From assembly GCF_003600895.1 (NCBI RefSeq), contig NZ_QYRP01000002.1:558001-622000 (forward strand): DNA of 64,000 bases, written 5' to 3'. The notes under the pieces were generated by a model that worked only from the letters and a program-made list of their open reading frames with translations, was not told the origin of the DNA and made no database searches. The position numbers and the translations under genes are program-made. Below, piece after piece: positions 1 through 64,000 of this stretch (the first letter of the stretch is position 1; each line of letters opens with the position of its first letter). Source of the DNA: Nocardioides cavernaquae (GTDB lineage: Bacteria > Actinomycetota > Actinomycetes > Propionibacteriales > Nocardioidaceae).

Positions 1-1
1 C

Positions 2-1345
2 CGCGCACTGAGCTCGCCCGACGTCCTGGCCGTCGAGTACGACCTGGTCGCGCAGATCCTCAACAGCGCCCAGCGCCAGAAGATCACCGTCGTCGAAGGC
101 GCCGCCGGCAGCGGCAAGACCCGTCGACTCGCGTCCACCCGCGACCAGGTCGAAGCACGCGGCGGCCGGATGCTCGTGGTGACGCCGACCCGCAAGGCGG
201 CGCAGGTGGCAGCGGGAGAGATCGGCACCGAGACCCGCGCTGTCGCCAAGCTGCTCCACGAGCACGGCTTCCGCTGGGACGACGAGGGACGCTGGAGCCG
301 GACCGAACCGTCGCCCACCGCTCCCCCGGTTGACCGCCGCACGCTCCTCGTCGTCGACGAGGCAGGCATGCTCGACCAGGACAGTGCCCGAGCCCTGCTG
401 GCCCTCGCCGACGCCGGCGGCGCCCAGGTGGTGCTGATCGGGGATCGGCACCAACTCCCGGCCGTCGGCCGAGGTGGCGTCATGGATCTCGCAGCGAGGT
501 ACGCCGCCGACCGTTGCATCGAGTACGACGGGGTCCACCGCTTCACCGATCCGGCGTACGCCGACCTCTCACTCCGGATGCGCTCAGGAGCGCGACCCGG
601 CGAGGTGTTCGACGAACTGATGCGCCGAGGCGACGTCGTGATCCACGCCAGCGACGTCGAACGCCTGGACGTCCTCGGCGTGAAGGCCGCGCGCGGCCAG
701 CTCGTCGTCGCCGACACCCGCGAACAGGTGACCCGCATCAACCACGTCACCCACCGAGTCCGGGTCATGACCGGACAGGCGGCAGAATCCGTCATCACCA
801 GGTCGGGCGAACTGATCGGCATCGGCGACACCATCGCCACCCGCCACAACGACGCCGAGGTCGGCGTCGCCAACCGGGAGCGGTGGACCGTCATCGGCTC
901 CTCAGCGGCCGGGCTGCACGTCAAGGGTGAGAACGGACAGCGCGTCCTGCCGCCGGCGTACGTCCGCGACCACGTCGAGCTCGCGTATGCGACCACTGCC
1001 TACGGTGCCCAAGGCTCTACCGTCCCTGTCAGCCACGTCCTCGTCGGCGACCACACCGGCGCCGCGTCTGCGTACGTCGGCATGACCCGCGGCCGCGAGC
1101 ACAACGTCGCCCATCTCATCGCCGAGTCCGTCGAGGAGGCCCGCACAGAGTGGATCGAGGTGTTCGGGCGTGACCGCGCTGACCTCGGTCCGTCGCATGC
1201 TTGCGGACTGGCTGTCGAGGCGATCGACCGCTATGGACCGATGCAGACTCGCTACGCCCGACGCACCTCGGCGCCCAGGCGCCCCGAGCCTGACGTCGCC
1301 TACCGCCCGCCGGCTTCGTCGTCGGCACCGCACCTCGGCCTCTGA
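2..1345 (+). CDS. Relaxase/helicase (TraA/MobF type), 3' portion
   Basis: The reading frame is open from the window edge, so the start lies upstream. The visible part is a superfamily-1 RecD/TraI-like helicase. It has a Walker A motif (GAAGSGKT, encoded near 98-121), a TPTRKAA segment after it, a Walker B-like VVDEAG, a GDRHQLPAVGRGG motif III, and a C-terminal YGAQGST...YVGMTRGR motif V/VI region. This architecture is typical of the C-terminal half of conjugative relaxases, which nick and unwind plasmid or ICE DNA for transfer. The relaxase domain itself would be upstream and is not visible. Together with the excisionase-like gene downstream it suggests an integrative conjugative element. 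A stand-alone RecD-like helicase is the alternative. Confidence 0.85.
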   Translation, partial: RALSSPDVLAVEYDLVAQILNSAQRQKITVVEGAAGSGKTRRLASTRDQVEARGGRMLVVTPTRKAAQVAAGEIGTETRAVAKLLHEHGFRWDDEGRWSRTEPSPTAPPVDRRTLLVVDEAGMLDQDSARALLALADAGGAQVVLIGDRHQLPAVGRGGVMDLAARYAADRCIEYDGVHRFTDPAYADLSLRMRSGARPGEVFDELMRRGDVVIHASDVERLDVLGVKAARGQLVVADTREQVTRINHVTHRVRVMTGQAAESVITRSGELIGIGDTIATRHNDAEVGVANRERWTVIGSSAAGLHVKGENGQRVLPPAYVRDHVELAYATTAYGAQGSTVPVSHVLVGDHTGAASAYVGMTRGREHNVAHLIAESVEEARTEWIEVFGRDRADLGPSHACGLAVEAIDRYGPMQTRYARRTSAPRRPEPDVAYRPPASSSAPHLGL

Positions 1346-1355
1346 TCTGGCTCGC

Positions 1356-2003
1356 CTACGGCGGCGGACGCGGGTCGAAGCGCGTGCGCCTCGGCGGAGG
1401 CGGCGGAGGTGGCGGCGGCAGCGGCTCGTAGCCGCGGATCCAGGCCCTCGACGTCAGCTCGGGGTCCTTCCCGAAGGACAGCGGGTTGGGCCTCAGCGGC
1501 TCCCTCGCCAACCGGATGGGCCACTTCCAGGCCTGGCGGACCGGATCCGGCAGGTCGAGCTCGTCCCACACATCGACGAGGAGGGCGCCATCCATCCAGC
1601 GGATCATCTGCTGCGGCAAGCCCCGGCGAATCAGCTGCTCGTAGGCGCCCTTGCGCTCTTCACGGTCGCTCATGTCCCAGTCCCGCATGCCGGTGTTGCG
1701 GATGAAGTCGGGGATGGCCAGCGTCGCGAAACAGTCGGGCGGCTCAACGCTCCACAGGATGTTCGGCGCCCAGAACCGGACGATTCCCGTCGGATGGTGC
1801 TCGACCCAGTCGATGTGCACCCGAAGGTTCAGGTCGTGACCGGTCGCCGCAATGATCCGCGCCGCGACCTTCAGCGATGGCGACTTCACACCGCGCTCGT
1901 ACGCCGACAGCGTCGCCTGCGACGTACCCGATCTGGCGGCGAGCTGGGCCTGCGTGAGGCCGCGCAGACGTCGCGCCCTTTCGATCAGATAGGCCCGATC
2001 CAT
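1356..2003 (-). CDS. XRE-family regulator with proline-rich tail
   Basis: Protein of 215 residues. Residues 1-60 form a Cro/C1-type helix-turn-helix (LTQAQLAARSGTSQATLSAYERG). Residues about 75-165 form a domain rich in Trp, Arg and Asp that I do not recognise by name. The C-terminus has an uninterrupted run of prolines followed by Arg/Pro. It converges on the relaxase gene with a 10-bp gap. A 10-bp perfect palindrome lies just upstream of the ATG and overlaps a TATGAT box placed 6 bases before the start. This suggests a leaderless, self-repressed transcript. The role is inferred to be control of the element or an antitoxin-like function; no partner toxin is obvious. Confidence 0.8.
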   Translation of the reverse strand: MDRAYLIERARRLRGLTQAQLAARSGTSQATLSAYERGVKSPSLKVAARIIAATGHDLNLRVHIDWVEHHPTGIVRFWAPNILWSVEPPDCFATLAIPDFIRNTGMRDWDMSDREERKGAYEQLIRRGLPQQMIRWMDGALLVDVWDELDLPDPVRQAWKWPIRLAREPLRPNPLSFGKDPELTSRAWIRGYEPLPPPPPPPPPRRTRFDPRPPP

Positions 2004-2015
2004 ACTGCCATCATA

Positions 2016-2025
2016 TCCGATCGGA
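2016..2025. promoter_or_regulatory. Palindromic operator candidate for the XRE gene
   Basis: The perfect palindrome TCCGATCGGA lies 13 bp upstream of the minus-strand ATG at 2003. On the minus strand it is followed directly by TATGAT, which ends 6 bases before the ATG, the spacing of a leaderless promoter. Repressor binding here would block the promoter. Assignment to the XRE protein is inferred from position. Confidence 0.5.
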
Positions 2026-2108
2026 CGTATTTCGCCCTTCCGTTGGCACAGCCCTCACACCTACCTGTTGCCCGCAGTCCTCGCGGGCCACACCAAACAG
2101 GAGGAACC

Positions 2109-2357
2109 ATGAACAGCAACACCAACGACGTCCCCTTCCACGAGCAGCACGATGACGAACTGCTCACCCTCGAGGACGTCGCCCAGATCCTGAAGGCGCC
2201 CACGAACACCGTCCGCTGGTGGCGCCAGGAGGGAACTGGCCCGGAGTTCTTCAAGATCGGCCGGCGGCTCTATACAACGGTCGGCGACCTCCGCACGTTC
2301 ATCCGCTCGCAGCGGCTCGCGTCCCGGCCGGTCCTCGATCGACCGAAGGCAGTGTGA
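2109..2357 (+). CDS. Excisionase-like MerR/AlpA helix-turn-helix protein
   Basis: Protein of 82 residues with the excisionase-family winged-helix pattern LLTLEDVAQILKAP...VRWWRQEG...FKIGRRLYTTVGDLRTFI (residues about 19-67). Such proteins bind and bend DNA at attachment or transfer sites and act as recombination directionality factors or small regulators. The open frame extends far upstream, but the ATG at 2109 is preceded by AGGAGG at good spacing and begins the domain, so it is chosen. It is followed by an overlapping small gene (GTGA junction), suggesting translational coupling. No integrase is visible, so an excisionase role rather than a transcriptional role is inference. Confidence 0.82.
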   Translation: MNSNTNDVPFHEQHDDELLTLEDVAQILKAPTNTVRWWRQEGTGPEFFKIGRRLYTTVGDLRTFIRSQRLASRPVLDRPKAV

Positions 2358-2647
2358 GCGCGATGGACGACGACCCGCGCCACGTCTTCCTCCACGCCAG
2401 CGATGTGATCCGTCGCTACGACTGGGGCAAGACGAAGGGCTATCAGAACCTCAAGGACCGCTCGCTCGTGCCGCCGCCGGTCATGACGCATCCCGACCGC
2501 TGGAGGCTCGACCAGCTCCTGACCTGGGAGGAACGTCGCATCGCCTTGGCGGAGGCGGCGCTGAAGGTTCTCGTTGCGCCTGAGCGGGAGCAGGTCGCCA
2601 TCGCGGACCTGCTCCCCAAGCCGAAGCGAAGTCCCCGATCCGCGTGA
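2354..2647 (+). CDS. Small protein coupled to the excisionase-like gene
   Basis: Protein of 97 residues if the GTG at 2354 is used (this overlaps the upstream stop as GTGA), or 94 residues from the ATG at 2363. GTG is preferred because GAAGGC lies at ribosome-binding distance while the ATG has none. The sequence DVIRRYDWGKTKGYQNLKD...PDRWRLDQLLTWEE resembles a short helix-turn-helix or AlpA-like DNA-binding fold, but I do not recognise a named family. The tail is basic. It is likely co-transcribed with the excisionase-like gene and probably serves the same element. Confidence 0.6.
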   Translation: MSAMDDDPRHVFLHASDVIRRYDWGKTKGYQNLKDRSLVPPPVMTHPDRWRLDQLLTWEERRIALAEAALKVLVAPEREQVAIADLLPKPKRSPRSA

Positions 2648-2698
2648 CGGCAGTCGACGGCGTCGTAGCGGGAGCCCCTTGCAAGTGCCTCCATGCGA

Positions 2699-4174
2699 CT
2701 AAAGGTCCAACCTACGAGCCCGGACCTCCGCGTGCAGGCTCACGTCATCCTGACACCTACATGATGGCCGCGGGTTCCGGTGCAGCGTCATGTCTGGGTG
2801 CGGGCCGAACAGTGCGTCGTACTGGACGTTGATCGATGGAATCGAGGTGCCGCGTCGAATGAGGGCGCCGACGACGAGGGCAGCGGCCTGCTGTGCAACA
2901 AACGCGGCGGATGGATTGAACCCACTGTCCCCGCCAACTAGGCCGAACGCCTTGCCAAGGCCGCAGATTTCCTTGCCGATCTGGCGCTCGAGGATGTCGC
3001 GGTTTTCCGACGTCAGGTTGTCGAGTGCGGCGATCTCCTCGGCGGCCAGCTTGTCGGTGCCGCGAGCGAGCCTCTCGGGGGAAAGTCCGGTGCGTTCGGC
3101 GAGGAGGTCGATGACGGACAGTCCCTGCGCCGGGCGCTGCGGGTAGTAACAACGCAGGCATGGGCCGTCCCAGGTCGCCTCGGAGAGGCTGAGCATTGTG
3201 CCGGTGTCGCCGCCGGTGCTGCCGTCGAGGGTATGAGTGGAGTGGATGGCAGCGATCTCGTGCCGGGCATCGATGCTGTCCACGGCACCGAGGACGGTGG
3301 TCGGCATCGTCTTTTCGCGGGCGTCGATCGCGTCGATGTAGTCCCGTGCGGTCCCGACAAACGGGTCGACACTGACGTTCACAAGTTCGTCGCGGATGAG
3401 GTGGACCTTGTGCGTTTTGGCCGCGGCGGTCTGGAGATCGCCGAGACTGTAGGTGGTGACGTTGGGCCTGTCGTACGTCTCGGGGTCTACGACGGTGAGA
3501 GCACCTTCGGCTTCGAGTTCGCGCAGGATGAGTGCGATGGCGGTGCCGATGGCGCCGCCGCCGATGAGCGCGGTGTCCTTCAGCGGCGGCAGGGGTCGGC
3601 TGACACTGTCCGGCTCGCCGAGAGTGACAGGGCAGAAGTCGAGCGGGACGAGCGGGCCACGCCGCTCCGGGAGCACGCCGACGACGAGCTTGAAGACCTC
3701 GGCGGTGAGCATCGCGCCGGCGAGGATCCCTCCCAAGCCGGTGCCCGGCTGCAGGAGGGGTGGGAACGCAACGCCTTTCGGGCGCAGCCGCGCTCCGTGT
3801 CCGTCCGCGACACCGCAGACTTGCGCTGAGGTTGAGCTCGTCCCGACATGTACGTGCACCGTGACTCGTTCGGGCCTGGACACCACAATCTGCCGGGCGC
3901 CATCGATGCTGGCCGCGAGCCGTTCGAGCTCGGCAACCAGGCCCGGGCCGAGCCGGTCCTCTCCGCCGCTGGGGTCGAGGTATAGCTGGACCGGCAGGCG
4001 CCGCAGGTTGGCGACCAGGACCCGAAGTGTGGTGGCCGCCATGGGTGCCGCTGGGTCCGCAGTGACAAGGACAGTGCTGTTCTCCAGCCGCACCTTCAGG
4101 TCGGCCTCGTCGGTGCCTGAACTGCCGGCTGCCACCCGGAGCGGGCGGCTGTAGTTGGTCTGGCCAGCGCTCAC
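2699..4174 (-). CDS. E1-like ThiF adenylyltransferase (BilD/Bub-type)
   Basis: Protein of 491 residues starting at GTG 4174, whose GTGA overlaps the stop of the peptidase gene. Residues about 200-340 form a ThiF/E1 Rossmann domain. It has a GGGAIG nucleotide loop (205-210), an acidic residue after strand 2 (VVD, D230), RPNV (236-239) and DSIDAR (299-304). The N-terminal about 190 residues, including GLGGILAGAMLTAEVFK (147-163), resemble the paired or inactive adenylation half seen in bacterial E1s. A zinc site is likely from C339/C342 (CLRC) and C472/C474 (CRC). C404 in KEICGLG is a candidate thioester cysteine. It would adenylate the Ubl encoded first in the operon and pass it to the E2. The family is clear; the partner assignment comes from the operon. 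Confidence 0.88.
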   Translation of the reverse strand: MSAGQTNYSRPLRVAAGSSGTDEADLKVRLENSTVLVTADPAAPMAATTLRVLVANLRRLPVQLYLDPSGGEDRLGPGLVAELERLAASIDGARQIVVSRPERVTVHVHVGTSSTSAQVCGVADGHGARLRPKGVAFPPLLQPGTGLGGILAGAMLTAEVFKLVVGVLPERRGPLVPLDFCPVTLGEPDSVSRPLPPLKDTALIGGGAIGTAIALILRELEAEGALTVVDPETYDRPNVTTYSLGDLQTAAAKTHKVHLIRDELVNVSVDPFVGTARDYIDAIDAREKTMPTTVLGAVDSIDARHEIAAIHSTHTLDGSTGGDTGTMLSLSEATWDGPCLRCYYPQRPAQGLSVIDLLAERTGLSPERLARGTDKLAAEEIAALDNLTSENRDILERQIGKEICGLGKAFGLVGGDSGFNPSAAFVAQQAAALVVGALIRRGTSIPSINVQYDALFGPHPDMTLHRNPRPSCRCQDDVSLHAEVRARRLDL

Positions 4175-4650
4175 CGGACACCGTCCGCGTCGAAGGTAAT
4201 GACCTTGGTGGTCTGGGTCGTCACGACGGCGGCGTCGATCGGTGTCCAGTCGTCGCCGTCGAAGGCCCACCAGCCCCAGACGGTCGGGTCGGCGGACGGG
4301 GTGCCAAAGTCCGGGATGACCGACGCGATGAAGCCGGGCATCCGGATGTTTCCGGTCTTGTCGGTGTGCGAAAGGAACGCGTCGTGCATGTGCGAGTGCA
4401 CCTGGGCGCGCAACTGGAGGCCAGTGTCCTCGGCGTATGAGAAGAGCGGGTTCAACGCGGCGGCGGAGAAGATGAGGAGCCCCGGGTGGCGCTCGATGCC
4501 GGCGACCCCGGCAAGGGCGACCACCGTAACCGTCGGTTCTCCGGGCGGGGTGAGGAGGAGCGAGCCGGTCTCGACGCCAAGGGCGCCGTACCGGGCGACG
4601 TCGGCGACCATGATGTCGACGGCGTCGGCTCCGATATGAAGTTGGGTCAT
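4171..4650 (-). CDS. JAMM/MPN peptidase (BilC-like Ubl processing or deconjugation)
   Basis: Protein of 159 residues with a prokaryotic JAB fold: E27 in VETGSLLL, then H85, H87, S94 and D97 in HSHMHDAFLSHTD. The canonical JAMM pattern is HxHx7SxxD; here only six residues separate H87 and S94, a one-residue shortening. The acidic and His ligands needed to hold zinc are present, so the enzyme is probably active. The start ATG overlaps the E2 stop (ATGA). In Bil/Bub-type operons the JAMM enzyme trims the Ubl precursor or removes conjugates. The Ubl here ends Gly-Ser, which would fit removal of one residue, but this is inference. Confidence 0.87.
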   Translation of the reverse strand: MTQLHIGADAVDIMVADVARYGALGVETGSLLLTPPGEPTVTVVALAGVAGIERHPGLLIFSAAALNPLFSYAEDTGLQLRAQVHSHMHDAFLSHTDKTGNIRMPGFIASVIPDFGTPSADPTVWGWWAFDGDDWTPIDAAVVTTQTTKVITFDADGVR

Positions 4651-5111
4651 GATGCGCGCGCCCCTCGTGCTCGATTGATGTCGTCTTGCACGTTCTGGAT
4701 GACGTACAAGAACGGATTGCCTTCCGAACGCCAGGCCTGGGCGCCGCTGGCCCACTCCGGGTGAAGGGCTTGGCCCTCTGCGGTGAACGGCTTGCAGATG
4801 TCGTTCGGCGCCCGGTACCCCGCCGCAGCGGGCCAGGCGGCGGCCACGTTGGCCAGGCCGCCGACCTCGGCCGCGAACAGAACCGACGGTGGAAGGTCCG
4901 GGTACACAGTCCAATGGATCCGCACGACAAACGGGCTGGTGCCAAGCTGGGCCGGCTGGATGACGGCCCAGTAGACGCCGGGCGGATCGACCAGTGCGGC
5001 CGGGCCATCGGGGTCTGCGACCCGGTGGATGAGGAGGCCGCCAGAGGCCTCGAGCGTGGCGCTCACGACGACGGCGTCACGCTCGAGGCGCAGCTGGCTC
5101 TCGTAGTCCAC
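4647..5111 (-). CDS. E2-like ubiquitin-conjugating-fold protein (BilB-like)
   Basis: Protein of 154 residues starting at GTG 5111, two bases after the Ubl stop. The order of elements matches a UBC fold: an N-terminal segment, strands around IHWTVYPDLPP (65-75), VLFAAEV, then APNDICKPFT with the candidate catalytic Cys106, and a helix after HPEW (117-120) carrying conserved Trp residues. No HPN tripeptide of eukaryotic E2s is seen, as is usual in bacterial E2 families. It would accept the Ubl from the E1 and transfer it to a target. No E3 is visible in the operon. Assignment rests on fold pattern plus order between Ubl, JAMM and E1 genes. Confidence 0.83.
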   Translation of the reverse strand: MDYESQLRLERDAVVVSATLEASGGLLIHRVADPDGPAALVDPPGVYWAVIQPAQLGTSPFVVRIHWTVYPDLPPSVLFAAEVGGLANVAAAWPAAAGYRAPNDICKPFTAEGQALHPEWASGAQAWRSEGNPFLYVIQNVQDDINRARGARAS

Positions 5112-5113
5112 GA

Positions 5114-5413
5114 TCAGCTCCCGGAGATCGTCTCGGTCCGCAGGGAGAGCTTGATTGAGCGGGCGTGGCCAGAGCCGTCCTGGGCGATCTCGCCGACGGT
5201 GACGTTCGGGTTCAGCTCGTCGCCGTCGGCGACGAAGAAGTACCGGGTGGCGCCGTCGGACCGGATGTCGAAGAACGTCAGCGCGGCAGCCAGGACCGTT
5301 GCGATCGAGCTGACCGAGCTGAACTTCTCGTTGAACTGCTTGGTGGCAGCGGCGAAGGACGCGTGGACTGCTACGTCGTCGTTGCCGCTGGGCTTCTCAG
5401 CCTTGGCATTCAT
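5114..5413 (-). CDS. Single-domain ubiquitin-like protein (BilA-like)
   Basis: Protein of 99 residues. The ATG at 5413 has GAGGAG at good spacing, which fixes the start. After about 14 polar residues the pattern fits a beta-grasp domain: VAVHASF / KQFNEKF / a helix ATVLAAALTFF / TRYFFVADGDEL / TVGEIA / IKLSLRTE. It ends in Ile-Ser-Gly-Ser, so removing the last Ser would expose a C-terminal Gly. It is the first gene of the operon Ubl-E2-JAMM-E1. Some described ISG15-like BilA proteins carry tandem beta-grasp domains; only one fits here. Function as a conjugated modifier is inferred from context and fold pattern. Confidence 0.82.
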   Translation of the reverse strand: MNAKAEKPSGNDDVAVHASFAAATKQFNEKFSSVSSIATVLAAALTFFDIRSDGATRYFFVADGDELNPNVTVGEIAQDGSGHARSIKLSLRTETISGS

Positions 5414-5421
5414 GGTGTCTC

Positions 5422-5454
5422 CTCGGTTCGTTCCAATGAGTTCGGTGAACCGAG
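5422..5454 (-). promoter_or_regulatory. Inverted repeat in the leader of the Ubl operon
   Basis: CTCGGTTC (5422-5429) and GAACCGAG (5447-5454) form an 8-bp inverted repeat with a 17-bp spacer, starting 8 bp upstream of the Ubl ATG. On the transcript the 3' arm runs into the GAGGAG ribosome-binding site. It could be an operator or an RNA hairpin that limits translation. The rest of the intergenic interval to 5567 holds a TGTACA palindrome at 5479-5484 and no strong sigma-70-type promoter that I can see. Confidence 0.4.
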
Positions 5455-5567
5455 AAGATCCCGTCTCACCTCTTTCACTGTACACAATGAAACCGTGGGC
5501 CGCCATAGTTTCGCCAAACCGGGCGTCGCTCCACCCTGCGCCCGCCCTCAGGCGCCACACTCCCGAA

Positions 5568-6461
5568 GTGGACCTAATCCTGGCCGGAGACATGCCCCTG
5601 GCCAGCGCTGCCTTCTTGAGCGGGCAGGACCCGGACCGACTGGTGATCGACGCAACGGCGCTCGCGTTCGCATGCCCGCTCGACCTAGCAGGCATCGTCG
5701 CCTGGGCCCACTGGGCTTCAAGCCACTCTCTGCCCGTAACCCTGAACCTCCCGCACGATCAGGCCACGGCCGCCTACCTGCAACGCATGGACGTACTCCG
5801 ACACTTGCCCTCCCGGTCCCGGATCGTCGGACGCCTCCCACCAGACACCCGCAATGATCAGACCGGGTCCCTGCTTGAGGTGACGGCGCTCAACCCGGGG
5901 AACGTCGACGACCTCTCGGAACGTCTCGGCCCCCTCGTGATGGGGTTCTACGGCGAGGACACCGAAGCCGGCGCCGCAGTCCTCCGCGCCTGCGGGGAAC
6001 TGATCAGCAACGCAGCCGAGCACGGGCCCAGCGAACGCGGTGCGTTCATGGCCGCACAACTTCACACAGGGACCACCACCGATGGCACTCGGCTGGAATT
6101 CGCGGTCTGTGACACCGGAATCGGCGTGATGAACCACCTTCGCCAGAACCCCAAGTACGCCCACTACACCCAGGACAAGTACGCGATCGCGAGAGCGACG
6201 AAGGCCGGAGTGACAGGAGTGACCGGCGGCCGTAATGACAAACGTGGCAACGGCCTCTGGGACGTCGTGACAGATGCCAGGAAGTTCGGCGAAGCGTCCC
6301 TCCAGATTCGATCAGGGAAGGGTGAAGTACGCGTCCACGGAACCCCGGACATGCTCAAACTGACCTCATCTGACCGTCCAGATCAGACAGCAGGAACCTG
6401 GGCGTGGCTCACCCATCGATTGAGTCCGGCGAGTAAGACTATGATTCAATCGAGAAAATGA
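5568..6461 (+). CDS. GHKL (histidine-kinase-like) ATP-binding protein
   Basis: Protein of 297 residues from GTG 5568. The C-terminal half is a GHKL ATPase: N box ELISNAAEHG (144-153), G1 box CDTGIG (181-186), and a GNGLWDVV G2-like segment (228-234). It lacks a phosphoacceptor H box and membrane segments. The N-terminal 130 residues, starting VDLILAG, look like a STAS-like or unknown alpha/beta domain. An ATG at 5487 in frame would add 27 residues; neither start has a clear ribosome-binding site. It is followed after 13 bp by a STAS-like gene, a pairing found in partner-switching or defence-linked modules. It is divergent from the Ubl operon and may share control with it. Confidence 0.8.
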   Translation: MDLILAGDMPLASAAFLSGQDPDRLVIDATALAFACPLDLAGIVAWAHWASSHSLPVTLNLPHDQATAAYLQRMDVLRHLPSRSRIVGRLPPDTRNDQTGSLLEVTALNPGNVDDLSERLGPLVMGFYGEDTEAGAAVLRACGELISNAAEHGPSERGAFMAAQLHTGTTTDGTRLEFAVCDTGIGVMNHLRQNPKYAHYTQDKYAIARATKAGVTGVTGGRNDKRGNGLWDVVTDARKFGEASLQIRSGKGEVRVHGTPDMLKLTSSDRPDQTAGTWAWLTHRLSPASKTMIQSRK

Positions 6462-6474
6462 AACCGGAGAAGCC

Positions 6475-7053
6475 ATGAAAGAAGCGACAACCTTTTCCGT
6501 TCGTCAGCTCGGCAAGTACCCAGCGACGCGGCCACTTGGACAGGAAGGCCGAGCAAGACTCGATGACCTTCTCGAAGGCCACTCGAACATCGACCTGACG
6601 ATCGACTTCTCGGGCGTCGAAGTAATGAACATTAGCTTCGCCGACGAGTTCCTCGGAAAGTTCCTGGCCTCACACGAGTTCTCGACCTCCGGCGCGACCG
6701 TGAGAGTCACCGGGCTGAACTCGGACAACCGATACTCAGTGCTTGTGTGCGTCGAGCGACGCAAGACCGCCATAGTCGTCGCTGAAGAGGACGGCACGCT
6801 CTCTTTGCTCGGCGACCCGATCCTTGAGGCGACTTTCGAGGTCGCCAAGGAACTACGCGAGTTCAAGGCAAGCGACATCGGCGCAAAACTCGACCTGACA
6901 TCACAGAACGCGAACAACCGACTCAAGCGGCTCGCTGACGCTGGCGCGTTGCACAAGGCGCAGGTAGTTGGCTCCTCCCGCGGCGGCAAGGAGTTCGCTT
7001 ATCAGGTTGCCGGCACGGTTGTCTCCGATGCGCGGAATCGAACTACCGCCTGA
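6475..7053 (+). CDS. STAS-like (DUF4325) protein with winged helix
   Basis: Protein of 192 residues with GGAGA five bases before the ATG. Residues about 1-100 match the STAS-like DUF4325 pattern (LDDLLEGHSNIDLTIDFSGV, then a FADEFLGKFL helix). Residues about 120-180 form a winged helix (FKASDIGAKLDLTSQNANNRLKRLADAGAL). Codon use is visibly richer in A/T-ending codons than the chromosomal genes to the right, a sign of transfer. With the GHKL ATPase immediately upstream it probably forms a regulatory pair: the ATPase modifies or binds the STAS-like domain and the winged helix binds DNA. Which genes it controls is unknown; the Ubl operon is the obvious candidate. Confidence 0.78.
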   Translation: MKEATTFSVRQLGKYPATRPLGQEGRARLDDLLEGHSNIDLTIDFSGVEVMNISFADEFLGKFLASHEFSTSGATVRVTGLNSDNRYSVLVCVERRKTAIVVAEEDGTLSLLGDPILEATFEVAKELREFKASDIGAKLDLTSQNANNRLKRLADAGALHKAQVVGSSRGGKEFAYQVAGTVVSDARNRTTA

Positions 7054-7132
7054 ATACTCGACACCTCCTGTTGGCGCGTGATGCCTTGCGGTGCGGCCCA
7101 CCCTGGACGAATCGATGCGACCGCTCGCTAGT

Positions 7133-7981
7133 TCAGCCCAAGGGGACACGGCCCCACCGGTCAAAGGTGCGGTCGATCTCCGCGGGGTCGACGAAGGTGT
7201 CGAACGCCGACTTGGCTCGCTCGGAACTCACCGGATCACGCAGGACGTCGCTCGTCCACTTGAGACTCTGGCGCACGTCGCTGCCCACCTCGGGGTGATC
7301 AACAAACTCCGACATCACTTGGGCTATCTCGGCAGGGTCAGCGACCGCCATGAGGCGCCACAGGTCACCCAAGTCCTTGTCTCTGACCGACCCCTTGCGC
7401 GGCTCTCGGAGCCGCTCACCGATCTTCGAGCCCTTGGCCAAGATAAGCGCGGGGATCTCGGCGACGTGGATCTCAGTCGCGAGCCGAGGATCGGCGAAGT
7501 CTGTGATCGTGACCAGAGACCGGTTGAACGCAGCGAGCTCGAGTCCGAGCACGTTTCCAACCGCGAGTTTGCCGTGGGCATGCTGCAACGCCGGAACGCC
7601 TCGCTTGCTCCGACTCGCCGTGCCGGAGAGTCCGTGCGGAGCAAGCAGGTCGATCTTCTCGCGGAACGACCGGGTCCCGTCGGGCTCGTCGTACGGCTTC
7701 CTGCCCCACAGGCCTGGCCGTGCCGTCGTGCGGTGCTCGTAGCCGGCGTCCGCCAGAAGGGCCTCGATGCTGGGAACGTCGCCGACCAAACCGGGGGTCA
7801 CTCCGAGGTCGCCGTCGCCGGTCGGCATACGCGGCACGTCGAGATCCATCGTCCTCAGCAGGACGGCGTGCGCACCGACCAAGGTCAATGACCGGGCATG
7901 GATCGCGAGAACGTCGACGACGTTGATGATCGCGCGGCGGCTCCACTCGATCTCGGTGCGCGGCTCCTTGAAGTCGGTCAA
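7133..7981 (-). CDS. AbiEii-type nucleotidyltransferase toxin
   Basis: Protein of 282 residues. LVGAHAVLLRT (34-44) and TGDGDLGV (54-61, metal ligands D56 and D58) match the nucleotidyltransferase core of AbiEii/MNT-type toxins. A later basic segment, ILAKGSKIGERL...DKDLGDLWRLM, matches the conserved C-terminal motif of the family. It overlaps the upstream gene by ATGA, so the pair is translationally coupled. In type IV toxin-antitoxin and abortive-infection systems this protein transfers nucleotides and causes growth arrest unless restrained by AbiEi. The function here is inferred from motifs and gene order. Confidence 0.8.
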   Translation of the reverse strand: MTDFKEPRTEIEWSRRAIINVVDVLAIHARSLTLVGAHAVLLRTMDLDVPRMPTGDGDLGVTPGLVGDVPSIEALLADAGYEHRTTARPGLWGRKPYDEPDGTRSFREKIDLLAPHGLSGTASRSKRGVPALQHAHGKLAVGNVLGLELAAFNRSLVTITDFADPRLATEIHVAEIPALILAKGSKIGERLREPRKGSVRDKDLGDLWRLMAVADPAEIAQVMSEFVDHPEVGSDVRQSLKWTSDVLRDPVSSERAKSAFDTFVDPAEIDRTFDRWGRVPLG

Positions 7982-8739
7982 GCCACTCGCCTCCCCATGA
8001 GGATGTCGGCCTGCTCGACCATGCGGTCGATGCCACCGTAGGCATCGATGATGACCTGGTCGCGAGCGACGACCGCGGTTCCGGCGATGTCGACACGGCC
8101 GACCTCGCTCACGCCGTCGAACGGGATCAGCGTTACCCGCATGCCGAACGAACCGGGCTCCTTGCGCGCCAGGCTTGCGGCTTCGGCGGCACGGGCGACG
8201 TCCTCGACGTAAAGAACCGGCCAGGCCTCCCCCGCGCTGGACCGGTATCGGTTGGCTCCGGCGTCACCGGTGAGTGCGTAGTCGATGCCTGCCCCGCGAA
8301 GCGAGTCAGCGACCTCATCCGCGGACAGCCCCGCGGTGAAGTCCACCGCTCCGGGGCGGCGCGTCAGTCGCGCGGCGCGACCGGCACGGAACAGCAGGTC
8401 CGCTTCCTTCGCGGCGGCGACCCGACCGTCGGCATCGAGAAGTCCGATGCGAACCCAGCGCTGGCGCCACAGTTCGACGCCCGGAGTCGACGCCACGTCG
8501 AGCTCCGGGTCGAGCGCAAGACGTGCGGTCGCGATCGCATCCACATCCGCGAGGCCGGTGAAGCCGATCGGCTCCCCCAGGACCGTCAGAATCTCTTGCG
8601 CAAGGTCGAACGACGGACTCACCGCACCTGACTCGATCCGCGTGACCGTGGTCGGGGCAACGTCGACCAGCGCCGCGAGCTGACGAGCGCTCAGCCCGTT
8701 CACGCGGCGCAGCGTCGAGATCCGCTCAGCCAGGTCCAT
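7978..8739 (-). CDS. XRE-type antitoxin/regulator (AbiEi-like)
   Basis: Protein of 253 residues. The N-terminal about 60 residues form a Cro/C1-type helix-turn-helix (LSARQLAALVDVAPTTVTRIESG). The remainder contains GIDYALTGDAGANRY (about 155-170) and a following segment resembling the AbiEi C-terminal domain. It is the first gene of the toxin pair and the stop overlaps the toxin start. Classical AbiEi carries a winged helix rather than an XRE helix-turn-helix, so this is a variant. A 7-4-7 inverted repeat lies at the promoter, consistent with autorepression. Confidence 0.75.
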   Translation of the reverse strand: MDLAERISTLRRVNGLSARQLAALVDVAPTTVTRIESGAVSPSFDLAQEILTVLGEPIGFTGLADVDAIATARLALDPELDVASTPGVELWRQRWVRIGLLDADGRVAAAKEADLLFRAGRAARLTRRPGAVDFTAGLSADEVADSLRGAGIDYALTGDAGANRYRSSAGEAWPVLYVEDVARAAEAASLARKEPGSFGMRVTLIPFDGVSEVGRVDIAGTAVVARDQVIIDAYGGIDRMVEQADILMGRRVA

Positions 8740-8776
8740 GTACGCCAGTCTAGGTTAATGTTGCAGATATGCAACA
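8740..8776 (-). promoter_or_regulatory. Leaderless-type promoter and operator of the AbiE-like pair
   Basis: The inverted repeat TGTTGCA-GATA-TGCAACA spans 8759-8776. On the minus strand, TTGCAT inside it can serve as -35, and TAGACT 16 bases on can serve as -10. TAGACT ends 7 bases before the ATG at 8739, so the transcript is predicted to start at or near the A of the ATG. Binding of the XRE protein would cover the -35 box. Confidence 0.6.
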
Positions 8777-8798
8777 CACGCCGTGTGGCTGCGCCCGG

Positions 8799-8850
8799 TT
8801 CTCGGAAACTGCGTATTCCGTCTCGCACGGAACTCGCCAATTTTCGAGAA
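8799..8850. repeat. Widely spaced imperfect inverted repeat
   Basis: TTCTCGGAAA (8799-8808) and TTTTCGAGAA (8841-8850) are inverted copies with one mismatch, separated by 32 bp, in the gap upstream of the gene at 8913. It could be a protein-binding site near the element end. Chance similarity cannot be excluded. Confidence 0.25.
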
Positions 8851-8912
8851 CTGCACCCACCCCGCATCCGCCCGCCGGTCATCGAAGGGCGGAGTCTCGA
8901 TAGCCTCGGACC

Positions 8913-9194
8913 GTGAGCACCAAGGCGGAGCGCCGGGCGGCCCGAGCGAACGTCGCCGCCTACCACGAAGAACAGCTCGGCCGACTGGTCGAACGTCTGA
9001 CCGACGCGATCGACCGGCACCGAGCCGCAGAGCTCGGCGCCTTCGATGTCGACGAGGCGGCCTTCCAGTACTCCCGCGCAGCCAAGGAGCTGTGGAAGTT
9101 CTGCAACCTGGGCAACGTCGAGATCGCCGCCCGCATCATTGCCGAAGATCCGCCGACGGACTGGTGGGACCGTGGAGCACCTCGACAGCGCTGA
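8913..9194 (+). CDS. Small hypothetical protein
   Basis: Protein of 93 residues from GTG 8913. The sequence is mostly helical and charged (KAERRAARANVAAYHEEQLGRLVERLTDAIDRHRAAELGAFDVDEAAFQYSRA, given in part) and ends with TDWWDRG. I do not recognise a family. No strong ribosome-binding site precedes the GTG. It lies at the right edge of the accessory region, divergent from the AbiE-like pair. Coding appears real from coherent GC-rich codon use, but support is limited to that. Confidence 0.5.
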   Translation: MSTKAERRAARANVAAYHEEQLGRLVERLTDAIDRHRAAELGAFDVDEAAFQYSRAAKELWKFCNLGNVEIAARIIAEDPPTDWWDRGAPRQR

Positions 9195-9315
9195 CGAGAC
9201 CCCCCCCCAGGCATCCGTCGATGGCGACCTGTCACGTCCGTCCCGAAATCGGTACGATTGCGACAGTTGAACACACACCGATCGGCTGCCGCTGGGTCAC
9301 CAGTGATGGGGCCGA

Positions 9316-9340
9316 AGTGATGCACGAGAGTGATGCACGA
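9316..9340. repeat. 12-bp tandem direct repeat near element end
   Basis: AGTGATGCACGA occurs at 9316-9327 and again at 9329-9340, one base apart, with a related CAGTGATGG just before. The repeats lie in a gene-free interval (9195-9442) next to the truncated DUF255 gene. Short direct repeats like this can be arm sites for integrase or excisionase; that role is inference. Confidence 0.35.
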
Positions 9341-9442
9341 AGTCCCGGAAACGGTGTCCAACGGCGGCATTCGCCGAACCGACCCAAACCGCGATCAGGC
9401 CGCTGACCTGCGGTTTCGTCGATTTCCGCGAAAGGCCGTCGG

Positions 9443-9616
9443 TCAAGCCGCCTCGTGGCACCAGTGGCAGGCTGCGTAGCCCACCGACAGCAGCACCGGG
9501 ACGTTGCGGCGCCTTGCTTCCGCGAATGCCTCGGGCGACCACTCCCACCAGTCGACCGGGTTGTCGGCGTGCTGGAGGAGGTAGGGCGAGGTGGCGTCGG
9601 CGAGGCGGTTGGGCAT
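9443..9616 (-). pseudogene. 5' fragment of a DUF255 (YyaL-type) gene
   Basis: The 57-residue product begins [24 protein letters not shown] and continues to [10 protein letters not shown]. This is the highly conserved N-terminus of the DUF255 thioredoxin-domain family, whose members are usually well over 600 residues. The frame diverges immediately after CHWCH and stops within three codons. No continuation of the family sequence is seen on the minus strand to the left. The fragment lies at the junction between accessory and core DNA. The missing 3' part may lie beyond the left end of an inserted element, or may have been deleted. Confidence 0.7.
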
Positions 9617-9790
9617 GGCTCCCACGCTAGTGCGCACGCCTGACAGCGTGGCGACGGAGGCACCCGCCGGCCGCGGGGAACGATCACCTGCGGCCAGCGA
9701 GTGGCGTCATGAGCCTCCGCCGGGCCCGTCTCCCCGGTGCAAGGAAGGCGTTGCGCGCTGCGCCATGCCCCCTCGATCTCGGGAGTCACC

Positions 9791-9928
9791 ATGAAGAACG
9801 TCCTGCTCGGCACCGCAGTCCTGATCGCCGCAGGCGCACTGTCCGTTGCCACGGACGGCTCCGCACATGCGGCGCAGCCTGGGCACACGACGCACTCGAG
9901 AACGTGCGCCGTGGCCGGCTGCCCCTGA
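9791..9928 (+). CDS. Short secreted peptide
   Basis: Protein of 45 residues with GGGAG five bases before the ATG. Residues 1-27 form a signal peptide (Lys, then a hydrophobic stretch LLGTAVLIAAGAL, then a cleavage-like AHA-A). The mature part is only about 18 residues and contains two Cys (TCAVAGC). Function unknown. It converges on the membrane protein gene at 9932. It may be expressed, but the mature peptide is too short for a family assignment. Confidence 0.45.
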   Translation: MKNVLLGTAVLIAAGALSVATDGSAHAAQPGHTTHSRTCAVAGCP

Positions 9929-9931
9929 CCG

Positions 9932-10390
9932 TCAGCCCTCGCTGGAGCTCGACGCGCTCGGCGAGGGCGTCACCTCGGGCAGCTGGTCCTGGAGCTCGCC
10001 GCGACGCTCCAGCTTCGGGCCGCGCTCGCCCCACCCGCCGCCGGGGCCCCGCATGCCCGGACCATCGAGCCCTCCCGGGATGCGCACCATGATCCGGTCG
10101 CCGTGGTCGGGCCCCGCCGTGGCGCGGCCGAGCGCGAAGGCACCTCCCAGGCCGCCGAGTGCGAGCACGGTGATCACCGTGGCAGCCGCGACCTTCGGGC
10201 TGCTCACCCAGGCCAGGCGGTTCTTCTTCGCGGGCGCGGTCGCGGGTTCCCCTGCGACGGGCTGCCCTGCGGAGACCTCCGGCTGAACAGCCGTGTCAGT
10301 CGTGTCTGAAGGGGCTTCAGCGGTGGTCGGCCGGTCGGGGGTGGCCGGCTGGTCGGGGGTGGCCGGCTGCTCGGGGGTCTTGTCGTTCAT
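9932..10390 (-). CDS. Single-pass membrane protein, hypothetical
   Basis: Protein of 152 residues starting at ATG 10390 with AGAGGAAC upstream. The N-terminal about 55 residues are Pro/Thr/Ala-rich with repeated ATPDQP/ATPDRP units. A single transmembrane helix follows (VAAATVITVLALGGLGGAFAL). The C-terminal part is Gly/Pro-rich, then charged, and ends in a Ser-rich tail. It lies directly downstream, in the same direction, of a two-component system, from which it is separated by a strong hairpin. It may be an envelope protein under that control; no enzymatic motif is visible. Confidence 0.65.
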   Translation of the reverse strand: MNDKTPEQPATPDQPATPDRPTTAEAPSDTTDTAVQPEVSAGQPVAGEPATAPAKKNRLAWVSSPKVAAATVITVLALGGLGGAFALGRATAGPDHGDRIMVRIPGGLDGPGMRGPGGGWGERGPKLERRGELQDQLPEVTPSPSASSSSEG

Positions 10391-10505
10391 CGGGGTTCCT
10401 CTCGTTCGGTGTGCCCCCAGCACACACCGCCCCGCTGGGCACCTCCCCTGAACAACCTGTGCCCCACCTGTGAGCGATGGGCCCGGCAGTAGCCCGCCAG
10501 AAATG

Positions 10506-10548
10506 GCGTGAAGGCTTTTCGTCGGCATGTGACGAAAAGCCTTCACGC
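10506..10548. terminator. 18-bp perfect hairpin, member of a two-copy repeat family
   Basis: An 18-bp perfect stem (10506-10523 with 10531-10548) encloses the 7-base loop GGCATGT. The stem contains AAGGCTTTTCGTC. It lies just downstream of the sensor kinase gene (stop at 10574) and upstream of the next gene. It is the inverted-orientation relative of the hairpin at 22322-22362. A terminator role is plausible because both copies lie at gene ends. Confidence 0.7.
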
Positions 10549-10573
10549 TCCTCCGGGGTCGGCCCCCGGGGCG

Positions 10574-11998
10574 TCAGGACGGGAGGGTGAGCGTGAACGT
10601 CGTGTCGCCCGGGACGGACTCGAGCGTCAGCGTGCCGCCGTGCGCCTCCGCGATGGCACGCGCCAAGGAGAGCCCCAGGCCGGCCCCACCCGAGTCACGG
10701 GTCCGGCTGGCGTCACCGCGGGTGAAGCGCTCGAAGACGTGCGCCTGCAGGTCAACAGGCACGCCGGGGCCGTCGTCGTGGACGGATACCCGGGTGCCGT
10801 CGGACGCTGCGCTGATGGCGACCGTGACCGTCGTCCCGGACGGGGCGTGCCGGCTCGCGTTGGCCAGCAGGTTGGCCAGGACCTGGTGCAGCCGAGGACC
10901 GTCACCGGTCACCTCGACGGCATCCTCGGGCAGCTCCATGCGCCACTGGTGGTCCGGCGCGACCACACGCGCATCGGCGACCGCCTCGATCGCCAACCGC
11001 GAGAGATCGACCTCCTCGCGCGCCAGCGGCCGGCCCTGGTCGAGACGGGCGAGCAACAGCAGGTCCTCGACGAGAGCGGTCATCCGGTGCGACTCCCCCT
11101 GCACCTTGCCGAGGACGAGGAGCACCTGGTCCGGCGCGGCATCGGCACGGAGCCCGAGCTCGGCATAGCCCTGGATCGTCGCGAGCGGCGTCCGCAGCTC
11201 GTGCGAGGCGTCCGCGACGAACTGCCGCACCTGTTGCTCACTGCGATGGCGCGCATCCAGCGAGGTCTCCATGTGGCCGAGGAGCGTGTTCAGCGCGGAG
11301 CCGACCTGACCGACCTCCGTGCGTTCGTCGGTGAGCTGATCGGGCACGCGTGCGGTCAGGCCGACCTCGCCGGTCGACAGCTGCAGGCCGGCGACCTCGT
11401 GCGCGGTCTGCGCGACCGCGCGCAGCGGTCGTAGCTGGCGGCGTACGACGATCACGGCGAGGCCGCCCGCGACGCCGACCGCCAGCACCGTGAACCCGAT
11501 GCTCCAGCCGACGAGCTCGTTGATGGTCTCGTCCATGCGGGTCGTGGGGAGACCACTGACGAGCGTCGCTTCACCCAGGTCCCTGACCACAACCCGGTAA
11601 CGCCCCAGGTCGTCAATCTCGCTGGTCTGCGGCCGGCCGTTCGCGGGCAGCGAGGCAAGCCGGCGAAGAGCCTCCGGGCCGAGCGCTGTTTCGGTCAGTC
11701 CTGACTGGACAGCACCGGCCGATCCATCGGACGTGATGACAGCGGTCAGGGTGCCGACTCCCCGTCCGCGGGGGTTGTCGAAGCGTGGGTCACGCCCCGG
11801 TCCGCCTGGCATGCCCATCACCAGCCGCTGAGCAGCCCGGACGTCATCATCGAGCTGGTCGGCGAGGTGATCCCTGAGCACCGCGGTGGTGAGCGCAGAG
11901 ACCAGCAGGCCCACCAGCGCGACCAGCAGGACGACCGTGGCAACCAGCCGGGCGGTCATCGAGGCCGGCACCAGGCGGCGTACGGACAGGTCCATCAC
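10574..11998 (-). CDS. Two-component sensor histidine kinase
   Basis: Protein of 474 residues. Two transmembrane helices (about 18-42 and 163-187) flank an extracytoplasmic sensor of about 120 residues. HAMP follows, then an H box with His266 in FVADASHELRTPLA. The ATPase domain has an N box (LHQVLANLLANASRHAP), a G1 box (DDGPGVP) and a G2 box (GGAGLGLSLAR). It belongs to the EnvZ/PhoR-like class of membrane kinases. It is the second gene of an operon with the response regulator (ATGA overlap). The signal is unknown; the sensor has Gly/Pro/Arg-rich stretches and no recognised ligand motif. Confidence 0.93.
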   Translation of the reverse strand: MMDLSVRRLVPASMTARLVATVVLLVALVGLLVSALTTAVLRDHLADQLDDDVRAAQRLVMGMPGGPGRDPRFDNPRGRGVGTLTAVITSDGSAGAVQSGLTETALGPEALRRLASLPANGRPQTSEIDDLGRYRVVVRDLGEATLVSGLPTTRMDETINELVGWSIGFTVLAVGVAGGLAVIVVRRQLRPLRAVAQTAHEVAGLQLSTGEVGLTARVPDQLTDERTEVGQVGSALNTLLGHMETSLDARHRSEQQVRQFVADASHELRTPLATIQGYAELGLRADAAPDQVLLVLGKVQGESHRMTALVEDLLLLARLDQGRPLAREEVDLSRLAIEAVADARVVAPDHQWRMELPEDAVEVTGDGPRLHQVLANLLANASRHAPSGTTVTVAISAASDGTRVSVHDDGPGVPVDLQAHVFERFTRGDASRTRDSGGAGLGLSLARAIAEAHGGTLTLESVPGDTTFTLTLPS

Positions 11999-12714
11999 TC
12001 ACTGGCCTTCAGGACGTAGCCCGCGCCGCGCATGGTGTGGATCATCGGCGTGCGGCCGGCGTCGACCTTCTTGCGGAGGTAGGAGATGTAGAGCTCGACG
12101 ACGTTGGCCTGGCCGCCGAAGTCGTAGTTCCACACGCGGTCGAGGATCTGTGCCTTCGACAGCACTCGGCGCGGGTTGCGCATGAGGTAGCGGAGCAGCT
12201 CGAACTCGGTCGCGGTCAGCGCGATCTCGTCGCCGCCACGGAACACCTCGTGGCTGTCCTCATCCAGCGTCAGGTCACCGACGGTCAGCACGGGGCTCTC
12301 GCGTCGGGCGGTCGCACCCGCCCGGCGCAGCTGCCCGCGGAGTCGCGCGACGACCTCCTCGAGCGAGAACGGCTTGGTCACGTAGTCGTCGCCGCCCGCG
12401 GTCAGCCCGGCCACCCGGTCCTCCACGGAGTCGCGGGCGGTCAGGAACACGACAGGTACGTCGCGCTGGTGCTGCCGCACGCGCCGGAGCACCTCGAGCC
12501 CGTCGAAGTCGGGCAGCATCATGTCGAGGACGATCGCGTCGGGGCGGACCTCCTTCGCGGCCGCAACGGCAGCACGCCCCGTGTGCGCGACGCTGATCTC
12601 CCAGCCCTCGTAGCGCAGCGCCATGCTCAGCAGCTCGGCGATGTTGACCTCGTCATCCACCACGAGGACGCGGAGCGGGCTGCCGTCGGCATGGGTCAGG
12701 GGCGCACTCGTCAT
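11995..12714 (-). CDS. OmpR-family response regulator
   Basis: Protein of 239 residues from the ATG at 12714, chosen because the receiver domain begins about ten residues later. The receiver has the acidic pair D20-D21, phosphoacceptor D64 (IVLDMMLP) and the KPFS lysine. A C-terminal winged helix follows (LTATEFELLRYLMRNPRRVLSKAQILDRVWNYDF...VVELYISYLRKKVD). It is paired with the kinase downstream by a 4-bp overlap. Its targets are unknown; the membrane protein beyond the hairpin is a candidate. The best-matching type is the MprA/TrcR-like group of actinobacteria. Confidence 0.93.
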   Translation of the reverse strand: MTSAPLTHADGSPLRVLVVDDEVNIAELLSMALRYEGWEISVAHTGRAAVAAAKEVRPDAIVLDMMLPDFDGLEVLRRVRQHQRDVPVVFLTARDSVEDRVAGLTAGGDDYVTKPFSLEEVVARLRGQLRRAGATARRESPVLTVGDLTLDEDSHEVFRGGDEIALTATEFELLRYLMRNPRRVLSKAQILDRVWNYDFGGQANVVELYISYLRKKVDAGRTPMIHTMRGAGYVLKASE

Positions 12715-12791
12715 GCGACCAGCATGCCGCGCGCAGACCTCAACGACATCGGAGGAGCCTGTGCGTTCCCTGTGAACCAGCCGTCGGCAGG

Positions 12792-12838
12792 GTCGAGTGC
12801 GCAGCCATGTGGCGAACACAGCCGCCTGCGCACTCGAC
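12792..12838. promoter_or_regulatory. 12-bp inverted repeat between regulator and thioredoxin genes
   Basis: GTCGAGTGCGCA (12792-12803) and TGCGCACTCGAC (12827-12838) are perfect inverted copies 23 bp apart, 21 bp upstream of the thioredoxin start and 77 bp upstream of the response regulator start. It could be an operator shared by the divergent genes or a leader hairpin of the thioredoxin mRNA. Confidence 0.45.
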
Positions 12839-12859
12839 TCGACGGGTTAGCGTGGAGGC

Positions 12860-13222
12860 ATGGCCACCATCGAGCTGACCACCGACAACTTCGTCTCCGA
12901 GGTCGAGGGCAACGACATCCTGCTCGTCGACTTCTGGGCCAGCTGGTGCGGACCGTGCCGCCAGTTCGCCCCCGTCTACGAGGCCGCCTCGGAGAAGCAC
13001 GCCGACATCGCCTTCGGGTCGGTCAACACCGAGGAGCAGCAGCAGCTCTCGAGCGAGTTCCAGGTGACGTCGATCCCGACGCTGATGGTCTTCCGCGACC
13101 AGATCCTGGTGTTCGCGCAGCCGGGTGCCCTGCCGCCGGCGAGCCTCGAGCAGCTGATCACCGCGGTCCGCGGACTCGACATGGACGACGTCCGCAAGCA
13201 GATCGCCGAGTCGAGCTCCTAG
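12860..13222 (+). CDS. trxA: Thioredoxin
   Basis: Protein of 120 residues with the thioredoxin fold and active site WASWCGPC (C30 and C33), followed by RQFAPVYE. The cis-proline segment TSIPTLMVF is present. It reduces protein disulfides in the cytoplasm and is recharged by thioredoxin reductase. The C-terminal extension LDMDDVRKQIAESSS after the core is slightly longer than in the shortest thioredoxins. It is monocistronic: divergent from the response regulator and ended by a hairpin facing the gene at 13335. Confidence 0.93.
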   Translation: MATIELTTDNFVSEVEGNDILLVDFWASWCGPCRQFAPVYEAASEKHADIAFGSVNTEEQQQLSSEFQVTSIPTLMVFRDQILVFAQPGALPPASLEQLITAVRGLDMDDVRKQIAESSS

Positions 13223-13267
13223 GCGGGCCGCGAGCAGGCTGGCCCGACTGCCCGCCCGGAACTGGTG

Positions 13268-13316
13268 GCAACTGGCACCAGGACGGCCGGTTCAACCGCC
13301 CGCTGGGACCAGTTGC
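13268..13316. terminator. Imperfect hairpin between convergent genes
   Basis: GCAACTGGCACCAG (13268-13281) pairs with CTGGGACCAGTTGC (13303-13316) with two mismatches. A smaller inner CGGTT/AACCG stem lies in the loop. It lies between the thioredoxin stop and the end of the convergent membrane-protein gene, the expected place for a bidirectional terminator. Confidence 0.5.
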
Positions 13317-13334
13317 GGCCCCCGGCCGCGTGGC

Positions 13335-13562
13335 TCACGACTCGGGCGTGTCGTCCTGGTCCGAGCCGTAGACACCGGCGTCGTTGGCGGCCTTGGCCTT
13401 CTTGATCTGCCTGGTGAAGTTCCACAGCAGCAGCGCGGTGGCGATGATCAGGCCGAACAGCACGAAGAATCCGAGCCACCCCGCGACGACGTCCTCGTCC
13501 TTCGGGACGGATTCGGCCAGGGGAAGCACGTGCGCGATGAACATGGCCCCATCCTCCCCCAT
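13335..13562 (-). CDS. Small single-pass membrane protein
   Basis: Protein of 75 residues. One transmembrane helix (VVAGWLGFFVLFGLIIATALLLWNF, residues about 25-48) is followed by a basic cytoplasmic segment (TRQIKKAKAAND) and an acidic tail. The start at 13562 overlaps the stop of the amidase gene by one base (TGATG), which supports it over the internal Met at residue 7. Small proteins of this type commonly follow mca in related actinobacteria, but I know no function for them. Confidence 0.65.
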   Translation of the reverse strand: MGEDGAMFIAHVLPLAESVPKDEDVVAGWLGFFVLFGLIIATALLLWNFTRQIKKAKAANDAGVYGSDQDDTPES

Positions 13563-14446
13563 CAGCCGCCCGATCCTTCACGCAGCCCGGCGAAGAGGTC
13601 CGTCTCCGGGAGCTCGGTCTCCACGTCGGACCACACCAGCTCGAAGTCCTCGTGCGGCCAGACCCGCTTCTGGACCTCCAGCGGGACCGCGAACCAGAAC
13701 CCGTCCGGGTCGATCTGGGTGGCGTGTGCGAGCAGCGCCCGGTCACGCACCTCGAAGTAGTCACCGCACGGCACGCGCGTGGTGATCCGGTCATCCCAGG
13801 CCGGGTCCGGCTGCCAGGTGGCCAGCCGCTCGGCGTAGGGCGACTCGAGGCCGATCTCGACCATGGCTTCGTTGATCGCGATCGCGCGCGGCCGGTTGAA
13901 CGTGTGGTGGAAGTAGAGCTTCGAGGCCTGCCACGGCTCGCCCGCGTCGGGATAGCGCTCCGGATCGGCTGCCGCGTGGAACGCCTCCACCGACACGTTG
14001 TGGCACTGGATGTGGTCGGGGTGCGGGTAGCCGCCCCGCTCGTCGTACGTCGTGACGACCTGCGGGCGGAACGACCGGATCAACCTGACCAGCGGCTCGG
14101 CCGCGACCGCGACGTCCTGGAGCGCGAAGCATCCGTCCGGGAGCGGCGGCTTCGGGTCGCCCTCGGGCCAGCCGGAGTCGATGAAGCCGAGCCAGTCCTG
14201 GGTGACGCCCAGGATCTCGCGAGCGGCCTCCATCTCGGCGCGGCGTACCTCATGGATGTTCTCGAGGATCCCGGGCCGGTCCATGTTCGGGTTGAGCACG
14301 GAACCGCGCTCACCACCGGTGCAGGTCACGACGTGCACGTCGACGCCCTCCGCGACGTACATCGCAGTGCTTGCCGCGCCCTTGCTCGACTCGTCGTCGG
14401 GGTGGGCATGCACGTGCATCAGCCGGAGCGGCTCCTGGGGAGGCAT
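13562..14446 (-). CDS. mca: Mycothiol S-conjugate amidase
   Basis: Protein of 294 residues of the PIG-L/LmbE zinc deacetylase family. The metal-binding AHPDDE lies at 14-19 and a second ligand region is YPHPDHIQCH. Length and the sequence around GGYPHPDH match Mca, which cleaves mycothiol S-conjugates to a mercapturate and GlcN-inositol for export of toxic thiol adducts. MshB is a close paralogue and is the main alternative. The YFHHTFNRPRAIAINEAM segment and the overall length fit Mca. It is likely co-transcribed with the small membrane protein downstream. Confidence 0.85.
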   Translation of the reverse strand: MPPQEPLRLMHVHAHPDDESSKGAASTAMYVAEGVDVHVVTCTGGERGSVLNPNMDRPGILENIHEVRRAEMEAAREILGVTQDWLGFIDSGWPEGDPKPPLPDGCFALQDVAVAAEPLVRLIRSFRPQVVTTYDERGGYPHPDHIQCHNVSVEAFHAAADPERYPDAGEPWQASKLYFHHTFNRPRAIAINEAMVEIGLESPYAERLATWQPDPAWDDRITTRVPCGDYFEVRDRALLAHATQIDPDGFWFAVPLEVQKRVWPHEDFELVWSDVETELPETDLFAGLREGSGG

Positions 14447-14487
14447 GCGGAGATTCTAGGGAAGGGTGCGCGTGGCACCATGTCGCC

Positions 14488-14883
14488 GTGACCGATCTCG
14501 CCGACCGCTATGGCCGTACGCCGCGTCCCAGGAGCCCGCGTCGTGGCTGGGTGATCGTCGCGATCGTCGTGGCGACGCCGTTCCTGGCCTGGCTGGCCTG
14601 GGTGATCTGGATCTTCTCGACCCCGTCGGTCCAGTCCGAGATCGAGTCGTTCTCGATCCCCGACGCACACACCGCCGTCGCGGTCGTCAACGTGACGCTG
14701 TCCGACGACGCGGTGGATCCGACGTGTCGACTCCAGGCAGCCTCGACCGACAAGACCACGGTGGGCGAGCAGCGGTTCACCCCGGTCGAGGGCAGCAACC
14801 GCGTGGAGTTCCGCACCGAGCGCCAGGCCACCTCGGTCGAGCTGATCGGGTGCACGGCCAAGGGCCAGACGACCCCCCGCTGA
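14488..14883 (+). CDS. DUF4307 membrane protein
   Basis: Protein of 131 residues from GTG 14488, placed just before the conserved TDLADRYGR start. One transmembrane helix (GWVIVAIVVATPFLAWLAWVIWIF, about 20-43) is followed by an exported domain with two Cys (C near 85 and in IGCTAKG). This matches the actinobacterial DUF4307 family, usually found divergent from mca as here. Function is unknown. The gene lies upstream of greA in the same direction with a gap of about 130 bp. Confidence 0.75.
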   Translation: MTDLADRYGRTPRPRSPRRGWVIVAIVVATPFLAWLAWVIWIFSTPSVQSEIESFSIPDAHTAVAVVNVTLSDDAVDPTCRLQAASTDKTTVGEQRFTPVEGSNRVEFRTERQATSVELIGCTAKGQTTPR

Positions 14884-15012
14884 GCGGCCGACCGGCGAAA
14901 ATGCGTCTGCGGAGCGTCGGATTGCTACGCTTGATCCTTTGCGATTCCGACATGGGTGCGCGCGATCAGCTCGCGGTGCACTCCCCCCACGCTGAATGCA
15001 GGAGTGATCACC

Positions 15013-15504
15013 ATGACCGAGCAGGACACCATCTGGCTCACCCAGGAGGCCTTCGACAAGCTGTCGGCCGAGCTGGAGAACCTGAAGGGCCCGATCCGTC
15101 AGAAGGTCGTGGAGCAGATCAGCGCTGCGCGTGACGAGGGCGACCTCAAGGAGAACGGCGGCTACCACGCTGCCCGCGAGGAGCAGGGCAAGATCGAGGG
15201 CCGCATCAAGCAGCTCGAGCAGATGCTGCTCAAGGCCGAGGTCGGTGCCGCGTCCAGCAACGGCATCGTCGAGCCCGGCATGGTCGTGACCTACAAGTTC
15301 GTGGGCGATGACGACGACGAGGCGGAGAAGTTCCTGCTCGGCGCGCGCGAGATCGACCCCGACGGACTCAACGTCGTCTCCCCGCAGTCCCCGCTCGGTG
15401 GTGCCGTGATCGGCGCCAAGAAGGGCGACACGGTCGGCTACGAGGCACCCAACGGCAAGACCCTCGAGGTCGTCGTCCTCGACGCGGTCCCCTACGCCGG
15501 CTGA
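15013..15504 (+). CDS. greA: Transcription elongation factor GreA
   Basis: Protein of 163 residues. The ATG at 15013 is preceded by AGGAG. The N-terminal coiled coil includes the acidic-tip region GDLKENGGYHAAREEQGKIEGRI, and the C-terminal FKBP-like domain ends SPLGGAVIGAKKGDTVGYEAPNGK. It stimulates RNA cleavage in backtracked RNA polymerase and rescues stalled elongation complexes. Length matches the family. It ends at a large nested hairpin facing ilvA. Confidence 0.95.
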   Translation: MTEQDTIWLTQEAFDKLSAELENLKGPIRQKVVEQISAARDEGDLKENGGYHAAREEQGKIEGRIKQLEQMLLKAEVGAASSNGIVEPGMVVTYKFVGDDDDEAEKFLLGAREIDPDGLNVVSPQSPLGGAVIGAKKGDTVGYEAPNGKTLEVVVLDAVPYAG

Positions 15505-15518
15505 CGCAACCCTTCGAT

Positions 15519-15574
15519 AGTCCCCGACGGGTGGACCCTCTCCAGCACGGATAGGGGTCCACTGGTTGGGGACT
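15519..15574. terminator. Nested hairpin between convergent greA and ilvA
   Basis: The outer stem AGTCCCC (15519-15525) pairs with GGGGACT (15568-15574). The inner stem GTGGACCC (15531-15538) pairs with GGGTCCAC (15555-15562). It fills the gap between the greA stop (15504) and the ilvA stop (15585), so it is probably a bidirectional terminator. There is no clear U tract, as is common in high-GC actinobacteria. Confidence 0.7.
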
Positions 15575-15584
15575 GTCTGCGATT

Positions 15585-16784
15585 TCAGAGCACCCGGTAG
15601 CCGAGGGCGCGCAGCCTCGCCAGCAGCGCCTCGGTGTGGGCACCACCGCGGGTCTCGGCCTCGATGCGCACCTCGACCTCGTCCATCCGCAACGACGAGG
15701 ACGTCCGGTCATGCCCGATCGAGCGGATGTTGGCCTGGGCCGCAGCGATCTCGGTGAGCAGCCCGTTGAGGGCACCGGGAAGATCCGGCAGGCTCACCGA
15801 CAGGTTGAGGAACCGCCCGGCTGACGCGAGTCCGTGGCGGATCACCTTGCCCAGCAGGAGCGGGTCGATGTTGCCGCCCGAGAGCAGCGCGACCACGGGC
15901 CCCGGATAGGCGTGCGGGCGCTCGATCAGCGCAGCGACGGCGGCAGCCCCGGCGGGCTCGACGACCAGCTTCGCGCGCTCGACGAGGCTCAGCAGCGCCT
16001 GCGACATCGACTCCTCCGAGACGCTCACGACCTCGTCGACGCAGTCGCGGATCAGCTCGAGCGGCACGACACCGGGACAGCCGACCGCGATGCCGTCGGC
16101 CATCGTGTGCATCTCGGCGAGCGGCGTCGGCACCCCGGCGAGCAGGGACGGCGCGATCGCAGCAGCCCCCTCCGCCTGGACCGCAACGATGCGCACGTCG
16201 GGACGCACGCCCTTCACCGCGAGCGCGACTCCGGCAACCAGTCCACCGCCGCCGGCGGGGACCAGGATCGTGGCCGCGTCCGGGACCTGCTCGATCATCT
16301 CGAGGCCGACGGTGCCCTGTCCGGCCACGATGTCGGGGTGGTCGAAGGGGTGGATGAAGGTCGCGCCCGTCTCCCTGGCGTGGTCGAGCGCGCGCCGGAG
16401 TGCGTCGTCGAAGACCCGGCCGGCGAAGACAACCTCGGCGCCGTAGGCCCGGGTGGCCCGCTCCTTGGGGATCGGCGCCCCCTCGGGCATGAACACGGTG
16501 GAGCGGATGCCTAGCTGCTGGGCAGCGAGCGCGACACCTTGCGCGTGGTTGCCAGCGCTGGCTGCCACGACACCCGCGTCACGCTCGGCGGCCGACAACC
16601 GGCTGATCCGCACGAAGGCGCCGCGGAGCTTGAACGAGCCCGTGCGCTGGAGGTTCTCGCACTTGAGGTGCACCGAGGTGCCGGTCAGGTCCGAGAGCCA
16701 GCGCGACTCGACCACCGGAGTGCGTACGGCGACGTCCCCCAGCGTCTCGCGGGCGGCGAGGACGTCGGCGTAGCTCACGCTCAT
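15585..16784 (-). CDS. ilvA: Threonine ammonia-lyase, ACT-domain form
   Basis: Protein of 399 residues. The fold-type II PLP domain has Lys52 in GSFKLRGA, SAGNHAQGVA, and a glycine-rich phosphate loop PAGGGGLVAGVA. SGGNIDP follows, and a C-terminal ACT domain of about 75 residues (LPGALNGLLTEIAAAQANI) binds regulatory amino acids. It converts threonine to 2-oxobutanoate and ammonia for isoleucine synthesis or threonine degradation. The single short ACT domain resembles catabolic-type enzymes rather than the double-ACT biosynthetic type. The ATG overlaps the stop of the downstream transporter gene's reading frame (ATGA with the upstream AI-2E gene), so the two are coupled. Confidence 0.9.
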   Translation of the reverse strand: MSVSYADVLAARETLGDVAVRTPVVESRWLSDLTGTSVHLKCENLQRTGSFKLRGAFVRISRLSAAERDAGVVAASAGNHAQGVALAAQQLGIRSTVFMPEGAPIPKERATRAYGAEVVFAGRVFDDALRRALDHARETGATFIHPFDHPDIVAGQGTVGLEMIEQVPDAATILVPAGGGGLVAGVALAVKGVRPDVRIVAVQAEGAAAIAPSLLAGVPTPLAEMHTMADGIAVGCPGVVPLELIRDCVDEVVSVSEESMSQALLSLVERAKLVVEPAGAAAVAALIERPHAYPGPVVALLSGGNIDPLLLGKVIRHGLASAGRFLNLSVSLPDLPGALNGLLTEIAAAQANIRSIGHDRTSSSLRMDEVEVRIEAETRGGAHTEALLARLRALGYRVL

Positions 16785-18097
16785 GCTGGTTGGTCGCTCT
16801 CGATCGCGTCCACGGCCGCGTCGTACTGCGGATCGTTGAGGCGACTGAGATGGGTGACCACGGCGTTGCCGACCGCGGCCAGCGGGACTGCGATCAGCGC
16901 GCCCGCGATGCCGGCCACGAGCACGCCGCAGCCGATCGCGACGATCACGCCGAGCGGGTGGACGGACACGAAGCGGCCCATGACCAGCGGCTGCAGGACG
17001 TGGCCCTCGAGCTGCTGCACCGCGATGACGACGCCGAGCATGATCAGCGCCTGCAGCGGCCCGACGGTGACGAGTGCGACGAGGGTGGCGACCAGGCCCG
17101 CAACGGCTGCTCCGACCATCGGCACGAAGGCTCCGAGGAAGACGAGCACACCGATCGGCAGGACCAGCGGCAGGCCGAGGGCCAGCGCGCCGAGCATGAT
17201 GCCGATCGCGTCCACGAGGGCCACGATCACCGTCGCCCGCACGAACTGGGTCAGCGAGATCCACGCGACGCGACCCGACGAGTCGACGTTCTCACGGGCA
17301 GCGCGCGGGAAGACGCGGACGATCCAGCCCCAGATCCGGTGACCGTCGGAGAGGAAGAAGAAGGTCGAGAAGAGCACGATGAAGAAGCCCGCGAACACGT
17401 GTCCGATGGCGGTGCCGAACTCGGTCAGCTGCGCGACCTCGATGCTCTTCGAGCGCTCGGTGATCGATTCCTGGGCGCTCTTGATCCAGTCGTTGATCTG
17501 GGAGTCGCTCGCGTCGATCGGGCCGTCCTTGAGCCAGCGCCTGATCTCGCCGAGGCCGACGACGACCTGGTCGGCGAGGTCGGAGGCGCCTTGCGCCACC
17601 TGGTTGCCGACGAAGGTCAGCAACCCGATCACGGTCGCCAGGCCGAGGACGACCACGAGGCCCGCGGACAACGCACGGGGCACGCCGATGTCGGCCAGGC
17701 CGCGGACGACGGGCGCCGCGAGCGCGGTGATCAGCAGCGCCACGACGAGCGGGAGCGTGATCACCGCGAAGTAGCTGAGCACCCAGCCGGTGCCGAGCGC
17801 GGCGGCGGCGATGATGATGAGCCGCCAGGACCACGCCGCGGCCAGGTCGAGACCCCACGGCACCTGGGCGCGGGAGAAGTTGGAGGGACCGGTCCGGAAC
17901 GGCTCGACCTCGGGCCGACGCTCCGAGCGCAGCTGCGACCACTGCTGCGCGAGCAGGTGGGTCAGACGCTCGGTGCGGCGATCGTCGGTCTCCTCGGCGT
18001 CGTGCCCGTGCTCCGGCTCCTCGGCCGCACTCGTCGGTGCGGATTCGTCCTTGACCGGGTCCCGGCCTTCAGCGTCATTGCCCACGAGCGACAGCAT
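16781..18097 (-). CDS. AI-2E family transporter/permease
   Basis: Protein of 438 residues from ATG 18097. An upstream TTG would add five residues. A hydrophilic, acidic N-terminus of about 85 residues precedes about eight transmembrane segments. The family signature is visible around LGAFVPMVGAAVAG and the final VQQLEGHVLQPLVMGRFVSVHPL. Members are called AI-2 exporters, but many transport other solutes or sodium, so substrate is unknown. It is coupled to ilvA by ATGA overlap. An exporter near an amino-acid catabolic enzyme might move a related metabolite; that is speculation. Confidence 0.85.
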   Translation of the reverse strand: MLSLVGNDAEGRDPVKDESAPTSAAEEPEHGHDAEETDDRRTERLTHLLAQQWSQLRSERRPEVEPFRTGPSNFSRAQVPWGLDLAAAWSWRLIIIAAAALGTGWVLSYFAVITLPLVVALLITALAAPVVRGLADIGVPRALSAGLVVVLGLATVIGLLTFVGNQVAQGASDLADQVVVGLGEIRRWLKDGPIDASDSQINDWIKSAQESITERSKSIEVAQLTEFGTAIGHVFAGFFIVLFSTFFFLSDGHRIWGWIVRVFPRAARENVDSSGRVAWISLTQFVRATVIVALVDAIGIMLGALALGLPLVLPIGVLVFLGAFVPMVGAAVAGLVATLVALVTVGPLQALIMLGVVIAVQQLEGHVLQPLVMGRFVSVHPLGVIVAIGCGVLVAGIAGALIAVPLAAVGNAVVTHLSRLNDPQYDAAVDAIESDQPA

Positions 18098-18157
18098 GCC
18101 GCATCGCGCCAACGGCGGGCCGGAAGTGGCCAGCGGAGTGACCGGAGCAGCGGTCGG

Positions 18158-19318
18158 TCAGGAGAGCGCCTGGTCGAGGTCGGCGAGCAGGTCCTCGACC
18201 GTCTCGATGCCGACACTCAGCCGGATCAGGTCCGCCGGGACCTCGAGGTCGGTGCCCGCGACACTCGCGTGCGTCATGCGGCCCGGGTGCTCGATCAGCG
18301 ACTCGACGCCGCCGAGGGACTCTCCGAGCGTGAAGACCTGGGTCTTCTCGCAGACGCGGAGCGCGTGCGCCTCGCCACCGGAGACCCGGAACGACACCAT
18401 GCCGCCGAACCGCTTCATCTGCCTCGCCGCCACCGCGTGGCCGGGGTGCGACTCGAGACCGGGGTAGATCACCTCGATGACCGCCGGGTGGTTGCTCAGG
18501 AACTCCACGATCCTCTCGGCGTTGTCGCAGTGCCGGTCCATGCGCACTCCGAGGGTCTTGAGCCCGCGGTGCGTGAGGAACGAGTCGAACGGGCCCGCCA
18601 CCGCGCCCATGGCGTTCTGGTGGAAGCCGATGCGCTCGGCCAGCTCGAGGTCGCGCACGACCACCGCTCCGCCGACGACGTCGCTGTGCCCACCGACGTA
18701 CTTCGTGGTGCTGTGCACGACGACGTCGGCGCCGAGCGCCAGCGGCTGCTGGAGGTACGGCGATGCGAAGGTGTTGTCGACGACGAGCAGCGCGCCGGCA
18801 TCGTGGGCAACCGCCGCGAGCGCCTCGATGTCGCCGATCGTGAGCATCGGGTTGGTCGGCGTCTCGACCCAGACCAGCTTCGTCTGGCCGGGGCGGATCG
18901 CTGCGCGGACCGCGTCGATGTCATCGATGGCGGCAGGCGTGTGCTCGAGGCCCCACGGCTTCGCGACCTTGTCGAAGAGCCGGAACGTGCCCCCGTAGGC
19001 GTCGTCCGGGATGACCGCGTGATCGCCCGGCGACGTCAGCGAGCGCAGGATCGTGTCCTCAGCAGCCAGCCCGCTGGCGAAGGCGAAACCGCGCTCGCCG
19101 TCCTCGACCGCAGCGAGCACGCCTTCGAGTGCTGTGCGGGTCGGGTTGGCGGAGCGGCTGTACTCGTAGCCGCCACGCAGTCCGCCGACCCCGTCCTGCT
19201 TGTAGGTCGACGTCGCGTAGATGGGCGGGATCACCGCTCCAGTGGTCGCATCGGGCTCGTAGCCGGCGTGGATGGCGCGGGTCTCGAAGCCGCCCTTCTG
19301 GGCATGTTCCTGGGTCAC
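18158..19318 (-). CDS. metB: Cystathionine gamma-synthase
   Basis: Protein of 386 residues from GTG 19318. It is a fold-type I PLP enzyme of the Cys/Met metabolism family: GYEYSRSANPTR (50-61), ASGLAA, VVDNTFASPYLQQP (179-192), and PLP Lys206 in HSTTKYVGGHSD. The C-terminal SLGGVESLIEHPGRMTH is typical of MetB. It forms cystathionine from an acylated homoserine and cysteine. With cbs at 25-26 kb it suggests a two-way transsulfuration capacity. Cystathionine gamma-lyase activity cannot be excluded by motif. Confidence 0.88.
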   Translation of the reverse strand: MTQEHAQKGGFETRAIHAGYEPDATTGAVIPPIYATSTYKQDGVGGLRGGYEYSRSANPTRTALEGVLAAVEDGERGFAFASGLAAEDTILRSLTSPGDHAVIPDDAYGGTFRLFDKVAKPWGLEHTPAAIDDIDAVRAAIRPGQTKLVWVETPTNPMLTIGDIEALAAVAHDAGALLVVDNTFASPYLQQPLALGADVVVHSTTKYVGGHSDVVGGAVVVRDLELAERIGFHQNAMGAVAGPFDSFLTHRGLKTLGVRMDRHCDNAERIVEFLSNHPAVIEVIYPGLESHPGHAVAARQMKRFGGMVSFRVSGGEAHALRVCEKTQVFTLGESLGGVESLIEHPGRMTHASVAGTDLEVPADLIRLSVGIETVEDLLADLDQALS

Positions 19319-19420
19319 GCTCGCGAGCCTAGCCCGCAGGCGTTGTGAAACCCGGACGATGATCAGAGTGATTGTCCCCAACCCCTCCCCAGACCACGGC
19401 CCACTCGACATAGTGGGGAG

Positions 19421-20494
19421 ATGGACGCATCACAGCAATCGGTCGACGAGTTCGGCGAGCGCTTCTTCGGCTCGATGCTGGGCATGCTCGAGGTCATGTC
19501 GGCGTATCTGGGCGACCGGCTCGGCTGGTATCGCAGCCTGACGGACGATGGGCCTGCCACCGCCCGGCAGCTGGCTGACCGCACCTCCACCCAGGAGCGC
19601 TATGCCCGCGAGTGGCTCGAGCAGCAGGCGGTCATCGGGTTCCTGACGGTCGAGTCCGGGACGACTGCCGACGACCGGACCTACGCCATCCCACCCAGCG
19701 TGGCGGAGGCCTTCACCGACGGCACCTCGCTGGCCTATCTCGCTCCCGTCGCGCGCATGTTCGGCTCGGTCGGCCCGGTGTTCCCGCAGCTCCTGGAGGC
19801 CTACCGCAACGGCGGCGGCGTCAGCTGGAGCGAGCTCGGCACCGACGCCCGCGAGGCCCAGGCCGAGCAGAACCGACCGTGGTTCGAGCAGGAGCTGGCC
19901 CCTGCCCTCGCCGTGGTCCCCGCGGTGCAGGACGTGTTGACCCGCCCCGGCGCCCGGGTCCTTGATGTCGGCTGCGGCGCGGGATGGTCGACGATCGGTC
20001 TGGCCGCCGCTCACCCCGGTGCGAGCTTCCTCGGCGTCGACATCGACCCGCCGACGATCGACCTGGCCAACGCGAACGCCGCGGAAGCGGGCCTGGGCGA
20101 TCGCGTCCGGTTCGAGTGCCGCGATGCGGCGGACCTGCCCGAAGGCACCTTCGACATCGCCTTCGCGTTCGAGTGCGTCCACGACATGCCCCGGCCGGTC
20201 GACGTACTCGCCGCAGCACGGCGTGCGCTCGTGCCCGGAGGTGCGCTGATCGTGATGGACGAGGCAGTGGCTGAGGAGTTCGCTCCGAACGGCGACGAGA
20301 TCGAGCGGGTGATGTACGGGTTCAGCCTGTTCGTCTGCCTCCCCGACGGGATGTCCAGCCCGCCGAGTGTCGGCACCGGCACGGTCATGCGACCCTCGAC
20401 ACTGAAGACGTACGCCGAGGACGCCGGGTTCGCGGGCTTCGAGGTGCTGCCGATCGAGGGCTTCAGCTTCTTCCGCTTCTACCGGCTCTCCTGA
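19421..20494 (+). CDS. Class I SAM-dependent methyltransferase
   Basis: Protein of 357 residues. The N-terminal winged-helix-like part (residues 1-110, RQLADRTSTQERYAREWLEQ) resembles the dimerisation domain of O-methyltransferase-like enzymes. The Rossmann part has motif I VLDVGCGAGWS (about 172-182), an acidic loop LGVDIDP, and a post-motif FECVHDMPRP. A GGGGAG-like ribosome site precedes the ATG. The substrate is unknown; the arrangement resembles the Rv2258c-type methyltransferases of mycobacteria. Its neighbours give no hint. Confidence 0.82.
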   Translation: MDASQQSVDEFGERFFGSMLGMLEVMSAYLGDRLGWYRSLTDDGPATARQLADRTSTQERYAREWLEQQAVIGFLTVESGTTADDRTYAIPPSVAEAFTDGTSLAYLAPVARMFGSVGPVFPQLLEAYRNGGGVSWSELGTDAREAQAEQNRPWFEQELAPALAVVPAVQDVLTRPGARVLDVGCGAGWSTIGLAAAHPGASFLGVDIDPPTIDLANANAAEAGLGDRVRFECRDAADLPEGTFDIAFAFECVHDMPRPVDVLAAARRALVPGGALIVMDEAVAEEFAPNGDEIERVMYGFSLFVCLPDGMSSPPSVGTGTVMRPSTLKTYAEDAGFAGFEVLPIEGFSFFRFYRLS

Positions 20495-20545
20495 GTGCCG
20501 CGCCTTGCTCGCCCCGGCAGAATGGGAGCGAGCAAGGAGGCTCTG

Positions 20546-21181
20546 ATGTTCTTCAAGAAGACCGAGATGGTTGCCCCCGACCGCGCCCTGCCCGGCCGCC
20601 CCGCATCGCCGTTCGCCCTGGCTGACCGGCACAAGGTGCTCGATGCGCCGCTCGTGACTGATGACGTGCCGGAGGGGCTCGAGGTCGCGCTCTTCGGACT
20701 CGGCTGCTTCTGGGGTGCAGAGGAGATCTTCTGGCGCATCCCCGGTGTCTGGTCGACCTCCGTCGGCTACGCCGGCGGCACCACGCCCCACCCGTCGTAC
20801 GACGAGGTGTGCTCGGGGCTGACCGGCCACACTGAGGCGGTTCGCGTGGTCTTCGACCCCGACGTCGTGTCCTACGCCGATCTGGTGCGTGCCTTCTACG
20901 AGGTGCACGACCCGACCCAGGGCTACCGCCAGGGCAACGACATCGGCACGCAGTACCGCTCCGCGATCTACTTCACCACTCCCGAGCAGGAGGAGGTCGC
21001 CCGGTCGGTCACGGAGGCCTACGGACCCGTCCTCGAGCGCGCGGGCTACGGAGCGATCACGACCGAGATCAAGCCGGAGCCGACGTACTTCTACGCGGAG
21101 GACCACCACCAGCAGTACCTCTTCAAGAACCCGAACGGCTACCGCTGCCACTCCGCGACCGGCATCAAGGTCCCGAGCTGA
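20546..21181 (+). CDS. msrA: Peptide methionine (S)-S-oxide reductase MsrA
   Basis: Protein of 211 residues with AAGGAGG upstream of the ATG. Active-site Cys54 lies in [39 protein letters not shown], in part, is the MsrA signature. It reduces methionine-S-sulfoxide using thioredoxin. The N-terminal about 45 residues before the core are longer than in the minimal enzyme, as in other actinobacterial MsrA. A C-terminal CHSATG gives a possible resolving Cys. Confidence 0.94.
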
Positions 21182-21200
21182 CCGGGCGAGACGCCACCTC

Positions 21201-21653
21201 GTGAGCACGACCCCCGACCCCGGATCCATACGCCTGCAGTGGCGGAGGGTCGCCCTGGTGACGGGGGTCGTGCTGCTCGTCGCGGCCGTCGCTGGGATCA
21301 CCCTCTACGGGGCCATCGACGATGGTCCTCCCGCCGGTGACGGACCGAGCGTCGGGCTCACGGTGGACTGGGGCGGCAGCGAAGGGCAGCCGAGCTGTGC
21401 CTACGACCCGGTGAGCCGGACCGTCGAGGCAAGGATCAGGATCGACGGCACGGCGCCCCGGGCCGGACAGTTGACCGTGACAGTCACGGCGTACGCCGAC
21501 GAGAACACCTCCCGACCGGTCGGTTCGGGCAGCCGCACCGTGGAGGTCGACGGCGTGGTGCACCGGCTCCTCCTGATCACCGTCCCCGTCACGAAGCCCC
21601 CGCACCTGGGCGAGGACGGCGAGACGGCCTGCGCCCGCTCGGTGACGTACTGA
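21201..21653 (+). CDS. Membrane-anchored exported protein, hypothetical
   Basis: Protein of 150 residues from GTG 21201. A short cytoplasmic N-terminus is followed by one transmembrane helix (VALVTGVVLLVAAVAGITLYGAI, about 18-40) and an extracytoplasmic beta-rich domain. That domain contains two Cys that could form a disulfide (PSCAYDP and ETACARS). I do not recognise the family. It follows msrA after 19 bp, so co-transcription is likely and a role in envelope redox defence is possible but unsupported. Confidence 0.6.
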   Translation: MSTTPDPGSIRLQWRRVALVTGVVLLVAAVAGITLYGAIDDGPPAGDGPSVGLTVDWGGSEGQPSCAYDPVSRTVEARIRIDGTAPRAGQLTVTVTAYADENTSRPVGSGSRTVEVDGVVHRLLLITVPVTKPPHLGEDGETACARSVTY

Positions 21654-21744
21654 CCCGCAGCTGCCGCAGAGCTGCCCCCGGAGCTGCCCCGGCCGCCAAG
21701 GTCCCTGCCGGACCAAAGTCCGAGCGACCGTCGATACTGGGCCC

Positions 21745-22005
21745 ATGACCCAGAAGCGCATCCTCCGAGCAAACGCGCGAAACGCGCTCCGCGAGCAAGG
21801 TCTGGCGCTCCGCGAAGCGTTTCGGGCCTCTGGCGCTGACCTCGACGATCCCCATGCCGTCAACCTGATCACGGAGCTGGCGCAGAACGCCCCAGAGCAG
21901 ACGGCACTGAGCTTGTTCGGGATGGCGAACCGCCTCATCGAGGAAGTCGCTGAACTCACCGGGGAGAGCCGCGAGACCGTCTACGCCAGGGTTCAGCCGG
22001 ACTGA
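21745..22005 (+). CDS. Small helical hypothetical protein
   Basis: Protein of 86 residues, predicted mainly helical (LREQGLALREAFRASGADLDDPHAVNLITELAQNAPEQ, given in part). No signal peptide and no Cys. No strong ribosome-binding site is visible before the ATG. It is not assigned to a family. Codon use is slightly less GC-rich than its neighbours. Confidence 0.5.
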   Translation: MTQKRILRANARNALREQGLALREAFRASGADLDDPHAVNLITELAQNAPEQTALSLFGMANRLIEEVAELTGESRETVYARVQPD

Positions 22006-22138
22006 CCGGCAATGAACCGGACCGTCATCTTCAGGGGCCGCGGTCTGGGCAGTCATGATTCCTGACGTTTCGGGGTACCGGACACTCGTCGCATTCCGCG
22101 ACGCCGTCGGTCTTCCGACGCCGGAGAAAGGAACGCCC

Positions 22139-22294
22139 ATGATCGTGCTCGGCATCGTCCTTCTGATTCTCGGAGCTGTCCTCGACATCTCGATCCTGTG
22201 GACGCTCGGCATCATCCTGGTCCTGGTCGGAGCCGTGCTGTGGATTCTCGGTGCCGCGGGCCGGCCCATCGGCGGGCGCGCGCACTACTGGTGA
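22139..22294 (+). CDS. Small two-helix membrane protein (DUF6131-like)
   Basis: Protein of 51 residues. Two short hydrophobic helices (IVLGIVLLILGAVLDIS and LWTLGIILVLVGAVLWIL) are followed by GAAGRPIGGRAHYW. GAAAGGAAC lies before the ATG. The pattern matches a small, widespread actinobacterial membrane protein family; function is unknown. The gene is closed by the hairpin at 22322. Confidence 0.65.
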   Translation: MIVLGIVLLILGAVLDISILWTLGIILVLVGAVLWILGAAGRPIGGRAHYW

Positions 22295-22321
22295 CCGCGC
22301 CTGACCTGAGGCAGCCACGAG

Positions 22322-22362
22322 GGTGAAGACTTTTCGTCACATGCCGACGAAAAGTCTTCACC
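22322..22362. terminator. 17-bp perfect hairpin, second member of the repeat family
   Basis: A 17-bp perfect stem (22322-22338 with 22346-22362) encloses loop ACATGCC. This loop is the exact reverse complement of the 10506-10548 hairpin loop, and the stem core is AAGACTTTTCGTC instead of AAGGCTTTTCGTC, with the pairing base changed too. It lies between convergent genes (stops at 22294 and 22378), so it is a likely bidirectional terminator. Confidence 0.7.
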
Positions 22363-22377
22363 TTATTTGGGTCCGGC

Positions 22378-23295
22378 TCAACCGGTGATGAAGCGGACGG
22401 TCTTCCTCAGCGCTGCCCGCGCCTCACTGATCGGCAGGATCGGATAGACGTGCAGCAGTCCGTGCCCGACCACGAACTCCAGGTCCCAGCCCACCTGCGC
22501 CGCACGATCGGCCAGGGCGACCGAGCCGGCGTAGAGCATGTCGTGGGTGCCGCAGAAGAGCAGCGTGCGGGGCAGCCCCTCGAGGCCCGCAAGGGCGGGC
22601 GAGACCTCGGGCCGCGCGAGATCGTCAGCGGAACCGGCCCAGAAGAGCGCGTAGATGTCGTGGTTGTCGATCGAGAGCCACGGGTCGCGCGCTGCGGCCT
22701 CCTCGGTGCCCGGAGCCGACCGCGTGAGGTCTCCCCAGGGCGCGATCAGCACGAGGCGTGACGGCTGCGCTCCCCCGAGATCGCGGACGCCCAAGGCGAC
22801 GGCGAGCGCCAGCCCGCCACCGGCCGAGTCGCCACCGAGCACGACCTCGCCCTCGGCGCAGAGACGCGCGACGTAGGAGGTCAACGCAGGGATCGAGTCC
22901 CGCCAGGTGTGCTCGGGTGCGAGCGGGTACGCCGGGAACACGAGCCGCGCGTCGGTGGCAGCCGCGAGCTTCGCCGCCCACTTCCACTGCTGCGGGTGCG
23001 CGATCGCGGTGAAGGAGCCCCCGTGCAGGTGGACCACCGTGCGCGACCAGGTCCCCGACTTCGGGGTCGCAACGTGCACCGGGAACCCGATGTCCTCGAC
23101 CGCGACGTCCCAGTCCTTCGAGAGCCACTCGGGCGGCGTCGTCGCCCGCTCCCTGTTCTTGCGGATCAGCACCGACCGGAGCTTCTCGGCGTCGGTGACG
23201 ACGACCTTCGGGTTGAGCCGCGGCAGCGCGAACGCCACGACGCGGTGGCTGAGGCTGGGGCGGCGAGGACGCGACACTCGAGGCAGACCGGACAC
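22378..23295 (-). CDS. Alpha/beta hydrolase, HSL-type esterase
   Basis: Protein of 305 residues. The oxyanion-hole motif HGGS lies at 91-94, the nucleophile Ser157 is in GGDSAGGG, and an Asp/His pair follows around FCGTHDML and VGHGLLHVYP. These mark the hormone-sensitive-lipase branch of carboxylesterases. It probably hydrolyses short-chain esters in the cytoplasm; there is no signal peptide. The physiological substrate is unknown. It converges with the small membrane-protein gene. Confidence 0.85.
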   Translation of the reverse strand: MSGLPRVSRPRRPSLSHRVVAFALPRLNPKVVVTDAEKLRSVLIRKNRERATTPPEWLSKDWDVAVEDIGFPVHVATPKSGTWSRTVVHLHGGSFTAIAHPQQWKWAAKLAAATDARLVFPAYPLAPEHTWRDSIPALTSYVARLCAEGEVVLGGDSAGGGLALAVALGVRDLGGAQPSRLVLIAPWGDLTRSAPGTEEAAARDPWLSIDNHDIYALFWAGSADDLARPEVSPALAGLEGLPRTLLFCGTHDMLYAGSVALADRAAQVGWDLEFVVGHGLLHVYPILPISEARAALRKTVRFITG

Positions 23296-23381
23296 GTCCG
23301 CACGCTATCCCGACGGCGCGCCACGACAGCGGCGGGACCTCAGGTGTGACGGATTCCGCGGAAGGTCCTAGGCTTCCTGTG

Positions 23382-23855
23382 ATGTCCTTCACCGATTACC
23401 CCCGCCTCTGCCCGTGCGGCACCGGGTCGAACTACGGCGTCTGCTGTGGTCGGCTGATCAGTGGTGCCGCCGAGGCCCGCACGGCGGAGGAGCTGATGCG
23501 GTCGCGCTACGCGGCGTACTCGCTCGGAGAGCTGGACTACGTGTTCCGGACGTGGCACCCGAAGACGCGGCCAGCCGACGTCTCGCCTGCGCCGGGCATC
23601 ACCTTCGTGGGGCTGACCATCGACGACCTCGTCGCGGGCGGCACCGACGACGACCTCGGCGTGGTCGAGTTCACCGCCCGCCTGCGCACCCCGCGGGGCA
23701 ACGACGAGATGCACGAGCGCAGCCGGTTCTCCAAGCGCGCCGGGCACTGGGTGTACGTCGACGGCGACCTGCCCGACGTGGCTCCCGTGGTCAACGAGGG
23801 ACGGCCCGTCGACCGCGGCCCCACCGCGTTCCGCCAGCACGGCCACCAGGCCTGA
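23382..23855 (+). CDS. YchJ family protein (SEC-C metal-binding motif)
   Basis: Protein of 157 residues from ATG 23382. GTG starts at 23379 or 23346 are possible. It begins with a zinc-binding SEC-C motif (CPCGTGSNYGVCC), followed by an NTF2-like domain (ARTAEELMRSRYAAYSLGELDYVFRTWHP, in part). This is the YchJ family, whose role is not defined; SEC-C motifs bind zinc and often mediate protein contacts. It is followed by a short DUF167 gene after 21 bp. Confidence 0.8.
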   Translation: MSFTDYPRLCPCGTGSNYGVCCGRLISGAAEARTAEELMRSRYAAYSLGELDYVFRTWHPKTRPADVSPAPGITFVGLTIDDLVAGGTDDDLGVVEFTARLRTPRGNDEMHERSRFSKRAGHWVYVDGDLPDVAPVVNEGRPVDRGPTAFRQHGHQA

Positions 23856-23876
23856 CGCGCGGGTGCACTGACGGCG

Positions 23877-24101
23877 ATGGCGCGCTACGGCATCACCGTG
23901 AAGCCCGGCTCGAGGAAGGGCCCCCTGGTCGAAGTCAGCGATGACGGCACACTGGTCCTCTTCGTCCGTGAGCGTGCGGTGGATGGTGCCGCAAACGACG
24001 CCGTGATCCGGCTCCTGTCCGATCACCTCGGGGTGCCGAAGTCACGGATCGAGATCGTGCGCGGCCACACCAGCCGCAGCAAGCTCGTCGACGTCGACTG
24101 A
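23877..24101 (+). CDS. DUF167 (YggU-like) protein
   Basis: Protein of 74 residues. VKPGSRKGPLVEV, RAVDGAANDAVIRLLSDHLGVPKSRIEIVRGHTSRSK (given in parts) match the DUF167/YggU fold, a small alpha/beta protein with a conserved GxxN and GxxSRxK surface. Function is unknown. Likely co-transcribed with the YchJ-like gene. Confidence 0.85.
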   Translation: MARYGITVKPGSRKGPLVEVSDDGTLVLFVRERAVDGAANDAVIRLLSDHLGVPKSRIEIVRGHTSRSKLVDVD

Positions 24102-24138
24102 GCGAACGCGGCGCACTGCCCCGGGCTGACCGGCGGGG

Positions 24139-24918
24139 TCAGCCCCACCAGCCGAGGACGTCGCCGCCGATCCGCACGATGAAGGCGCCGACGACGAGGA
24201 TGAAGAAGACCCGCACGAAGCCGGCTCCCTTCGACACCGCCACCCGGGCGCCCAGATAGCCCCCGACCAGGTTGGCCACACCCATCGCCAGCCCAATCCC
24301 CCACAGCACAGCGCCCTGCGGAACGAAGACCACGAGCGCCGCGAGGTTCGTTGCCCAGTTGGCCATCCGGGCCTTGGCGGACGCCTCGAGGAACGAGTAG
24401 CCGAGCAGCCCGACCAGCGTCACCACGAAGAACGAGCCGGTGCCGGGGCCGAGCGCTCCGTCGTACGCACCGATGACGAGGCCGATCAGCATCGCACCGG
24501 CCAGGTGGCGGCGGTCGGCGTACTTGAGCTCCGTCTCGCCGCCCACCGATGGCCGGAACAGCACCCACGCGCCGATGACCAGGAGCGCCACGAGCACGAT
24601 CGGCTCGAACGCCTCACGCGGTATCTGCGAGGCGAGCAGTGCCCCCGCGAGCGAGCCGATGAAGGCGCAGATCATCAGCGGCACGAAGGTGCCCGGGTGC
24701 GGCCGGACACGACGGTAGTACGTCGCCGAGCTGACGCTCGTGCCGCAGATCGAGGCGAGCTTGTTCGTGGCGAGCAGCTGCACAGGAGACGCACCCGGCA
24801 GGCCGACCACCAGCGCGGGGAGCTGGATCAGCCCGCCACCGCCGACGACCGCGTCGACGAAGCCCGCGGAGAGCCCGGCCACGACCAGCAGGATGACGAC
24901 CGTGACGTCGAGATCCAT
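24139..24918 (-). CDS. TauE/SafE family sulfite/anion exporter
   Basis: Protein of 259 residues with about eight transmembrane helices. The family repeats are visible: GLSAGFVDAVVGGGGLIQLP near the N-terminus and GLVIGAYDGALGPGTGSFF in the middle. Such proteins move sulfite, sulfonates or other organic anions. It lies 9 bp downstream of cbs in the same direction, so a role in exporting sulfur compounds from transsulfuration is plausible but inferred. Confidence 0.87.
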   Translation of the reverse strand: MDLDVTVVILLVVAGLSAGFVDAVVGGGGLIQLPALVVGLPGASPVQLLATNKLASICGTSVSSATYYRRVRPHPGTFVPLMICAFIGSLAGALLASQIPREAFEPIVLVALLVIGAWVLFRPSVGGETELKYADRRHLAGAMLIGLVIGAYDGALGPGTGSFFVVTLVGLLGYSFLEASAKARMANWATNLAALVVFVPQGAVLWGIGLAMGVANLVGGYLGARVAVSKGAGFVRVFFILVVGAFIVRIGGDVLGWWG

Positions 24919-24927
24919 CAGGCGGGG

Positions 24928-26325
24928 CTAGGACCGGCCGCGCGCGATGTAGGCCAGGAAGTCCTGCCGGGTGACGACGCCGACGGGCTTGCCGTCCTCC
25001 TGGACCAGCAGCGCGTCGACCTCCTCCAGCGCAGTGACCGCCTCCGAGGCGGGCGCTCCGGCGCCGATCGTGTGCAGCGGCGGCGACATGTGCTTCTCGA
25101 CGGAGTCGGTCAGCTTGGCGTGGCCGGCGTAGAGCGCGTCGAGCAGGTCGCGCTCCGAGACCGACCCGGCGACCTCGGCGGCCACGACGGGCGGCTCGGC
25201 GCGGACCACGGGCATCTGGGACACGCCGTACTCCTGGAGGATCTGCACGGCCTCGGCGATCGTCTCCGTCGGGTGCGTGTGCACGAGGTCGGGCAGCTGG
25301 CCGGACTTGCCGCGAAGCACCTCGCCGACGGTCTTCTGCGCAGCGTCCTCGCTGCCGGTCGGGAAGCCGTAGCGGGCGAGCCACTCGTCGTTGAAAACCT
25401 TGGTCAGGTAGCCGCGGCCCGAGTCCGGGAGGAGTACGACGATGACCGCGTCGTCGCGTCCCTCGGCGGCGAGCTCCTCGGCGAGCTGCTTGGCCGCGAA
25501 GGCCGCCATGCCGGACGAACCGCCGACCAGCAGCGCCTCCTCGCGCGCCAGGCGCCGGGTGAACGCGAAGGAGTCAGCGTCGGAGACCTCGATGACCCGG
25601 TCGGCGATGGTGCGGTCGAAGCAGTCGGGCCAGAAGTCCTCGCCGACGCCTTCGACCAGGTACGGCCGGCCCGTGCCGCCGGAGTAGACGGAGCCCTCGG
25701 GGTCGGCACCGATGACCTGGATGTCGGGGTTCTGCTCCTTCAGGTAGCGACCGATGCCGCTGATCGTGCCGCCGGTGCCGACACCTGCGACGAAGTGGGT
25801 GATCTTGCCGTCGGTCTGCCTCCAGATCTCCGGACCGGTGGTCTCGTAGTGCGACCGCGGGTTGTTGGGGTTGGAGTACTGGTCGGGCTTCCAGGCGCCG
25901 GGCTGGGAGGCCAACCGGTCGCTCACGTTGTAGTAGGAGTCCGGGTGCTCGGGGGCCACCGCGGTCGGGCAGACGACCACCTCGGCGCCGTAGGCCTTGA
26001 GCACGTTGCGCTTGTCCTCGCTGACCTTGTCGGGGCACACGAAGATGCACTTGTAGCCCTTGGACTGCGCCACCATCGCCAGCCCGACACCGGTGTTGCC
26101 GGAGGTCGGCTCCACGATCGTGCCGCCGGGCTGGAGCGCGCCGGACGCCTCCGCCGCCTCGATCATGCGCGTCGCGATCCGGTCCTTCACGGACCCGCCC
26201 GGGTTGAGGTACTCGATCTTGGCCAGCACCATCGGGCCCTTGCCTGCGAGCCCGTCGAGCGACGTGTTCAGCCGCAGCAGCGGGGTGTTGCCGATGAGGT
26301 CCAGGAGCGAGTTCGCGTAGTCCAC
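24928..26325 (-). CDS. cbs: Cystathionine beta-synthase
   Basis: Protein of 465 residues. The fold-type II PLP domain has K47 in NPGGSVKDR, TSGNTGVGLA and GTGGTISGIG. Two C-terminal CBS domains (residues about 335-465) are present, as in actinobacterial and eukaryotic CBS, not in plain cysteine synthases (about 310 residues). It condenses serine and homocysteine to cystathionine. No heme-binding N-terminus is present. With metB in the window the cell has genes for transsulfuration. The gene leads an operon with the TauE exporter. Confidence 0.92.
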   Translation of the reverse strand: MDYANSLLDLIGNTPLLRLNTSLDGLAGKGPMVLAKIEYLNPGGSVKDRIATRMIEAAEASGALQPGGTIVEPTSGNTGVGLAMVAQSKGYKCIFVCPDKVSEDKRNVLKAYGAEVVVCPTAVAPEHPDSYYNVSDRLASQPGAWKPDQYSNPNNPRSHYETTGPEIWRQTDGKITHFVAGVGTGGTISGIGRYLKEQNPDIQVIGADPEGSVYSGGTGRPYLVEGVGEDFWPDCFDRTIADRVIEVSDADSFAFTRRLAREEALLVGGSSGMAAFAAKQLAEELAAEGRDDAVIVVLLPDSGRGYLTKVFNDEWLARYGFPTGSEDAAQKTVGEVLRGKSGQLPDLVHTHPTETIAEAVQILQEYGVSQMPVVRAEPPVVAAEVAGSVSERDLLDALYAGHAKLTDSVEKHMSPPLHTIGAGAPASEAVTALEEVDALLVQEDGKPVGVVTRQDFLAYIARGRS

Positions 26326-26362
26326 GCCCTCAGGCTAGCGGGGCGATCCGTAGAGTGGGCCC

Positions 26363-27367
26363 GTGGGGAAAGTGGACACCGCCCGCAGGATCGCCTCCGC
26401 CGCTGCAGTGAGCGGCGGAGGTTTGTCTGCGCTCGGACTCGGCGTCTACGGGCTCATGCGCGCTGAAGCCATGCTGGCCCGTAAGGCCATCGGCGACCCC
26501 TTGGAAGATCCGCCCCCCAACTCCTCGGGGTGGTACGGCCGCCGACGCCCGGGCCCCGCGATCAAGGTCGCCCTGCTCGGCGACTCCGGCGCCGCCGGCT
26601 ACGGCGTCGACCGGGTCGAGGACACGCCCGGCGCCCACCTCGGCACCGGCATCTCGACGTACGCCGACCGCCGGGTCTACCTCGGCTCGTTCGCGGTCGT
26701 CGGGGCGCAGACCTCGGACCTGATGGACCAGGTCGAGCGTGCGCTGCCGATCGAGCCGGACGTCGTCGTGATCTCCATCGGCGGCAACGACGTCACCCAC
26801 GGCGTGACCCCGGCCCGGTCCGTCGAGCACCTCGAGCCCTGTCTCGGCCGGCTCCGCGCAGCCGGCATCCAGATCGTCTTCGGCACGTGTCCCGACCTGG
26901 GCACCGTGCGCCCGATCAACCCGCCGTTGCGCCAGTGGGCGCGCGTGATGTCGCGCCGGCTCGCGGCGGCCCAGGCCGTGGCCGTCGTCCAGGCCAACGG
27001 CCGCTCGGTGTCCCTGGGGTCGATCCTCGGTCCCGAGTTCGACGCCCGTCCGCTCGACCTCTTCGGCCCGGACCAGTTCCACCCGTCTGCCGAGGGCTAC
27101 GAGCACCTCGCCGCGGTGCTTCTTCCGTCCACGCTGGCCGCGCTCGGGCTCACGCCCGTCGACGACGCGCCGGTGGCCGGCCGCGGCGAAGGCGTCCTGC
27201 TGCTCTCCCGCGCGGCCACCGAGGCCGCCCGCACCCCGGGCACCGAGCTCGACGGCACCGCCTCCGCACGTCGCGGCGTACGCGGCAAGCTGGTCGAGCT
27301 GCGGCACCGTCGCCGCCAGCCGCACATCGAGTCCGAGTCGCCCGACAGCGAGCTCGAGCCCGCCTGA
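26363..27367 (+). CDS. SGNH/GDSL-family hydrolase
   Basis: Protein of 334 residues from GTG 26363. An N-terminal hydrophobic segment (residues 8-28) is weak as a signal anchor. The catalytic blocks are present: LLGDSGAAGYG (block I Ser), ISIGGNDV (block III Asn), and DQFHPSAEGY (block V Asp-His). The C-terminus from about 260 is Arg/Glu-rich and disordered in appearance. It is an esterase or lipase of the SGNH class with unknown substrate. It is divergent from cbs with a 37-bp gap that must hold both promoters or leaderless starts. Confidence 0.85.
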   Translation: MGKVDTARRIASAAAVSGGGLSALGLGVYGLMRAEAMLARKAIGDPLEDPPPNSSGWYGRRRPGPAIKVALLGDSGAAGYGVDRVEDTPGAHLGTGISTYADRRVYLGSFAVVGAQTSDLMDQVERALPIEPDVVVISIGGNDVTHGVTPARSVEHLEPCLGRLRAAGIQIVFGTCPDLGTVRPINPPLRQWARVMSRRLAAAQAVAVVQANGRSVSLGSILGPEFDARPLDLFGPDQFHPSAEGYEHLAAVLLPSTLAALGLTPVDDAPVAGRGEGVLLLSRAATEAARTPGTELDGTASARRGVRGKLVELRHRRRQPHIESESPDSELEPA

Positions 27368-27430
27368 CCTCCGGCCCTTGCCCGAGGGCCCACATCGCCG
27401 ATCCCGGACACCTGGGCCCCTGGAACGGCA

Positions 27431-27461
27431 CGAGGCCCCTCCCGACGTGGGAGGGGCCTCG
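27431..27461. terminator. 13-bp perfect GC-rich hairpin
   Basis: CGAGGCCCCTCCC (27431-27443) pairs perfectly with GGGAGGGGCCTCG (27449-27461) around loop GACGT. It lies between the convergent SGNH hydrolase stop (27367) and the end of the Bax-inhibitor-like gene (27525), a strong bidirectional terminator candidate. Confidence 0.85.
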
Positions 27462-27524
27462 CGGATTCCGGGCGGGCTGCTCGTCGCTGGTCGAGCTCGC
27501 TACACGGAACCTGGTCTTGAGTCG

Positions 27525-28391
27525 TCAGTCCTGGTTCAGGATCGAGAGCAGGCGCAGCAGGTAGAAGTAGACCATCACCAGGCTGGCCGTCAGTCCGAAC
27601 GCAGCGGTCCACGCGAAGCGCTGCGAGACGCCGGCGGCGATGCCGCGCTCGACCATGTCGAAGTCAAGAAGCAGGCCCACGACACCGAAGCCCAGGCCAG
27701 CGAGGGCGAAGACGAAGCCCATGCCGCCGTCGCCGAACAGGCCCAGACCGTTGCCGAACGCGCTCAGCACCATCTCCAGGAGCATCAGGCCGAGGAAGCC
27801 GAACGACGCGGCGATGAAGCCGCGGCGGAACTTGTCCCCGATCTTGATGTTGAAGAACTTGTACGCCGCGAGCATGCCGCCCGCGGCGGCGATCGTGCCG
27901 AGAATCGCCTGCATGACGATCGGGCTGTCGACCTGCGCCTGGATGACCTTGCTGATGCCACCCATGAAGAGGCCCTCGAGCGCGGCGTACGCGAGCACGA
28001 GGCCGGGGCTGAGCATGGACTTCTTGAAGGCGGCGACGAGACCGATGATCAGGCCACCGATCATGCCGACGGCGGTGAGGCCGATCAGCATGCCGTAGTT
28101 GCCGTCGGCGGTGCTGATGTCTCCGGTGCCGAACCAGAGGGCAGCCGCGACAACGACGACGAGACCGAGCGAGATGCCGGTCTTCTGGACGACGTCATCG
28201 ATCGTCAGCGCGCGATCGGCCTGGACCGGAGCGCCCGGCGTGCCGGTGCCCCAGCTCGACGCATCGCCGTACTGCTGGCCGGGGGCCGGGTAGGCCGCGC
28301 CCGCACCGGGGTAGGTCTGGTTGCCGTAGGTGCTCGCACCCTGGCCGTTGAAGGCCGGGGAGTTGTTGAACACCGGGTTGTTGCTGTTCAT
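27525..28391 (-). CDS. Bax inhibitor-1/YccA family membrane protein
   Basis: Protein of 288 residues. A hydrophilic, Asn/Gln/Gly/Pro-rich N-terminus of about 65 residues precedes seven transmembrane helices. The last helix pair ends YFYLLRLLSILNQD. Length and arrangement match the actinobacterial YccA/BI-1 type membrane proteins, pH-sensitive calcium-leak-type channels in studied homologues; the role in bacteria is unsettled. The ATG at 28391 is preceded by AGGAGACCTCATG-type spacing (TAGGAGACC). Confidence 0.88.
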   Translation of the reverse strand: MNSNNPVFNNSPAFNGQGASTYGNQTYPGAGAAYPAPGQQYGDASSWGTGTPGAPVQADRALTIDDVVQKTGISLGLVVVVAAALWFGTGDISTADGNYGMLIGLTAVGMIGGLIIGLVAAFKKSMLSPGLVLAYAALEGLFMGGISKVIQAQVDSPIVMQAILGTIAAAGGMLAAYKFFNIKIGDKFRRGFIAASFGFLGLMLLEMVLSAFGNGLGLFGDGGMGFVFALAGLGFGVVGLLLDFDMVERGIAAGVSQRFAWTAAFGLTASLVMVYFYLLRLLSILNQD

Positions 28392-28506
28392 GAGGTCTCC
28401 TAGTGAAGGCCTGGAGGGCGCCGTCTCCCTGACGGGTCGCACCGTGCACCACCAGTCTAGGCAGCGCGGTACTGATGACAACGTCTGAGGCGAATCCCGC
28501 GTTCCC

Positions 28507-28536
28507 GAATCCAGCCAGATCCAGCCGAATCCAGCC
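28507..28536. repeat. Three 10-bp tandem ATCCAGCC repeats
   Basis: ATCCAGCC recurs at 28509-28516, 28519-28526 and 28529-28536 in an exact 10-bp period, with variable dinucleotides between. It is in the gap between the convergently placed ends of a MarR regulator and the upstream region of the Bax-inhibitor-like gene. One helical turn spacing could favour protein binding. I see no further function. Confidence 0.4.
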
Positions 28537-28572
28537 GGGATCGTCCGGAATCACGTCAGGATCGCGCCTGAA

Positions 28573-29022
28573 TCAGTCGAGCGCCTCGAGCAGCCGGTCG
28601 GTCAGGCGGCCCAGGTCGGCGTACTCCTCCGGCGTGAGGTGGTCGACGACGAGGCGCCGCACGGACTCGACGTGGCCCGGCGCGGCCGCCCCGATGGTCT
28701 CGCGACCCTCCTCGGTGATGCCGACGAACGAACCCCTGCCGTCCTCCACGCACTCCGAGCGCTCGACGAGCCCGCGGCCCTGCATGCGCTTGAGCTGGTG
28801 GGAGACCCGGCTGCGCTCCCAGCCGAGCTCATCGGCGAGCTCCGAGATCCGGACCCGACCGGACGGGACATCGGTGAGCTTGACCAGGACGGCGAAGTCC
28901 GCCATCGAGAGGTCGGAGGCCGCGGCCATGTCGCGGGCCAGGGTCGCATTGAGCTCGCGGTTGAGGCGCAGCCAGTTGCGCCAGATCCGCTGCTGTTCGT
29001 CGGTGAGCCACTCGGTCGTCAT
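28573..29022 (-). CDS. MarR-family transcriptional regulator
   Basis: Protein of 149 residues with a winged helix in the middle (MADFAVLVKLTDVPSGRVRISELADELGWERSRVSHQLKRMQGRGLV, shown in part) and helical dimerisation ends. It is divergent from yceI-like 29146, and the gap contains two TGACACATCAC repeats. Such regulators usually repress a neighbouring gene and respond to small phenolic or oxidising ligands. Regulation of the YceI gene is inferred from layout. Confidence 0.88.
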   Translation of the reverse strand: MTTEWLTDEQQRIWRNWLRLNRELNATLARDMAAASDLSMADFAVLVKLTDVPSGRVRISELADELGWERSRVSHQLKRMQGRGLVERSECVEDGRGSFVGITEEGRETIGAAAPGHVESVRRLVVDHLTPEEYADLGRLTDRLLEALD

Positions 29023-29043
29023 GAAGACATCATACGGGAATAG

Positions 29044-29088
29044 TTGACACATCACACAGAGTTGAGCAAGATGTAGATGACACATCAC
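29044..29088 (+). promoter_or_regulatory. Repeated operator-like sites in the MarR/YceI gap
   Basis: TGACACATCAC occurs at 29045-29055 and 29078-29088, 33 bp apart (about three helical turns). The first overlaps a TTGACA -35 candidate, with CAAGAT 17 bp later as -10 for the YceI gene. Each copy includes GATG/TTGA-ACA-CATC, a partial inverted repeat. They are candidate MarR sites. Confidence 0.5.
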
Positions 29089-29145
29089 CCACTGGCGATG
29101 TTCCCCATCTTGAACACCACCGAACCCACCACTGAGGAGAACCCC

Positions 29146-29706
29146 ATGAGCACCGCAACCGTTCCCGCCACGCTGACCGACCTGACCGGCACCTGGGCCC
29201 TGGACCCGAGCCACTCCCGCGTCGGCTTCGTTGCCCGCCACGCGATGGTCACCAAGGTCCGCGGCGCGTTCAACGAGTTCGAGGGCACCGCGACCATCGG
29301 CTCCGACATCAACGACACCGCCATCGCGCTGACGATCCAGGTCGGTTCGGTCGACACCCGCAACGCCGACCGCGACGGCCACCTGAAGTCCGGCGACTTC
29401 CTCGAGATCGAGAAGTACCCGACGATCACGTTCACCTCCACCTCGACCAAGGCCGTGGGCTCGACCCTCGAGGTCACGGGCGACCTGACCATCAAGGACA
29501 CCACCAAGTCGATCACCATCCCGTTCGAGTTCGAGGGCGCTGCGCTCGACCCGTTCGGCAACGTGCGCGTCGGCTTCGAGGGCTCCGTCGCGATCAACCG
29601 TCGTGACTACGGTGTCACCTGGAACGCGGCCCTCGAGACCGGTGGCGTCCTGGTCAGCGACAAGATCACCCTCGAGTTCGAGGTCTCCGCGATCAAGTCC
29701 GCCTGA
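29146..29706 (+). CDS. YceI family protein
   Basis: Protein of 186 residues starting at ATG 29146 with GAGGAGA upstream. The lipocalin-like YceI pattern is clear: WALDPSHSRVGFVARHAMVTKVRGAFNEFEG, in parts, then the GYFLEIEKYPTITFTST-type strand (here DFLEIEKYPTITFTS) and FEVSAI at the end. YceI proteins bind isoprenoid or fatty-acid-like ligands. There is no signal peptide, so this one is cytoplasmic. Divergent MarR regulator upstream. Confidence 0.93.
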   Translation: MSTATVPATLTDLTGTWALDPSHSRVGFVARHAMVTKVRGAFNEFEGTATIGSDINDTAIALTIQVGSVDTRNADRDGHLKSGDFLEIEKYPTITFTSTSTKAVGSTLEVTGDLTIKDTTKSITIPFEFEGAALDPFGNVRVGFEGSVAINRRDYGVTWNAALETGGVLVSDKITLEFEVSAIKSA

Positions 29707-29783
29707 CCCGCACCGCCCCGCACCCGCACCGCACCGCACTGAACCGGCCCACCCCGGCCCCTCGACGTACAAGGAGCAAGTCA

Positions 29784-30098
29784 ATGGCCAGCCCCGAGAT
29801 CGAAGTCCGCGACAACCCGACCGAGCACCGCTACGAGATCCACGTCGACGGCGCGCTCGCCGGATTCACGGTCTACGAGCCCGGCGAGAGCTTCCTCGCC
29901 TTCGTGCACACCGAGGTCGACGATGCGTACGCCGGGCAGGGGCTCGCCAAGGTCCTCGTCACCGAGACCCTGGACGACGTCCGCAAGCGCGGACTCGCGG
30001 TCTTGCCGTTCTGCCCCTACGTGCGGGGTTTCATCTCGAAGAACCCCGGGTACGTTGATCTGGTGCCGGAGTCCGAGCGCGCGAAGTTCGGCCTCTGA
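29784..30098 (+). CDS. GNAT-type N-acetyltransferase-like protein
   Basis: Protein of 104 residues with AAGGAGCAAG upstream. The short GNAT/YjdJ (Gcn5-related) fold is visible: RYEIHVDGALAGFTVY, FVHTEVDDAYAGQGLAKVLV (acetyl-CoA loop), and VLPFCPYVRGFISKNPGYVDLVP. The family is small and lacks a defined substrate in actinobacteria. It follows the YceI gene after 77 bp. Confidence 0.85.
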   Translation: MASPEIEVRDNPTEHRYEIHVDGALAGFTVYEPGESFLAFVHTEVDDAYAGQGLAKVLVTETLDDVRKRGLAVLPFCPYVRGFISKNPGYVDLVPESERAKFGL

Positions 30099-30181
30099 GC
30101 CACACCCCGAGAGGGCCCGCGAACGCAGCATCCCCCCGATGCGTCGCGGGCTCTCGCGGATTTCCGGCGAGGTTGCCGGAG

Positions 30182-30255
30182 TGCCCCCGGTGGGGCTCGA
30201 ACCCACACTGGGCCGCTTTTAAGGCGGCTGCCTCTGCCGATTGGGCTACGGGGGC
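30182..30255 (-). tRNA. tRNA with UAA anticodon (Leu), short variable arm
   Basis: On the minus strand a 74-base cloverleaf forms. Acceptor GCCCCCG pairs with CGGGGGC and the discriminator is A. The anticodon stem GCCGC/GCGGC encloses loop CTTAAAA (anticodon TAA, codon UUA, Leu). The T stem GTGGG/CCCAC encloses TTCGAGC. The D-arm uses a GCC/GGC stem. The variable region is only about 5 bases, whereas bacterial tRNA-Leu normally has a long variable arm. CCA is not encoded. UUA is rare in such GC-rich genes. The amino acid is inferred only from the anticodon. Confidence 0.8.
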
Positions 30256-30327
30256 GCACCAACACTAGGGGGTCCCGCTTCAGGGGCGCCGCAGCCGTCG
30301 GCCCACCCGGCCCGCTAGCGTGCCGAC

Positions 30328-31155
30328 ATGACCGAGCTCCCGTCCGGCCGGATCCCGCCGGCCCAGATTCAGTTCGCGCAGGCTGCTGACGGCCCGCTTG
30401 CCTACGTACGCCGCGGCGAGGGCCCGCCGCTGCTGCTGGTCATGGGCGTCGCCGGCCACCACAGGATGTGGAGCGAGGAGTTCCTCGCCGCGCTTGCCGA
30501 GCAGTTCGACGTCGTGGCGTTCGACAACCGCGGCATCGGCGAGAGCTTCCTTGCGGCGTCGGGCTTCACCCTGGACGACCTGGCGGCGGACGCGGTGGCG
30601 GTCATGGACCACGTCGGCTGGGACAGCGCGCACGTCGTCGGCATCTCGATGGGCGGCGCGATCGCACAGCTGGTCGCCCTCGACCACCCGGCACGCGTCC
30701 GGACGCTGACGCTCGGCTGCACGTGGGCCGAGGGCTCGGACGCCTGGGCGCCGGGTGTCGGCAAGCTCGCCGAGGCTGCCACGAGTGGAGATGTCGCGAC
30801 CGCGGCCCGCCTGATGTTCGAGGCCAACGTCTCCCCCGGCTTCGCCGCAGAATCGGGTCACTTCAAGGAGTTCACCGAGATCGCCGGATCGGTCAAGGTC
30901 CCCGGCCCGGTGGTGCTCATGCAGATGAACGCCGCGATCGCACACGACACCACCTCGCGGCTCGGTTTGCTCGAGCGGCCGACCCTCGTCGTACACGGCA
31001 CGGCCGACGACGTCATCAAGCACGAGGCGGGCGAGCGTCTCGCGGCCGCCATCCCGGGCGCGACCCTCGACCTCTGGGACGGCGTCGGGCACCTGTTCTT
31101 CTGGGAGCAGCCCCAACGAGCCGCCGACGCGATCGCCGCCCACGCGCTGGGCTGA
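30328..31155 (+). CDS. Alpha/beta-fold hydrolase
   Basis: Protein of 275 residues. The N-terminal strand LAYVRRGEGPPLLLVMG, the DNRGIGES loop, nucleophile Ser in GISMGGAIAQ, a later HGTADDV Asp, and the final His in GVGHLFFWE give the complete alpha/beta-hydrolase triad. It is cytoplasmic and of unknown substrate. The DNRGIGES segment is typical of the lactonase or enol-lactone hydrolase-like group. It is followed by a double hairpin facing the uracil-DNA glycosylase gene. Confidence 0.85.
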   Translation: MTELPSGRIPPAQIQFAQAADGPLAYVRRGEGPPLLLVMGVAGHHRMWSEEFLAALAEQFDVVAFDNRGIGESFLAASGFTLDDLAADAVAVMDHVGWDSAHVVGISMGGAIAQLVALDHPARVRTLTLGCTWAEGSDAWAPGVGKLAEAATSGDVATAARLMFEANVSPGFAAESGHFKEFTEIAGSVKVPGPVVLMQMNAAIAHDTTSRLGLLERPTLVVHGTADDVIKHEAGERLAAAIPGATLDLWDGVGHLFFWEQPQRAADAIAAHALG

Positions 31156-31180
31156 TCCGCCCGCACTTCGCGCGCGTTTC

Positions 31181-31242
31181 GGGCACTTGTCGTGGCGTGC
31201 ACGGCACGACAGGTGCCCGTTTCACCGGCCGGCCGGTGAAAC
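31181..31242. terminator. Two adjacent hairpins between convergent genes
   Basis: The first stem GGGCACTTGTCGTG (31181-31194) pairs with CACGACAGGTGCCC (31205-31218) with one T-G wobble. Immediately after it, 31219-31242 is a perfect 24-bp palindrome whose half is GTTTCACCGGCC. They fill the gap between the hydrolase stop (31155) and the glycosylase end (31252), and are likely terminators for both. Confidence 0.75.
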
Positions 31243-31251
31243 CGCGAGCGG

Positions 31252-32088
31252 TCAGCGGAGCGCGGCGGCCTCGCCGAGCACCGCGTCGAGCATCTCCTCG
31301 GTCAGGCGGCCGGTGAAGGTGTTCTGCTGGCTGGGGTGATAGCTGCCGAGCAGCACGACCTCGCGACCGTCCGGACCCGTCAGCACAGCCCGGGCACCGT
31401 GACCGAACTTCGGCTTCGGGCGGGGCGCGGCGTACCCGGCAGCGCGGAAGGACCGCAACGCGGCATCCCACCCGTAGGAGCCGAGGGCAACGACTGCGCG
31501 GACGTGCGGCGCAACCAGAGCCACCTCGGCATGCAGCCAGGGGGCGCAGGTGTCGCGCTCCTCGATCGTCGGCTTGTTGTCCGGCGGCGCACAGCGGACC
31601 GCCGCGGCCATGCGGGTGTCGATGAGCTGCTGCCCGTCTCCAGCATGCTCGCTCGTCGGCTGGACGGCGAGGCCCACCCGGTGGAGGGACGCGAAGAGCC
31701 AGTCGCCCGAGCGGTCTCCGGTGAAGATCCGGCCCGTGCGGTTGCCGCCGTGCGCGGCGGGCGCCAGTCCGACGATCAGCACGCGCGGCGTCGTGGAGCC
31801 CCAGCCGGCGATCGGGCGACCCCAGTAGGGCTGGTCCGCGAACGAGGCGCGCTTCTCCACCGCCACCTTCTCCCTCCAGGCCACCAACCGTGGGCATGCC
31901 CGGCACACCGACACCCCGGAGTCCAGGACGGCGAGACTGCCGGCGTCCGCACCGTTGCGGACACCGGCAGCCGAAGTCGCCGGTGACGTTCCGGGCAGGA
32001 AGGGGTCGTCCGGCCACCCGCTCGGGGAAACGGGTGACGTGAACGTGTCACCGGTGACGGGGTGCGGGCGGAGGGATGTCACCCGCAC
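31252..32088 (-). CDS. Uracil-DNA glycosylase, family 5 (UdgB-like)
   Basis: Protein of 278 residues from GTG 32088. The motif A segment [14 protein letters not shown] and motif [12 protein letters not shown] match family-5 uracil-DNA glycosylases. Cysteines C62/C65 (CRACPR) with the later CAPPDN and CAPW Cys would bind an iron-sulfur cluster. Family-5 enzymes lack the usual polar catalytic residue in motif A, consistent with the Ala here. It removes uracil and deaminated bases from DNA. The first about 50 residues are poorly conserved in appearance, so the true start may be later. Confidence 0.85.
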
Positions 32089-32115
32089 ATCTTGCCGCCG
32101 ACCGGGCCCGGTCCG

Positions 32116-32445
32116 TCAGGCCGGCCCCATCAGCGGATCAGGTCGGTCGCGGTTGTTCTCCAGGGGCGAGCGGCTCATGCCCGCTGCCGGGCCGGTCTCC
32201 GGCGACATGTCGGTCAACAACGGATCGGCAGGGTCGAACCGCTCCGACCCGTCGGGAAGATCGCTGCCCACCGTGTGGCGCACCTTCCCGGCGGCGGCCA
32301 TCACCTTCTCGCGGGCTACCTCACTCGCGTGGGGCGCCTCGTGCATCGCGTGCCGGATCTGCTCGTAGCGCTGCCGCCCGGCCTTGGCCCCGAGCACGTA
32401 TCCGACGCCACCCGCGGCCAGCATGCTCATCCTGTGAATACGCAT
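32116..32445 (-). CDS. Small protein with Gly-rich membrane-like segment
   Basis: Protein of 109 residues. The N-terminus MSMLAAGGVGYVLGAKAGRQRYEQI (given in part) is a short hydrophobic segment followed by a basic helix, a pattern frequent in actinobacterial YtxH-like small proteins. The rest is charged and low-complexity. Function unknown. It sits between the glycosylase and ppx genes in the same direction. Confidence 0.55.
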   Translation of the reverse strand: MRIHRMSMLAAGGVGYVLGAKAGRQRYEQIRHAMHEAPHASEVAREKVMAAAGKVRHTVGSDLPDGSERFDPADPLLTDMSPETGPAAGMSRSPLENNRDRPDPLMGPA

Positions 32446-32530
32446 GTCTGTCTCCCTTCGTCGCCTGGTCAGTGCCCAGGATGACGACGGGTAAACCCCT
32501 CACACCTTCGACCAGCCGTTGAGGGTCGGC

Positions 32531-33553
32531 TCAGTCGCTCGCTCGCGCCTCGCTCGGCTCAGTCATCGACCAGGCGATCCCGTCGAGGATGTCCGACTCA
32601 CTGACCAGCAACTCGGGCCGATCCGTGCGGCGCAGGACCCGGTCGAGGATCAGGGCACCCGCACCGATCACGTCGGCGCGACCGGGGTGGAGGAAGCCGA
32701 GAGCACGCCGCTCGGCGACGCTCATGCCGAGCAACCGATCGCAGGTGTCCAGGACCGACTCGCGGGAGAGCACGGCGTGGTGGATCGCCTCGCGCTGGTA
32801 CGTCGGGAGGTCGAGCACCGCGGCGGCGATCGTGGTGATCGTGCCCGCGACTCCGACCACTGTGCGCGCGGCGGAGATGTCCACGCCGAAGGCGGGAAGG
32901 GTGTCGAGTGCCGCATCGATCACCCGGGCTGCCTCGGCGATCTCGGCGGCAGACGGCGGGTCTCCGGCCAGCAGGCGCTCATGGATGCGGACCGATCCGA
33001 TGTCGAGGGAGTGGCCGGCGGTCACGTGACCGTGGGCATCACCCACGATCAGCTCGGTCGAGCCGCCGCCGAGGTCGATGACGACGATCGGCCCCTCGAC
33101 CTGCCCGTCGACCACACCGAGCGATCGGGTCGCGCCGTCGTAGGAGAGCTGGGCCTCCTCGGCGCCGCTGACCACCTCGGGCAGGATGCCGAGGCGCTCG
33201 CGCACACCGGCCACGAACTCGTCGGCGTTGCTGGCATCGCGTGATGCCGAGGTGGCGCAGAACCGCATGCGCTCGATCGGGTAACCGGCCATCGTCGCCT
33301 TGAACTCGTCGATGGCCGCGAAGGTGCGGGCGATCGCCTCGGGGTCGAGGCGGCCGGTGCGGTCGACGCCCTGCCCGAGGCGGACCATGCGCATGTCGCG
33401 GACCAGCTCGGTCTCCTCACCCGTCTCCGGGTCGAGGCGGCTGATCAGCAGCTTGATGGTGTTGGTGCCGCAGTCGAAGGCCGCGACAACGTGCCCGACC
33501 GAGTCGAGCGAGGGACGAGCGAGCGACCGAGGGGACGCCAGCGGGTCCGTCAT
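32531..33553 (-). CDS. Exopolyphosphatase (Ppx/GppA family)
   Basis: Protein of 340 residues with the actin-like ATPase fold: phosphate 1 motif AAFDCGTNTIKLLI (24-37), SASRDASNADEF, phosphate 2 motif VVIDLGGGSTELIVG, and VVGVAGTITTIA. It hydrolyses polyphosphate or pppGpp. The shorter length (no C-terminal extension) fits actinobacterial Ppx1-type proteins. It is the last gene of a run with DUF501, FtsB/DivIC-like and eno in the same direction; the starts and stops overlap (ATGA at 33550). Confidence 0.9.
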   Translation of the reverse strand: MTDPLASPRSLARPSLDSVGHVVAAFDCGTNTIKLLISRLDPETGEETELVRDMRMVRLGQGVDRTGRLDPEAIARTFAAIDEFKATMAGYPIERMRFCATSASRDASNADEFVAGVRERLGILPEVVSGAEEAQLSYDGATRSLGVVDGQVEGPIVVIDLGGGSTELIVGDAHGHVTAGHSLDIGSVRIHERLLAGDPPSAAEIAEAARVIDAALDTLPAFGVDISAARTVVGVAGTITTIAAAVLDLPTYQREAIHHAVLSRESVLDTCDRLLGMSVAERRALGFLHPGRADVIGAGALILDRVLRRTDRPELLVSESDILDGIAWSMTEPSEARASD

Positions 33554-34113
33554 GAACCAGACTCCGCCGGGTCAGACGCGGACTCAGACCGGGCAGACAC
33601 GCACGGGCCGGACTTCCACCACTCCCCGAGGATGTCGAGCACCTCGTCCCCGAGCGGGTTGACGCCCCGGCCGCGGGCCAGCGAGTGGCCGGCGAGGACG
33701 TGCAGGCACTTCACGCGATCCGGCATGCCGCCGGCGGAGATGCCCGCGATCTCGGGCACGTCGCATCCGGCCTCGACGCCGATCGCGGTGCGCGCGGCGA
33801 TGTAGTCGTCGTGCGCAGCGGCGTACGACGCGGCGAGCTCGGGATCCGTGCCCAGCCGGTCCTGCATCTCCTTCATCAGCCCGGAGGCCTCGAGGGTGCC
33901 GATCTTCGACGCTGCGCGGGGGCAGGTCAGGTAGTACGTCGTGGGGAACGGCGTGCCGTCATCGAGCCGCGGCTCGGTCGCGACGACGTCGGGGTTGCCA
34001 CAGGGGCACCGGTGCCCGACGGAGTGGATCGACCGCGGGCGGCGGCCGAGCTGAGCCTCCACCGCAGCGATGTCCGCTTCGTCGATGCGGCTGGGGCTGG
34101 CGGGAGAGGTCAA
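33550..34113 (-). CDS. DUF501 protein
   Basis: Protein of 187 residues. The Cys-containing segment HRCPCGNPDVVATEPRLDDGTPFPTTYYLTCPRA and the final IAGISAGGMPDRVKCLHVLAGHSLARG (given in parts) match DUF501, a family almost confined to actinobacteria and found between the FtsB/DivIC-like gene and ppx. Function unknown. Both of its ends overlap neighbours by ATGA, so it is translationally coupled in the eno-ftsB-DUF501-ppx run. Confidence 0.9.
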   Translation of the reverse strand: MTSPASPSRIDEADIAAVEAQLGRRPRSIHSVGHRCPCGNPDVVATEPRLDDGTPFPTTYYLTCPRAASKIGTLEASGLMKEMQDRLGTDPELAASYAAAHDDYIAARTAIGVEAGCDVPEIAGISAGGMPDRVKCLHVLAGHSLARGRGVNPLGDEVLDILGEWWKSGPCVSARSESASDPAESGS

Positions 34114-34637
34114 CGTGCTTCCTTGTTGTCGCCGGCAGCCTCGACGGACTCCCAGGCGGTTTCGTACCAGGCAACGGGCACCTGGCCGGGCAGGTTGCCC
34201 GGGTCGGCCAGCTCCTCGACGGCGCCGATCGGCTCGCCGTTCTCGTCGAGGGCCTGGAAGCTCTCCTCGCCCGGCATCACGTAGCCGAAGCGGAGACGCG
34301 CCTGCTGCTTGACGTAGGCGTCATCGGAGTAGCGCCGCTTCTCGCCCCGGAGGTCCTCGATCTCGGCCTGGGTCTGCGCGATCTGGCTGCGGAGGTCGTC
34401 CATCTCCGCGCGCTGCTGGAACCACGCACGGAACGACGAGGCCCACGAGACCGCGAGCATCGCGACGACGAGCAGCAGGATCACCGCACGCTTGGTGATG
34501 CGGGGACGCTCCCGGTTCGCAACCGAGGCAGCGGCCGCGGCGGCACGCAGCGTCGTACGTGCGCCAGGCATGGATGGACCGGTCGAACGACCGGGACCCG
34601 CCTGTCCCCGTGAGGGGGTACGACGCTGCGTGGCCAT
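34110..34637 (-). CDS. Septum formation initiator (FtsB/DivIC-like)
   Basis: Protein of 175 residues. A basic N-terminus of about 48 residues is followed by one transmembrane helix (AVILLLVVAMLAVSWASSF). A coiled coil follows (RAEMDDLRSQIAQTQAEIEDLRGEKRRYSDDAYVKQQARLRFGYVMPGE, in part). This is the FtsB/DivIC arrangement; it would bind FtsQ/FtsL at the division septum. Position between eno and DUF501 is the conserved actinobacterial place for this gene. Confidence 0.9.
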   Translation of the reverse strand: MATQRRTPSRGQAGPGRSTGPSMPGARTTLRAAAAAASVANRERPRITKRAVILLLVVAMLAVSWASSFRAWFQQRAEMDDLRSQIAQTQAEIEDLRGEKRRYSDDAYVKQQARLRFGYVMPGEESFQALDENGEPIGAVEELADPGNLPGQVPVAWYETAWESVEAAGDNKEAR

Positions 34638-34645
34638 TGCGTGTG

Positions 34646-35968
<1,323 letters not shown>

Positions 35969-36015
35969 CTAGGGGACTACCGCGCGGTAATCGGGCACCC
36001 CGCGCGACCGTGGAA

Positions 36016-36157
36016 TGCCGACACGGCGCGACCTTGATGTCGACACGGCGCGACCTTGATGTCGACACGGCCCAACCTGGATGTCGACGCGGCGCAACCT
36101 TGCGGCGTACGCCCGAACTTGCGCCGTGTCGACGCCGAAGTTGCGCCGTGTCAACGC
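36016..36157. repeat. 22-bp repeat array A: four direct, two inverted units
   Basis: Four head-to-tail 22-bp units start at 36016, 36038, 36060 and 36082 (core GACACGGCGCGACC or variants). After a 10-bp gap, two 22-bp units of opposite orientation (36114-36135 and 36136-36157, core TTGCGCCGTGTC) follow. The second inverted unit supplies the TGA stop of mazG. The array fills the gap between mazG and eno. Other arrays of the same unit lie at 55894, 59420 and 60677. Confidence 0.85.
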
Positions 36158-36576
36158 TGGGGGTTTGCGCGCTCGGCGGCCTTCGCGGCCTGCCAGAGCT
36201 CCTCGATCTCCTCGAGGGTGAACTCCCGTCCCGACTCGGCCTCGGGGCCGAAGACGTGAGGGTTGCGGCGGAGCATCTTCTCGGTCAGCCCGGCGATCAC
36301 GTCGTCCATGGTGAAGGCACCTGCCGACTCGGCGATCGCGGCGTGGAAGTAGATCTGCAGCAGCAGGTCACCGAGCTCCTCGCGCAGGTGGTCCCACGAT
36401 CCCGTGGCGGTGCCCTCGTCGATGGCCTCGAGCACCTCGTCGGACTCCTCGCGGAGGAAGCGCGCCAGCGACTCGTGGGTCTGGGCGCCCTTCCATGCGC
36501 ACCGATCGCGCATGGTGCGCATCAGGCCGAGGAACTCGACGAGCCCCTCACCCGATGCGGGCCGCTGCTCGGTCAC
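36151..36576 (-). CDS. mazG: MazG-family nucleotide pyrophosphohydrolase
   Basis: Protein of 141 residues. The helical MazG core is present: LMRTMRDRCAWKGAQTHESLARFLREESDEVLEAID (in part, with the EExxE metal motif in EESDE), then LREELGDLLLQIYFHA. It is one MazG domain, about half the length of two-domain E. coli MazG. It hydrolyses noncanonical or stress-related NTPs. Its stop codon falls in the last unit of the repeat array, so the last codons (NPQR) abut it. It is co-directional with the lipoprotein gene 18 bp upstream. Confidence 0.9.
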   Translation of the reverse strand: MTEQRPASGEGLVEFLGLMRTMRDRCAWKGAQTHESLARFLREESDEVLEAIDEGTATGSWDHLREELGDLLLQIYFHAAIAESAGAFTMDDVIAGLTEKMLRRNPHVFGPEAESGREFTLEEIEELWQAAKAAERANPQR

Positions 36577-36594
36577 CGACGGATCACCGCCCGA

Positions 36595-37296
36595 TCACTG
36601 CTGGGGCGGAGCGGGTGTCCCGCAACGCTGGGCCGCAGGCAGCTCGGCGACAGCGGCCTGGTCCATCGCATTGCCGCTCGGCTCGGCAGCGACCGAGAGC
36701 GAGCCGCTCGCGCCGCTGAACTGGAAGGTGTCGAGGTCGACGTCGCCGAACCGCGGGTCACGGACCAGGTCCGCGTCCTTGCGGAACTCGGCGAACACCG
36801 CGCGGCCGGCTGCGCTGGCGGCATCGGGCGAGGCGTCTCCGCCCGGGACCGTGGCGCCGACGATCTGCAGCACCGCGCGGCGTACGCCCTCGAGCGCGAG
36901 ACGGTCGAGGGCCGTGGCCTGCTGGGAGTCCGGGAGGTCGGTGATCGCCTTCTCCGCCTCCTCGCGCACGCCGCTGCGCACCTCCGCCAGGTCGACATCG
37001 TGCTCCGTGGCGAAGTCCTCGATCAGCACGTCGGTGATCAGGGTCTCGACGGCAAGGCTGCGCACGAAGGACATCGGCACCCCGGCACCCTGCTGGGCGA
37101 GCCCGCGCTCCTCGAGGGCGCACGTGGCCAGGGCCAGGTCATCGACCTCGGTCAGGCCGATCCGCTCCCCCGAGACCACGGCCGCATCGCCCGGGTGGAG
37201 CGCCGAGCCGTCGGAGCAGCCACCCAGGGCGGGAATCGCGAGCAGGAGCAGGAGCGAGGCGCCGGTGCGCCGGGCCGGGAAGCGGATCGAGGTCAC
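36595..37296 (-). CDS. SurA-N-like lipoprotein
   Basis: Protein of 233 residues. Signal peptide with lipobox LGGC (Cys about residue 27). The mature part is helical and begins with the pattern DAAVVSGERIGLTEVDDLALATC, seen in the SurA N-terminal/trigger-factor-like chaperone domains. No rotamase domain follows. It likely sits on the outer face of the membrane and may bind nascent exported proteins. It lies upstream of mazG in the same direction, as in other actinobacteria. Confidence 0.75.
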   Translation of the reverse strand: MTSIRFPARRTGASLLLLLAIPALGGCSDGSALHPGDAAVVSGERIGLTEVDDLALATCALEERGLAQQGAGVPMSFVRSLAVETLITDVLIEDFATEHDVDLAEVRSGVREEAEKAITDLPDSQQATALDRLALEGVRRAVLQIVGATVPGGDASPDAASAAGRAVFAEFRKDADLVRDPRFGDVDLDTFQFSGASGSLSVAAEPSGNAMDQAAVAELPAAQRCGTPAPPQQ

Positions 37297-37308
37297 CCGG
37301 CCATTGAA

Positions 37309-37809
37309 TCAGTAGCCGCGCAGTGAAGCGGTGATCAACCTGCTCACCTCGCGGTCGCGGCGCCAGCGCTCGAGCCGCGAGGGCTCCCGCTGAGCCGGGA
37401 CGGCAAGCGTCTCCATGAGGTGGCGCACCTCGTCGATGCCTTCCTGGATCGAGTGGCTCGGACGCAGTGCGCCGATCGCGTGGGCCAGCTGCGCGTTGTG
37501 GTGGTCGGTGAGCCCGGCGAGGACCCGCGAGTCCGCGAAGGTGGCCAGCACCCGGCGCAGGTCGGGCGCGTGCCGTGCGGCCGTCACGTAGGCATCGCAG
37601 AGTGCGTCCGTCGGAGACCCGTCGCCGGTCTCGAGCTCGGTCTCGAGGCAACCGTCGAGCAGGTGGACCCAGCGCTGGTGCAGCTCACGGACCAAGTCGT
37701 CCTCGGTGGGGAACGCCTCGTGGAACGCCGGGGACATGGCGGTGCCGCCGCTCTCGAGGTATTCGTCGATCAGCTGCCGGTGGGTGTGGACCTCGTTCCA
37801 GTCGTGCAT
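37309..37809 (-). CDS. Hypothetical TetR-C-like helical protein
   Basis: Protein of 166 residues from the ATG at 37809, chosen for GGAGAAG at proper spacing over an upstream GTG-like extension. Predicted helical, without hydrophobic segments. The C-terminal part (HSIQEGIDEVRHLMETL, RLERWRRDREVSRLITASL) is strongly charged. I see similarity only to the ligand-binding part of TetR-like regulators, not to a DNA-binding domain. Function unknown. It ends 12 bp before the lipoprotein start. Confidence 0.5.
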   Translation of the reverse strand: MHDWNEVHTHRQLIDEYLESGGTAMSPAFHEAFPTEDDLVRELHQRWVHLLDGCLETELETGDGSPTDALCDAYVTAARHAPDLRRVLATFADSRVLAGLTDHHNAQLAHAIGALRPSHSIQEGIDEVRHLMETLAVPAQREPSRLERWRRDREVSRLITASLRGY

Positions 37810-37884
37810 GGTCTTCTCCGAAGGGGTGAGTGGGGAGCCACCAGATTCACTCGCGGGCTGAGCAACCCGCATCGGCCAGGTGGC

Positions 37885-39531
37885 CTAGATCCGGGTCTCA
37901 TTTCGGGTGTCAGCCACGCCCGCCGCAACCAGGCCCGCCAGCTGCACGCGGGAGGAGATCGTCAGCTTGGCGTAGGTGCTGGACAGATGGGCCTGCACGG
38001 TCCGTGCCGAGAGGAACAGCTCGGCAGCGATCTGTGGATTCGTGAGGCCCTGGCCGGCCCGGATCGCAACGGCCCGCTCGGCACGGGTCAGCGGCGCGAG
38101 CGGGTCGACCCGGACCACCGGCAGCGTCGTCGCGCCCGTGTGGCGCGCGAGCAGCAACCCGGCCGCGATCAACGGTTCGCGGGCCCGGAGCCCGTGGAAG
38201 ATGTCCGTCGCCTCGCGCAGCAGGACCACCGCGTCCGCCGGCCGGCCGCGCGCGATCCACCCGCGCGCGGCATCCAGGCAGGCCTGGCCGAGAGCAAACG
38301 GCCGACCACAGGAGCGGTAGCGCTCGACCGCACTCAACAGCGTGTCGATGTCCCCGGAGAGCAGCCCGGCACACTGCAGCGCCGACGCATCGGCGCTCGC
38401 CACCCCTCCGGCACGCCGGGCACCCTCGGCAGCCTCGAGCGACACCTCACGGGCCAGCTCCAGGTCACCACCGGCAACGGCGGCACGCACGAGTGCGGGC
38501 GCGAGCGGACGCCAGATGACCATCCAGCGGTGGCTGCGTGTGCGGTACCAGGCCTCGGTCAGGGTCTGCCGGTACGCCGGCAGCTGCTGCGCCGCGGTGG
38601 CCCGGCCCACCAGCAGCCACTCCTCGCCGTACCTCCCGAAGGCGCCGAGGCGGTTGGCGCCCGCCGCGTCGAGCAGGGTGGTGGCCCCGCTCGCGTTCCC
38701 GCGCAGGGATTCCACGATCGCGGCGACGCCCCATCCCCACGGTCGCGCGGCGAGCGAGCCGGACCTGTCGGCCTCGGCGAGGTTCGAGTGCGCGTCCATC
38801 AGCGCGCGGTCCCAGTCGCCGGCAAGCAACCGGACGATCCCGCGCAGGCCGAGGAGCCACGGGCGATGGGCGGCGGTCTCAGCGACGGCCGGGCTCGCGA
38901 GTGCCTCGCTCAGCAGTCGGTCGGCGTCGGCGAGGAGGTCGAGATCAACCATCGCCGCGGCGAGGGGCAGCACCGGAAGCGGACGTAGCCATCCCGAGCG
39001 CGGGCCCGAATGCGGGGCGATCGAGCCCAGCCGCGACGACCGACGGGCCAGGTCCACGGCGAGTCCGGGATACCCCTCGGACTGGGCCACCAGCGCCAGG
39101 TTGGCCAGCGACTCGCAGACGGCCGCTGCGTTCCCCGAGCGCTCCCCCAGCTCCAGCGCCTGGTTGGCGGTAGTACGGGTCGCTGTGAGGTCTCCGCCGA
39201 GGAACTGCACCTCCGACGCCTGAGCCAGGTACGACGCGCGGAGACCCGGGTTGTCCGTGAGGGACGCGGCGAACAGGAAGTGGTCACGGGACTCGACCAC
39301 GCGCCCGACCCGCTGGAGCATCACGCCGAGGGCGGACTCGACCTCGGCGCGTACCAACGGGTCGGGCGCGATGAAGAGCAGCCGGGCGGCAGTCCCCGCA
39401 GCGGCATCGAGACGACCGGTCTCGATCTGGTTCCGCAGCAGGTCGAGCGTCCGGCGAGCCTGATCGCCGGGAGTTGCCACGCGCTCAGCCTTGCACCGCC
39501 GTGCCCGGTCGGTCAGCGCCGGATTGGTCAT
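37885..39531 (-). CDS. LuxR-family regulator with TPR-like region
   Basis: Protein of 548 residues from ATG 39531. An upstream GTG at 39606 would add 25 low-complexity residues. The C-terminal about 65 residues form a LuxR/GerE helix-turn-helix (LTRAERAVAIRAGQGLTNPQIAAELFLSARTVQAHLSSTYAKLTI, in parts). The remainder is helical repeat-like, as in the MalT/LAL-type regulators, but no Walker A/B ATPase domain is seen, so it is shorter than classical LAL proteins. It would act as a transcription activator with an unknown signal. Monocistronic. Confidence 0.8.
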   Translation of the reverse strand: MTNPALTDRARRCKAERVATPGDQARRTLDLLRNQIETGRLDAAAGTAARLLFIAPDPLVRAEVESALGVMLQRVGRVVESRDHFLFAASLTDNPGLRASYLAQASEVQFLGGDLTATRTTANQALELGERSGNAAAVCESLANLALVAQSEGYPGLAVDLARRSSRLGSIAPHSGPRSGWLRPLPVLPLAAAMVDLDLLADADRLLSEALASPAVAETAAHRPWLLGLRGIVRLLAGDWDRALMDAHSNLAEADRSGSLAARPWGWGVAAIVESLRGNASGATTLLDAAGANRLGAFGRYGEEWLLVGRATAAQQLPAYRQTLTEAWYRTRSHRWMVIWRPLAPALVRAAVAGGDLELAREVSLEAAEGARRAGGVASADASALQCAGLLSGDIDTLLSAVERYRSCGRPFALGQACLDAARGWIARGRPADAVVLLREATDIFHGLRAREPLIAAGLLLARHTGATTLPVVRVDPLAPLTRAERAVAIRAGQGLTNPQIAAELFLSARTVQAHLSSTYAKLTISSRVQLAGLVAAGVADTRNETRI

Positions 39532-39641
39532 CCCGGGGATCCCGGCCGGGCCTGGTCCCGGGGGAACCGTCCGGGGTGCGACCCCTTGCTTGCTGGAGGC
39601 AAGCACCGTCAGGCGTTCGGGGCCTTGCCTGCGGCACGCTG

Positions 39642-42600
39642 CTAGCTGGTCGGGTCGAGCACAGTGTCGATGACGACCGTCGCCCAGGCCAACAGCTCGA
39701 GGTCGCGGATCGGCTGGCCGCCGATCGGCTTGGTGAGCGGCCGCGGCACCAGCACGGTGGAGGTCGCCGGCTTCACCAGCGAGCCCGCGTAGATCCGGTT
39801 CAGCCGGACCACGCGCGAGTCGGGCAGGTCGACCGGCGCGAACCGCACGTGCTTGCCGGCGATGGTGACCTCGGAGATGCCGGCTTGGCGCGCCCGGGCC
39901 CGGAAGCGGGCGACCATCAGCAGGGACGCGACCGAGGACGGCGGGTTGCCGTAGCGGTCGAGCAGCTCCTCGTGGATCGCCCTCACGTCGTCGTCGCTGC
40001 GGACCTCGGCCAGCCGCTTGTACATCTCCAGGCGCAGGCGCTCGGTGGGGATGTACTCGTGGGGCAGGTGGGCGTCGACCGGGAGCTCGATGCGGACCTC
40101 GCCGAGCTCGGTCTCGGTGTCGCCCTTGAACTCCGCAACGGCCTCGCCGACCAGCCGGACGTAGAGGTCGAAGCCGACGTCGGCGATGTGGCCGGACTGC
40201 TCGCCACCGAGCAGGTTGCCCGCGCCACGGATCTCGAGGTCCTTCATGGCGATCGCCATGCCGCCGCCGAGGTCGGAGTGTTGCGCCAGGGTCGCGAGCC
40301 GCTCGTGCGCGGTCTCGGTCAGCGGCTTCTCACCGGGGTAGAGGAAGTAGGCGTAGGCCCGCTCGCGGGAGCGACCAACACGACCACGGAGCTGGTGCAG
40401 CTGCGAGAGGCCGAGCATGTCGGCGCGCTCGATGATCATCGTGTTGGCGTTGGAGACGTCGAGGCCGGACTCGACCAGGGTCGTGCAGACCAGGACGTCG
40501 AAGGTCTTCTCCCAGAAGTCGAGCATCACCTGCTCGAGCTGCTTCTCGCCCATCTGGCCGTGGGCCGTCGCGACCCGCGCCTCGGGCACCAGCTCGCGGA
40601 TCTTGGCGGCCGCCTTCTCGATCGAGTTGACCCGGTTGTGGATGTAGAAGACCTGGCCCTCGCGCAGCAGCTCGCGACGCACGGCGGCGACGACCTGGCG
40701 GTCCTCGTAGGCGCCGACGTAGGTGAGCACCGGGTGGCGCTCCTCCGGCGGGGTGGCGATCGTCGACATCTCGCGGATGCCGGTGATCGCCATCTCGAGC
40801 GTGCGCGGGATCGGGGTCGCAGACATGGCGAGCACGTCGACCGACGTGCGCATCCGCTTCATCTGCTCCTTGTGCTCGACACCGAAGCGCTGCTCCTCGT
40901 CGACGATGATCAGGCCGAGATCCTTGAACTTGACCTCGTTGCCGAGCAGGCGGTGGGTGCCGATGACGATGTCCAGTGAGCCGTCCGCCAACCCCGCAAG
41001 TACTTCCTTTGCTTCCTTGTCCGTCTGGAACCGCGAAAGCTGGGCAAGGTTGACGGGGAACCCCGACATCCGTTCCACAAATGTTGTGTGGTGCTGGGTG
41101 ACCAGGAGCGTCGTCGGCACGAGCACCGCGACCTGCTTGCCGTCCTGCACTGCCTTGAACGCGGCGCGCACCGCGATCTCGGTCTTGCCGTAGCCGACGT
41201 CGCCACAGACCAGCCGGTCCATCGGGACGGTCGAGCGCATGTCGGCCTTGACCTCGTCCACCGTCGAGAGCTGGTCGGGGGTCTCCTGGAACGGGAATGC
41301 GTCCTCGAGCTCGCGCTGCCACGGGGTGTCCGGTCCGAAGGCGTGGCCCTTGGTGGCCTGCCGCGCGGCGTACAGCTTGATCAGCTCGGCCGCGATCTGG
41401 CGCACGGCCTTCTTGGCCTTGGCCTTGCGGTTGGTCCAGTCGGCGCCGCCGAGGCGGTCGAGGCTCGGCGCTTCTCCGCCGACGTACCGAGTGACCTGCT
41501 CGAGCGCGTCGGCCGGGACGTAGAGGCGGTCGGGAGGAGAGCCCTTCTTGGATGCGCCGTACTCGAGGACGAGGTACTCGCGCGTGGCTCCGCCGACCTC
41601 GCGCTGCTTCATCTCGATGAAGCGGCCGACGCCGTGCTGCTCGTGGACGACGAAGTCGCCGGCCTTCAGCTCGAGCGGGTCGATCTGCTTCTTGCGGCGT
41701 GCGGGCATCTTGCGCATGTCGCGCGTCGAGCTCTTCTGGCCGGACAGGTCCTCGCCGGTGAGCAGGGCGAGCTTGACGCCTTCGTGCACCAGGCCTTGCG
41801 CGAGGCTGCCGGTCAGCACGCCGACCACGCCGGTCCCGGGCTCGCCGAGGCGGGCCGCGACGTCGTGCTCCGCGAGCACCTCGACGGTGCGCTGGGCAGG
41901 TCCGTGGCCGGGGTGGATGATCGCGACGGTCCAGCCGTCGGCGAGCCAGGTGCGGACGTCGCGGACCACGGCCTCCATGTCGCCGCGGTACGCCGGGGCG
42001 GGCTGCGCCGGGACGACGAGGTCGCCGTCCTCATCACCCGCGTCGAGGCCGAACGGGCTGAGCGTCCACCAGGCCCGGCCGCCGCGCAGGGCGGTCGTGC
42101 GGACCTCCCCCAGCTCCTTGTACGACGCGGCGCCGAGGTCGATCGGGCTCTGCCCGCCACTCGCCGCAGCCGCCCAGCTCGCGCCGAGGAACTCCTCCGC
42201 GGTCGCGACCAGATCGTGGGCTCGCGAGCGCGCACGCTCGGGGTCGAGCACCAGGACCGTCGTGTCGGCGGGGAGCAGGTCGACCAGCAGCTCCATCTCG
42301 TCGACGAGCGCCGGGGTGAGGGACTCCATGCCCTCGACGGCGATGCCCTCGGCAAGCTTCTCGGTGAGCTCCTTGAGCTGCGGGTGCGCCTCGCCGAGAG
42401 CCCGGGCCCGCTCGCGGACGTCGGGAGTCAGGAGCAGCTCGCGACAGGGCGGGGCCCAGAGCCGGTCGACCTTCTCCAGCGTGCGCTGGTCGGCGACGGA
42501 GAAGGAGCGGATCTCCTCGACGTCGTCACCCCAGAACTCCACCCGCAGCGGGTGCTCCTCCGTGGGCGGGAAGACGTCCACGATGCCGCCGCGGACGGCG

Positions 42601-43142
42601 TACTCCCCCCGCTTCTCGACCAGGTCGACGCGGGCATAGGCAGCGTCCTCCAGGCTGCGCGCGACGTCGTCGATGAGATGAGTCTCGCGCGGCTTCAGGG
42701 CAACGGGGACGAGGTCACCCAGGCCCTTGACCTGCGGCTGGAGCAGCGACCGGACCGGAGCCACGATCACCTTGATCGGGCCCTCCTCCTCGGGGTGCAC
42801 GATGCGGCGCAGGATCGCCAGGCGGCGGCCGACGGTGTCGCTGCGAGGGCTGAGCCGCTCGTGCGGGAGCGTCTCCCAGCTCGGGAAGTAGGCGACCTGG
42901 TCGAGTCCGAGGAGGTCGCCGACCTCCCCCACCAGGTCCTCCGCTTCGCGACTGGTCGCGGTGACCGCCAGGACGGTGCGGCCGGTGCCTGCCAGGCCCG
43001 CAACGACGAACGGACGGAGCGCGTGCGGACCGGTGATCTCGAGAGCATCGGTGACCGCGGCCTCGCCGAGGGCGCGGGCCAGGTGCGGCTCGGCAAGAAC
43101 AGCGTCGACGAGTCCGTTCAACCCGGACAGCTCGGCAGTCAC
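39642..43142 (-). CDS. mfd: Transcription-repair coupling factor Mfd
   Basis: Protein of 1166 residues from GTG 43142, chosen because AAGGGG lies 6 bases upstream; the frame is open to a GTG at 43163. Visible parts are the UvrB-like N-terminal modules, an RNA-polymerase-interacting domain (DFVVHEQHGVGRF), and the RecG-like SF2 translocase (Walker A GDVGYGKTEIAVRA, DEEQRFGVEHKE, and SATPIPRTL). It removes stalled RNA polymerase at lesions and recruits UvrA. Length is standard. An inverted-repeat region lies at its start toward the divergent lipoprotein gene. Confidence 0.95.
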   Translation of the reverse strand: MTAELSGLNGLVDAVLAEPHLARALGEAAVTDALEITGPHALRPFVVAGLAGTGRTVLAVTATSREAEDLVGEVGDLLGLDQVAYFPSWETLPHERLSPRSDTVGRRLAILRRIVHPEEEGPIKVIVAPVRSLLQPQVKGLGDLVPVALKPRETHLIDDVARSLEDAAYARVDLVEKRGEYAVRGGIVDVFPPTEEHPLRVEFWGDDVEEIRSFSVADQRTLEKVDRLWAPPCRELLLTPDVRERARALGEAHPQLKELTEKLAEGIAVEGMESLTPALVDEMELLVDLLPADTTVLVLDPERARSRAHDLVATAEEFLGASWAAAASGGQSPIDLGAASYKELGEVRTTALRGGRAWWTLSPFGLDAGDEDGDLVVPAQPAPAYRGDMEAVVRDVRTWLADGWTVAIIHPGHGPAQRTVEVLAEHDVAARLGEPGTGVVGVLTGSLAQGLVHEGVKLALLTGEDLSGQKSSTRDMRKMPARRKKQIDPLELKAGDFVVHEQHGVGRFIEMKQREVGGATREYLVLEYGASKKGSPPDRLYVPADALEQVTRYVGGEAPSLDRLGGADWTNRKAKAKKAVRQIAAELIKLYAARQATKGHAFGPDTPWQRELEDAFPFQETPDQLSTVDEVKADMRSTVPMDRLVCGDVGYGKTEIAVRAAFKAVQDGKQVAVLVPTTLLVTQHHTTFVERMSGFPVNLAQLSRFQTDKEAKEVLAGLADGSLDIVIGTHRLLGNEVKFKDLGLIIVDEEQRFGVEHKEQMKRMRTSVDVLAMSATPIPRTLEMAITGIREMSTIATPPEERHPVLTYVGAYEDRQVVAAVRRELLREGQVFYIHNRVNSIEKAAAKIRELVPEARVATAHGQMGEKQLEQVMLDFWEKTFDVLVCTTLVESGLDVSNANTMIIERADMLGLSQLHQLRGRVGRSRERAYAYFLYPGEKPLTETAHERLATLAQHSDLGGGMAIAMKDLEIRGAGNLLGGEQSGHIADVGFDLYVRLVGEAVAEFKGDTETELGEVRIELPVDAHLPHEYIPTERLRLEMYKRLAEVRSDDDVRAIHEELLDRYGNPPSSVASLLMVARFRARARQAGISEVTIAGKHVRFAPVDLPDSRVVRLNRIYAGSLVKPATSTVLVPRPLTKPIGGQPIRDLELLAWATVVIDTVLDPTS

Positions 43143-43195
43143 GATGATCCCCTTCGGCAGCACTAACGCCCCCTGCCGACGCGGCGAGGGGGTGA

Positions 43196-43256
43196 GGCGC
43201 TCAGTCTACGAGCGCCCACCGACAGGACCTCACGACTGGGCTGGCTTCACGAAGCC
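43196..43256. promoter_or_regulatory. Two short inverted repeats in the mfd/lipoprotein gap
   Basis: GGCGCTC (43196-43202) pairs with GAGCGCC (43210-43216) around AGTCTAC. GGCTTC-AC-GAAGCC spans 43243-43256. They lie between the divergent mfd (start 43142) and the lipoprotein gene (43295), and may be operators or leader structures. No clear promoter boxes are visible. Confidence 0.35.
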
Positions 43257-43294
43257 TTCACGTTGAGCCGGACCCGGCGTCGTACGGTCAGCGC

Positions 43295-44566
43295 ATGCTC
43301 GGTACCCACTTCCCTGGCCTTCGCTTCCTGGCCCTCCCGACCCTGCTGGGCTCCGTCGCCATCGGGTCGCTCTCGGCGTGCGGCGTGACCGACGCGCTGA
43401 CCGACCCCGTGGCCTTCACGAGCACCGTCGAGCCGGTCGACCTCCAGCTCGCGGCGCCCACGCTCGCGACCGCGGTCAAGGGCGGGCTGCTGCTCCGCTC
43501 CGGCAAGGTCGAGCGCACGATCCCCCACGCAACCAGTGCCGACTGGCTGCCCGGCGGCCGGGCGCTGGTCCGGTTCGACACCCCGCGCACCCACCTGCAG
43601 ATGTGGGATCCGGCCACCGACTCGCTCAGCAAGGACGTCCCGCTCCTCGACCCCAACCGCTCCGTCTCCGCGATCGCGATGCTCGGCCGCAGCAACCCGC
43701 CGAAGCGGAAGCCGGGCGACGAGCCCGTGGACCCCACGCCGTTCTGGGACGAGCCCTACCGCCTCACGACGTACGACGTGGAGGGCCGCGAGCAGTGGCA
43801 CACCGATCTCCCGCTGACCGACAATCCCGATGCGGACAAGGGCAACGAGCTCGAGCGCAGCTACCTGACCGCGCACGTGATCGACGGTGCGACGTTCCTC
43901 GCCTGGCACGACGGCAGCGAGTACTACGAGTTCGGCGACTACGGACTGCTGCGGGTCGGGCCCGGCGGCAAGGGGTTCAGCAACACCTTCGTCGGTGACG
44001 GCCTCAAGTCGATGTGGCTCAGCGCTGACGGGGCATCCCTGCTGGCGACCCGCCGTCCGCACGGGAAGCCGTGCGGCGGTTGCCAGGTCAAGCTCGAGCT
44101 GATCGAGATCGACCCGGCCACCGGCAAGCTGGCCGCCGACTACGGCATGCCGGACGGCTACACGAAGGACTGGGACGTCCTCGAGGTCGACAAGGTCGGC
44201 GACCGCGTCGCGATCAGCTTCACCGAGGCCGTCTGGGAGAACGAGCTCGACTTCCAGCAGACGCTGCGCGGCACCTGGGTCCACGATGCCGACGGCTGGT
44301 CGATGGTCCCGGGCAGCGACAAGGAACGCTCCTGGTGGCAGGGGCCCGACGACCGCGTCGTCGCCGTGCCGAGCCCGCCGACGAAGAACAGCTACGGCGA
44401 GCAGTACCGGTACTTCTGGGAGCACGACGGCAAGCGCGCCCCGTTGACCGGCGCGACCACCTCGGGCTGGAGCGTGCTCGAGCACTACGCGGGAGGCGAG
44501 TCGGAGCGGATGCACCACGGCTCCGACTCCAGCGTCCCCGGCCAGCTCCTCCCGCCCGCCCGATAG
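43295..44566 (+). CDS. Secreted lipoprotein with beta-propeller-like repeats
   Basis: Protein of 423 residues. Signal peptide with lipobox LSAC (Cys near residue 29). The mature part has repeated beta-rich segments with Trp and Asp motifs (TSADWLPGGRALVRF, TFLAWHDGSEYYEFGDYGL, GLKSMWLSADGASLLATR), like a WD40-type or TolB-like propeller. CGGC near 266 could bind metal. I know no function. It converges on the transglycosylase gene (18-bp gap), with no hairpin seen between them. Confidence 0.7.
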   Translation: MLGTHFPGLRFLALPTLLGSVAIGSLSACGVTDALTDPVAFTSTVEPVDLQLAAPTLATAVKGGLLLRSGKVERTIPHATSADWLPGGRALVRFDTPRTHLQMWDPATDSLSKDVPLLDPNRSVSAIAMLGRSNPPKRKPGDEPVDPTPFWDEPYRLTTYDVEGREQWHTDLPLTDNPDADKGNELERSYLTAHVIDGATFLAWHDGSEYYEFGDYGLLRVGPGGKGFSNTFVGDGLKSMWLSADGASLLATRRPHGKPCGGCQVKLELIEIDPATGKLAADYGMPDGYTKDWDVLEVDKVGDRVAISFTEAVWENELDFQQTLRGTWVHDADGWSMVPGSDKERSWWQGPDDRVVAVPSPPTKNSYGEQYRYFWEHDGKRAPLTGATTSGWSVLEHYAGGESERMHHGSDSSVPGQLLPPAR

Positions 44567-44583
44567 CCCGGCGCGGACAGGAG

Positions 44584-45345
44584 TCAGCCGGTGCGGTCGG
44601 CGTAGGCCGAGGCGGCGGAGAACACCGAGTCGACGTACTCCGTCGAGTGGTTGTAGGAGAAGATCGCCGCGCCCCAGCCGGCGCCGCTGCCGAGGTCGTG
44701 GCCGTCGGCGCACAGATACCGCCCCGCCGCGTACGCCGCGTCGTCGAGGTCGTTGGGATCGCCGATGCCGTCTCCGTCCGCGTCGGAGGTCCAGCGCGCC
44801 CAGGTCGAAGGGATGAACTGGAGCGGCCCGACGGCGTGGTCCCATGCCGCGTCTCCGTGCCACTGGGCCGACATCGCCGACGCCGGGATCGCCGCGAACG
44901 CCCCCTCGCCGTTGAGGGCCGGACCGAGGATCGGGGTCGACGAACGCCCGTCCTCACCCAGCGAGCGCGAGCCGATGGTGCCGTGGCGGGACTCGATGTA
45001 GCCGATGCCGGCGAGCGTCGTCCAGGCCAGGTGGCAGCTCGGCGATGACTGGTGGAGCAGCAGCTCTGCCCGCGCGTAGGCACGGACGGCAGGGGCGGGG
45101 ATCCCGGCGCCCGATGCCGACCGGGCCACCCAGCGCGGGTCGACGTCGACACGACCGGAGACCACCGCGGCAGAGGGGTCCGCAGGCACGAAGGCCTGCG
45201 GTGCCTGGGCGTACACCGGGACCTCGGTGCTGAGCACCGGGTCGCTCACCACGTCGTCGTGGTCGCTGACGGCCCCGGCGAACGCCACCGGGACCGCCAG
45301 CAGTCCGAGGCCACCCAGGAGGGCGGCGGCCACCGCCACGCGCAT
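44584..45345 (-). CDS. Secreted lytic murein transglycosylase
   Basis: Protein of 253 residues with a signal peptide (residues 1-24). The goose-type/SLT-like core has the catalytic Glu in GIGYIESRHG, then GPLQFIPSTWARW and a C-terminal GWGAAIFSYNHS. Such enzymes cleave peptidoglycan to 1,6-anhydromuropeptides. It lies 4 bp downstream of pstB in the same direction, so it is probably carried on the phosphate operon transcript. It could remodel the wall or make phosphate-starved cells loosen wall teichoic acid; that link is inference. Confidence 0.85.
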   Translation of the reverse strand: MRVAVAAALLGGLGLLAVPVAFAGAVSDHDDVVSDPVLSTEVPVYAQAPQAFVPADPSAAVVSGRVDVDPRWVARSASGAGIPAPAVRAYARAELLLHQSSPSCHLAWTTLAGIGYIESRHGTIGSRSLGEDGRSSTPILGPALNGEGAFAAIPASAMSAQWHGDAAWDHAVGPLQFIPSTWARWTSDADGDGIGDPNDLDDAAYAAGRYLCADGHDLGSGAGWGAAIFSYNHSTEYVDSVFSAASAYADRTG

Positions 45346-45349
45346 CGGC

Positions 45350-46237
45350 TCAGCCGAAGCGACCGTGGACGTAGTCCGCGGTCCGCTCGTCGCGCGGGTG
45401 GGAGAACATCGCCTTGGTGTCTCCGTGCTCGACGATCACGCCGGGGGTGCCCTGGGCGGCGAGGAAGAAGGCGCAGGTGTCGGAGACACGCGCCGCCTGC
45501 TGCATGTTGTGGGTGACGATGACGATCGTGACCTCGCGGGCCAGCTCGAGCATCGTCTCCTCGATGACGCGGGTCGAGGTCGGGTCCAGGGCGGAGCAGG
45601 GCTCGTCCATGAGCAGGACGCGCGGCTTCACGGCCAGCGAGCGCGCGATGCAGAGGCGCTGCTGCTGGCCACCGGAGAGGCCACCGCCGGGAGCGTCGAG
45701 GCGGTCCTTGACCTCGTTCCACAGCCCGCCCTTGATCAGGCACTCCTCGACCAGTGCGGCCTTCGCGGACTTCGACGCGGTGGTGCCGGTGAGCTTGAGC
45801 CCGGCGAGGACGTTCTCGCGGATCGACATCGCGGGGAACGGGTTGGGCTTCTGGAAGACCATGCCGATCGAGCGACGCGCGTCGATGAGGCGCTTGTCCG
45901 GGTCGTAGATGTCCTCGCCGTCGAGGAGCACCTGGCCGGCGAGCTGGGCCGACGGGACCAGCTCGTGCATGCGGTTCAGGATGCGCAGGAAGGTCGACTT
46001 GCCGCAGCCGGACGGGCCGATCAGGGCAGTGATGCCGCCCGCGGGCATCGTCAGCGACACCCGGTCGAGGACCTTGTGGTTGCCGAACCAGGCCGTGATC
46101 TCCTCGGCACGCAGCTCCGCGAGGCCGCTGACGTCGTGGTGCACGGCGGCCGCGAGCGCGGCCTCCTGCGCAGCGAGGGCGGCATCCGGCGGGACGGCAG
46201 GGAGCACCGAGGTGTCGTCGATGTTGATCGGGTTCAT
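45350..46237 (-). CDS. pstB: Phosphate ABC transporter ATP-binding protein PstB
   Basis: Protein of 295 residues. The ABC ATPase has Walker [10 protein letters not shown], the Q-loop [12 protein letters not shown], signature LSGGQQQR, Walker [13 protein letters not shown] and a D-loop/H-loop THNMQQA. These fit PstB precisely ([11 protein letters not shown] is the PstB signature). An N-terminal extension of about 35 residues precedes the domain. It energises phosphate import by PstC-PstA. It is separated from pstCA by four other genes, an unusual order. Confidence 0.95.
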
Positions 46238-46300
46238 GGCGTTCCAGATTCTCGGGTGAAAGGAAGTACAGGGTGGATCGGGGATGGATCAGGGATGAAG

Positions 46301-46330
46301 TCCGGCCGGCGGCCCGAGCCGCCGACCGGA
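46301..46330 (-). terminator. Hairpin between the Ig-domain binding protein gene and pstB
   Basis: TCCGG-C-CGGCGGC (46301-46313) pairs with GCCGCCG-A-CCGGA (46318-46330), one C/A mismatch, loop CCGA. It lies 22 bp past the upstream gene's stop and 64 bp before pstB. It may reduce readthrough into pstB, so that binding protein is made in excess over ATPase. Confidence 0.55.
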
Positions 46331-46351
46331 ATCACGGGGTGGAGCGGTGGA

Positions 46352-48193
46352 TCAGCGCTGCGTGAGGTAGAAGTTCAGCGACTTGGCCGACACGTTGGCC
46401 GAGCCGAGGTACTTCACGGTGAGCAGCTTCTTGCCACGTGTCAGCTTGGGCAGCGTGATCGTGACCTGGCCGTTGACCAGCGTCACGCTCTTGAGGAGCT
46501 TCGTGCCCTGGTAGATGCGCACGGTGCCGGTCGGCTTGACCGTGCTGCCCGCGATGGCGACCTTGACGACGCCCTTGCCCGGCTTGCCGGCCAGGGTCGC
46601 GGTCGGGAAGGACTCGGTCACGGTGGCGGCAGCCTTCGTGATCACGAGTGACTTCGAGGCGGCCGACGTCGCGGTCGATGAGTTGCCGAGGTACGACGCG
46701 GAGACGGCGTACGTGCCCGCAGCCTTGGTCGCGCCGACGGTGTACGACGCGACGCCGTCGACGAGCGCAACGTTGACCGCAGCAGCGGTGCCGACCTTGA
46801 TCGCGACGGTTCCGGTCGCGGCGACGCCACCGGTGAGGACGGTCGCCTTGATGACGCGCGACTTGCCGAAGGACGAGGTGGCCGGGCTGAAGGCAACGGT
46901 CGTCGACGACGCAGCCTTCACGACCGCCGAGGTGGTGCCCTCGGAGCCGAAGTACGCGGTGCCGAAGTCGTTGGTGAACACGGCCTTGAAGGAGTGCTCG
47001 CCAGCGGTCAGGCCGGTCGCGTTGAACGTCGCGACGCCAGCCTGGGTCTGGGTGACACCCACGGAGGCACCGTCGACGAAGAACTCGACGTCACCCGCAG
47101 CGGCCGGGCTGACGGTCGCGGTGAGGGTGGCCGCGCCACCGGCGTTGCTGGCCGCGGCCAGCGCGGTGGTGGTCGCCGTCGCCTCAGTCGAGAGGTTGGT
47201 CGGTGCAGACGTGGTGGCCTGGCCGCACACGCCACCCTGAGCCGGCGGGAGCAGCTGGGTGAAGCCGCCCTGCGTGATCAGGTCCGTCGCCGCGGGCGAG
47301 CAGAGGAAGCCGTTGGAGCCGAGGAGGGCGTCGAGCTTGGGGTCGCCGAGTCCGGCGCCAGCCTCCGACGAGGTGCCACGGACCACGTTGTAGAGGGCCC
47401 GCTGCTGCTGCCAGCCGCCGAGCATCTTGGTGGTGGTGCCGAGCAGGGCGGCACGACCGATCGAGAACGGGGCAAGTGCGTTCGGGTCCTCCTTGACGTT
47501 GACGTCGCTGTGCTCCTGCCAGGTCACGTCGACGTTCGAGCCGAAGGTGAACGCGCCACCGTTCTGCGCCTCGAGGGCCTTCTTGAAGAACTTCGCGGTG
47601 CCCGAGCCCTGCTGCAGCGCGGACGGCTTGATGGTGTCGGTCGACGTGCCACCGACACAGGTCCAGACCGTGCACTCGCCCTTGTAGATCGAGAGGATCT
47701 GGGCGAGCGACAGCGAAGCCGGAGCGTTGGATGCGACGGTGTTGGAGACACCCATCTTCATGGTGTCGAGCGCGAACGGCAGCAACTGCAGCCCGTGCGA
47801 GACCTCGAGCTTGTCCTCGTTGAGCGAGTCGGACGAGCGGGCGAAGTCGATGTTCGGGTTGTTGGTCGCACCGTGCAGCGTGTTCTTGCCGTTGGTGGAC
47901 CCGTTCGGGCGCGTGATCTCGGTGCCGTCGGGCAGGGGAATCGTGCCACCGCCACCGGCCTGGTAGCTCGCCGCGTTGAACTCGGCGGCCGTGTTGTTGA
48001 ACGCCTTGGTCACCTTGTCCATGGCGATCTCGGTGGTGTCGGAGCCCACCGTGATCAGGTCGGCGGCAACGGGAGTGAAGTCGGGGTCGAACGGCTGCGC
48101 CGTGTAGACGGCGTGCGCCGGCGCGGCGACGGCGAGGACCGAGGTGGCCACCGCGGCCGAGGCCAGGCTCGCGAACTGCTTGCGGAAGGACAT
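46352..48193 (-). CDS. PstS-like substrate-binding protein with Ig-like repeats
   Basis: Protein of 613 residues. Signal peptide (1-28, AHA-V). Residues about 30-350 resemble a periplasmic phosphate-binding domain (TVGSDTTEIAMDKV, ASYQAGGGG, IDFARSSDSLNEDK, SLAQILSIYKGECT), with a five-cysteine pattern. From about 365 to 613 follow repeated Ig-like beta domains with the patterns SSTTVAFSPATSSFGKSRVIKATVLTGGV-type and GTVRIYQGTKLL. No transmembrane tail or LPxTG is seen, so it may be secreted or bound to the wall through the repeats. It is downstream of the sortase-like gene. Function as phosphate or other oxyanion receptor is inferred. Confidence 0.75.
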   Translation of the reverse strand: MSFRKQFASLASAAVATSVLAVAAPAHAVYTAQPFDPDFTPVAADLITVGSDTTEIAMDKVTKAFNNTAAEFNAASYQAGGGGTIPLPDGTEITRPNGSTNGKNTLHGATNNPNIDFARSSDSLNEDKLEVSHGLQLLPFALDTMKMGVSNTVASNAPASLSLAQILSIYKGECTVWTCVGGTSTDTIKPSALQQGSGTAKFFKKALEAQNGGAFTFGSNVDVTWQEHSDVNVKEDPNALAPFSIGRAALLGTTTKMLGGWQQQRALYNVVRGTSSEAGAGLGDPKLDALLGSNGFLCSPAATDLITQGGFTQLLPPAQGGVCGQATTSAPTNLSTEATATTTALAAASNAGGAATLTATVSPAAAGDVEFFVDGASVGVTQTQAGVATFNATGLTAGEHSFKAVFTNDFGTAYFGSEGTTSAVVKAASSTTVAFSPATSSFGKSRVIKATVLTGGVAATGTVAIKVGTAAAVNVALVDGVASYTVGATKAAGTYAVSASYLGNSSTATSAASKSLVITKAAATVTESFPTATLAGKPGKGVVKVAIAGSTVKPTGTVRIYQGTKLLKSVTLVNGQVTITLPKLTRGKKLLTVKYLGSANVSAKSLNFYLTQR

Positions 48194-48249
48194 TGCTGTT
48201 TTCTCCTGGGATTGGTGGAGCTTCGAGGTGTGAAACAACGAGACCAACG

Positions 48250-49224
48250 TCAGATCAGGTTGGGCAGGAGCCGCATCACCACATCCGTGGTCCCCCACGA
48301 CAGCGCGACCACGATCGGGGCAGAGATCACCCAGACCAGCGCTGTCGACCAACGTTGACGAGCTGCGATGACCCCGAGCGTCATCGCCACGAGCAGTGCC
48401 AGGCACAGGGCCAGGAGCGGTAGCGCTCCGTAGTCCGGGGCCATGACCTTCTCGGCTTCGGGGACGGCTGCCGGCCGTCCAGCGGGTGCGGGGAAGGCCT
48501 TCGCCGCGTCGGCGTCGACGTACACGGCGTTCCCCGGGGTGAGTCCGGTCCTGGCGCCCTCGGCCGTGGCGAGGACGAGTCGCGCCCGGCCAGCGGCGAC
48601 GGGCGGGATCGGGTCCCCTGCCCGGCGTACGCCGATCACGGTGAAGCTCATGCGGCCTTGACCCGTGACCGTGGTGATCCGATCTCCCTTGCGGAGCTCC
48701 GTGATCGCGTGGAAGGGCCTGCCGTAGGTGAGGCTGCGGCCGTAGACGACCGACACCCCCTCCTGACCGGGGAGGACTGAGTCGCGGCGATGACCGGGGC
48801 CTGTCAGGAGGTCACCTGATGCCGTGCCCTCCACGACTACCTGTTGCAGGTGGATTCGGGGTGCCATGAGGAGTGCCACCGGAGCGCCTGGCTCCAGCAG
48901 CTCCTGCCCGGAAGCGTCCAGCGGATCGCTCGACCCGACCGGGGCCACCGCGGAGGCGAGCTGGGTGCGGAACTCCTGGTGGAGGAGGGTCTGGGCCCGG
49001 TCCTGGGAGAGCGCGCCCAGGAAGATCAGCTGCGCGGCCATCCAGATACAGACGATGGCGACCATGATCAGCACTGACGAGACGAGCGCGATCTTCTCCT
49101 CGTCGGCAGTCAGCGGGCGCTTGCTGGCTCGCCGAGAGGGCTCCCGGGGGCCGGGCCGCTGCGCCTCTCGCTGGCCCGGCGATTCAGCAGGGCTGGGCAG
49201 CTCGCGGTCGTCGACAACCGTCAT
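48250..49224 (-). CDS. Sortase-fold protein lacking catalytic residues
   Basis: Protein of 324 residues. Transmembrane helices at about 46-72 and two near the C-terminus (268-288, 294-312). Between them is a class E/F sortase-like domain: GPGH (142-145), LPGQEGVSVVYGRSLTYGRPF (151-171, in part), LRKGDRITTVTGQGRMSFTVIGVRR. In active sortases the GHR catalytic His aligns with YGRS here (Arg163), and the TxTC Cys aligns near LVLATAEG (no Cys). So it appears inactive. It overlaps the 874-residue gene by ATGA. It may be a structural or scaffolding protein for cell-surface components. Alternative: a fold-similar domain of another family. Confidence 0.7.
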   Translation of the reverse strand: MTVVDDRELPSPAESPGQREAQRPGPREPSRRASKRPLTADEEKIALVSSVLIMVAIVCIWMAAQLIFLGALSQDRAQTLLHQEFRTQLASAVAPVGSSDPLDASGQELLEPGAPVALLMAPRIHLQQVVVEGTASGDLLTGPGHRRDSVLPGQEGVSVVYGRSLTYGRPFHAITELRKGDRITTVTGQGRMSFTVIGVRRAGDPIPPVAAGRARLVLATAEGARTGLTPGNAVYVDADAAKAFPAPAGRPAAVPEAEKVMAPDYGALPLLALCLALLVAMTLGVIAARQRWSTALVWVISAPIVVALSWGTTDVVMRLLPNLI

Positions 49225-51845
49225 CGGCGCACCGCCAGCACGATCTGCGCGACGGCGCCGAAGAGCGCACCCACCAGCCCGAGGAGCAGCAGGCCCGGCA
49301 GGAGGAGCACTCCGACCGGCGAGTGCGCGGAGGCCGTCTTCACGATGGGCGCATTCGTGATCGGAGCACCCGCCGCGGCTGCGGGGTCGCCGGCTGCAGC
49401 AGCCGGAGCGGCAGCCACGGGCGCCTCCTGCGGAGCGTTGCCGGCGGGCACGGTGCCCGGGGCTGCCTCAGGCGCCGTCGGGGTCGCCGCCGCGCACTTC
49501 TGGGAGGCGACGGCCTGCGCCGTCGCGTTCGCTGCGTCGAGCAGCGGCGCGGTGGCGCCACGCGCGCTCATCGGCAGGAAACCGGCCGCGAGCTCGCCGT
49601 TGCCCGAACCGGCGCGTTGGCCCTCGGTGGTCGAGATCCGGATGAACTGCTCGACCTTTCTGGCCTCGGCCGCAGGCAGCTTGCAGGTCCGCGCAGCGGT
49701 GTAGACGACCATCGTTCCCGGGTAGGCCGTCGCGGATCGCTTGACGGCCGCCTGGTCGAGGGCGAATGGACCGAGCTTCGCGTCCTGCTTCATCAACGCC
49801 ACCGCCGAGCTGAGGCCCTGGACGGTGGCCCCGACGTAGGTGTCGGGCTTCGTCTCGAGGCGGGCGGTGCGGATGCCGTAACGGGCAGCGTCACCCAGGC
49901 TGACGACGCCGAGCATGAAGCGTGACCCGTAGTTCTGGCGGGCGACCCGTCCCTGCTTGTACGTGGCCGGCGAGGTGGTGATGTCCTGGTCGCACCGGGT
50001 CTGCACGTTGGGCCAAGCGTCGACGAGCGCCTGGCTGATCGACGCGATGCGCGTGACGGGAGCGGCCACCAGCGACAGGTAGACGCCGGGGTTCGCCTTG
50101 CGGCACGGGTCCTCGGACTCGGGAACGTAGGTGTCCAGCAGCCGCCACTCGGGAGTGGGCACCTCGACGTCGCGGTACGACGGGTTGACCTTCATGCCCC
50201 AGGGGTCGGCCTTGCCCCCGATGAAGTCCATCGCGTCCTTGTCGTGGGCGATGTAGTCGGTGAGCTGGTCGATGACGTCGGAGGCTTCGGACAGGCTCAG
50301 GAGGGTCGCCGCCGCCTCGGACGTGGTGCGGGTCAGCCCCGGGTTGAGGGCGATGAACTCCGGGTCGAGGTTCAGCGACCACGGGTTCTCGGACATCCCG
50401 GGGTGCCCGGTGCCGAGACTCGACCCCGGGTAGGACTGGGTCAGCAGCTTGGCGATCAGGCGGGCATTGATGCGGAGGTCGTCGAACTCGCCGCCCTCGA
50501 GTGGATCGCCGTTGTCGTCGCGCAGGGGCTTGTCGATGACGTAACCGATCCCGAAGCCGGTCACAGCGGTCGGGGCGTAACCGACAGGGACCCCCGCCGC
50601 GTCGTGCTCCGACGACACCACGGCCGCCGGCGCTCCGCCGTTGCGCATCAGCGTGAACCCGGCCGCGTCGGACATCTGGTTGTGCTGGAACTTGAAGCGG
50701 TCCTTGCGCAGGCAGTACGCCGGGGACCACTGCAGCGACGTCTGGGCGAGCAGCTCCGAGCCGTAGAAGCCGGTCGGGGGGCGTGAGTCCAAGATGTCGC
50801 AGGTGTCCGGCGGAAGGCCGAACGTGATCGGGACGCTGATCCGGTTGTTCCAGTTCGACGGCGTCCACCACAGCGATGGCGACACCGCGAACTCGACCCC
50901 GAGCTTGTCGAAGTTCGTCGAACCCTCCGGCCGGGAACGACCCCGCTTGCACCCGGCGTCGGCCAGGTCGGGGGTCACGGCGGGGATCTTGCAGCTGGTG
51001 CCCATGATCGGGATGACGACGACGGAGCAGGCGGTCTCGTGGTTGCAGCCGAGGGACTCGTTCTCGACATCGCTGCGAACCTCGAACTTGACCTGACCGG
51101 TGCCGTCCAGACCCGTGTACGCCGCGACCTCGGCCGGCGGGTACGCGGCGCCAGCTCCCGCCTCGGGAGGCATGTGCGCACCGTCGCAGGCCGAGTAGAC
51201 CGTCCCGTTGGCGGCGCGGAACGGCGTCAGGTGGGTGGCGTAGGTGAAGCCCGAGGCCGCATCACCGTTGACCGCGGACTCGCAGTCACCCTTGGCCCCC
51301 GTCGGATACGGGCTCATGCCGGTCTGCAGGCCGAGGTCTGCACCCGGCGTCGGGTCCTTGGTCCAGATCGCGCGGTCCGGGGCCACCTTCACCTGCGACC
51401 GCTGGTAGTGCGTCGAGGTCCAGCAGGTCTCCGGGGAGAGTCGCTGCGCCTGCGGGGCACTCGGGTCGTCGATGCCGCGGCACTGGAGGACGACGACGGG
51501 CAGCTCCTGATCGAGCCCGTTCTCGCCGTAGGGGTTTCCCGCCCGGGCGGCGCTCGGAGCTGCGCCGCTCCAGGAGATGCCGATCCGCTGGCGGCCCCGG
51601 AGGTTGCGGGTCTGGTCTGCCTTGACGGTGACCTCGTAGGGCTTGCCCGTGGCCGGGTCGGTCCACTCGTTCGCAACGAACGAACCCGACGATGCGCGCC
51701 AGGTGGTCCGCTTCACGATCTTCGTCGCCGTGAACGACTCGTCCTCTGGCGCAGCCCCGGCAGACGTCATGGGGCCCAGACCGACCACGGCGGACGCGCA
51801 GAGCACGGCCAGCGCAGCGACAAGCTGCGGCATGCGGCGCGCCAT
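49221..51845 (-). CDS. Large exported binding-protein-like surface protein
   Basis: Protein of 874 residues from the ATG at 51845 (TGATG overlap with the upstream stop). Signal peptide (1-32). It has many Cys. The middle and C-terminal parts resemble a PstS-type binding fold (IAKLLTQSYPGSS, NLDPEFIALNPGLTRT, VVYTAARTCKLPAAEA, FIRISTTEGQRAGSGNGELAAGFLPMSA). An Ala/Pro-rich linker and one C-terminal transmembrane helix (VLLLPGLLLLGLVGALFGAVAQIVLAV) follow. It is likely anchored at the cell surface. I do not recognise a named family; phosphate- or phosphoester-binding is inferred from position in the operon. Confidence 0.7.
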   Translation of the reverse strand: MARRMPQLVAALAVLCASAVVGLGPMTSAGAAPEDESFTATKIVKRTTWRASSGSFVANEWTDPATGKPYEVTVKADQTRNLRGRQRIGISWSGAAPSAARAGNPYGENGLDQELPVVVLQCRGIDDPSAPQAQRLSPETCWTSTHYQRSQVKVAPDRAIWTKDPTPGADLGLQTGMSPYPTGAKGDCESAVNGDAASGFTYATHLTPFRAANGTVYSACDGAHMPPEAGAGAAYPPAEVAAYTGLDGTGQVKFEVRSDVENESLGCNHETACSVVVIPIMGTSCKIPAVTPDLADAGCKRGRSRPEGSTNFDKLGVEFAVSPSLWWTPSNWNNRISVPITFGLPPDTCDILDSRPPTGFYGSELLAQTSLQWSPAYCLRKDRFKFQHNQMSDAAGFTLMRNGGAPAAVVSSEHDAAGVPVGYAPTAVTGFGIGYVIDKPLRDDNGDPLEGGEFDDLRINARLIAKLLTQSYPGSSLGTGHPGMSENPWSLNLDPEFIALNPGLTRTTSEAAATLLSLSEASDVIDQLTDYIAHDKDAMDFIGGKADPWGMKVNPSYRDVEVPTPEWRLLDTYVPESEDPCRKANPGVYLSLVAAPVTRIASISQALVDAWPNVQTRCDQDITTSPATYKQGRVARQNYGSRFMLGVVSLGDAARYGIRTARLETKPDTYVGATVQGLSSAVALMKQDAKLGPFALDQAAVKRSATAYPGTMVVYTAARTCKLPAAEARKVEQFIRISTTEGQRAGSGNGELAAGFLPMSARGATAPLLDAANATAQAVASQKCAAATPTAPEAAPGTVPAGNAPQEAPVAAAPAAAAGDPAAAAGAPITNAPIVKTASAHSPVGVLLLPGLLLLGLVGALFGAVAQIVLAVRR

Positions 51846-53440
51846 CAGAGGCCTGCCTTCCGGCGCCGGCGCAGGAACGCGACGTACATCCCCGGCGCCG
51901 TGACCAGCGCGAGGAACCCGACCGCCGAAGCGATTGCGAAGGGCATGCGGTCGTCGGCACGGGATGAGACGAGCTCGGTGACTGCCGCGGTCACCGGCTG
52001 CCCCGCAGCTGCCGTGCCTGCCACCAGGGCACCGGTCTCCGGATCGATGACGGCCGGGCCTGCCCCCGCGGCGGGCGCGGCGGCGACCGCGCCCGGGGTC
52101 GTCGTACCGCCGGTGGTCCCGCCAGTAGCCGGGGTGTCCGTGGACGGCTTGTTCGTCCCGGTGTCCGTGCCGCAGGGGCCGGCGTTGACCTTGTCGCAGG
52201 TGGCCGGCTGGGGCGCGATCTGCGCCAGCTTGTTCTGCTTGAGGTTGCCCGGCACGAAGGTCGGGTTGTTGCACTTGGTCACGTCGCGGGAGGTCAGGTT
52301 GACCCCGGAGTCCGCAGCCTTCAGCTTCTGGATCTGGGTGAAACCGGCCTGCACCAGGTTGAGCGGCAGCGGCGAGTATCCGTAGGGACCGGCCTTCGTC
52401 TGGCCCGCGCAGAGCGAGTAGAAGAGGAAGTCCGCGAGGGTCTGGCGCTTGGCCGTCGTCATGCGGGAGTCGGTCTTCCCCGTGGGGATGATCATGTAGG
52501 AGTACGACGACAGCGGGTACGCGCGCGGGTCGGTGGCGTTGTAGACACCGTCGAGGATCTGGGTCAGGTAGAGCTGCGAGGAGGCGTCCTCGTTGATCCG
52601 GGCCTTCGTCAGCGCGACCGCGACGTTGTACTGCGTCGGCTCGACGTAGTAGCCACCCCTGTTGAGCAGCTTCACGACCGGGAACGGCTTGCCGTCCTCC
52701 GCCGTCTTGTTCAGCGGGTAGGAGTACTCGATGTAGCCGATCGTGCCGTTGCCCGTGCGGGCCGCGATCTGGTTCATGACCTGGTCAGAACCCGCCGCAC
52801 CGATCATCCGGCCCTTGCGCGGGTAGTACGACGTCAGGCCCGAGCGCCCGAAGTACGGCCGCCAGATCGAGGAGTACTCCTTGTCCAGCCAGGTGGTGAA
52901 CTGGGCGGTCGTGCCCGAGCCGTCCGAGCGGACCACCGGCGTGATCGGGAGCGACGGGAACGTGCGCCCGTTGTTGTCCTTGGTGATGGCCGGGTCGTTC
53001 CAGTTGGTGATCTTGTTGGCGAAGATCTTCGCGAGGGTGTCACCGGACAGGCGCAGGTTGCGCACCATCGTCGTACCCACCTTGAGCTGGTAGGTGAACG
53101 CCGTGCCGCCGGCCACGATCGGCAGGTAGGCGTAGTCGCGACCACCCGAGGTGTCCGACGCCCCGTTCTCGTCCGTGCCCTGGTAGGGGATCTCCGAGAT
53201 CGCGTAGTCGACGCTGCCCTTGGCGAAGTCCTGGCGTCCCTTGGACGAGCCTCCACCGGTGTAGACGACCTGCATGCCGTTGGAGCTCACGTCGGCGATC
53301 CACTGCATCACGATGTTCTGCGACCACGTCGAGCCGGTGCCCTCGATCTGGGCGTACGTCGCGGCGTGGGCGGCCGAGTTGCCTGCGAACAGCGCAAACA
53401 CGCTCGCGGCAACGGTCAGGTAGATCGCGCGGGGGTTCAT
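51845..53440 (-). CDS. pstS: PstS-like phosphate-binding protein with membrane anchor
   Basis: Protein of 531 residues. Signal peptide (1-27, AHA-A). The binding domain shows IEGTGSTWSQ (phosphate loop), VVYTGGGSSKGRQDF, ISEIPYQG, ITPVVRSDGSGTTAQF and GTIGYIEYSYP. After about 400 comes a Thr/Pro/Ala-rich linker (TGGTTGGTTTPGAVAAAPAAGAG, in parts) and a C-terminal transmembrane helix plus RRRRK, so it is tethered to the membrane rather than lipidated. This differs from most PstS lipoproteins. It overlaps pstA by ATGA and precedes the 874-residue protein. Confidence 0.85.
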   Translation of the reverse strand: MNPRAIYLTVAASVFALFAGNSAAHAATYAQIEGTGSTWSQNIVMQWIADVSSNGMQVVYTGGGSSKGRQDFAKGSVDYAISEIPYQGTDENGASDTSGGRDYAYLPIVAGGTAFTYQLKVGTTMVRNLRLSGDTLAKIFANKITNWNDPAITKDNNGRTFPSLPITPVVRSDGSGTTAQFTTWLDKEYSSIWRPYFGRSGLTSYYPRKGRMIGAAGSDQVMNQIAARTGNGTIGYIEYSYPLNKTAEDGKPFPVVKLLNRGGYYVEPTQYNVAVALTKARINEDASSQLYLTQILDGVYNATDPRAYPLSSYSYMIIPTGKTDSRMTTAKRQTLADFLFYSLCAGQTKAGPYGYSPLPLNLVQAGFTQIQKLKAADSGVNLTSRDVTKCNNPTFVPGNLKQNKLAQIAPQPATCDKVNAGPCGTDTGTNKPSTDTPATGGTTGGTTTPGAVAAAPAAGAGPAVIDPETGALVAGTAAAGQPVTAAVTELVSSRADDRMPFAIASAVGFLALVTAPGMYVAFLRRRRKAGL

Positions 53441-54654
53441 CGGGTCACTCGATTCGACTCAGGCAGGTCCGCGCGGCCGACGGTCATCGTCGCGCGGTTC
53501 AGGGTCAGCAGGTTGCGCACCAGGCGCAGGAAGGCACGCACCGGGCGCCGCCGGACGCGGTTGCTGCGCGGGCGAGCCACGAGACGGGCCACCACGAAGA
53601 GCGCCAGGACCAGGATCAGCAGCACGGCGGCCGCGCCGAACGCCCGCTGGATCGCGATCGGCTCACCGGAGCGGACCAGCGTGAAGATGTAGAGCGGCAG
53701 GGAGTTCATGACGCTGCCGGGGTCGACCTCGGTGGTCGGCGCCGCAGCCGAGGTGAGCAGCACCGGGCTGGTCTCCCCCACGCCGCGCGCGACACCGAGG
53801 ATGACGGCGGTGGCGAGGCCCGGACGCGCGGTCGGGAGCACGACGTGCCAGACCGTCTTCCAGCGGCTCGCGCCGAGCGCCAGGCTGGCCTCACGAAGGT
53901 TGCCGGGGACGACGCGCAGCACCACGTCGGACGCGCGGGCGATGATCGGCAGCATCATGACCGCGATGGCGAGGCCTGCGGCCAGGCCCGATCGCGGGTA
54001 GCCGAGGGTCAGGATCACGACCGCGTAGACGAACAGGCCGGCGACGATCGAGGGGAGGGCCGTCATCGCCTCGACGACGGTGCGCACGACCGTGGCGAAG
54101 CGGCCGCCGACCTCGTTCATGAAGACGGCCGTCCCGATGCCGAGCGGCAGCGTGATCGCCAGTCCGATCCCGAGCTGGATCAGCGACCCGATGACGGCGT
54201 GCTTCACGCCGCCGTTGAGGAGCAGGTCCTTCGGACCCACGCCGTCCATGTCGTCGAACCAGAAGTTGGAGTGCGTGAGCGGCCGCCAGCCGCGGAGGAA
54301 GACGAAGATGACCGTGCTGACCAGCGCGCCGAGCACGAGCGCGAAGGCCCACTGGATCGTGCGGCGGGCAATCGTGTCGGCGACGTCCGGCCAGCCACCG
54401 CGCATCCCGGCGACCACGCCGCCGATGAGCAGGCTGAACAGGAACCAGACCGCGAGGAACCACGCGGTGCCGGCCAGGGGCAGCAGCTGCTGGGTGACGA
54501 TCCACGCGAGCGCGAACGACGCCGCCAGGGAACCCCAGCCACGCATCCGCTCGTCAGCGGTGGGCTTGCCGAGCCCGGCCCGAGGAACGGCCGGCGCGGC
54601 ATCCGCGTCGTACGTCGGGAGGTGGGTGGTCGGTGTCTCGGAAGCCATGTGCAT
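53437..54654 (-). CDS. pstA: Phosphate ABC transporter permease PstA
   Basis: Protein of 405 residues from ATG 54654 (TGATG overlap with pstC). A start at 54648 would omit two residues. The last about 290 residues are the PstA permease with the EAA-loop region REASLALGASRWKTVWHVVLPTARPGLATAVILG. An N-terminal extension of about 115 residues adds two extra hydrophobic segments. The C-terminal tail after the last helix is basic (RPRSNRVRRRPVRAF). It forms the membrane channel with PstC. Confidence 0.92.
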   Translation of the reverse strand: MHMASETPTTHLPTYDADAAPAVPRAGLGKPTADERMRGWGSLAASFALAWIVTQQLLPLAGTAWFLAVWFLFSLLIGGVVAGMRGGWPDVADTIARRTIQWAFALVLGALVSTVIFVFLRGWRPLTHSNFWFDDMDGVGPKDLLLNGGVKHAVIGSLIQLGIGLAITLPLGIGTAVFMNEVGGRFATVVRTVVEAMTALPSIVAGLFVYAVVILTLGYPRSGLAAGLAIAVMMLPIIARASDVVLRVVPGNLREASLALGASRWKTVWHVVLPTARPGLATAVILGVARGVGETSPVLLTSAAAPTTEVDPGSVMNSLPLYIFTLVRSGEPIAIQRAFGAAAVLLILVLALFVVARLVARPRSNRVRRRPVRAFLRLVRNLLTLNRATMTVGRADLPESNRVTR

Positions 54655-55709
54655 CACGCCTCAGCTCCTGCGCCCGAGCGGCTCCGGGCGACGACCATCG
54701 CCGCGAGGGTGTTGACGCCGAGCGTGATCACGAAGAGAACGAAGCCGGCGGCCAGGAGCGCGGAGAGCTGCGATGCGCTCGCCTCTCCGAAACGGCCCGC
54801 GATCAGCACGCTGACGGTGCTTCCGCCGACCTCGAGGAAGCGGGGCTTCATCACGAACTCGGGCGAGAGGATGAGCAGGACCGCGATCGTCTCGCCGAGC
54901 GCGCGGCCGAGGCCGAGCATGGTGCCACCGATGATGCCGCCGCGGCCGAACGGGAGTACGACGGAGCGGATCATGCCCCAGCGGGTGGAGCCCAGCGCGA
55001 GCGCTGCTTCCTTCTCCCCCGGCGGGGTCTGCGAGAAGACCTGGCGCATGACCGCGCAGGCCATCGGCATGACCATCATCGCGACGGCGATGCCGGCGCA
55101 GAACGAGCTGGAGATGTAGCGGGTCGCGTCCGTGACGGCCGCGTGCGGGTCCGCGATCACGATCGCGCCCGAGTCGCTGACGGTGTTGACCCGGAAGAGC
55201 GGGATCCAGCCGAGGTACTGCTGGAGGAAGACCGCGAAGTCGCCGGCGTAGGGCATCACGAGGAAGAAGCCCCACAGCCCGTAGACGATCGACGGCACGG
55301 CGGCCATCAGGTCGATCATCGAGACGAGCGTCGACTGGATCTTCGGCGGCGCGTACTCACTGATGTAGAGCGCGGTCGCGAGCGCCAGGGGCACGGCGAA
55401 GACCATCGCGACGAGCGCGACCGAGATCGTCCCGGTGAGGACTGCGGCGATGCCGAGGACATCGGTCTCGGGCGACCACTGGCTCTCGGTGAAGAACGAG
55501 AACCCGTAGTGGCGCAGGGTCGGGACAGCCTGCCAGGCCAGGAAGAGGCCCACTCCGCCGGTGATGACGAGCACGGTGGCACCGACGACCCGGGAGGTGT
55601 TCTCGAAGACGGCGTCCGCGCCGGAGGCCTTGCGAGAAATGCGTCGAGGCTCGGGCGGCGGCCCTACGGGGGCAGCCTCCGGCATCAGGTCGGTGCGAAG
55701 GGTGGTCAC
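54654..55709 (-). CDS. pstC: Phosphate ABC transporter permease PstC
   Basis: Protein of 351 residues from GTG 55709. Six transmembrane helices, with the permease motif EKEAALALGSTRWGMIRSVVLPFGRGGIIGGTMLGLGRALGETIAV in the C-terminal half. It is the first gene of the operon. A PHO-box-like direct repeat lies 70-90 bp upstream. The coding sequence is standard in length for actinobacterial PstC. Confidence 0.94.
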   Translation of the reverse strand: MTTLRTDLMPEAAPVGPPPEPRRISRKASGADAVFENTSRVVGATVLVITGGVGLFLAWQAVPTLRHYGFSFFTESQWSPETDVLGIAAVLTGTISVALVAMVFAVPLALATALYISEYAPPKIQSTLVSMIDLMAAVPSIVYGLWGFFLVMPYAGDFAVFLQQYLGWIPLFRVNTVSDSGAIVIADPHAAVTDATRYISSSFCAGIAVAMMVMPMACAVMRQVFSQTPPGEKEAALALGSTRWGMIRSVVLPFGRGGIIGGTMLGLGRALGETIAVLLILSPEFVMKPRFLEVGGSTVSVLIAGRFGEASASQLSALLAAGFVLFVITLGVNTLAAMVVARSRSGAGAEA

Positions 55710-55777
55710 GCTGTCATTCCGGCTCGTAGGGCGAGATCGGATGAACCGTGATCAACTTCGAAGAACGGACAGTCCGC

Positions 55778-55799
55778 ACAAGGTGGACATACGTTGAAC
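55778..55799 (-). promoter_or_regulatory. PHO-box-like direct repeat upstream of pstC
   Basis: On the minus strand GTTCAACGTAT (55789-55799) is followed by GTCCACCTTGT (55778-55788). These are two 11-bp units, each beginning G-T-T/C-C-A. PhoP sites of Streptomyces-type PHO boxes are direct repeats of 11 bp starting GTTCA. A further GTTCATCC lies nearer pstC (about 55737-55744). Spacing to the start is 70-90 bp. PhoP control is inferred. Confidence 0.5.
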
Positions 55800-55893
55800 G
55801 CGGAGCCCCCGGCGGTGGAACATGCCCGCACCGCGCTCAGCGTTCACGCTCGGCGCGTGATCCACGCGACACCTGGTCTAGTCAGGAGACGCC

Positions 55894-56003
55894 CGTCGAC
55901 ACGTCGCGACCTCGATGTCGACACGTCGCAACCTGGACGCCGACACGTCGCGACCTCGACGTCGACACGTCGCAATCTGGACGCCGACACGTCGCAACCT
56001 TGT
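55894..56003. repeat. 22-bp repeat array B: five direct units
   Basis: Five head-to-tail 22-bp units start at 55894, 55916, 55938, 55960 and 55982, core GACACGTCGCAA or GACACGTCGCGA. They differ from array A by T for G in GACACGTCGC. They lie between pstC (divergent) and the gene at 56031, ending 27 bp before its start. No inverted unit is seen in this array. Confidence 0.85.
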
Positions 56004-56030
56004 GGACTCCCGGTGCCCTAGGGTGCGCTC

Positions 56031-56384
56031 ATGATCGGGCGACTCGTGAAGCTCAGTGTGCTGGTCGGGCTGGCCGGCGTCGTCGTGGGCGTCTGGCTCG
56101 GATCGACGCGAGCAACCCTGGGCCCGGCGCCGCTGAAGACGGTCGATGCCACCGCGACGTACGAGAACGGCTTCGGCCGCGCATCGACCGAGGACGACGA
56201 GCAGCAGTTCGTGTTCGACGTACGCCGGATCCCGTGGGTGTCCGGCTCGAAGGTGGGCAAGGGCGACCCGCCCTGCCTCCGTACGCCGGGGCGCAAGGCT
56301 GACGTGGAGATCGGCTACCGCGACATCCGGCTACCCGACGGGCGCACCACCGCCGACGTGGCGCTCTGGATCCGCTGCCGCTGA
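56031..56384 (+). CDS. Membrane-anchored exported protein, hypothetical
   Basis: Protein of 117 residues. The N-terminal helix (LVKLSVLVGLAGVVVGVWLGS, about 5-25) is a signal anchor. The rest is a small exported domain containing two Cys (PPCLRTPGR and WIRCR). I do not recognise the family. It starts 27 bp after repeat array B and converges with cysQ. Confidence 0.55.
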   Translation: MIGRLVKLSVLVGLAGVVVGVWLGSTRATLGPAPLKTVDATATYENGFGRASTEDDEQQFVFDVRRIPWVSGSKVGKGDPPCLRTPGRKADVEIGYRDIRLPDGRTTADVALWIRCR

Positions 56385-56409
56385 CGCTCTCCGACCCTCT
56401 GCCGGACGA

Positions 56410-57198
56410 TCAGTCGGTGCCGTGGGCCTTCACGAAGGCGACGATGCGCTCGGCCAGCTCGGGCCGGCAGACGATCAGGTCGGGGAGGTAGACGTCCTCC
56501 TGGTTGTAGACCAGCGGAGTGCCGTCCACACGAGAGGTGAAGAGCCCTGCAGCGCGGGCGACCGCCACGGGGGCGGCGGAGTCCCACTCGTACTGACCAC
56601 CGGCGTGCACGTAGGCATCGGTGATGTCCCGCGCCACGCTCAGCACCTTGACGCCGGCCGAACCCATCGGCACGAGCTCCGCGTCGAGTTCTTCAGCCAG
56701 CGCGGCGACGAAGGCCGGCGGGCGGCTCCGCGAGACCGCGATGCGCGGACGGCTGGCCGTCGACGCAGGCACGACCGGCGGGGTGCCGGTGTTGAAGGTC
56801 TCCCCCAGCGCCGGCTGGGCGACCGCTCCGGCGACGAGCTCGCCGTCCTGCCACAGCGCGACGTGGACGGCCCAGTCCTCGCGCGGGACCTCGGAGAACT
56901 CGCGGGTCCCGTCGAGCGGGTCGATGATCCAGACCCGGCTCGCGGAGAGACGGGCGCTCTTGTCGGCCGCGCTCTCGAGGGCTTCCTCCGAGAGGACGGC
57001 ATCGTCGGGCCGGTGCTCGGCAACCAGTGACATCAGCAGGTCGTGCGCGGCCATGTCGCCGGCGTCCTTGAGCTCCTTGCCCTCCAGCCCCGACGTGGCG
57101 CGCACCTCGAGCAGGCACTCACCCGCGACCGTGGCCAGCCAGGTGGCGAGGACGTGGTCGTCAGTGGCAGCGGCGTCGGGCGCAGGCGAGAAAGTCAC
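56410..57198 (-). CDS. cysQ: 3'(2'),5'-bisphosphate nucleotidase CysQ
   Basis: Protein of 262 residues of the inositol-monophosphatase superfamily. Metal ligands are visible in LSEEALE, IDPLDGTREF and YEWDSAAPVAVARAAG. It hydrolyses PAP to AMP, clearing the by-product of sulfate assimilation. Length fits CysQ rather than inositol monophosphatase, but inositol phosphatase activity is a possible alternative. It is convergent with the small exported protein gene. Confidence 0.87.
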   Translation of the reverse strand: MTFSPAPDAAATDDHVLATWLATVAGECLLEVRATSGLEGKELKDAGDMAAHDLLMSLVAEHRPDDAVLSEEALESAADKSARLSASRVWIIDPLDGTREFSEVPREDWAVHVALWQDGELVAGAVAQPALGETFNTGTPPVVPASTASRPRIAVSRSRPPAFVAALAEELDAELVPMGSAGVKVLSVARDITDAYVHAGGQYEWDSAAPVAVARAAGLFTSRVDGTPLVYNQEDVYLPDLIVCRPELAERIVAFVKAHGTD

Positions 57199-57330
57199 GC
57201 GGCAACCCTACGGCGTGCGAGTGCGGCTGAGCGCCAGGGCCTCTCCACGCGAGCTCACACGACGCGTGCCAACCAGACGGCCGAGCTGGGCGTCTCACCG
57301 ATGACCCCCATTCGAGGAGAGGAGCCCCTC

Positions 57331-57855
57331 ATGATGCGCCGCATCCTGGCCGCCCTGGCCACTTCCCTGTTGATCGGCGCCACCGTCGCAACGCCCGCCC
57401 CCGCGACGAGCGCACCGGCCTGGCAGAACGCACCGACCAGCTGGACCAACCCCAACGGCGGCCTACCGAGAATCACGGCCCTCCGCTACGCCACGCACCC
57501 GGGCTTCGACCGGGTCGTCATCGATGTCCGCGGCAAGCTTCCGAGCTACCGGACCCATTACGGCGCGAGGTTCTACTACGACGGCAGCGGTGCGCTGGTG
57601 CCGATCCGCGGCGGGCTCGGGATCACCTTCAACCCCGCCTACGCCCACCGCAACGACGGCACGTCGACGTACACGGGTCCGAGAATCGCGCGTCCCGGCT
57701 TCCGGACGTTGAAGGCGATCGCGTTCACCGGCGACTACGAGGGCTACGTGAACTTCGCTTTCGGGCTGTCCTGCGACGGATCGACCAGGGCGCCGTACCG
57801 CGTCATGCGGTTGCACGAGCCGCAGCGGATCGTCATCGACTTCAAGCACTGCTGA
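57331..57855 (+). CDS. Secreted AMIN-like domain protein
   Basis: Protein of 174 residues with GGAGAGG upstream. ATG 57331 or 57334. Signal peptide 1-28 (ends ATSAP-A). The mature part has the AMIN-like beta pattern ITALRYATHPGFDRVVIDVRGKLPSY, then TLKAIAFTGDYEGYVNFAFGL and RIVIDFKHC. Such domains are found in actinobacterial surface proteins. Its C-terminal DFKHC codons and stop form the first copy of a 16-bp tandem repeat. Confidence 0.75.
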   Translation: MMRRILAALATSLLIGATVATPAPATSAPAWQNAPTSWTNPNGGLPRITALRYATHPGFDRVVIDVRGKLPSYRTHYGARFYYDGSGALVPIRGGLGITFNPAYAHRNDGTSTYTGPRIARPGFRTLKAIAFTGDYEGYVNFAFGLSCDGSTRAPYRVMRLHEPQRIVIDFKHC

Positions 57856-57869
57856 CTTCAAGCACTGCT
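57838..57869. repeat. 16-bp tandem duplication across a stop codon
   Basis: GACTTCAAGCACTGCT occurs at 57838-57853 and again at 57854-57869, followed by GAC. The first copy encodes the last four residues and stop of the AMIN-like gene. It is a recent tandem duplication by appearance, probably harmless. Confidence 0.7.
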
Positions 57870-57882
57870 GACGTCGAACAGG

Positions 57883-58467
57883 TCAGGAGTTGAAGCGCTG
57901 CTGGGTCTTCTCGAGTCCTTCGGCGATCAGGCACTCGACGCCATCGGCCGCGTCGATGACCTGGAACGGAAGTTCCTTCTTCTCGACCGTGGAGTAGTTG
58001 GACAGCACGAAATCGGCGACCTCCTGGCGACCGGGAGGTCGTCCGATGCCGGCCCGCACCCGGAAGAAGTCACCAGTGCCGAGGGACGAGCGCATCGAGC
58101 GGAGGCCGTTGTGCCCGTTGTCGCCGCCGCCGAGCTTGACGCGCAGCGTGCCGAACGCGATGTCGAGCTCGTCGTGGATGGCGATCACGTGGTCGGGCTC
58201 GACCTTGTAGAACGAGGCGAGCGCCTTGACCGGCCCCCCGGACTCGTTCATGTAGCAACGCGCCCGTGCCAGTACGACGCGTGGACCGCCCGGCTGGAGC
58301 CGTCCCTCCACCACGTCGGCGCGGCCGGTCTTGTGGGACTTGAACTTCGATCCCATGCGCTCGGCCAGCACGTCCGTCACCAGGTAGCCCACGTTGTGCC
58401 GGTGCCCGGCGTACGACGGACCGGGGTTGCCCAGGCCGACAACCAGCCAGACGTCGCTCTCACTCAT
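57883..58467 (-). CDS. pth: Peptidyl-tRNA hydrolase
   Basis: Protein of 194 residues from the ATG at 58467. The pattern WLVVGLGNPGPSYAGHRHNVG (active His in RHNVG), CYMNESGGPV, HDELDIAFGTLRVKLGGGDNGHNGLRS and RAGIGRPPGRQEVADFVL, given in parts, is diagnostic. It recycles tRNA from abortive peptidyl-tRNAs. It lies downstream of rplY in the same direction, the conserved actinobacterial order. Confidence 0.95.
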   Translation of the reverse strand: MSESDVWLVVGLGNPGPSYAGHRHNVGYLVTDVLAERMGSKFKSHKTGRADVVEGRLQPGGPRVVLARARCYMNESGGPVKALASFYKVEPDHVIAIHDELDIAFGTLRVKLGGGDNGHNGLRSMRSSLGTGDFFRVRAGIGRPPGRQEVADFVLSNYSTVEKKELPFQVIDAADGVECLIAEGLEKTQQRFNS

Positions 58468-58498
58468 GGGAGAAGTATCGCGGACCCGTGGAACGAGC

Positions 58499-58563
58499 AA
58501 CGCCCCGTCCGCGCAACCTCCGCCGCCGCAGAGTGCGGCAGAAGTGCGCTGGACAGGGCGTTA
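58499..58563. terminator. Large hairpin between rplY and pth
   Basis: AACGCCC-C-GTCC (58499-58510) pairs with GGAC-A-GGGCGTT (58552-58563), one mismatch, around a 41-base loop that has its own CGCCGCCGCA/TGCGGC inner stem. It lies after the rplY stop (58600) on the minus strand and before pth. It may end or attenuate the rplY transcript. Confidence 0.5.
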
Positions 58564-58599
58564 CCGGTGGGCGCGGGCTTCACAGCCGGCGCCGGGAGG

Positions 58600-59223
58600 T
58601 CACTCCGAGGCAGCCTCGGCGGACTCGCCCTCCTCGCCCTCGACCTCGGCGATCTCGCCGAGGTCAGCCTCGACCTCACCGGTGACGTTGATGATGAGCA
58701 GGTCGGCGTCGGCGAGCAGCGTCGAGCCCTTGGGCAGGACGAGCTGGCTGGCGAGGATCTGCGTGCCGGCCTTGAGGCCCTCGATGTCGACCTCGACCGA
58801 CTCGGGGATGTGGGTGGCCTCGGCCTCGAGCGAGATGGTGTTGTTCTCGATCTGGACCAGCGTGCCCTTCTCGGCGTCACCGACCGTGAGGACCGGGACG
58901 TCCACGGTGACCTTCTCGCCCTTGATGACGACGACGAAGTCGATGTGCTCGATGACGCGCTTGATCGGGTCGACCTGGATCGCCTTGACCAGCGCGAGCG
59001 ACTCGGCGCCGTCGACGGTCAGGTCGAGAACGGCGTTGGCACCGAGGTGCTTGATCGCCATCGTCGTCTGGTGCGACGGGAGGGTGATGTGGACCGGGTC
59101 GTTGCCGTGGCCGTAGATGACCGCGGGGATCTGACCGTCGCGACGGGCACGGCGGGCAGCGCCCTTGCCGAACTCGGTGCGGGTCGAGGCCTTGATGTGG
59201 GACTCGGAAGTCGAGGCAGACAT
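58600..59223 (-). CDS. rplY: Ribosomal protein L25 (CTC family)
   Basis: Protein of 207 residues. An N-terminal L25 domain (RTEFGKGAARRARRDGQIPAVIYGHGND, in part) is followed by the TL5/CTC beta-domain (residues about 95-190) and an acidic tail. It binds 5S rRNA. The long form with a CTC domain is usual in actinobacteria. A GAGCGC-stem hairpin lies 60 bp upstream in the leader. Confidence 0.94.
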   Translation of the reverse strand: MSASTSESHIKASTRTEFGKGAARRARRDGQIPAVIYGHGNDPVHITLPSHQTTMAIKHLGANAVLDLTVDGAESLALVKAIQVDPIKRVIEHIDFVVVIKGEKVTVDVPVLTVGDAEKGTLVQIENNTISLEAEATHIPESVEVDIEGLKAGTQILASQLVLPKGSTLLADADLLIINVTGEVEADLGEIAEVEGEEGESAEAASE

Positions 59224-59282
59224 GTGAACTCCTGTGCGGTGGGTGGTGACGATGTGGGGGCCACCGGTCCGGAACGCACAAA

Positions 59283-59315
59283 GAGCGCCGTGCTCATGAC
59301 AGCAGCACAGCGCTC
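59283..59315 (-). promoter_or_regulatory. Leader hairpin upstream of rplY
   Basis: On the minus strand GAGCGC-T-GTGCT pairs with AGCAC-G-GCGCTC (59283-59294 with 59304-59315), with one mismatch. TTTGTG follows. It is 60 bp before the rplY ATG. It has the form of an intrinsic terminator or attenuator. No known L25 leader is claimed. Confidence 0.45.
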
Positions 59316-59419
59316 CGGAGAGAACCAGCCCTGTCGATCACGGAACTCCCCATCACTGGGGCATTCCCTCGCCGAGGCAACTGGAGAAGCGTACGCCGCA
59401 TCCGCCGTGCCCCCCAAAT

Positions 59420-59485
59420 CGTCCACACGTCGCAACTTCGATGCCGACACGTCGCAACCTCGACGTCGACACGGCGCAAGTTGGG
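59420..59485. repeat. 22-bp repeat array C: three direct units
   Basis: Units start at 59420, 59442 and 59464, with cores CACACGTCGCAA, GACACGTCGCAA and GACACGGCGCAA. They are in the gap between the MarR gene stop (59490) and rplY's upstream region. They end 4 bp before the MarR stop. The first two match array B; the last matches array A. Confidence 0.85.
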
Positions 59486-59489
59486 AGGC

Positions 59490-59924
59490 TCACGCCCAGG
59501 GATCGGTGATCTCCCGCAGTTTCTCGAGCGAGTCGGTGAGCTCGCGCAGGCGACGTACGCCGAGGTGCTGCTCCCACTCCGCGCGGATCTCTTCCTCCAC
59601 TCGCCTCGCCACCGCGAGCACCTCACGGCCTCGCGGCGCGAACTGCACCAGCTTCGCCCGGGCGTCCGAGGGGTCGGGGATCCGCTCGACGTACCCCGCC
59701 CGCTCGAGCTGGTCGACCATCGCCCCGGCCGTCTGCTTGGTGACCTGAGCAGCCGCGGCCAGCTCTGTGAGCCGCGACCCCTCGTCCCCGATCCGTGCCG
59801 CGACGCGCGCCTGGGCCAGCGTGATGTCGTCGAACCCGGCAGCGACGATCGCGTCGACGACGCGGGTCTCGATGTGGCGGACGGCGACGAACATGAGTAC
59901 GCCGGGATGGAGCTGGTCGGCCAC
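59490..59924 (-). CDS. MarR-family transcriptional regulator
   Basis: Protein of 144 residues. Winged helix around LAQARVAARIGDEGSRLTELAAAAQVTKQTAGAMVDQLERAGYVERIPDPSDARAKLVQFAPRG (given in parts). It is divergent from the mycothiol-dependent-enzyme gene, and a perfect 15-bp inverted repeat lies between them. Autoregulation and regulation of that gene are inferred. Confidence 0.9.
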   Translation of the reverse strand: MADQLHPGVLMFVAVRHIETRVVDAIVAAGFDDITLAQARVAARIGDEGSRLTELAAAAQVTKQTAGAMVDQLERAGYVERIPDPSDARAKLVQFAPRGREVLAVARRVEEEIRAEWEQHLGVRRLRELTDSLEKLREITDPWA

Positions 59925-59944
59925 AGGTCCTCCTTGCGCGGGTC

Positions 59945-59991
59945 TTGACAGTTAAGTCAGCCTACCTGACTATTTAGTCAGGTAGGCTGAC
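59945..59991 (+). promoter_or_regulatory. Promoter and perfect 15-bp inverted repeat
   Basis: TTGACA (59945-59950) and GACTAT (59968-59973), 17 bp apart, form a plus-strand promoter. GTCAGCCTACCTGAC (59956-59970) and its exact reverse complement (59977-59991) form a perfect inverted repeat around TATTTA, which covers the -10 box. This is the natural site for the divergent MarR protein. An additional TGAC-AGTTAA-GTCA inverted repeat overlaps at 59947-59959. Confidence 0.75.
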
Positions 59992-60049
59992 GATTGGGGC
60001 AGTGATGAGCACAACGGCGCAGACTGGCCGGGCGCACAGGAGGAGGGGC

Positions 60050-60670
60050 ATGGACCCCGCGACGACCTGGCAGCACATCCACCGCGAACGCCGCGCCCTC
60101 GCGTCGCTGCTTTCCGACCTGCCCCCGGAGGCCTGGCAGCAGGAGAGCGTGTGCCCGGGATGGACAGTGCTCGACGTCGCGGCGCACATCATCTCCAACC
60201 CCCAGATCGGCTGGTCTGACATCGGCCGCATGACCGTCCGCAACCTGGGCCACAGCTACAACACGATGCTCTATCGCGCAGTGAAGGACTGGAGCACCGA
60301 CCAGACACGCGAGCTGGTGCTCGCCGACTTCGAGACGTACGACGGGTCCCTGCGCCACGTGCCCGTGACGACCCGGATCGAGCCGATGCTCGACGTACTC
60401 GTGCACACGCAGGACATCCTCCGACCGCTCGGGCTCGCCCACGACATGCCTGTCGACGCCGCAATCGTCGCCGCCGACCGGGCCCGGCTTCACGCGCGGA
60501 TGATGGGCTGGCGCACCGGCCACGTCCGCCTCGTCGCCACCGACGCCGACTGGGCGCGCGGGCGCGGCCCGACAGTCAGCGGGCCCATGCAGGAGCTGCT
60601 GCTCGTGAGCACTGGCCGAGGGCGAGTCGCGAAGGAGCTGACCGGCGACGGCGTCGCGCTACTCCCCTGA
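60050..60670 (+). CDS. Maleylpyruvate isomerase family mycothiol-dependent enzyme
   Basis: Protein of 206 residues from ATG 60050 with AGGAGGGG. An N-terminal DinB-like four-helix domain (MDMPI_N) has His in VAAHIISN and the helix TWQHIHRERRALASLLSDL. The sequence continues through VLVHTQDILRPLG (metal His). It probably uses mycothiol as cofactor or conjugates a substrate with it. It is divergent from a MarR gene and so may be induced by a small toxic compound. The stop is 6 bp before repeat array D. Confidence 0.8.
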   Translation: MDPATTWQHIHRERRALASLLSDLPPEAWQQESVCPGWTVLDVAAHIISNPQIGWSDIGRMTVRNLGHSYNTMLYRAVKDWSTDQTRELVLADFETYDGSLRHVPVTTRIEPMLDVLVHTQDILRPLGLAHDMPVDAAIVAADRARLHARMMGWRTGHVRLVATDADWARGRGPTVSGPMQELLLVSTGRGRVAKELTGDGVALLP

Positions 60671-60676
60671 CGGCGC

Positions 60677-60742
60677 CGACTTTGCGCCGTGTCAACGCCA
60701 ACTTTGCGCCGTGTCAACGCCAACTTTGCGCCGTGTCAACGC
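60677..60742. repeat. 22-bp repeat array D: three units plus a partial
   Basis: Units start at 60677, 60699 and 60721, in the orientation TTTGCGCCGTGTCAACGC, which is the reverse complement of the unit of array A. A partial fourth unit (CACACTTGCGACGTG) follows from 60743. The array lies in the convergent gap between a plus-strand gene and prs, and matches the inverted units of array A at 36114-36157. Confidence 0.85.
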
Positions 60743-60822
60743 CACACTTGCGACGTGCGCACTCGCTCGGACAAGCACGAGCAAGCTCGACTTGCCGCTC
60801 GCGCAGTCGTCGTCTCGACGAA

Positions 60823-61803
60823 CTACGCCTGGCCGTCGAACATCGAGGTGACGGAGCCGTCCTCGAACACCGCTCGGATCGCGCGGGCCAGCATGGGCGC
60901 GATCGGGAGGACGGTCAGCTTGTCGAAGCGACGGTCGTCGGCGATCGGCAGGGTGTCGGTGACGACGACCTCGATGGCCGGGCTGTTCTTCAGCCGGTCG
61001 ACAGCGGGGTCGGAGAGGATCGCGTGGGTCGCCGCGATGACCACACCCGCGGCACCATCGGCCATGAGCGCCTCGGCGGCCTTCACGATGGTCCCGCCGG
61101 TGTCGATCATGTCGTCGGTGAGGACGCAGATCTTGCCGCGCACGTCACCGACGACACGGTTGGCGACGACCTCGTTGGCGACGTCGGTGCGGCGGGTCTT
61201 GTGGATGAACGCCAGCGGCACGCCACCGAGGCGACGGGCCCAGCGCTCGGCGACCTTGATCCGGCCGGCATCCGGGGAGACGACCGCGAGCTCCTGGTCG
61301 CCGTACTTCTCCTTGATGTAGTCGGCCAGGATCGGCAGGGCCATCAGGTGGTCGACGGGGCCGTCGAAGTAACCCTGGAGCTGGTCGGCGTGCAGGTCGA
61401 CGGTGATGATGCGGTCGGCGCCGGCGGTCTTGAACAGGTCGGCGACCAGACGGGCCGAGATCGGCTCACGGCCACGGTGCTTCTTGTCCTGGCGCGAGTA
61501 GCCCCAGAACGGCAGCACGACGGTGATCCGCTTGGCCGAGGCACGCTTGAGCGCGTCGACCATGATCAGGTGCTCCATGATCCAGGAGTTGATCGGAGCG
61601 GTGTGGCTCTGGATGACGAACGCGTCGCAACCGCGGACGCTCTCCTCGTAGCGGACGTAGGTCTCGCCGTTGGCGAAGTCGTAGGCCGAGGTGGGCACCA
61701 CGTGGACGCCGAGCTCGGCCGCCACCGCGTGACCGAGGTCCGGGTGCGCTCGACCGTTGAAGACCATCAGGTTCTTCTCGGTGGTCTTCGTGTATGCCGT
61801 CAC
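60823..61803 (-). CDS. prs: Ribose-phosphate pyrophosphokinase
   Basis: Protein of 326 residues from GTG 61803. Signatures are the N-terminal HPDLGHAVAAELG, the PRPP flexible loop in YSRQDKKHRGREPIS, DLHADQLQGYF (PRPP synthase signature), and DDMIDTGGTIVKAAE (ribose-5-phosphate loop). It makes PRPP for nucleotide, histidine and tryptophan synthesis. It follows glmU after 46 bp on the same strand, the standard actinobacterial glmU-prs pair. Confidence 0.96.
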   Translation of the reverse strand: MTAYTKTTEKNLMVFNGRAHPDLGHAVAAELGVHVVPTSAYDFANGETYVRYEESVRGCDAFVIQSHTAPINSWIMEHLIMVDALKRASAKRITVVLPFWGYSRQDKKHRGREPISARLVADLFKTAGADRIITVDLHADQLQGYFDGPVDHLMALPILADYIKEKYGDQELAVVSPDAGRIKVAERWARRLGGVPLAFIHKTRRTDVANEVVANRVVGDVRGKICVLTDDMIDTGGTIVKAAEALMADGAAGVVIAATHAILSDPAVDRLKNSPAIEVVVTDTLPIADDRRFDKLTVLPIAPMLARAIRAVFEDGSVTSMFDGQA

Positions 61804-61849
61804 CCTGTAGCTCCTCGCCAATGCCCTCGCCGCCGCGGCCAATTCTGCC

Positions 61850-63241
61850 TCAACAATCTGCGTCGTTGCGCCCGGTCCAGCCTTCGAGGTTGCGCTGCGG
61901 CCCGGACGACACTGCCAGAGCACCCGAAGGTACGTCGCTGCGCACGGTCGTGCCGCCGCCTGTCATCGCGTCGTCACCGATCTCGACGGGCGCGATGAAG
62001 GTGTTGTTGGAGCCGGTCTTGGTGCGGCTGCCGATCTTCGTGCGGTGCTTCTTCTTGCCGTCGTAGTTGGCGAAGATCGTGCCGGCCCCGATGTTGGAGT
62101 CCTCGCCGATCTCCGCGTCGCCGACGTAGGAGAGGTGCGGCACCTTGGAGCGGTTGCCGATCTGGGCGTTCTTGGTCTCGACGAAGGCGCCGATCTTGCC
62201 GGCGGCACCGAGCACGGTGCCGGGGCGCAGGTAGGAGAACGGCCCGACAGTCGCCTCCATGCCGATGACAGCCAACTGCCCATGCGTGCGTACGACGCGA
62301 GCCCCTGCTCCGATCTCGCAGTCCTCGAGCGTCGTGTCCGGACCGATCACGGCATCCTCACGGACGACGGTGGCACCGAGGAGCTGCGTGCCCGGCAGGA
62401 TCGTGACGTCGGGCTCGAGCACCACGTCGGACTCGATCCAGGTGGTGGCCGGGTCCATGATCGTGACGCCGTCCTTCATCCACTGCGTGACGATGCGCTG
62501 GTTGAGCACCCGCCCGAGCTCGGCGAGCTGGGCTCGGTCGTTGGCGCCCTCGGTCTCCCGCACGTCCTCGACCGGGTGCGCGGCGACCGGACGGCCGGCG
62601 GCGCGGGCGATCTTCACCGTGTCGGTGAGGTAGTACTCGCCGTTGGCGTTGTCGTTGGTGAGCTGGCCGAGGGCCTCGCTCAGGAAGGCCGCGTCGAAGG
62701 CCAGGATCCCGGAGTTGATCTCTGCGATCTCCCGCTGCGCAGGCGTGGCGTCCTTCTCCTCGACGATCGCGTCGACGCCGCCGGTCGAGTCGCGCACGAT
62801 GCGGCCGTAGCCGAACGGGTTCGGCACGATGCCGGTCAGAACACTGACGGCAGCAGCACTCTCGACGTGGGCCTCGACGAACGAGGCCAGCGACGAGCCA
62901 CGCAGCAGCGGCGTGTCGCCCGTGACCACGAGGACGGTCCCGCTCAGCGGCGTGCCGACGCATTCGACGGCGACGCGGACCGCGTGGCCGGTGCCGTCCT
63001 GTGTCTCCTGCACCGCGAGCACTGCGGCGGGGGCGTACTCGAGCACATGCGGACCGACCTGCTCACGCTGCGTGCCGACCACCGCGACCACCCGCGTCGG
63101 TTCCGTCGCCGAGACCGCGGTGAGGACGTGGCCGATCATGCTGCGGCCGCCGATGCGGTGCAGCACCTTCATGGTCTTGGACTTCATCCGGGTGCCGCCG
63201 CCAGCGGCCAGGACGATGACGGTCAGGTCGTTGCTGCTCAC
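61850..63241 (-). CDS. glmU: Bifunctional GlmU
   Basis: Protein of 463 residues from GTG 63241. The N-terminal pyrophosphorylase domain (LAAGGGTRMKSKTMKVLHRIGG) is followed by a C-terminal left-handed beta-helix with hexapeptide repeats (about 260-450) and the acetyltransferase residues in KVPHLSYVGDAEIGEDSNIGAG and NYDGKKKHRT. It makes UDP-GlcNAc. Length is normal. Confidence 0.96.
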   Translation of the reverse strand: MSSNDLTVIVLAAGGGTRMKSKTMKVLHRIGGRSMIGHVLTAVSATEPTRVVAVVGTQREQVGPHVLEYAPAAVLAVQETQDGTGHAVRVAVECVGTPLSGTVLVVTGDTPLLRGSSLASFVEAHVESAAAVSVLTGIVPNPFGYGRIVRDSTGGVDAIVEEKDATPAQREIAEINSGILAFDAAFLSEALGQLTNDNANGEYYLTDTVKIARAAGRPVAAHPVEDVRETEGANDRAQLAELGRVLNQRIVTQWMKDGVTIMDPATTWIESDVVLEPDVTILPGTQLLGATVVREDAVIGPDTTLEDCEIGAGARVVRTHGQLAVIGMEATVGPFSYLRPGTVLGAAGKIGAFVETKNAQIGNRSKVPHLSYVGDAEIGEDSNIGAGTIFANYDGKKKHRTKIGSRTKTGSNNTFIAPVEIGDDAMTGGGTTVRSDVPSGALAVSSGPQRNLEGWTGRNDADC

Positions 63242-63412
63242 ACGCCGAGGCTAGCCGGTCCCCCGGGCCGATGACTCTGGGGCGCACTCCGGGGCGCCCC
63301 GGTCCTTGACCACCTGCGGGTGTCATTGCGCGCTCACCCCCGGGTTCCTAGCGTCGAAAGGTCACCCGGCGCCGACAACCGGCCGACGCCCGTTCCCCCG
63401 GGAGAGTCCCCC

Positions 63413-63742
63413 ATGCACCGCACCAGCCTGATCCGGCCGCTCGCGGGTGGCGCCGCAGCGGCGTTCGCCCTCATCGCGCTCAGCACCACAGCGGCTTCCG
63501 CTGGCGAATGGACCGGCAACGGCCAGAGCCTCAAGGACGAGGACGGGCACCTCAACGGCTCCTCGATCTGTGCCTTCTCCGGGCTCAACGACACCTACAG
63601 CGGCAACCCCGACGTCCCCGACGGGGACGGGTTCACCCGCACCCAGAACTGGGGCCAGGTCGACCCCGAGACGCGAGCGCTACTCGGGACGATCGGCCTG
63701 CACCCGGGCGACTCCTGCAAGCCGGGCGGCGGCGGGCACTGA
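63413..63742 (+). CDS. Small secreted hypothetical protein
   Basis: Protein of 109 residues with GGGAGAG upstream. Signal peptide 1-30 (TTAASA-G). The mature part contains two Cys and ends in a Gly-rich CKPGGGGH tail. The SICAFSGLNDTYSGNPDVPDGDGFTRTQNWGQV stretch (given in parts) is typical of small secreted actinobacterial proteins annotated as hypothetical. It converges with the acyltransferase end. Confidence 0.65.
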   Translation: MHRTSLIRPLAGGAAAAFALIALSTTAASAGEWTGNGQSLKDEDGHLNGSSICAFSGLNDTYSGNPDVPDGDGFTRTQNWGQVDPETRALLGTIGLHPGDSCKPGGGGH

Positions 63743-63752
63743 CGGCCCGGCG

Positions 63753-63780
63753 CTGACCGCCCGGAACTGACCGCCCGGAA
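63753..63780. repeat. 14-bp tandem repeat
   Basis: CTGACCGCCCGGAA occurs twice, 63753-63766 and 63767-63780, followed by a degenerate CTGACTGCGGG. It fills the gap between convergent gene ends. A related CGCTGACCGCCCGG occurs inside the next coding region. Probably a local duplication. Confidence 0.55.
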
Positions 63781-63806
63781 CTGACTGCGGGCTGACGACG
63801 CTGCGA

Positions 63807-64000
63807 TCAGCGCATCACTGCGCTGACCGCCCGGTCGATGTACGGCGTGAGCGTGGCCGCCCAGGTGCCCGTCACGTGTGAGGCGTCGCGGTAGACCAGC
63901 ACGTGCCCGATCACCGGTGGGCACATCGTCTCGTCGCAGTAGAAGTCGGACAGGTCGACGAGGGTCGCGCGCGGGAAGCGCTTCACGGCCTCGGCCTGGC
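63807..64000 (-). CDS. C-terminus of an acyltransferase/SGNH protein (partial)
   Basis: The frame runs open to the window edge. Its 64 visible codons end VMR-stop. The sequence VDLSDFYCDETMCPPVIGHVLVYRDASHVTGTWAATLTPYID matches the end of the SGNH domain of acyltransferase-3-type membrane proteins, including the His in SHVT and the Asp in YRDA. Such proteins O-acylate surface polysaccharides. Start and membrane domain lie beyond 64000. Confidence 0.75.
   Translation of the reverse strand, partial: QAEAVKRFPRATLVDLSDFYCDETMCPPVIGHVLVYRDASHVTGTWAATLTPYIDRAVSAVMR

What the first reader, a model, noticed from the sequence alone, without database searches (positions are those of the whole stretch)
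2699..5413. Complete four-gene bacterial ubiquitin-like conjugation operon in an integrated element
The operon encodes, in order, a Ubl, an E2 with candidate Cys106, a JAMM peptidase and an E1-like ThiF protein, with overlaps of 2-4 bp. This is the A-B-C-D order of Bil/Bub-type bacterial anti-phage systems, in which a ubiquitin-like protein is attached to targets such as phage structural proteins. It lies in an actinobacterial conjugative element beside an AbiE-type pair, which supports a defence role. The exact subtype is not decidable by eye.
Basis: partly seen in the sequence, partly recalled or inferred. Interest (0 to 1): 0.88.

Follow-up and report, generated by a model that had tools for sequence, protein, structure and literature searches.

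The report
Actinobacterial Bil-like ubiquitin-tagging defence operon
An actinobacterium carries, on a mobile DNA element, a complete bacterial version of the ubiquitin tagging pathway, a diverged relative of the known anti-phage Bil system, next to two genes that look like a switch turning it on when DNA is damaged.

Summary
Window 5413-2699 (minus strand) encodes Ubl, E2, JAMM peptidase and E1, with a 2 bp gap and two 4 bp overlaps. All four genes occur in this order in 18 of 18 distinct loci examined. The E2 model is a UBC fold and the Ubl model a beta-grasp; both match Bil chains in the PDB. The E1 is homologous to BilD and the JAMM to BilC by profile; Cys404 falls on BilD Cys417. In the tree the actinobacterial E1s group apart from rhizobial Bil-type E1s, and standard models miss the E2. 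It is best called a diverged, Bil-type system: the E2 lacks the full CEHH motif of the studied BilB, so it is not filed as canonical Bil, and it is not Bub.

The divergent genes 5547-7053 resemble CapK+CapS, a published DNA-damage-responsive kinase and repressor pair; the phospho-serine is kept. A TTTCA-N10-TGAAA palindrome lies between capK and the operon in 4 of 4 such loci and in 0 of 14 others, which carry a CapH+CapP-type pair in the same place. The element probably spans about 31 kb (TrwC relaxase, ends in yyaL). Conjugation and anti-phage activity are inferred.

The parts
5114..5413 (-). Ubl (BilA-like), 99 aa; predicted conjugating terminus Gly98, one-residue tail (Ser99)
4647..5111 (-). 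E2 (BilB-like), 154 aa, GTG start; invariant Cys106, Glu112, His117, Trp120, Trp127
4171..4650 (-). JAMM isopeptidase (BilC-like), 159 aa; Glu27, His85, His87, Ser94, Asp97
   Evidence: PADLOC BilC 4.2e-10; PDB 8tyx BilC top hit E=0.0043; hhalign to five Bil-type JAMMs 98.2%, 5.6e-14; residues invariant in 16 of 16
2699..4174 (-). E1 (BilD-like), 491 aa, GTG start; candidate catalytic Cys404; CxxC (339/342) and CxC (472/474) likely zinc site
   Evidence: ThiF PF00899 2e-10; PDB 8tyz BilD 1.1e-9; hhalign to five Bil-type E1s 99.4%, 2.4e-21 over 445 columns; Cys404 in 33 of 33, same column as Cys417 of NGR234 BilD
5472..5493 (.). Candidate operator 1, TTTCA-N10-TGAAA, between the Ubl gene and capK
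   Evidence: In 4 of 4 CapKS loci, 0 of 14 CapHP loci; once in the whole genome in the extended form TTTCAN10TGAAAC
5547..6461 (+). CapK-like GHKL gene (about 300 aa; start codon not certain)
   Evidence: HATPase_c E=0.003, below Pfam cut-off; homologues 60-78% identical beside the operon in L003, L021, L028
6443..6464 (.). Candidate operator 2, TTCA-N10-TGAAA, at the capK/capS junction (overlaps capK 3' codons)
   Evidence: One-mismatch match; TTCA-N10-TGAA conserved in 4 of 4 loci
6475..7053 (+). CapS-like STAS-wHTH repressor gene, 192 aa; Ser54 aligns with the CapS phospho-serine
   Evidence: DUF4325 STAS-like 7e-8; PDB 9Z71 E. roggenkampii CapS E=4e-4 over residues 13-177
1..1345 (+). C-terminal part of the MobF/TrwC relaxase-helicase of the element (starts upstream of the window, about G000:C2:556811)
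   Evidence: TrwC PF08751 2.4e-51 and AAA_30
9454..9611 (-). Probable right end of the element: partial copy of the yyaL/DUF255 5' end (158 bp, 80% identical to the intact gene at about G000:C2:536.1 kb)

Best explanation
This is a complete Bil-type ubiquitin-like conjugation operon of a diverged actinobacterial clade, carried on an integrated mobile element and kept silent by a CapS-like repressor until the CapK-like kinase senses DNA damage. Proposed course: phage infection or other damage yields ssDNA; CapK phosphorylates CapS on Ser54; CapS leaves the palindromes at 5472-5493 and 6443-6464; the Ubl-E2-JAMM-E1 operon is transcribed. The JAMM trims the Ser after Gly98 of the Ubl. The E1 adenylates Gly98 and takes it as a thioester on Cys404, then passes it to Cys106 of the E2. 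The E2 attaches it to amines on target proteins, by analogy with Bil probably phage structural proteins; the JAMM also removes it again. Shown here: gene content, order, folds, conserved active-site residues, regulator identity by sequence (CapS firmly, CapK weakly), and palindrome conservation. Inferred: every chemical and regulatory step, the target and the anti-phage outcome.
For: Order conserved in 18 of 18 distinct loci. E1 homologous to BilD with Cys404 in the column of Cys417, the catalytic Cys named in a review passage. JAMM homologous to BilC. E2 UBC fold, highest query TM-score to the Bil E2 chain; C106/E112 align with BilB C138/E144 in the profile comparison. Ubl beta-grasp; Gly98 invariant in 42 of 42, followed by 0-2 residues. 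Active-site residues of E2, E1 and JAMM invariant. Tree: 17 actinobacterial E1s in one group at 100/99. CapS homologous to solved CapS with the phospho-serine kept. CapS found in exactly the same 3 of 149 family genomes as the E2. 14 relatives carry an HTH + peptidase pair in the same divergent place. Palindrome only in CapKS loci. Patchy distribution, 1 of 396 in the phylum sample and 3 of 149 in the family sample. Of 10 flanking proteins picked by eye from six relatives, 6 hit PADLOC models at E<=1e-5, among them R-M genes.
Against: No experiment. The Ubl cannot be linked to BilA by profile comparison (hhalign 1%, E=0.055) and the E2 only weakly to BilB (48.9%); PADLOC BilB is hit by 1 of 34 members at E=0.011, and Foldseek E-values for the E2 model are weak (none <=0.001). 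The E2 lacks the full CEHH spacing of BilB. The CapK assignment rests on a sub-threshold GHKL match and gene position, and CapK had no useful PDB match. capKS here is divergent from the operon, not followed by it as reported. Site 2 overlaps coding sequence, so its conservation is partly explained by the protein. The published CapS half-site is TTAA, not TTTCA. Of the 10 flanking proteins, 4 had no hit and one hit was a TnsB transposition model.
Confidence: 0.75

Rival explanations
1. A Ubl conjugation pathway of the same chemistry that serves a general DNA-damage or stress response of the host or element (for example tagging host or element proteins) rather than anti-phage defence.
For: CapK/CapS respond to DNA damage in the studied case. 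The EMBO J 2026 authors say that Bub operons with the same regulators have not been shown to protect against phage and may be stress pathways. I found no phage data for this clade.
Against: The closest characterised relative by E1 and JAMM is Bil, which attaches Ubl to the phage central tail fibre (review passage). Patchy distribution, mobile carriage and some R-M neighbours fit defence better.
Confidence: 0.2
2. A sulfur-carrier or cofactor pathway of the ThiS/MoaD-ThiF/MoeB kind.
For: The E1 carries a ThiF domain and gives weak hits to ThiF and MoeB models, far below their NCBIfam cut-offs.
Against: A UBC-fold E2 with invariant Cys, an E1 that aligns with BilD over both halves, and an E1 Cys in the BilD Cys417 column all point to conjugation. 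No sulfur-metabolism genes were noticed beside the loci (by eye, not searched).
Confidence: 0.03
3. A decayed cargo remnant without function.
For: It lies on an integrated element; one relative (L006) has an E1 frame that stops after 382 codons.
Against: All four frames of the window are intact; dN/dS 0.20-0.47 for the operon and 0.11-0.27 for capK/capS.
Confidence: 0.02

Closest known systems
BilABCD (type represented by PDB 8tyx-8tz0 and the Sinorhizobium/Rhizobium plasmid loci L023, L024)
   Same: Gene order Ubl-E2-JAMM-E1; two-lobed E1 with the Cys in the Cys417 column; JAMM HxHx6SxxD; UBC-fold E2 with Cys and Glu at +6; Ubl with a Gly at or near its end
   Different: Separate E1 group; E2 has an invariant His at +11 and no conserved His at +8; Ubl not recognisably similar to BilA by profile comparison; actinobacterial hosts; E2 of the window not recognised by Pfam, NCBIfam or PADLOC
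Bub (bacterial ubiquitination-like; PDB 9ea4, 9ea5, 9eav BubCD)
   Same: Bacterial Ubl conjugation, often with CapKS, CapHP or CapW regulators
   Different: E1 profile hits BubCD only at E about 0.9 against 1e-9 for BilD
CapK+CapS regulators (EMBO J 2026, PMC13373217)
   Same: GHKL-type gene directly followed by a STAS-wHTH gene; CapS homologous over most of its length, Ser54 kept; two palindromes, one at the immune operon (10-bp spacing, as published) and one at capK/capS
   Different: Divergent from the operon; half-site TTTCA or TTCA instead of TTAA; junction site also has 10-bp spacing, whereas the published junction site has 1 bp. Five Bil operons with capKS are already counted in that paper; whether this clade is among them could not be seen
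CapH+CapP regulators
   Same: In 14 relatives an HTH + M78/CapP-type peptidase pair sits divergently at the operon's 5' side
   Different: Not present at the window's own locus, where a CapKS-like pair stands instead

Membership tests
Bil (BilABCD) | Four genes in order Ubl, E2, JAMM, E1 | tested here: met
   18 of 18 distinct loci; same order in NGR234 and BT04
Bil (BilABCD) | BilD-type E1: inactive N-terminal and active C-terminal adenylation halves, catalytic Cys417 | tested here: met
   hhalign 99.4% over 445 columns; Cys404 in the column of Cys417 of NGR234 BilD, Cys in 21 of 22 tree rows, Natrinema excepted. Sequence level only
Bil (BilABCD) | BilC-type JAMM peptidase with catalytic residues | tested here: met
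   PADLOC 4.2e-10, PDB 8tyx top hit, residues 16 of 16
Bil (BilABCD) | BilB-type E2: UBC fold with catalytic Cys | tested here: met
Bil (BilABCD) | Full CEHH motif described for the studied BilB (Cys138, Glu144, His146, His151) | tested here: not met
   Cys and Glu +6 invariant; +8 is Gln in 78 and His in 8 of 100; His at +11 invariant. The Natrinema relative also departs from the motif
Bil (BilABCD) | Ubl of beta-grasp fold ending in a reactive Gly after processing | tested here: met
   Fold; Gly98 in 42 of 42. Processing itself not tested
Bil (BilABCD) | BilA sequence family | tested here: inconclusive
   PADLOC BilA 0.0022; hhalign against three BilA-type proteins not significant
Bil (BilABCD) | Conjugation to phage proteins and protection | not testable with these tools
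   needs experiment
Bub | E1 closest to Bub E1 (BubCD) | tested here: not met
   BilD 1.1e-9 against BubCD 0.88
CapK+CapS | capK directly followed by capS | tested here: met
   window and 3 further loci
CapK+CapS | CapS: STAS + wHTH with phosphorylated Ser | tested here: met
   the Ser assignment assumes a 2-residue offset between the PDB chain and protein numbering
CapK+CapS | CapK: HTH-STAS-GHKL | tested here: inconclusive
   GHKL match E=0.003 below cut-off; HTH and STAS parts not detected
CapK+CapS | Followed by the immune operon | tested here: not met
   Adjacent to the operon's 5' end but divergent
CapK+CapS | ssDNA-activated kinase, CapS-regulated promoter | not testable with these tools
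   needs experiment
Integrative mobile element | Integrase, relaxase and repeated ends | tested here: inconclusive
   TrwC relaxase and a 158-bp yyaL duplication at 80% identity are there; the integrase-like ORF beside yyaL scores below Pfam cut-offs and the genome-wide integrase search listed none inside the element

The most novel reading that the evidence does not exclude
The actinobacterial clade is a third lineage of bacterial ubiquitination, apart from canonical Bil and Bub, in which the regulatory module is exchangeable: the pair at the same divergent position changed once between CapH+CapP type and CapK+CapS type, together with the operator. In part of the clade the Ubl gene ends exactly at the conjugating Gly, yet the JAMM keeps its whole active site, so removal of the tag, not maturation, is what selection holds on to. 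It runs in a cell that also encodes Pup.
Probability: 0.45. Interest if true: 0.68.

Novelty: new variant of a known kind. Interest (0 to 1): 0.55.

Why it matters
It extends eukaryote-like E1-E2-JAMM tagging to a clade found in Nocardioides, Janibacter, Streptomyces, Micromonospora, Lentzea, Actinomadura and others, where the E2 escapes Pfam, NCBIfam and (nearly) PADLOC and is called 'hypothetical protein' wherever a listed source names it. One conjugation operon is found beside two unrelated regulator pairs whose studied homologues both respond to DNA damage, which makes the question whether Bil-type defence is damage-induced directly testable in ordinary laboratory actinobacteria. The tailless Ubls offer a natural separation of the JAMM's maturation and deconjugation roles.

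Tried and rejected
Ubl as a fosfomycin-resistance protein: NCBIfam FosA model at 19.9 bits against a cut-off of 275; rejected in view of fold and context. Membership in Bub: rejected. AbiE pair: no AbiE model hit at E<=1; left open, as the first gene has a nucleotidyltransferase-like look by eye only. E2 against PDB by sequence: no hit at E<=10. E2 relatives against Pfam: six scattered models, best E 0.027, taken as chance. Ubl against BilA by hhalign: not significant. CapK against PDB: one hit at E=0.27, not useful. Foldseek E-values for the E2 model are weak (best 0.025, none <=0.001), although the leading rows are nearly all E2-containing entries. Serine recombinase: PF07508 found nowhere in the genome at E<=0.001 (other serine-recombinase models not tried). 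Tyrosine-integrase search of the genome (PF00589) listed 8 places, none inside the element; the integrase-like ORF was found by reading L040. Chains 8tz0_C/8tyz_C and 8tyx_A/8tyz_B are taken as the Bil E2 and Ubl from entry titles and lengths, not from a chain label. Papers: the primary Bil and Bub papers (Chambers 2024, Hor 2024, Gong 2025, Ye 2026) are not held; statements about them come from passages of reviews and of the EMBO J paper. Of PMC13373217 I read parts 1-2 of 12 of the main text and passages; of PMC11354881, PMC1779556 and PMC12948488 passages only; other papers only as search listings. Searches for this clade or for Bil in actinobacteria showed no title or abstract start that describes it; most subscription papers are not held and supplementary data could not be read, so the five Bil+CapKS operons counted in the EMBO J paper could include relatives of this one.
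Full report
Observation. The minus strand from 5413 to 2699 holds four intact, tightly packed genes: Ubl (99 aa), E2 (154 aa), JAMM (159 aa) and E1 (491 aa). Ubl and E2 are 2 bp apart; the other two junctions are 4-bp ATGA/GTGA overlaps. The E1 frame is open upstream to 5008, but homologues begin near the GTG at 4174.

Active sites. E2 Cys106, Glu112, His117, Trp120 and Trp127 are invariant in 100 of 100 rows. E1 Cys404, Cys342, Cys472 and Cys474 are invariant in 33 of 33 and Cys339 in 32 of 33. JAMM Glu27, His85, His87, Ser94 and Asp97 are invariant in 16 of 16. Ubl Gly98 is invariant in 42 of 42. E1 Cys404 stands in the column of Cys417 of NGR234 BilD; a review names Cys417 as the BilD residue that forms the thioester, and Cys138, Glu144, His146 and His151 for BilB (passages). 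In our E2, Cys and Glu +6 agree, but +8 is not a conserved His and a His at +11 is invariant. Iyer et al. 2006 (passages) already described bacterial E2s without the classical His and with an invariant His after the Cys.

The Ubl tail. After Gly98 come one or two residues in 34 of 42 rows and none in 8 of 42; the 8 are all CapHP-type loci. In the 7 tailless loci that are in the JAMM alignment the JAMM keeps its full motif. So the peptidase is kept where no maturation is needed, which argues that deconjugation is the selected activity. This is inference.

Distribution. The E2 search listed 120 of 168 hits and the E1 search 120 of 182; those that bear an organism name are Actinomycetota. A scan of genome contigs gave 15 loci, all with the four genes in order, one (L006) with an E1 frame of only 382 codons. 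In whole genomes the E2 occurs in 1 of 396 sampled across the phylum (the window's own) and 3 of 149 in the family. One of 72,556 plasmid records holds a match to the E1 at E<=1e-5 (Janibacter melonis). G499, of the window's genus, has its match at the same contig coordinate (187650) as the Nocardioides silvaticus locus L003, so the genus is most likely Nocardioides. The E1 tree of 22 rows puts the 17 actinobacterial E1s in one group at 100/99, apart from four rhizobial rows; a Natrinema plasmid E1 sits on a long branch and its place is unsure.

The switch. The plus-strand genes 5547-6461 and 6475-7053 are a GHKL-like gene and a STAS-wHTH gene. The second matches E. roggenkampii CapS (9Z71) over residues 13-177 at E=4e-4 and V. 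cholerae CapS (9Z72) at 0.0038. The EMBO J 2026 paper (parts 1-2 of 12 and passages) shows that CapS represses an adjacent immune operon and is phosphorylated by CapK on a conserved Ser when DNA is damaged; among 443 capK loci it counts 231 Bub and 5 Bil operons. Our Ser54 aligns with that Ser if the PDB chains carry two extra N-terminal residues, as the V. cholerae S58A chain suggests. CapS and E2 occur in exactly the same 3 of 149 family genomes.

In 4 loci (window, L003, L021, L028) the pair at the divergent 5' side of the operon is CapKS-like. In the other 14 (L004-L017) it is an HTH gene plus a second gene of peptidase type. Four of these 14 pairs (L006, L009, L011, L017) were run against Pfam: four of four HTH proteins matched HTH models, three of four partners matched Peptidase_M78 and L017's did not. 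The four partners all matched PADLOC capP, at 2.8e-6 to 9.1e-11, though RmrA models score nearly as well for L011; of three HTH proteins run, two gave weak capH hits (1.3e-4 and 0.0068). The other ten pairs are assigned by homology to L011 or L006. On the E1 tree the four CapKS loci form one group (100/99), so one change is enough; its direction is not tested.

The operators. The gap between Ubl and capK (133 bp if capK starts at 5547) holds TTTCACTGTACACAATGAAAC. TTTCA-N10-TGAAA is present in all four CapKS loci and in none of the 14 CapHP loci; of 29 loci then held, 21 had no match and the 8 with a match are these four and their duplicates. The extended form occurs once in the genome. A second site, TTCA-N10-TGAA, lies at the capK/capS junction in 4 of 4. 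In the window, GTTTCA-N10-TGAAA with one mismatch gives five matches against 0.03 expected: both sites read on both strands, and one elsewhere at 46241. The published CapS sites lie at the operon and at the capK/capS junction, with a 10-bp spacing at the operon, but have TTAA half-sites and a 1-bp spacing at the junction. Site 2 overlaps the last capK codons, so part of its conservation is coding.

The element. A TrwC relaxase (2.4e-51) runs from about G000:C2:556811 to window 1345. A copy of 158 bp from the 5' end of yyaL/DUF255 at window 9454-9611 is 80% identical to the intact gene at about G000:C2:536.1 kb, and a further 25-bp match (96%) lies just inside, at window 9316-9340. An integrase-like ORF with sub-threshold Pfam scores starts about 0.1 kb from the intact copy. 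The element therefore probably spans about 31 kb and ends at window ~9450. GC is 66.7% in 1-9300 against 69.9% in 9700-64000.

Verdict. A Bil-type Ubl conjugation operon, diverged, most likely a DNA-damage-induced anti-phage system; a new variant of a known kind. My odds, by judgement: Ubl conjugation about 0.93, anti-phage function about 0.78.

Noticed in passing
window 9316-9340 and 9454-9611; G000:C2 about 536.1-536.4 kb (L040:6114-6345): Partial duplication of the yyaL/DUF255 5' end at 80% identity plus a 25-bp repeat, with an integrase-like ORF beside the intact copy: the element may integrate in yyaL near its CxxC codons and bring a replacement 5' end.
   Followed up: partly
L022:2825-16458 (G000:C2 about 542.8-556.5 kb): Cargo upstream of the relaxase looks by eye like amino-acid (proline/hydroxyproline-type) catabolism with an ABC transporter, an MFS transporter and a MarR regulator; only the MarR gene was checked by profile.
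   Followed up: no
L026:2294-5056 (Natrinema zhouii plasmid): A haloarchaeal plasmid has two short unnamed genes, a JAMM and a ThiF gene in what looks like the Bil order; its E1 has a gap at the column of the catalytic Cys.
   Followed up: partly
L025:1084-2025 and L027:1-1347: Bradyrhizobium plasmid Bil-like operons carry a divergent WYL-domain gene (CapW-like) and ImmA/IrrE + HTH genes (CapHP-like) respectively, so different regulators stand beside such operons outside Actinomycetota too.
   Followed up: partly
G000:C2:2887773-2887964: The same genome encodes Pup (PF05639, 8.7e-24), so two unrelated protein-tagging systems may coexist in this cell.
   Followed up: no
window 7133-8739 (-): Two overlapping genes, one without a family match of note and one with an N-terminal HTH; possible toxin-antitoxin pair, not recognised as AbiE by the models searched.
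   Followed up: partly
L007:11648-17086; L013:7184-7945; L016:4263-12684: R-M-like genes (type I methylase and nuclease; type II methylase; type IIG-like nuclease) and a GajB-like helicase piece lie within a few kb of relatives' operons.
   Followed up: partly
L006:10919-12065: In Sphaerisporangium perillae the E1 frame of the operon stops after 382 codons, so this copy may be inactive or misassembled.
   Followed up: partly
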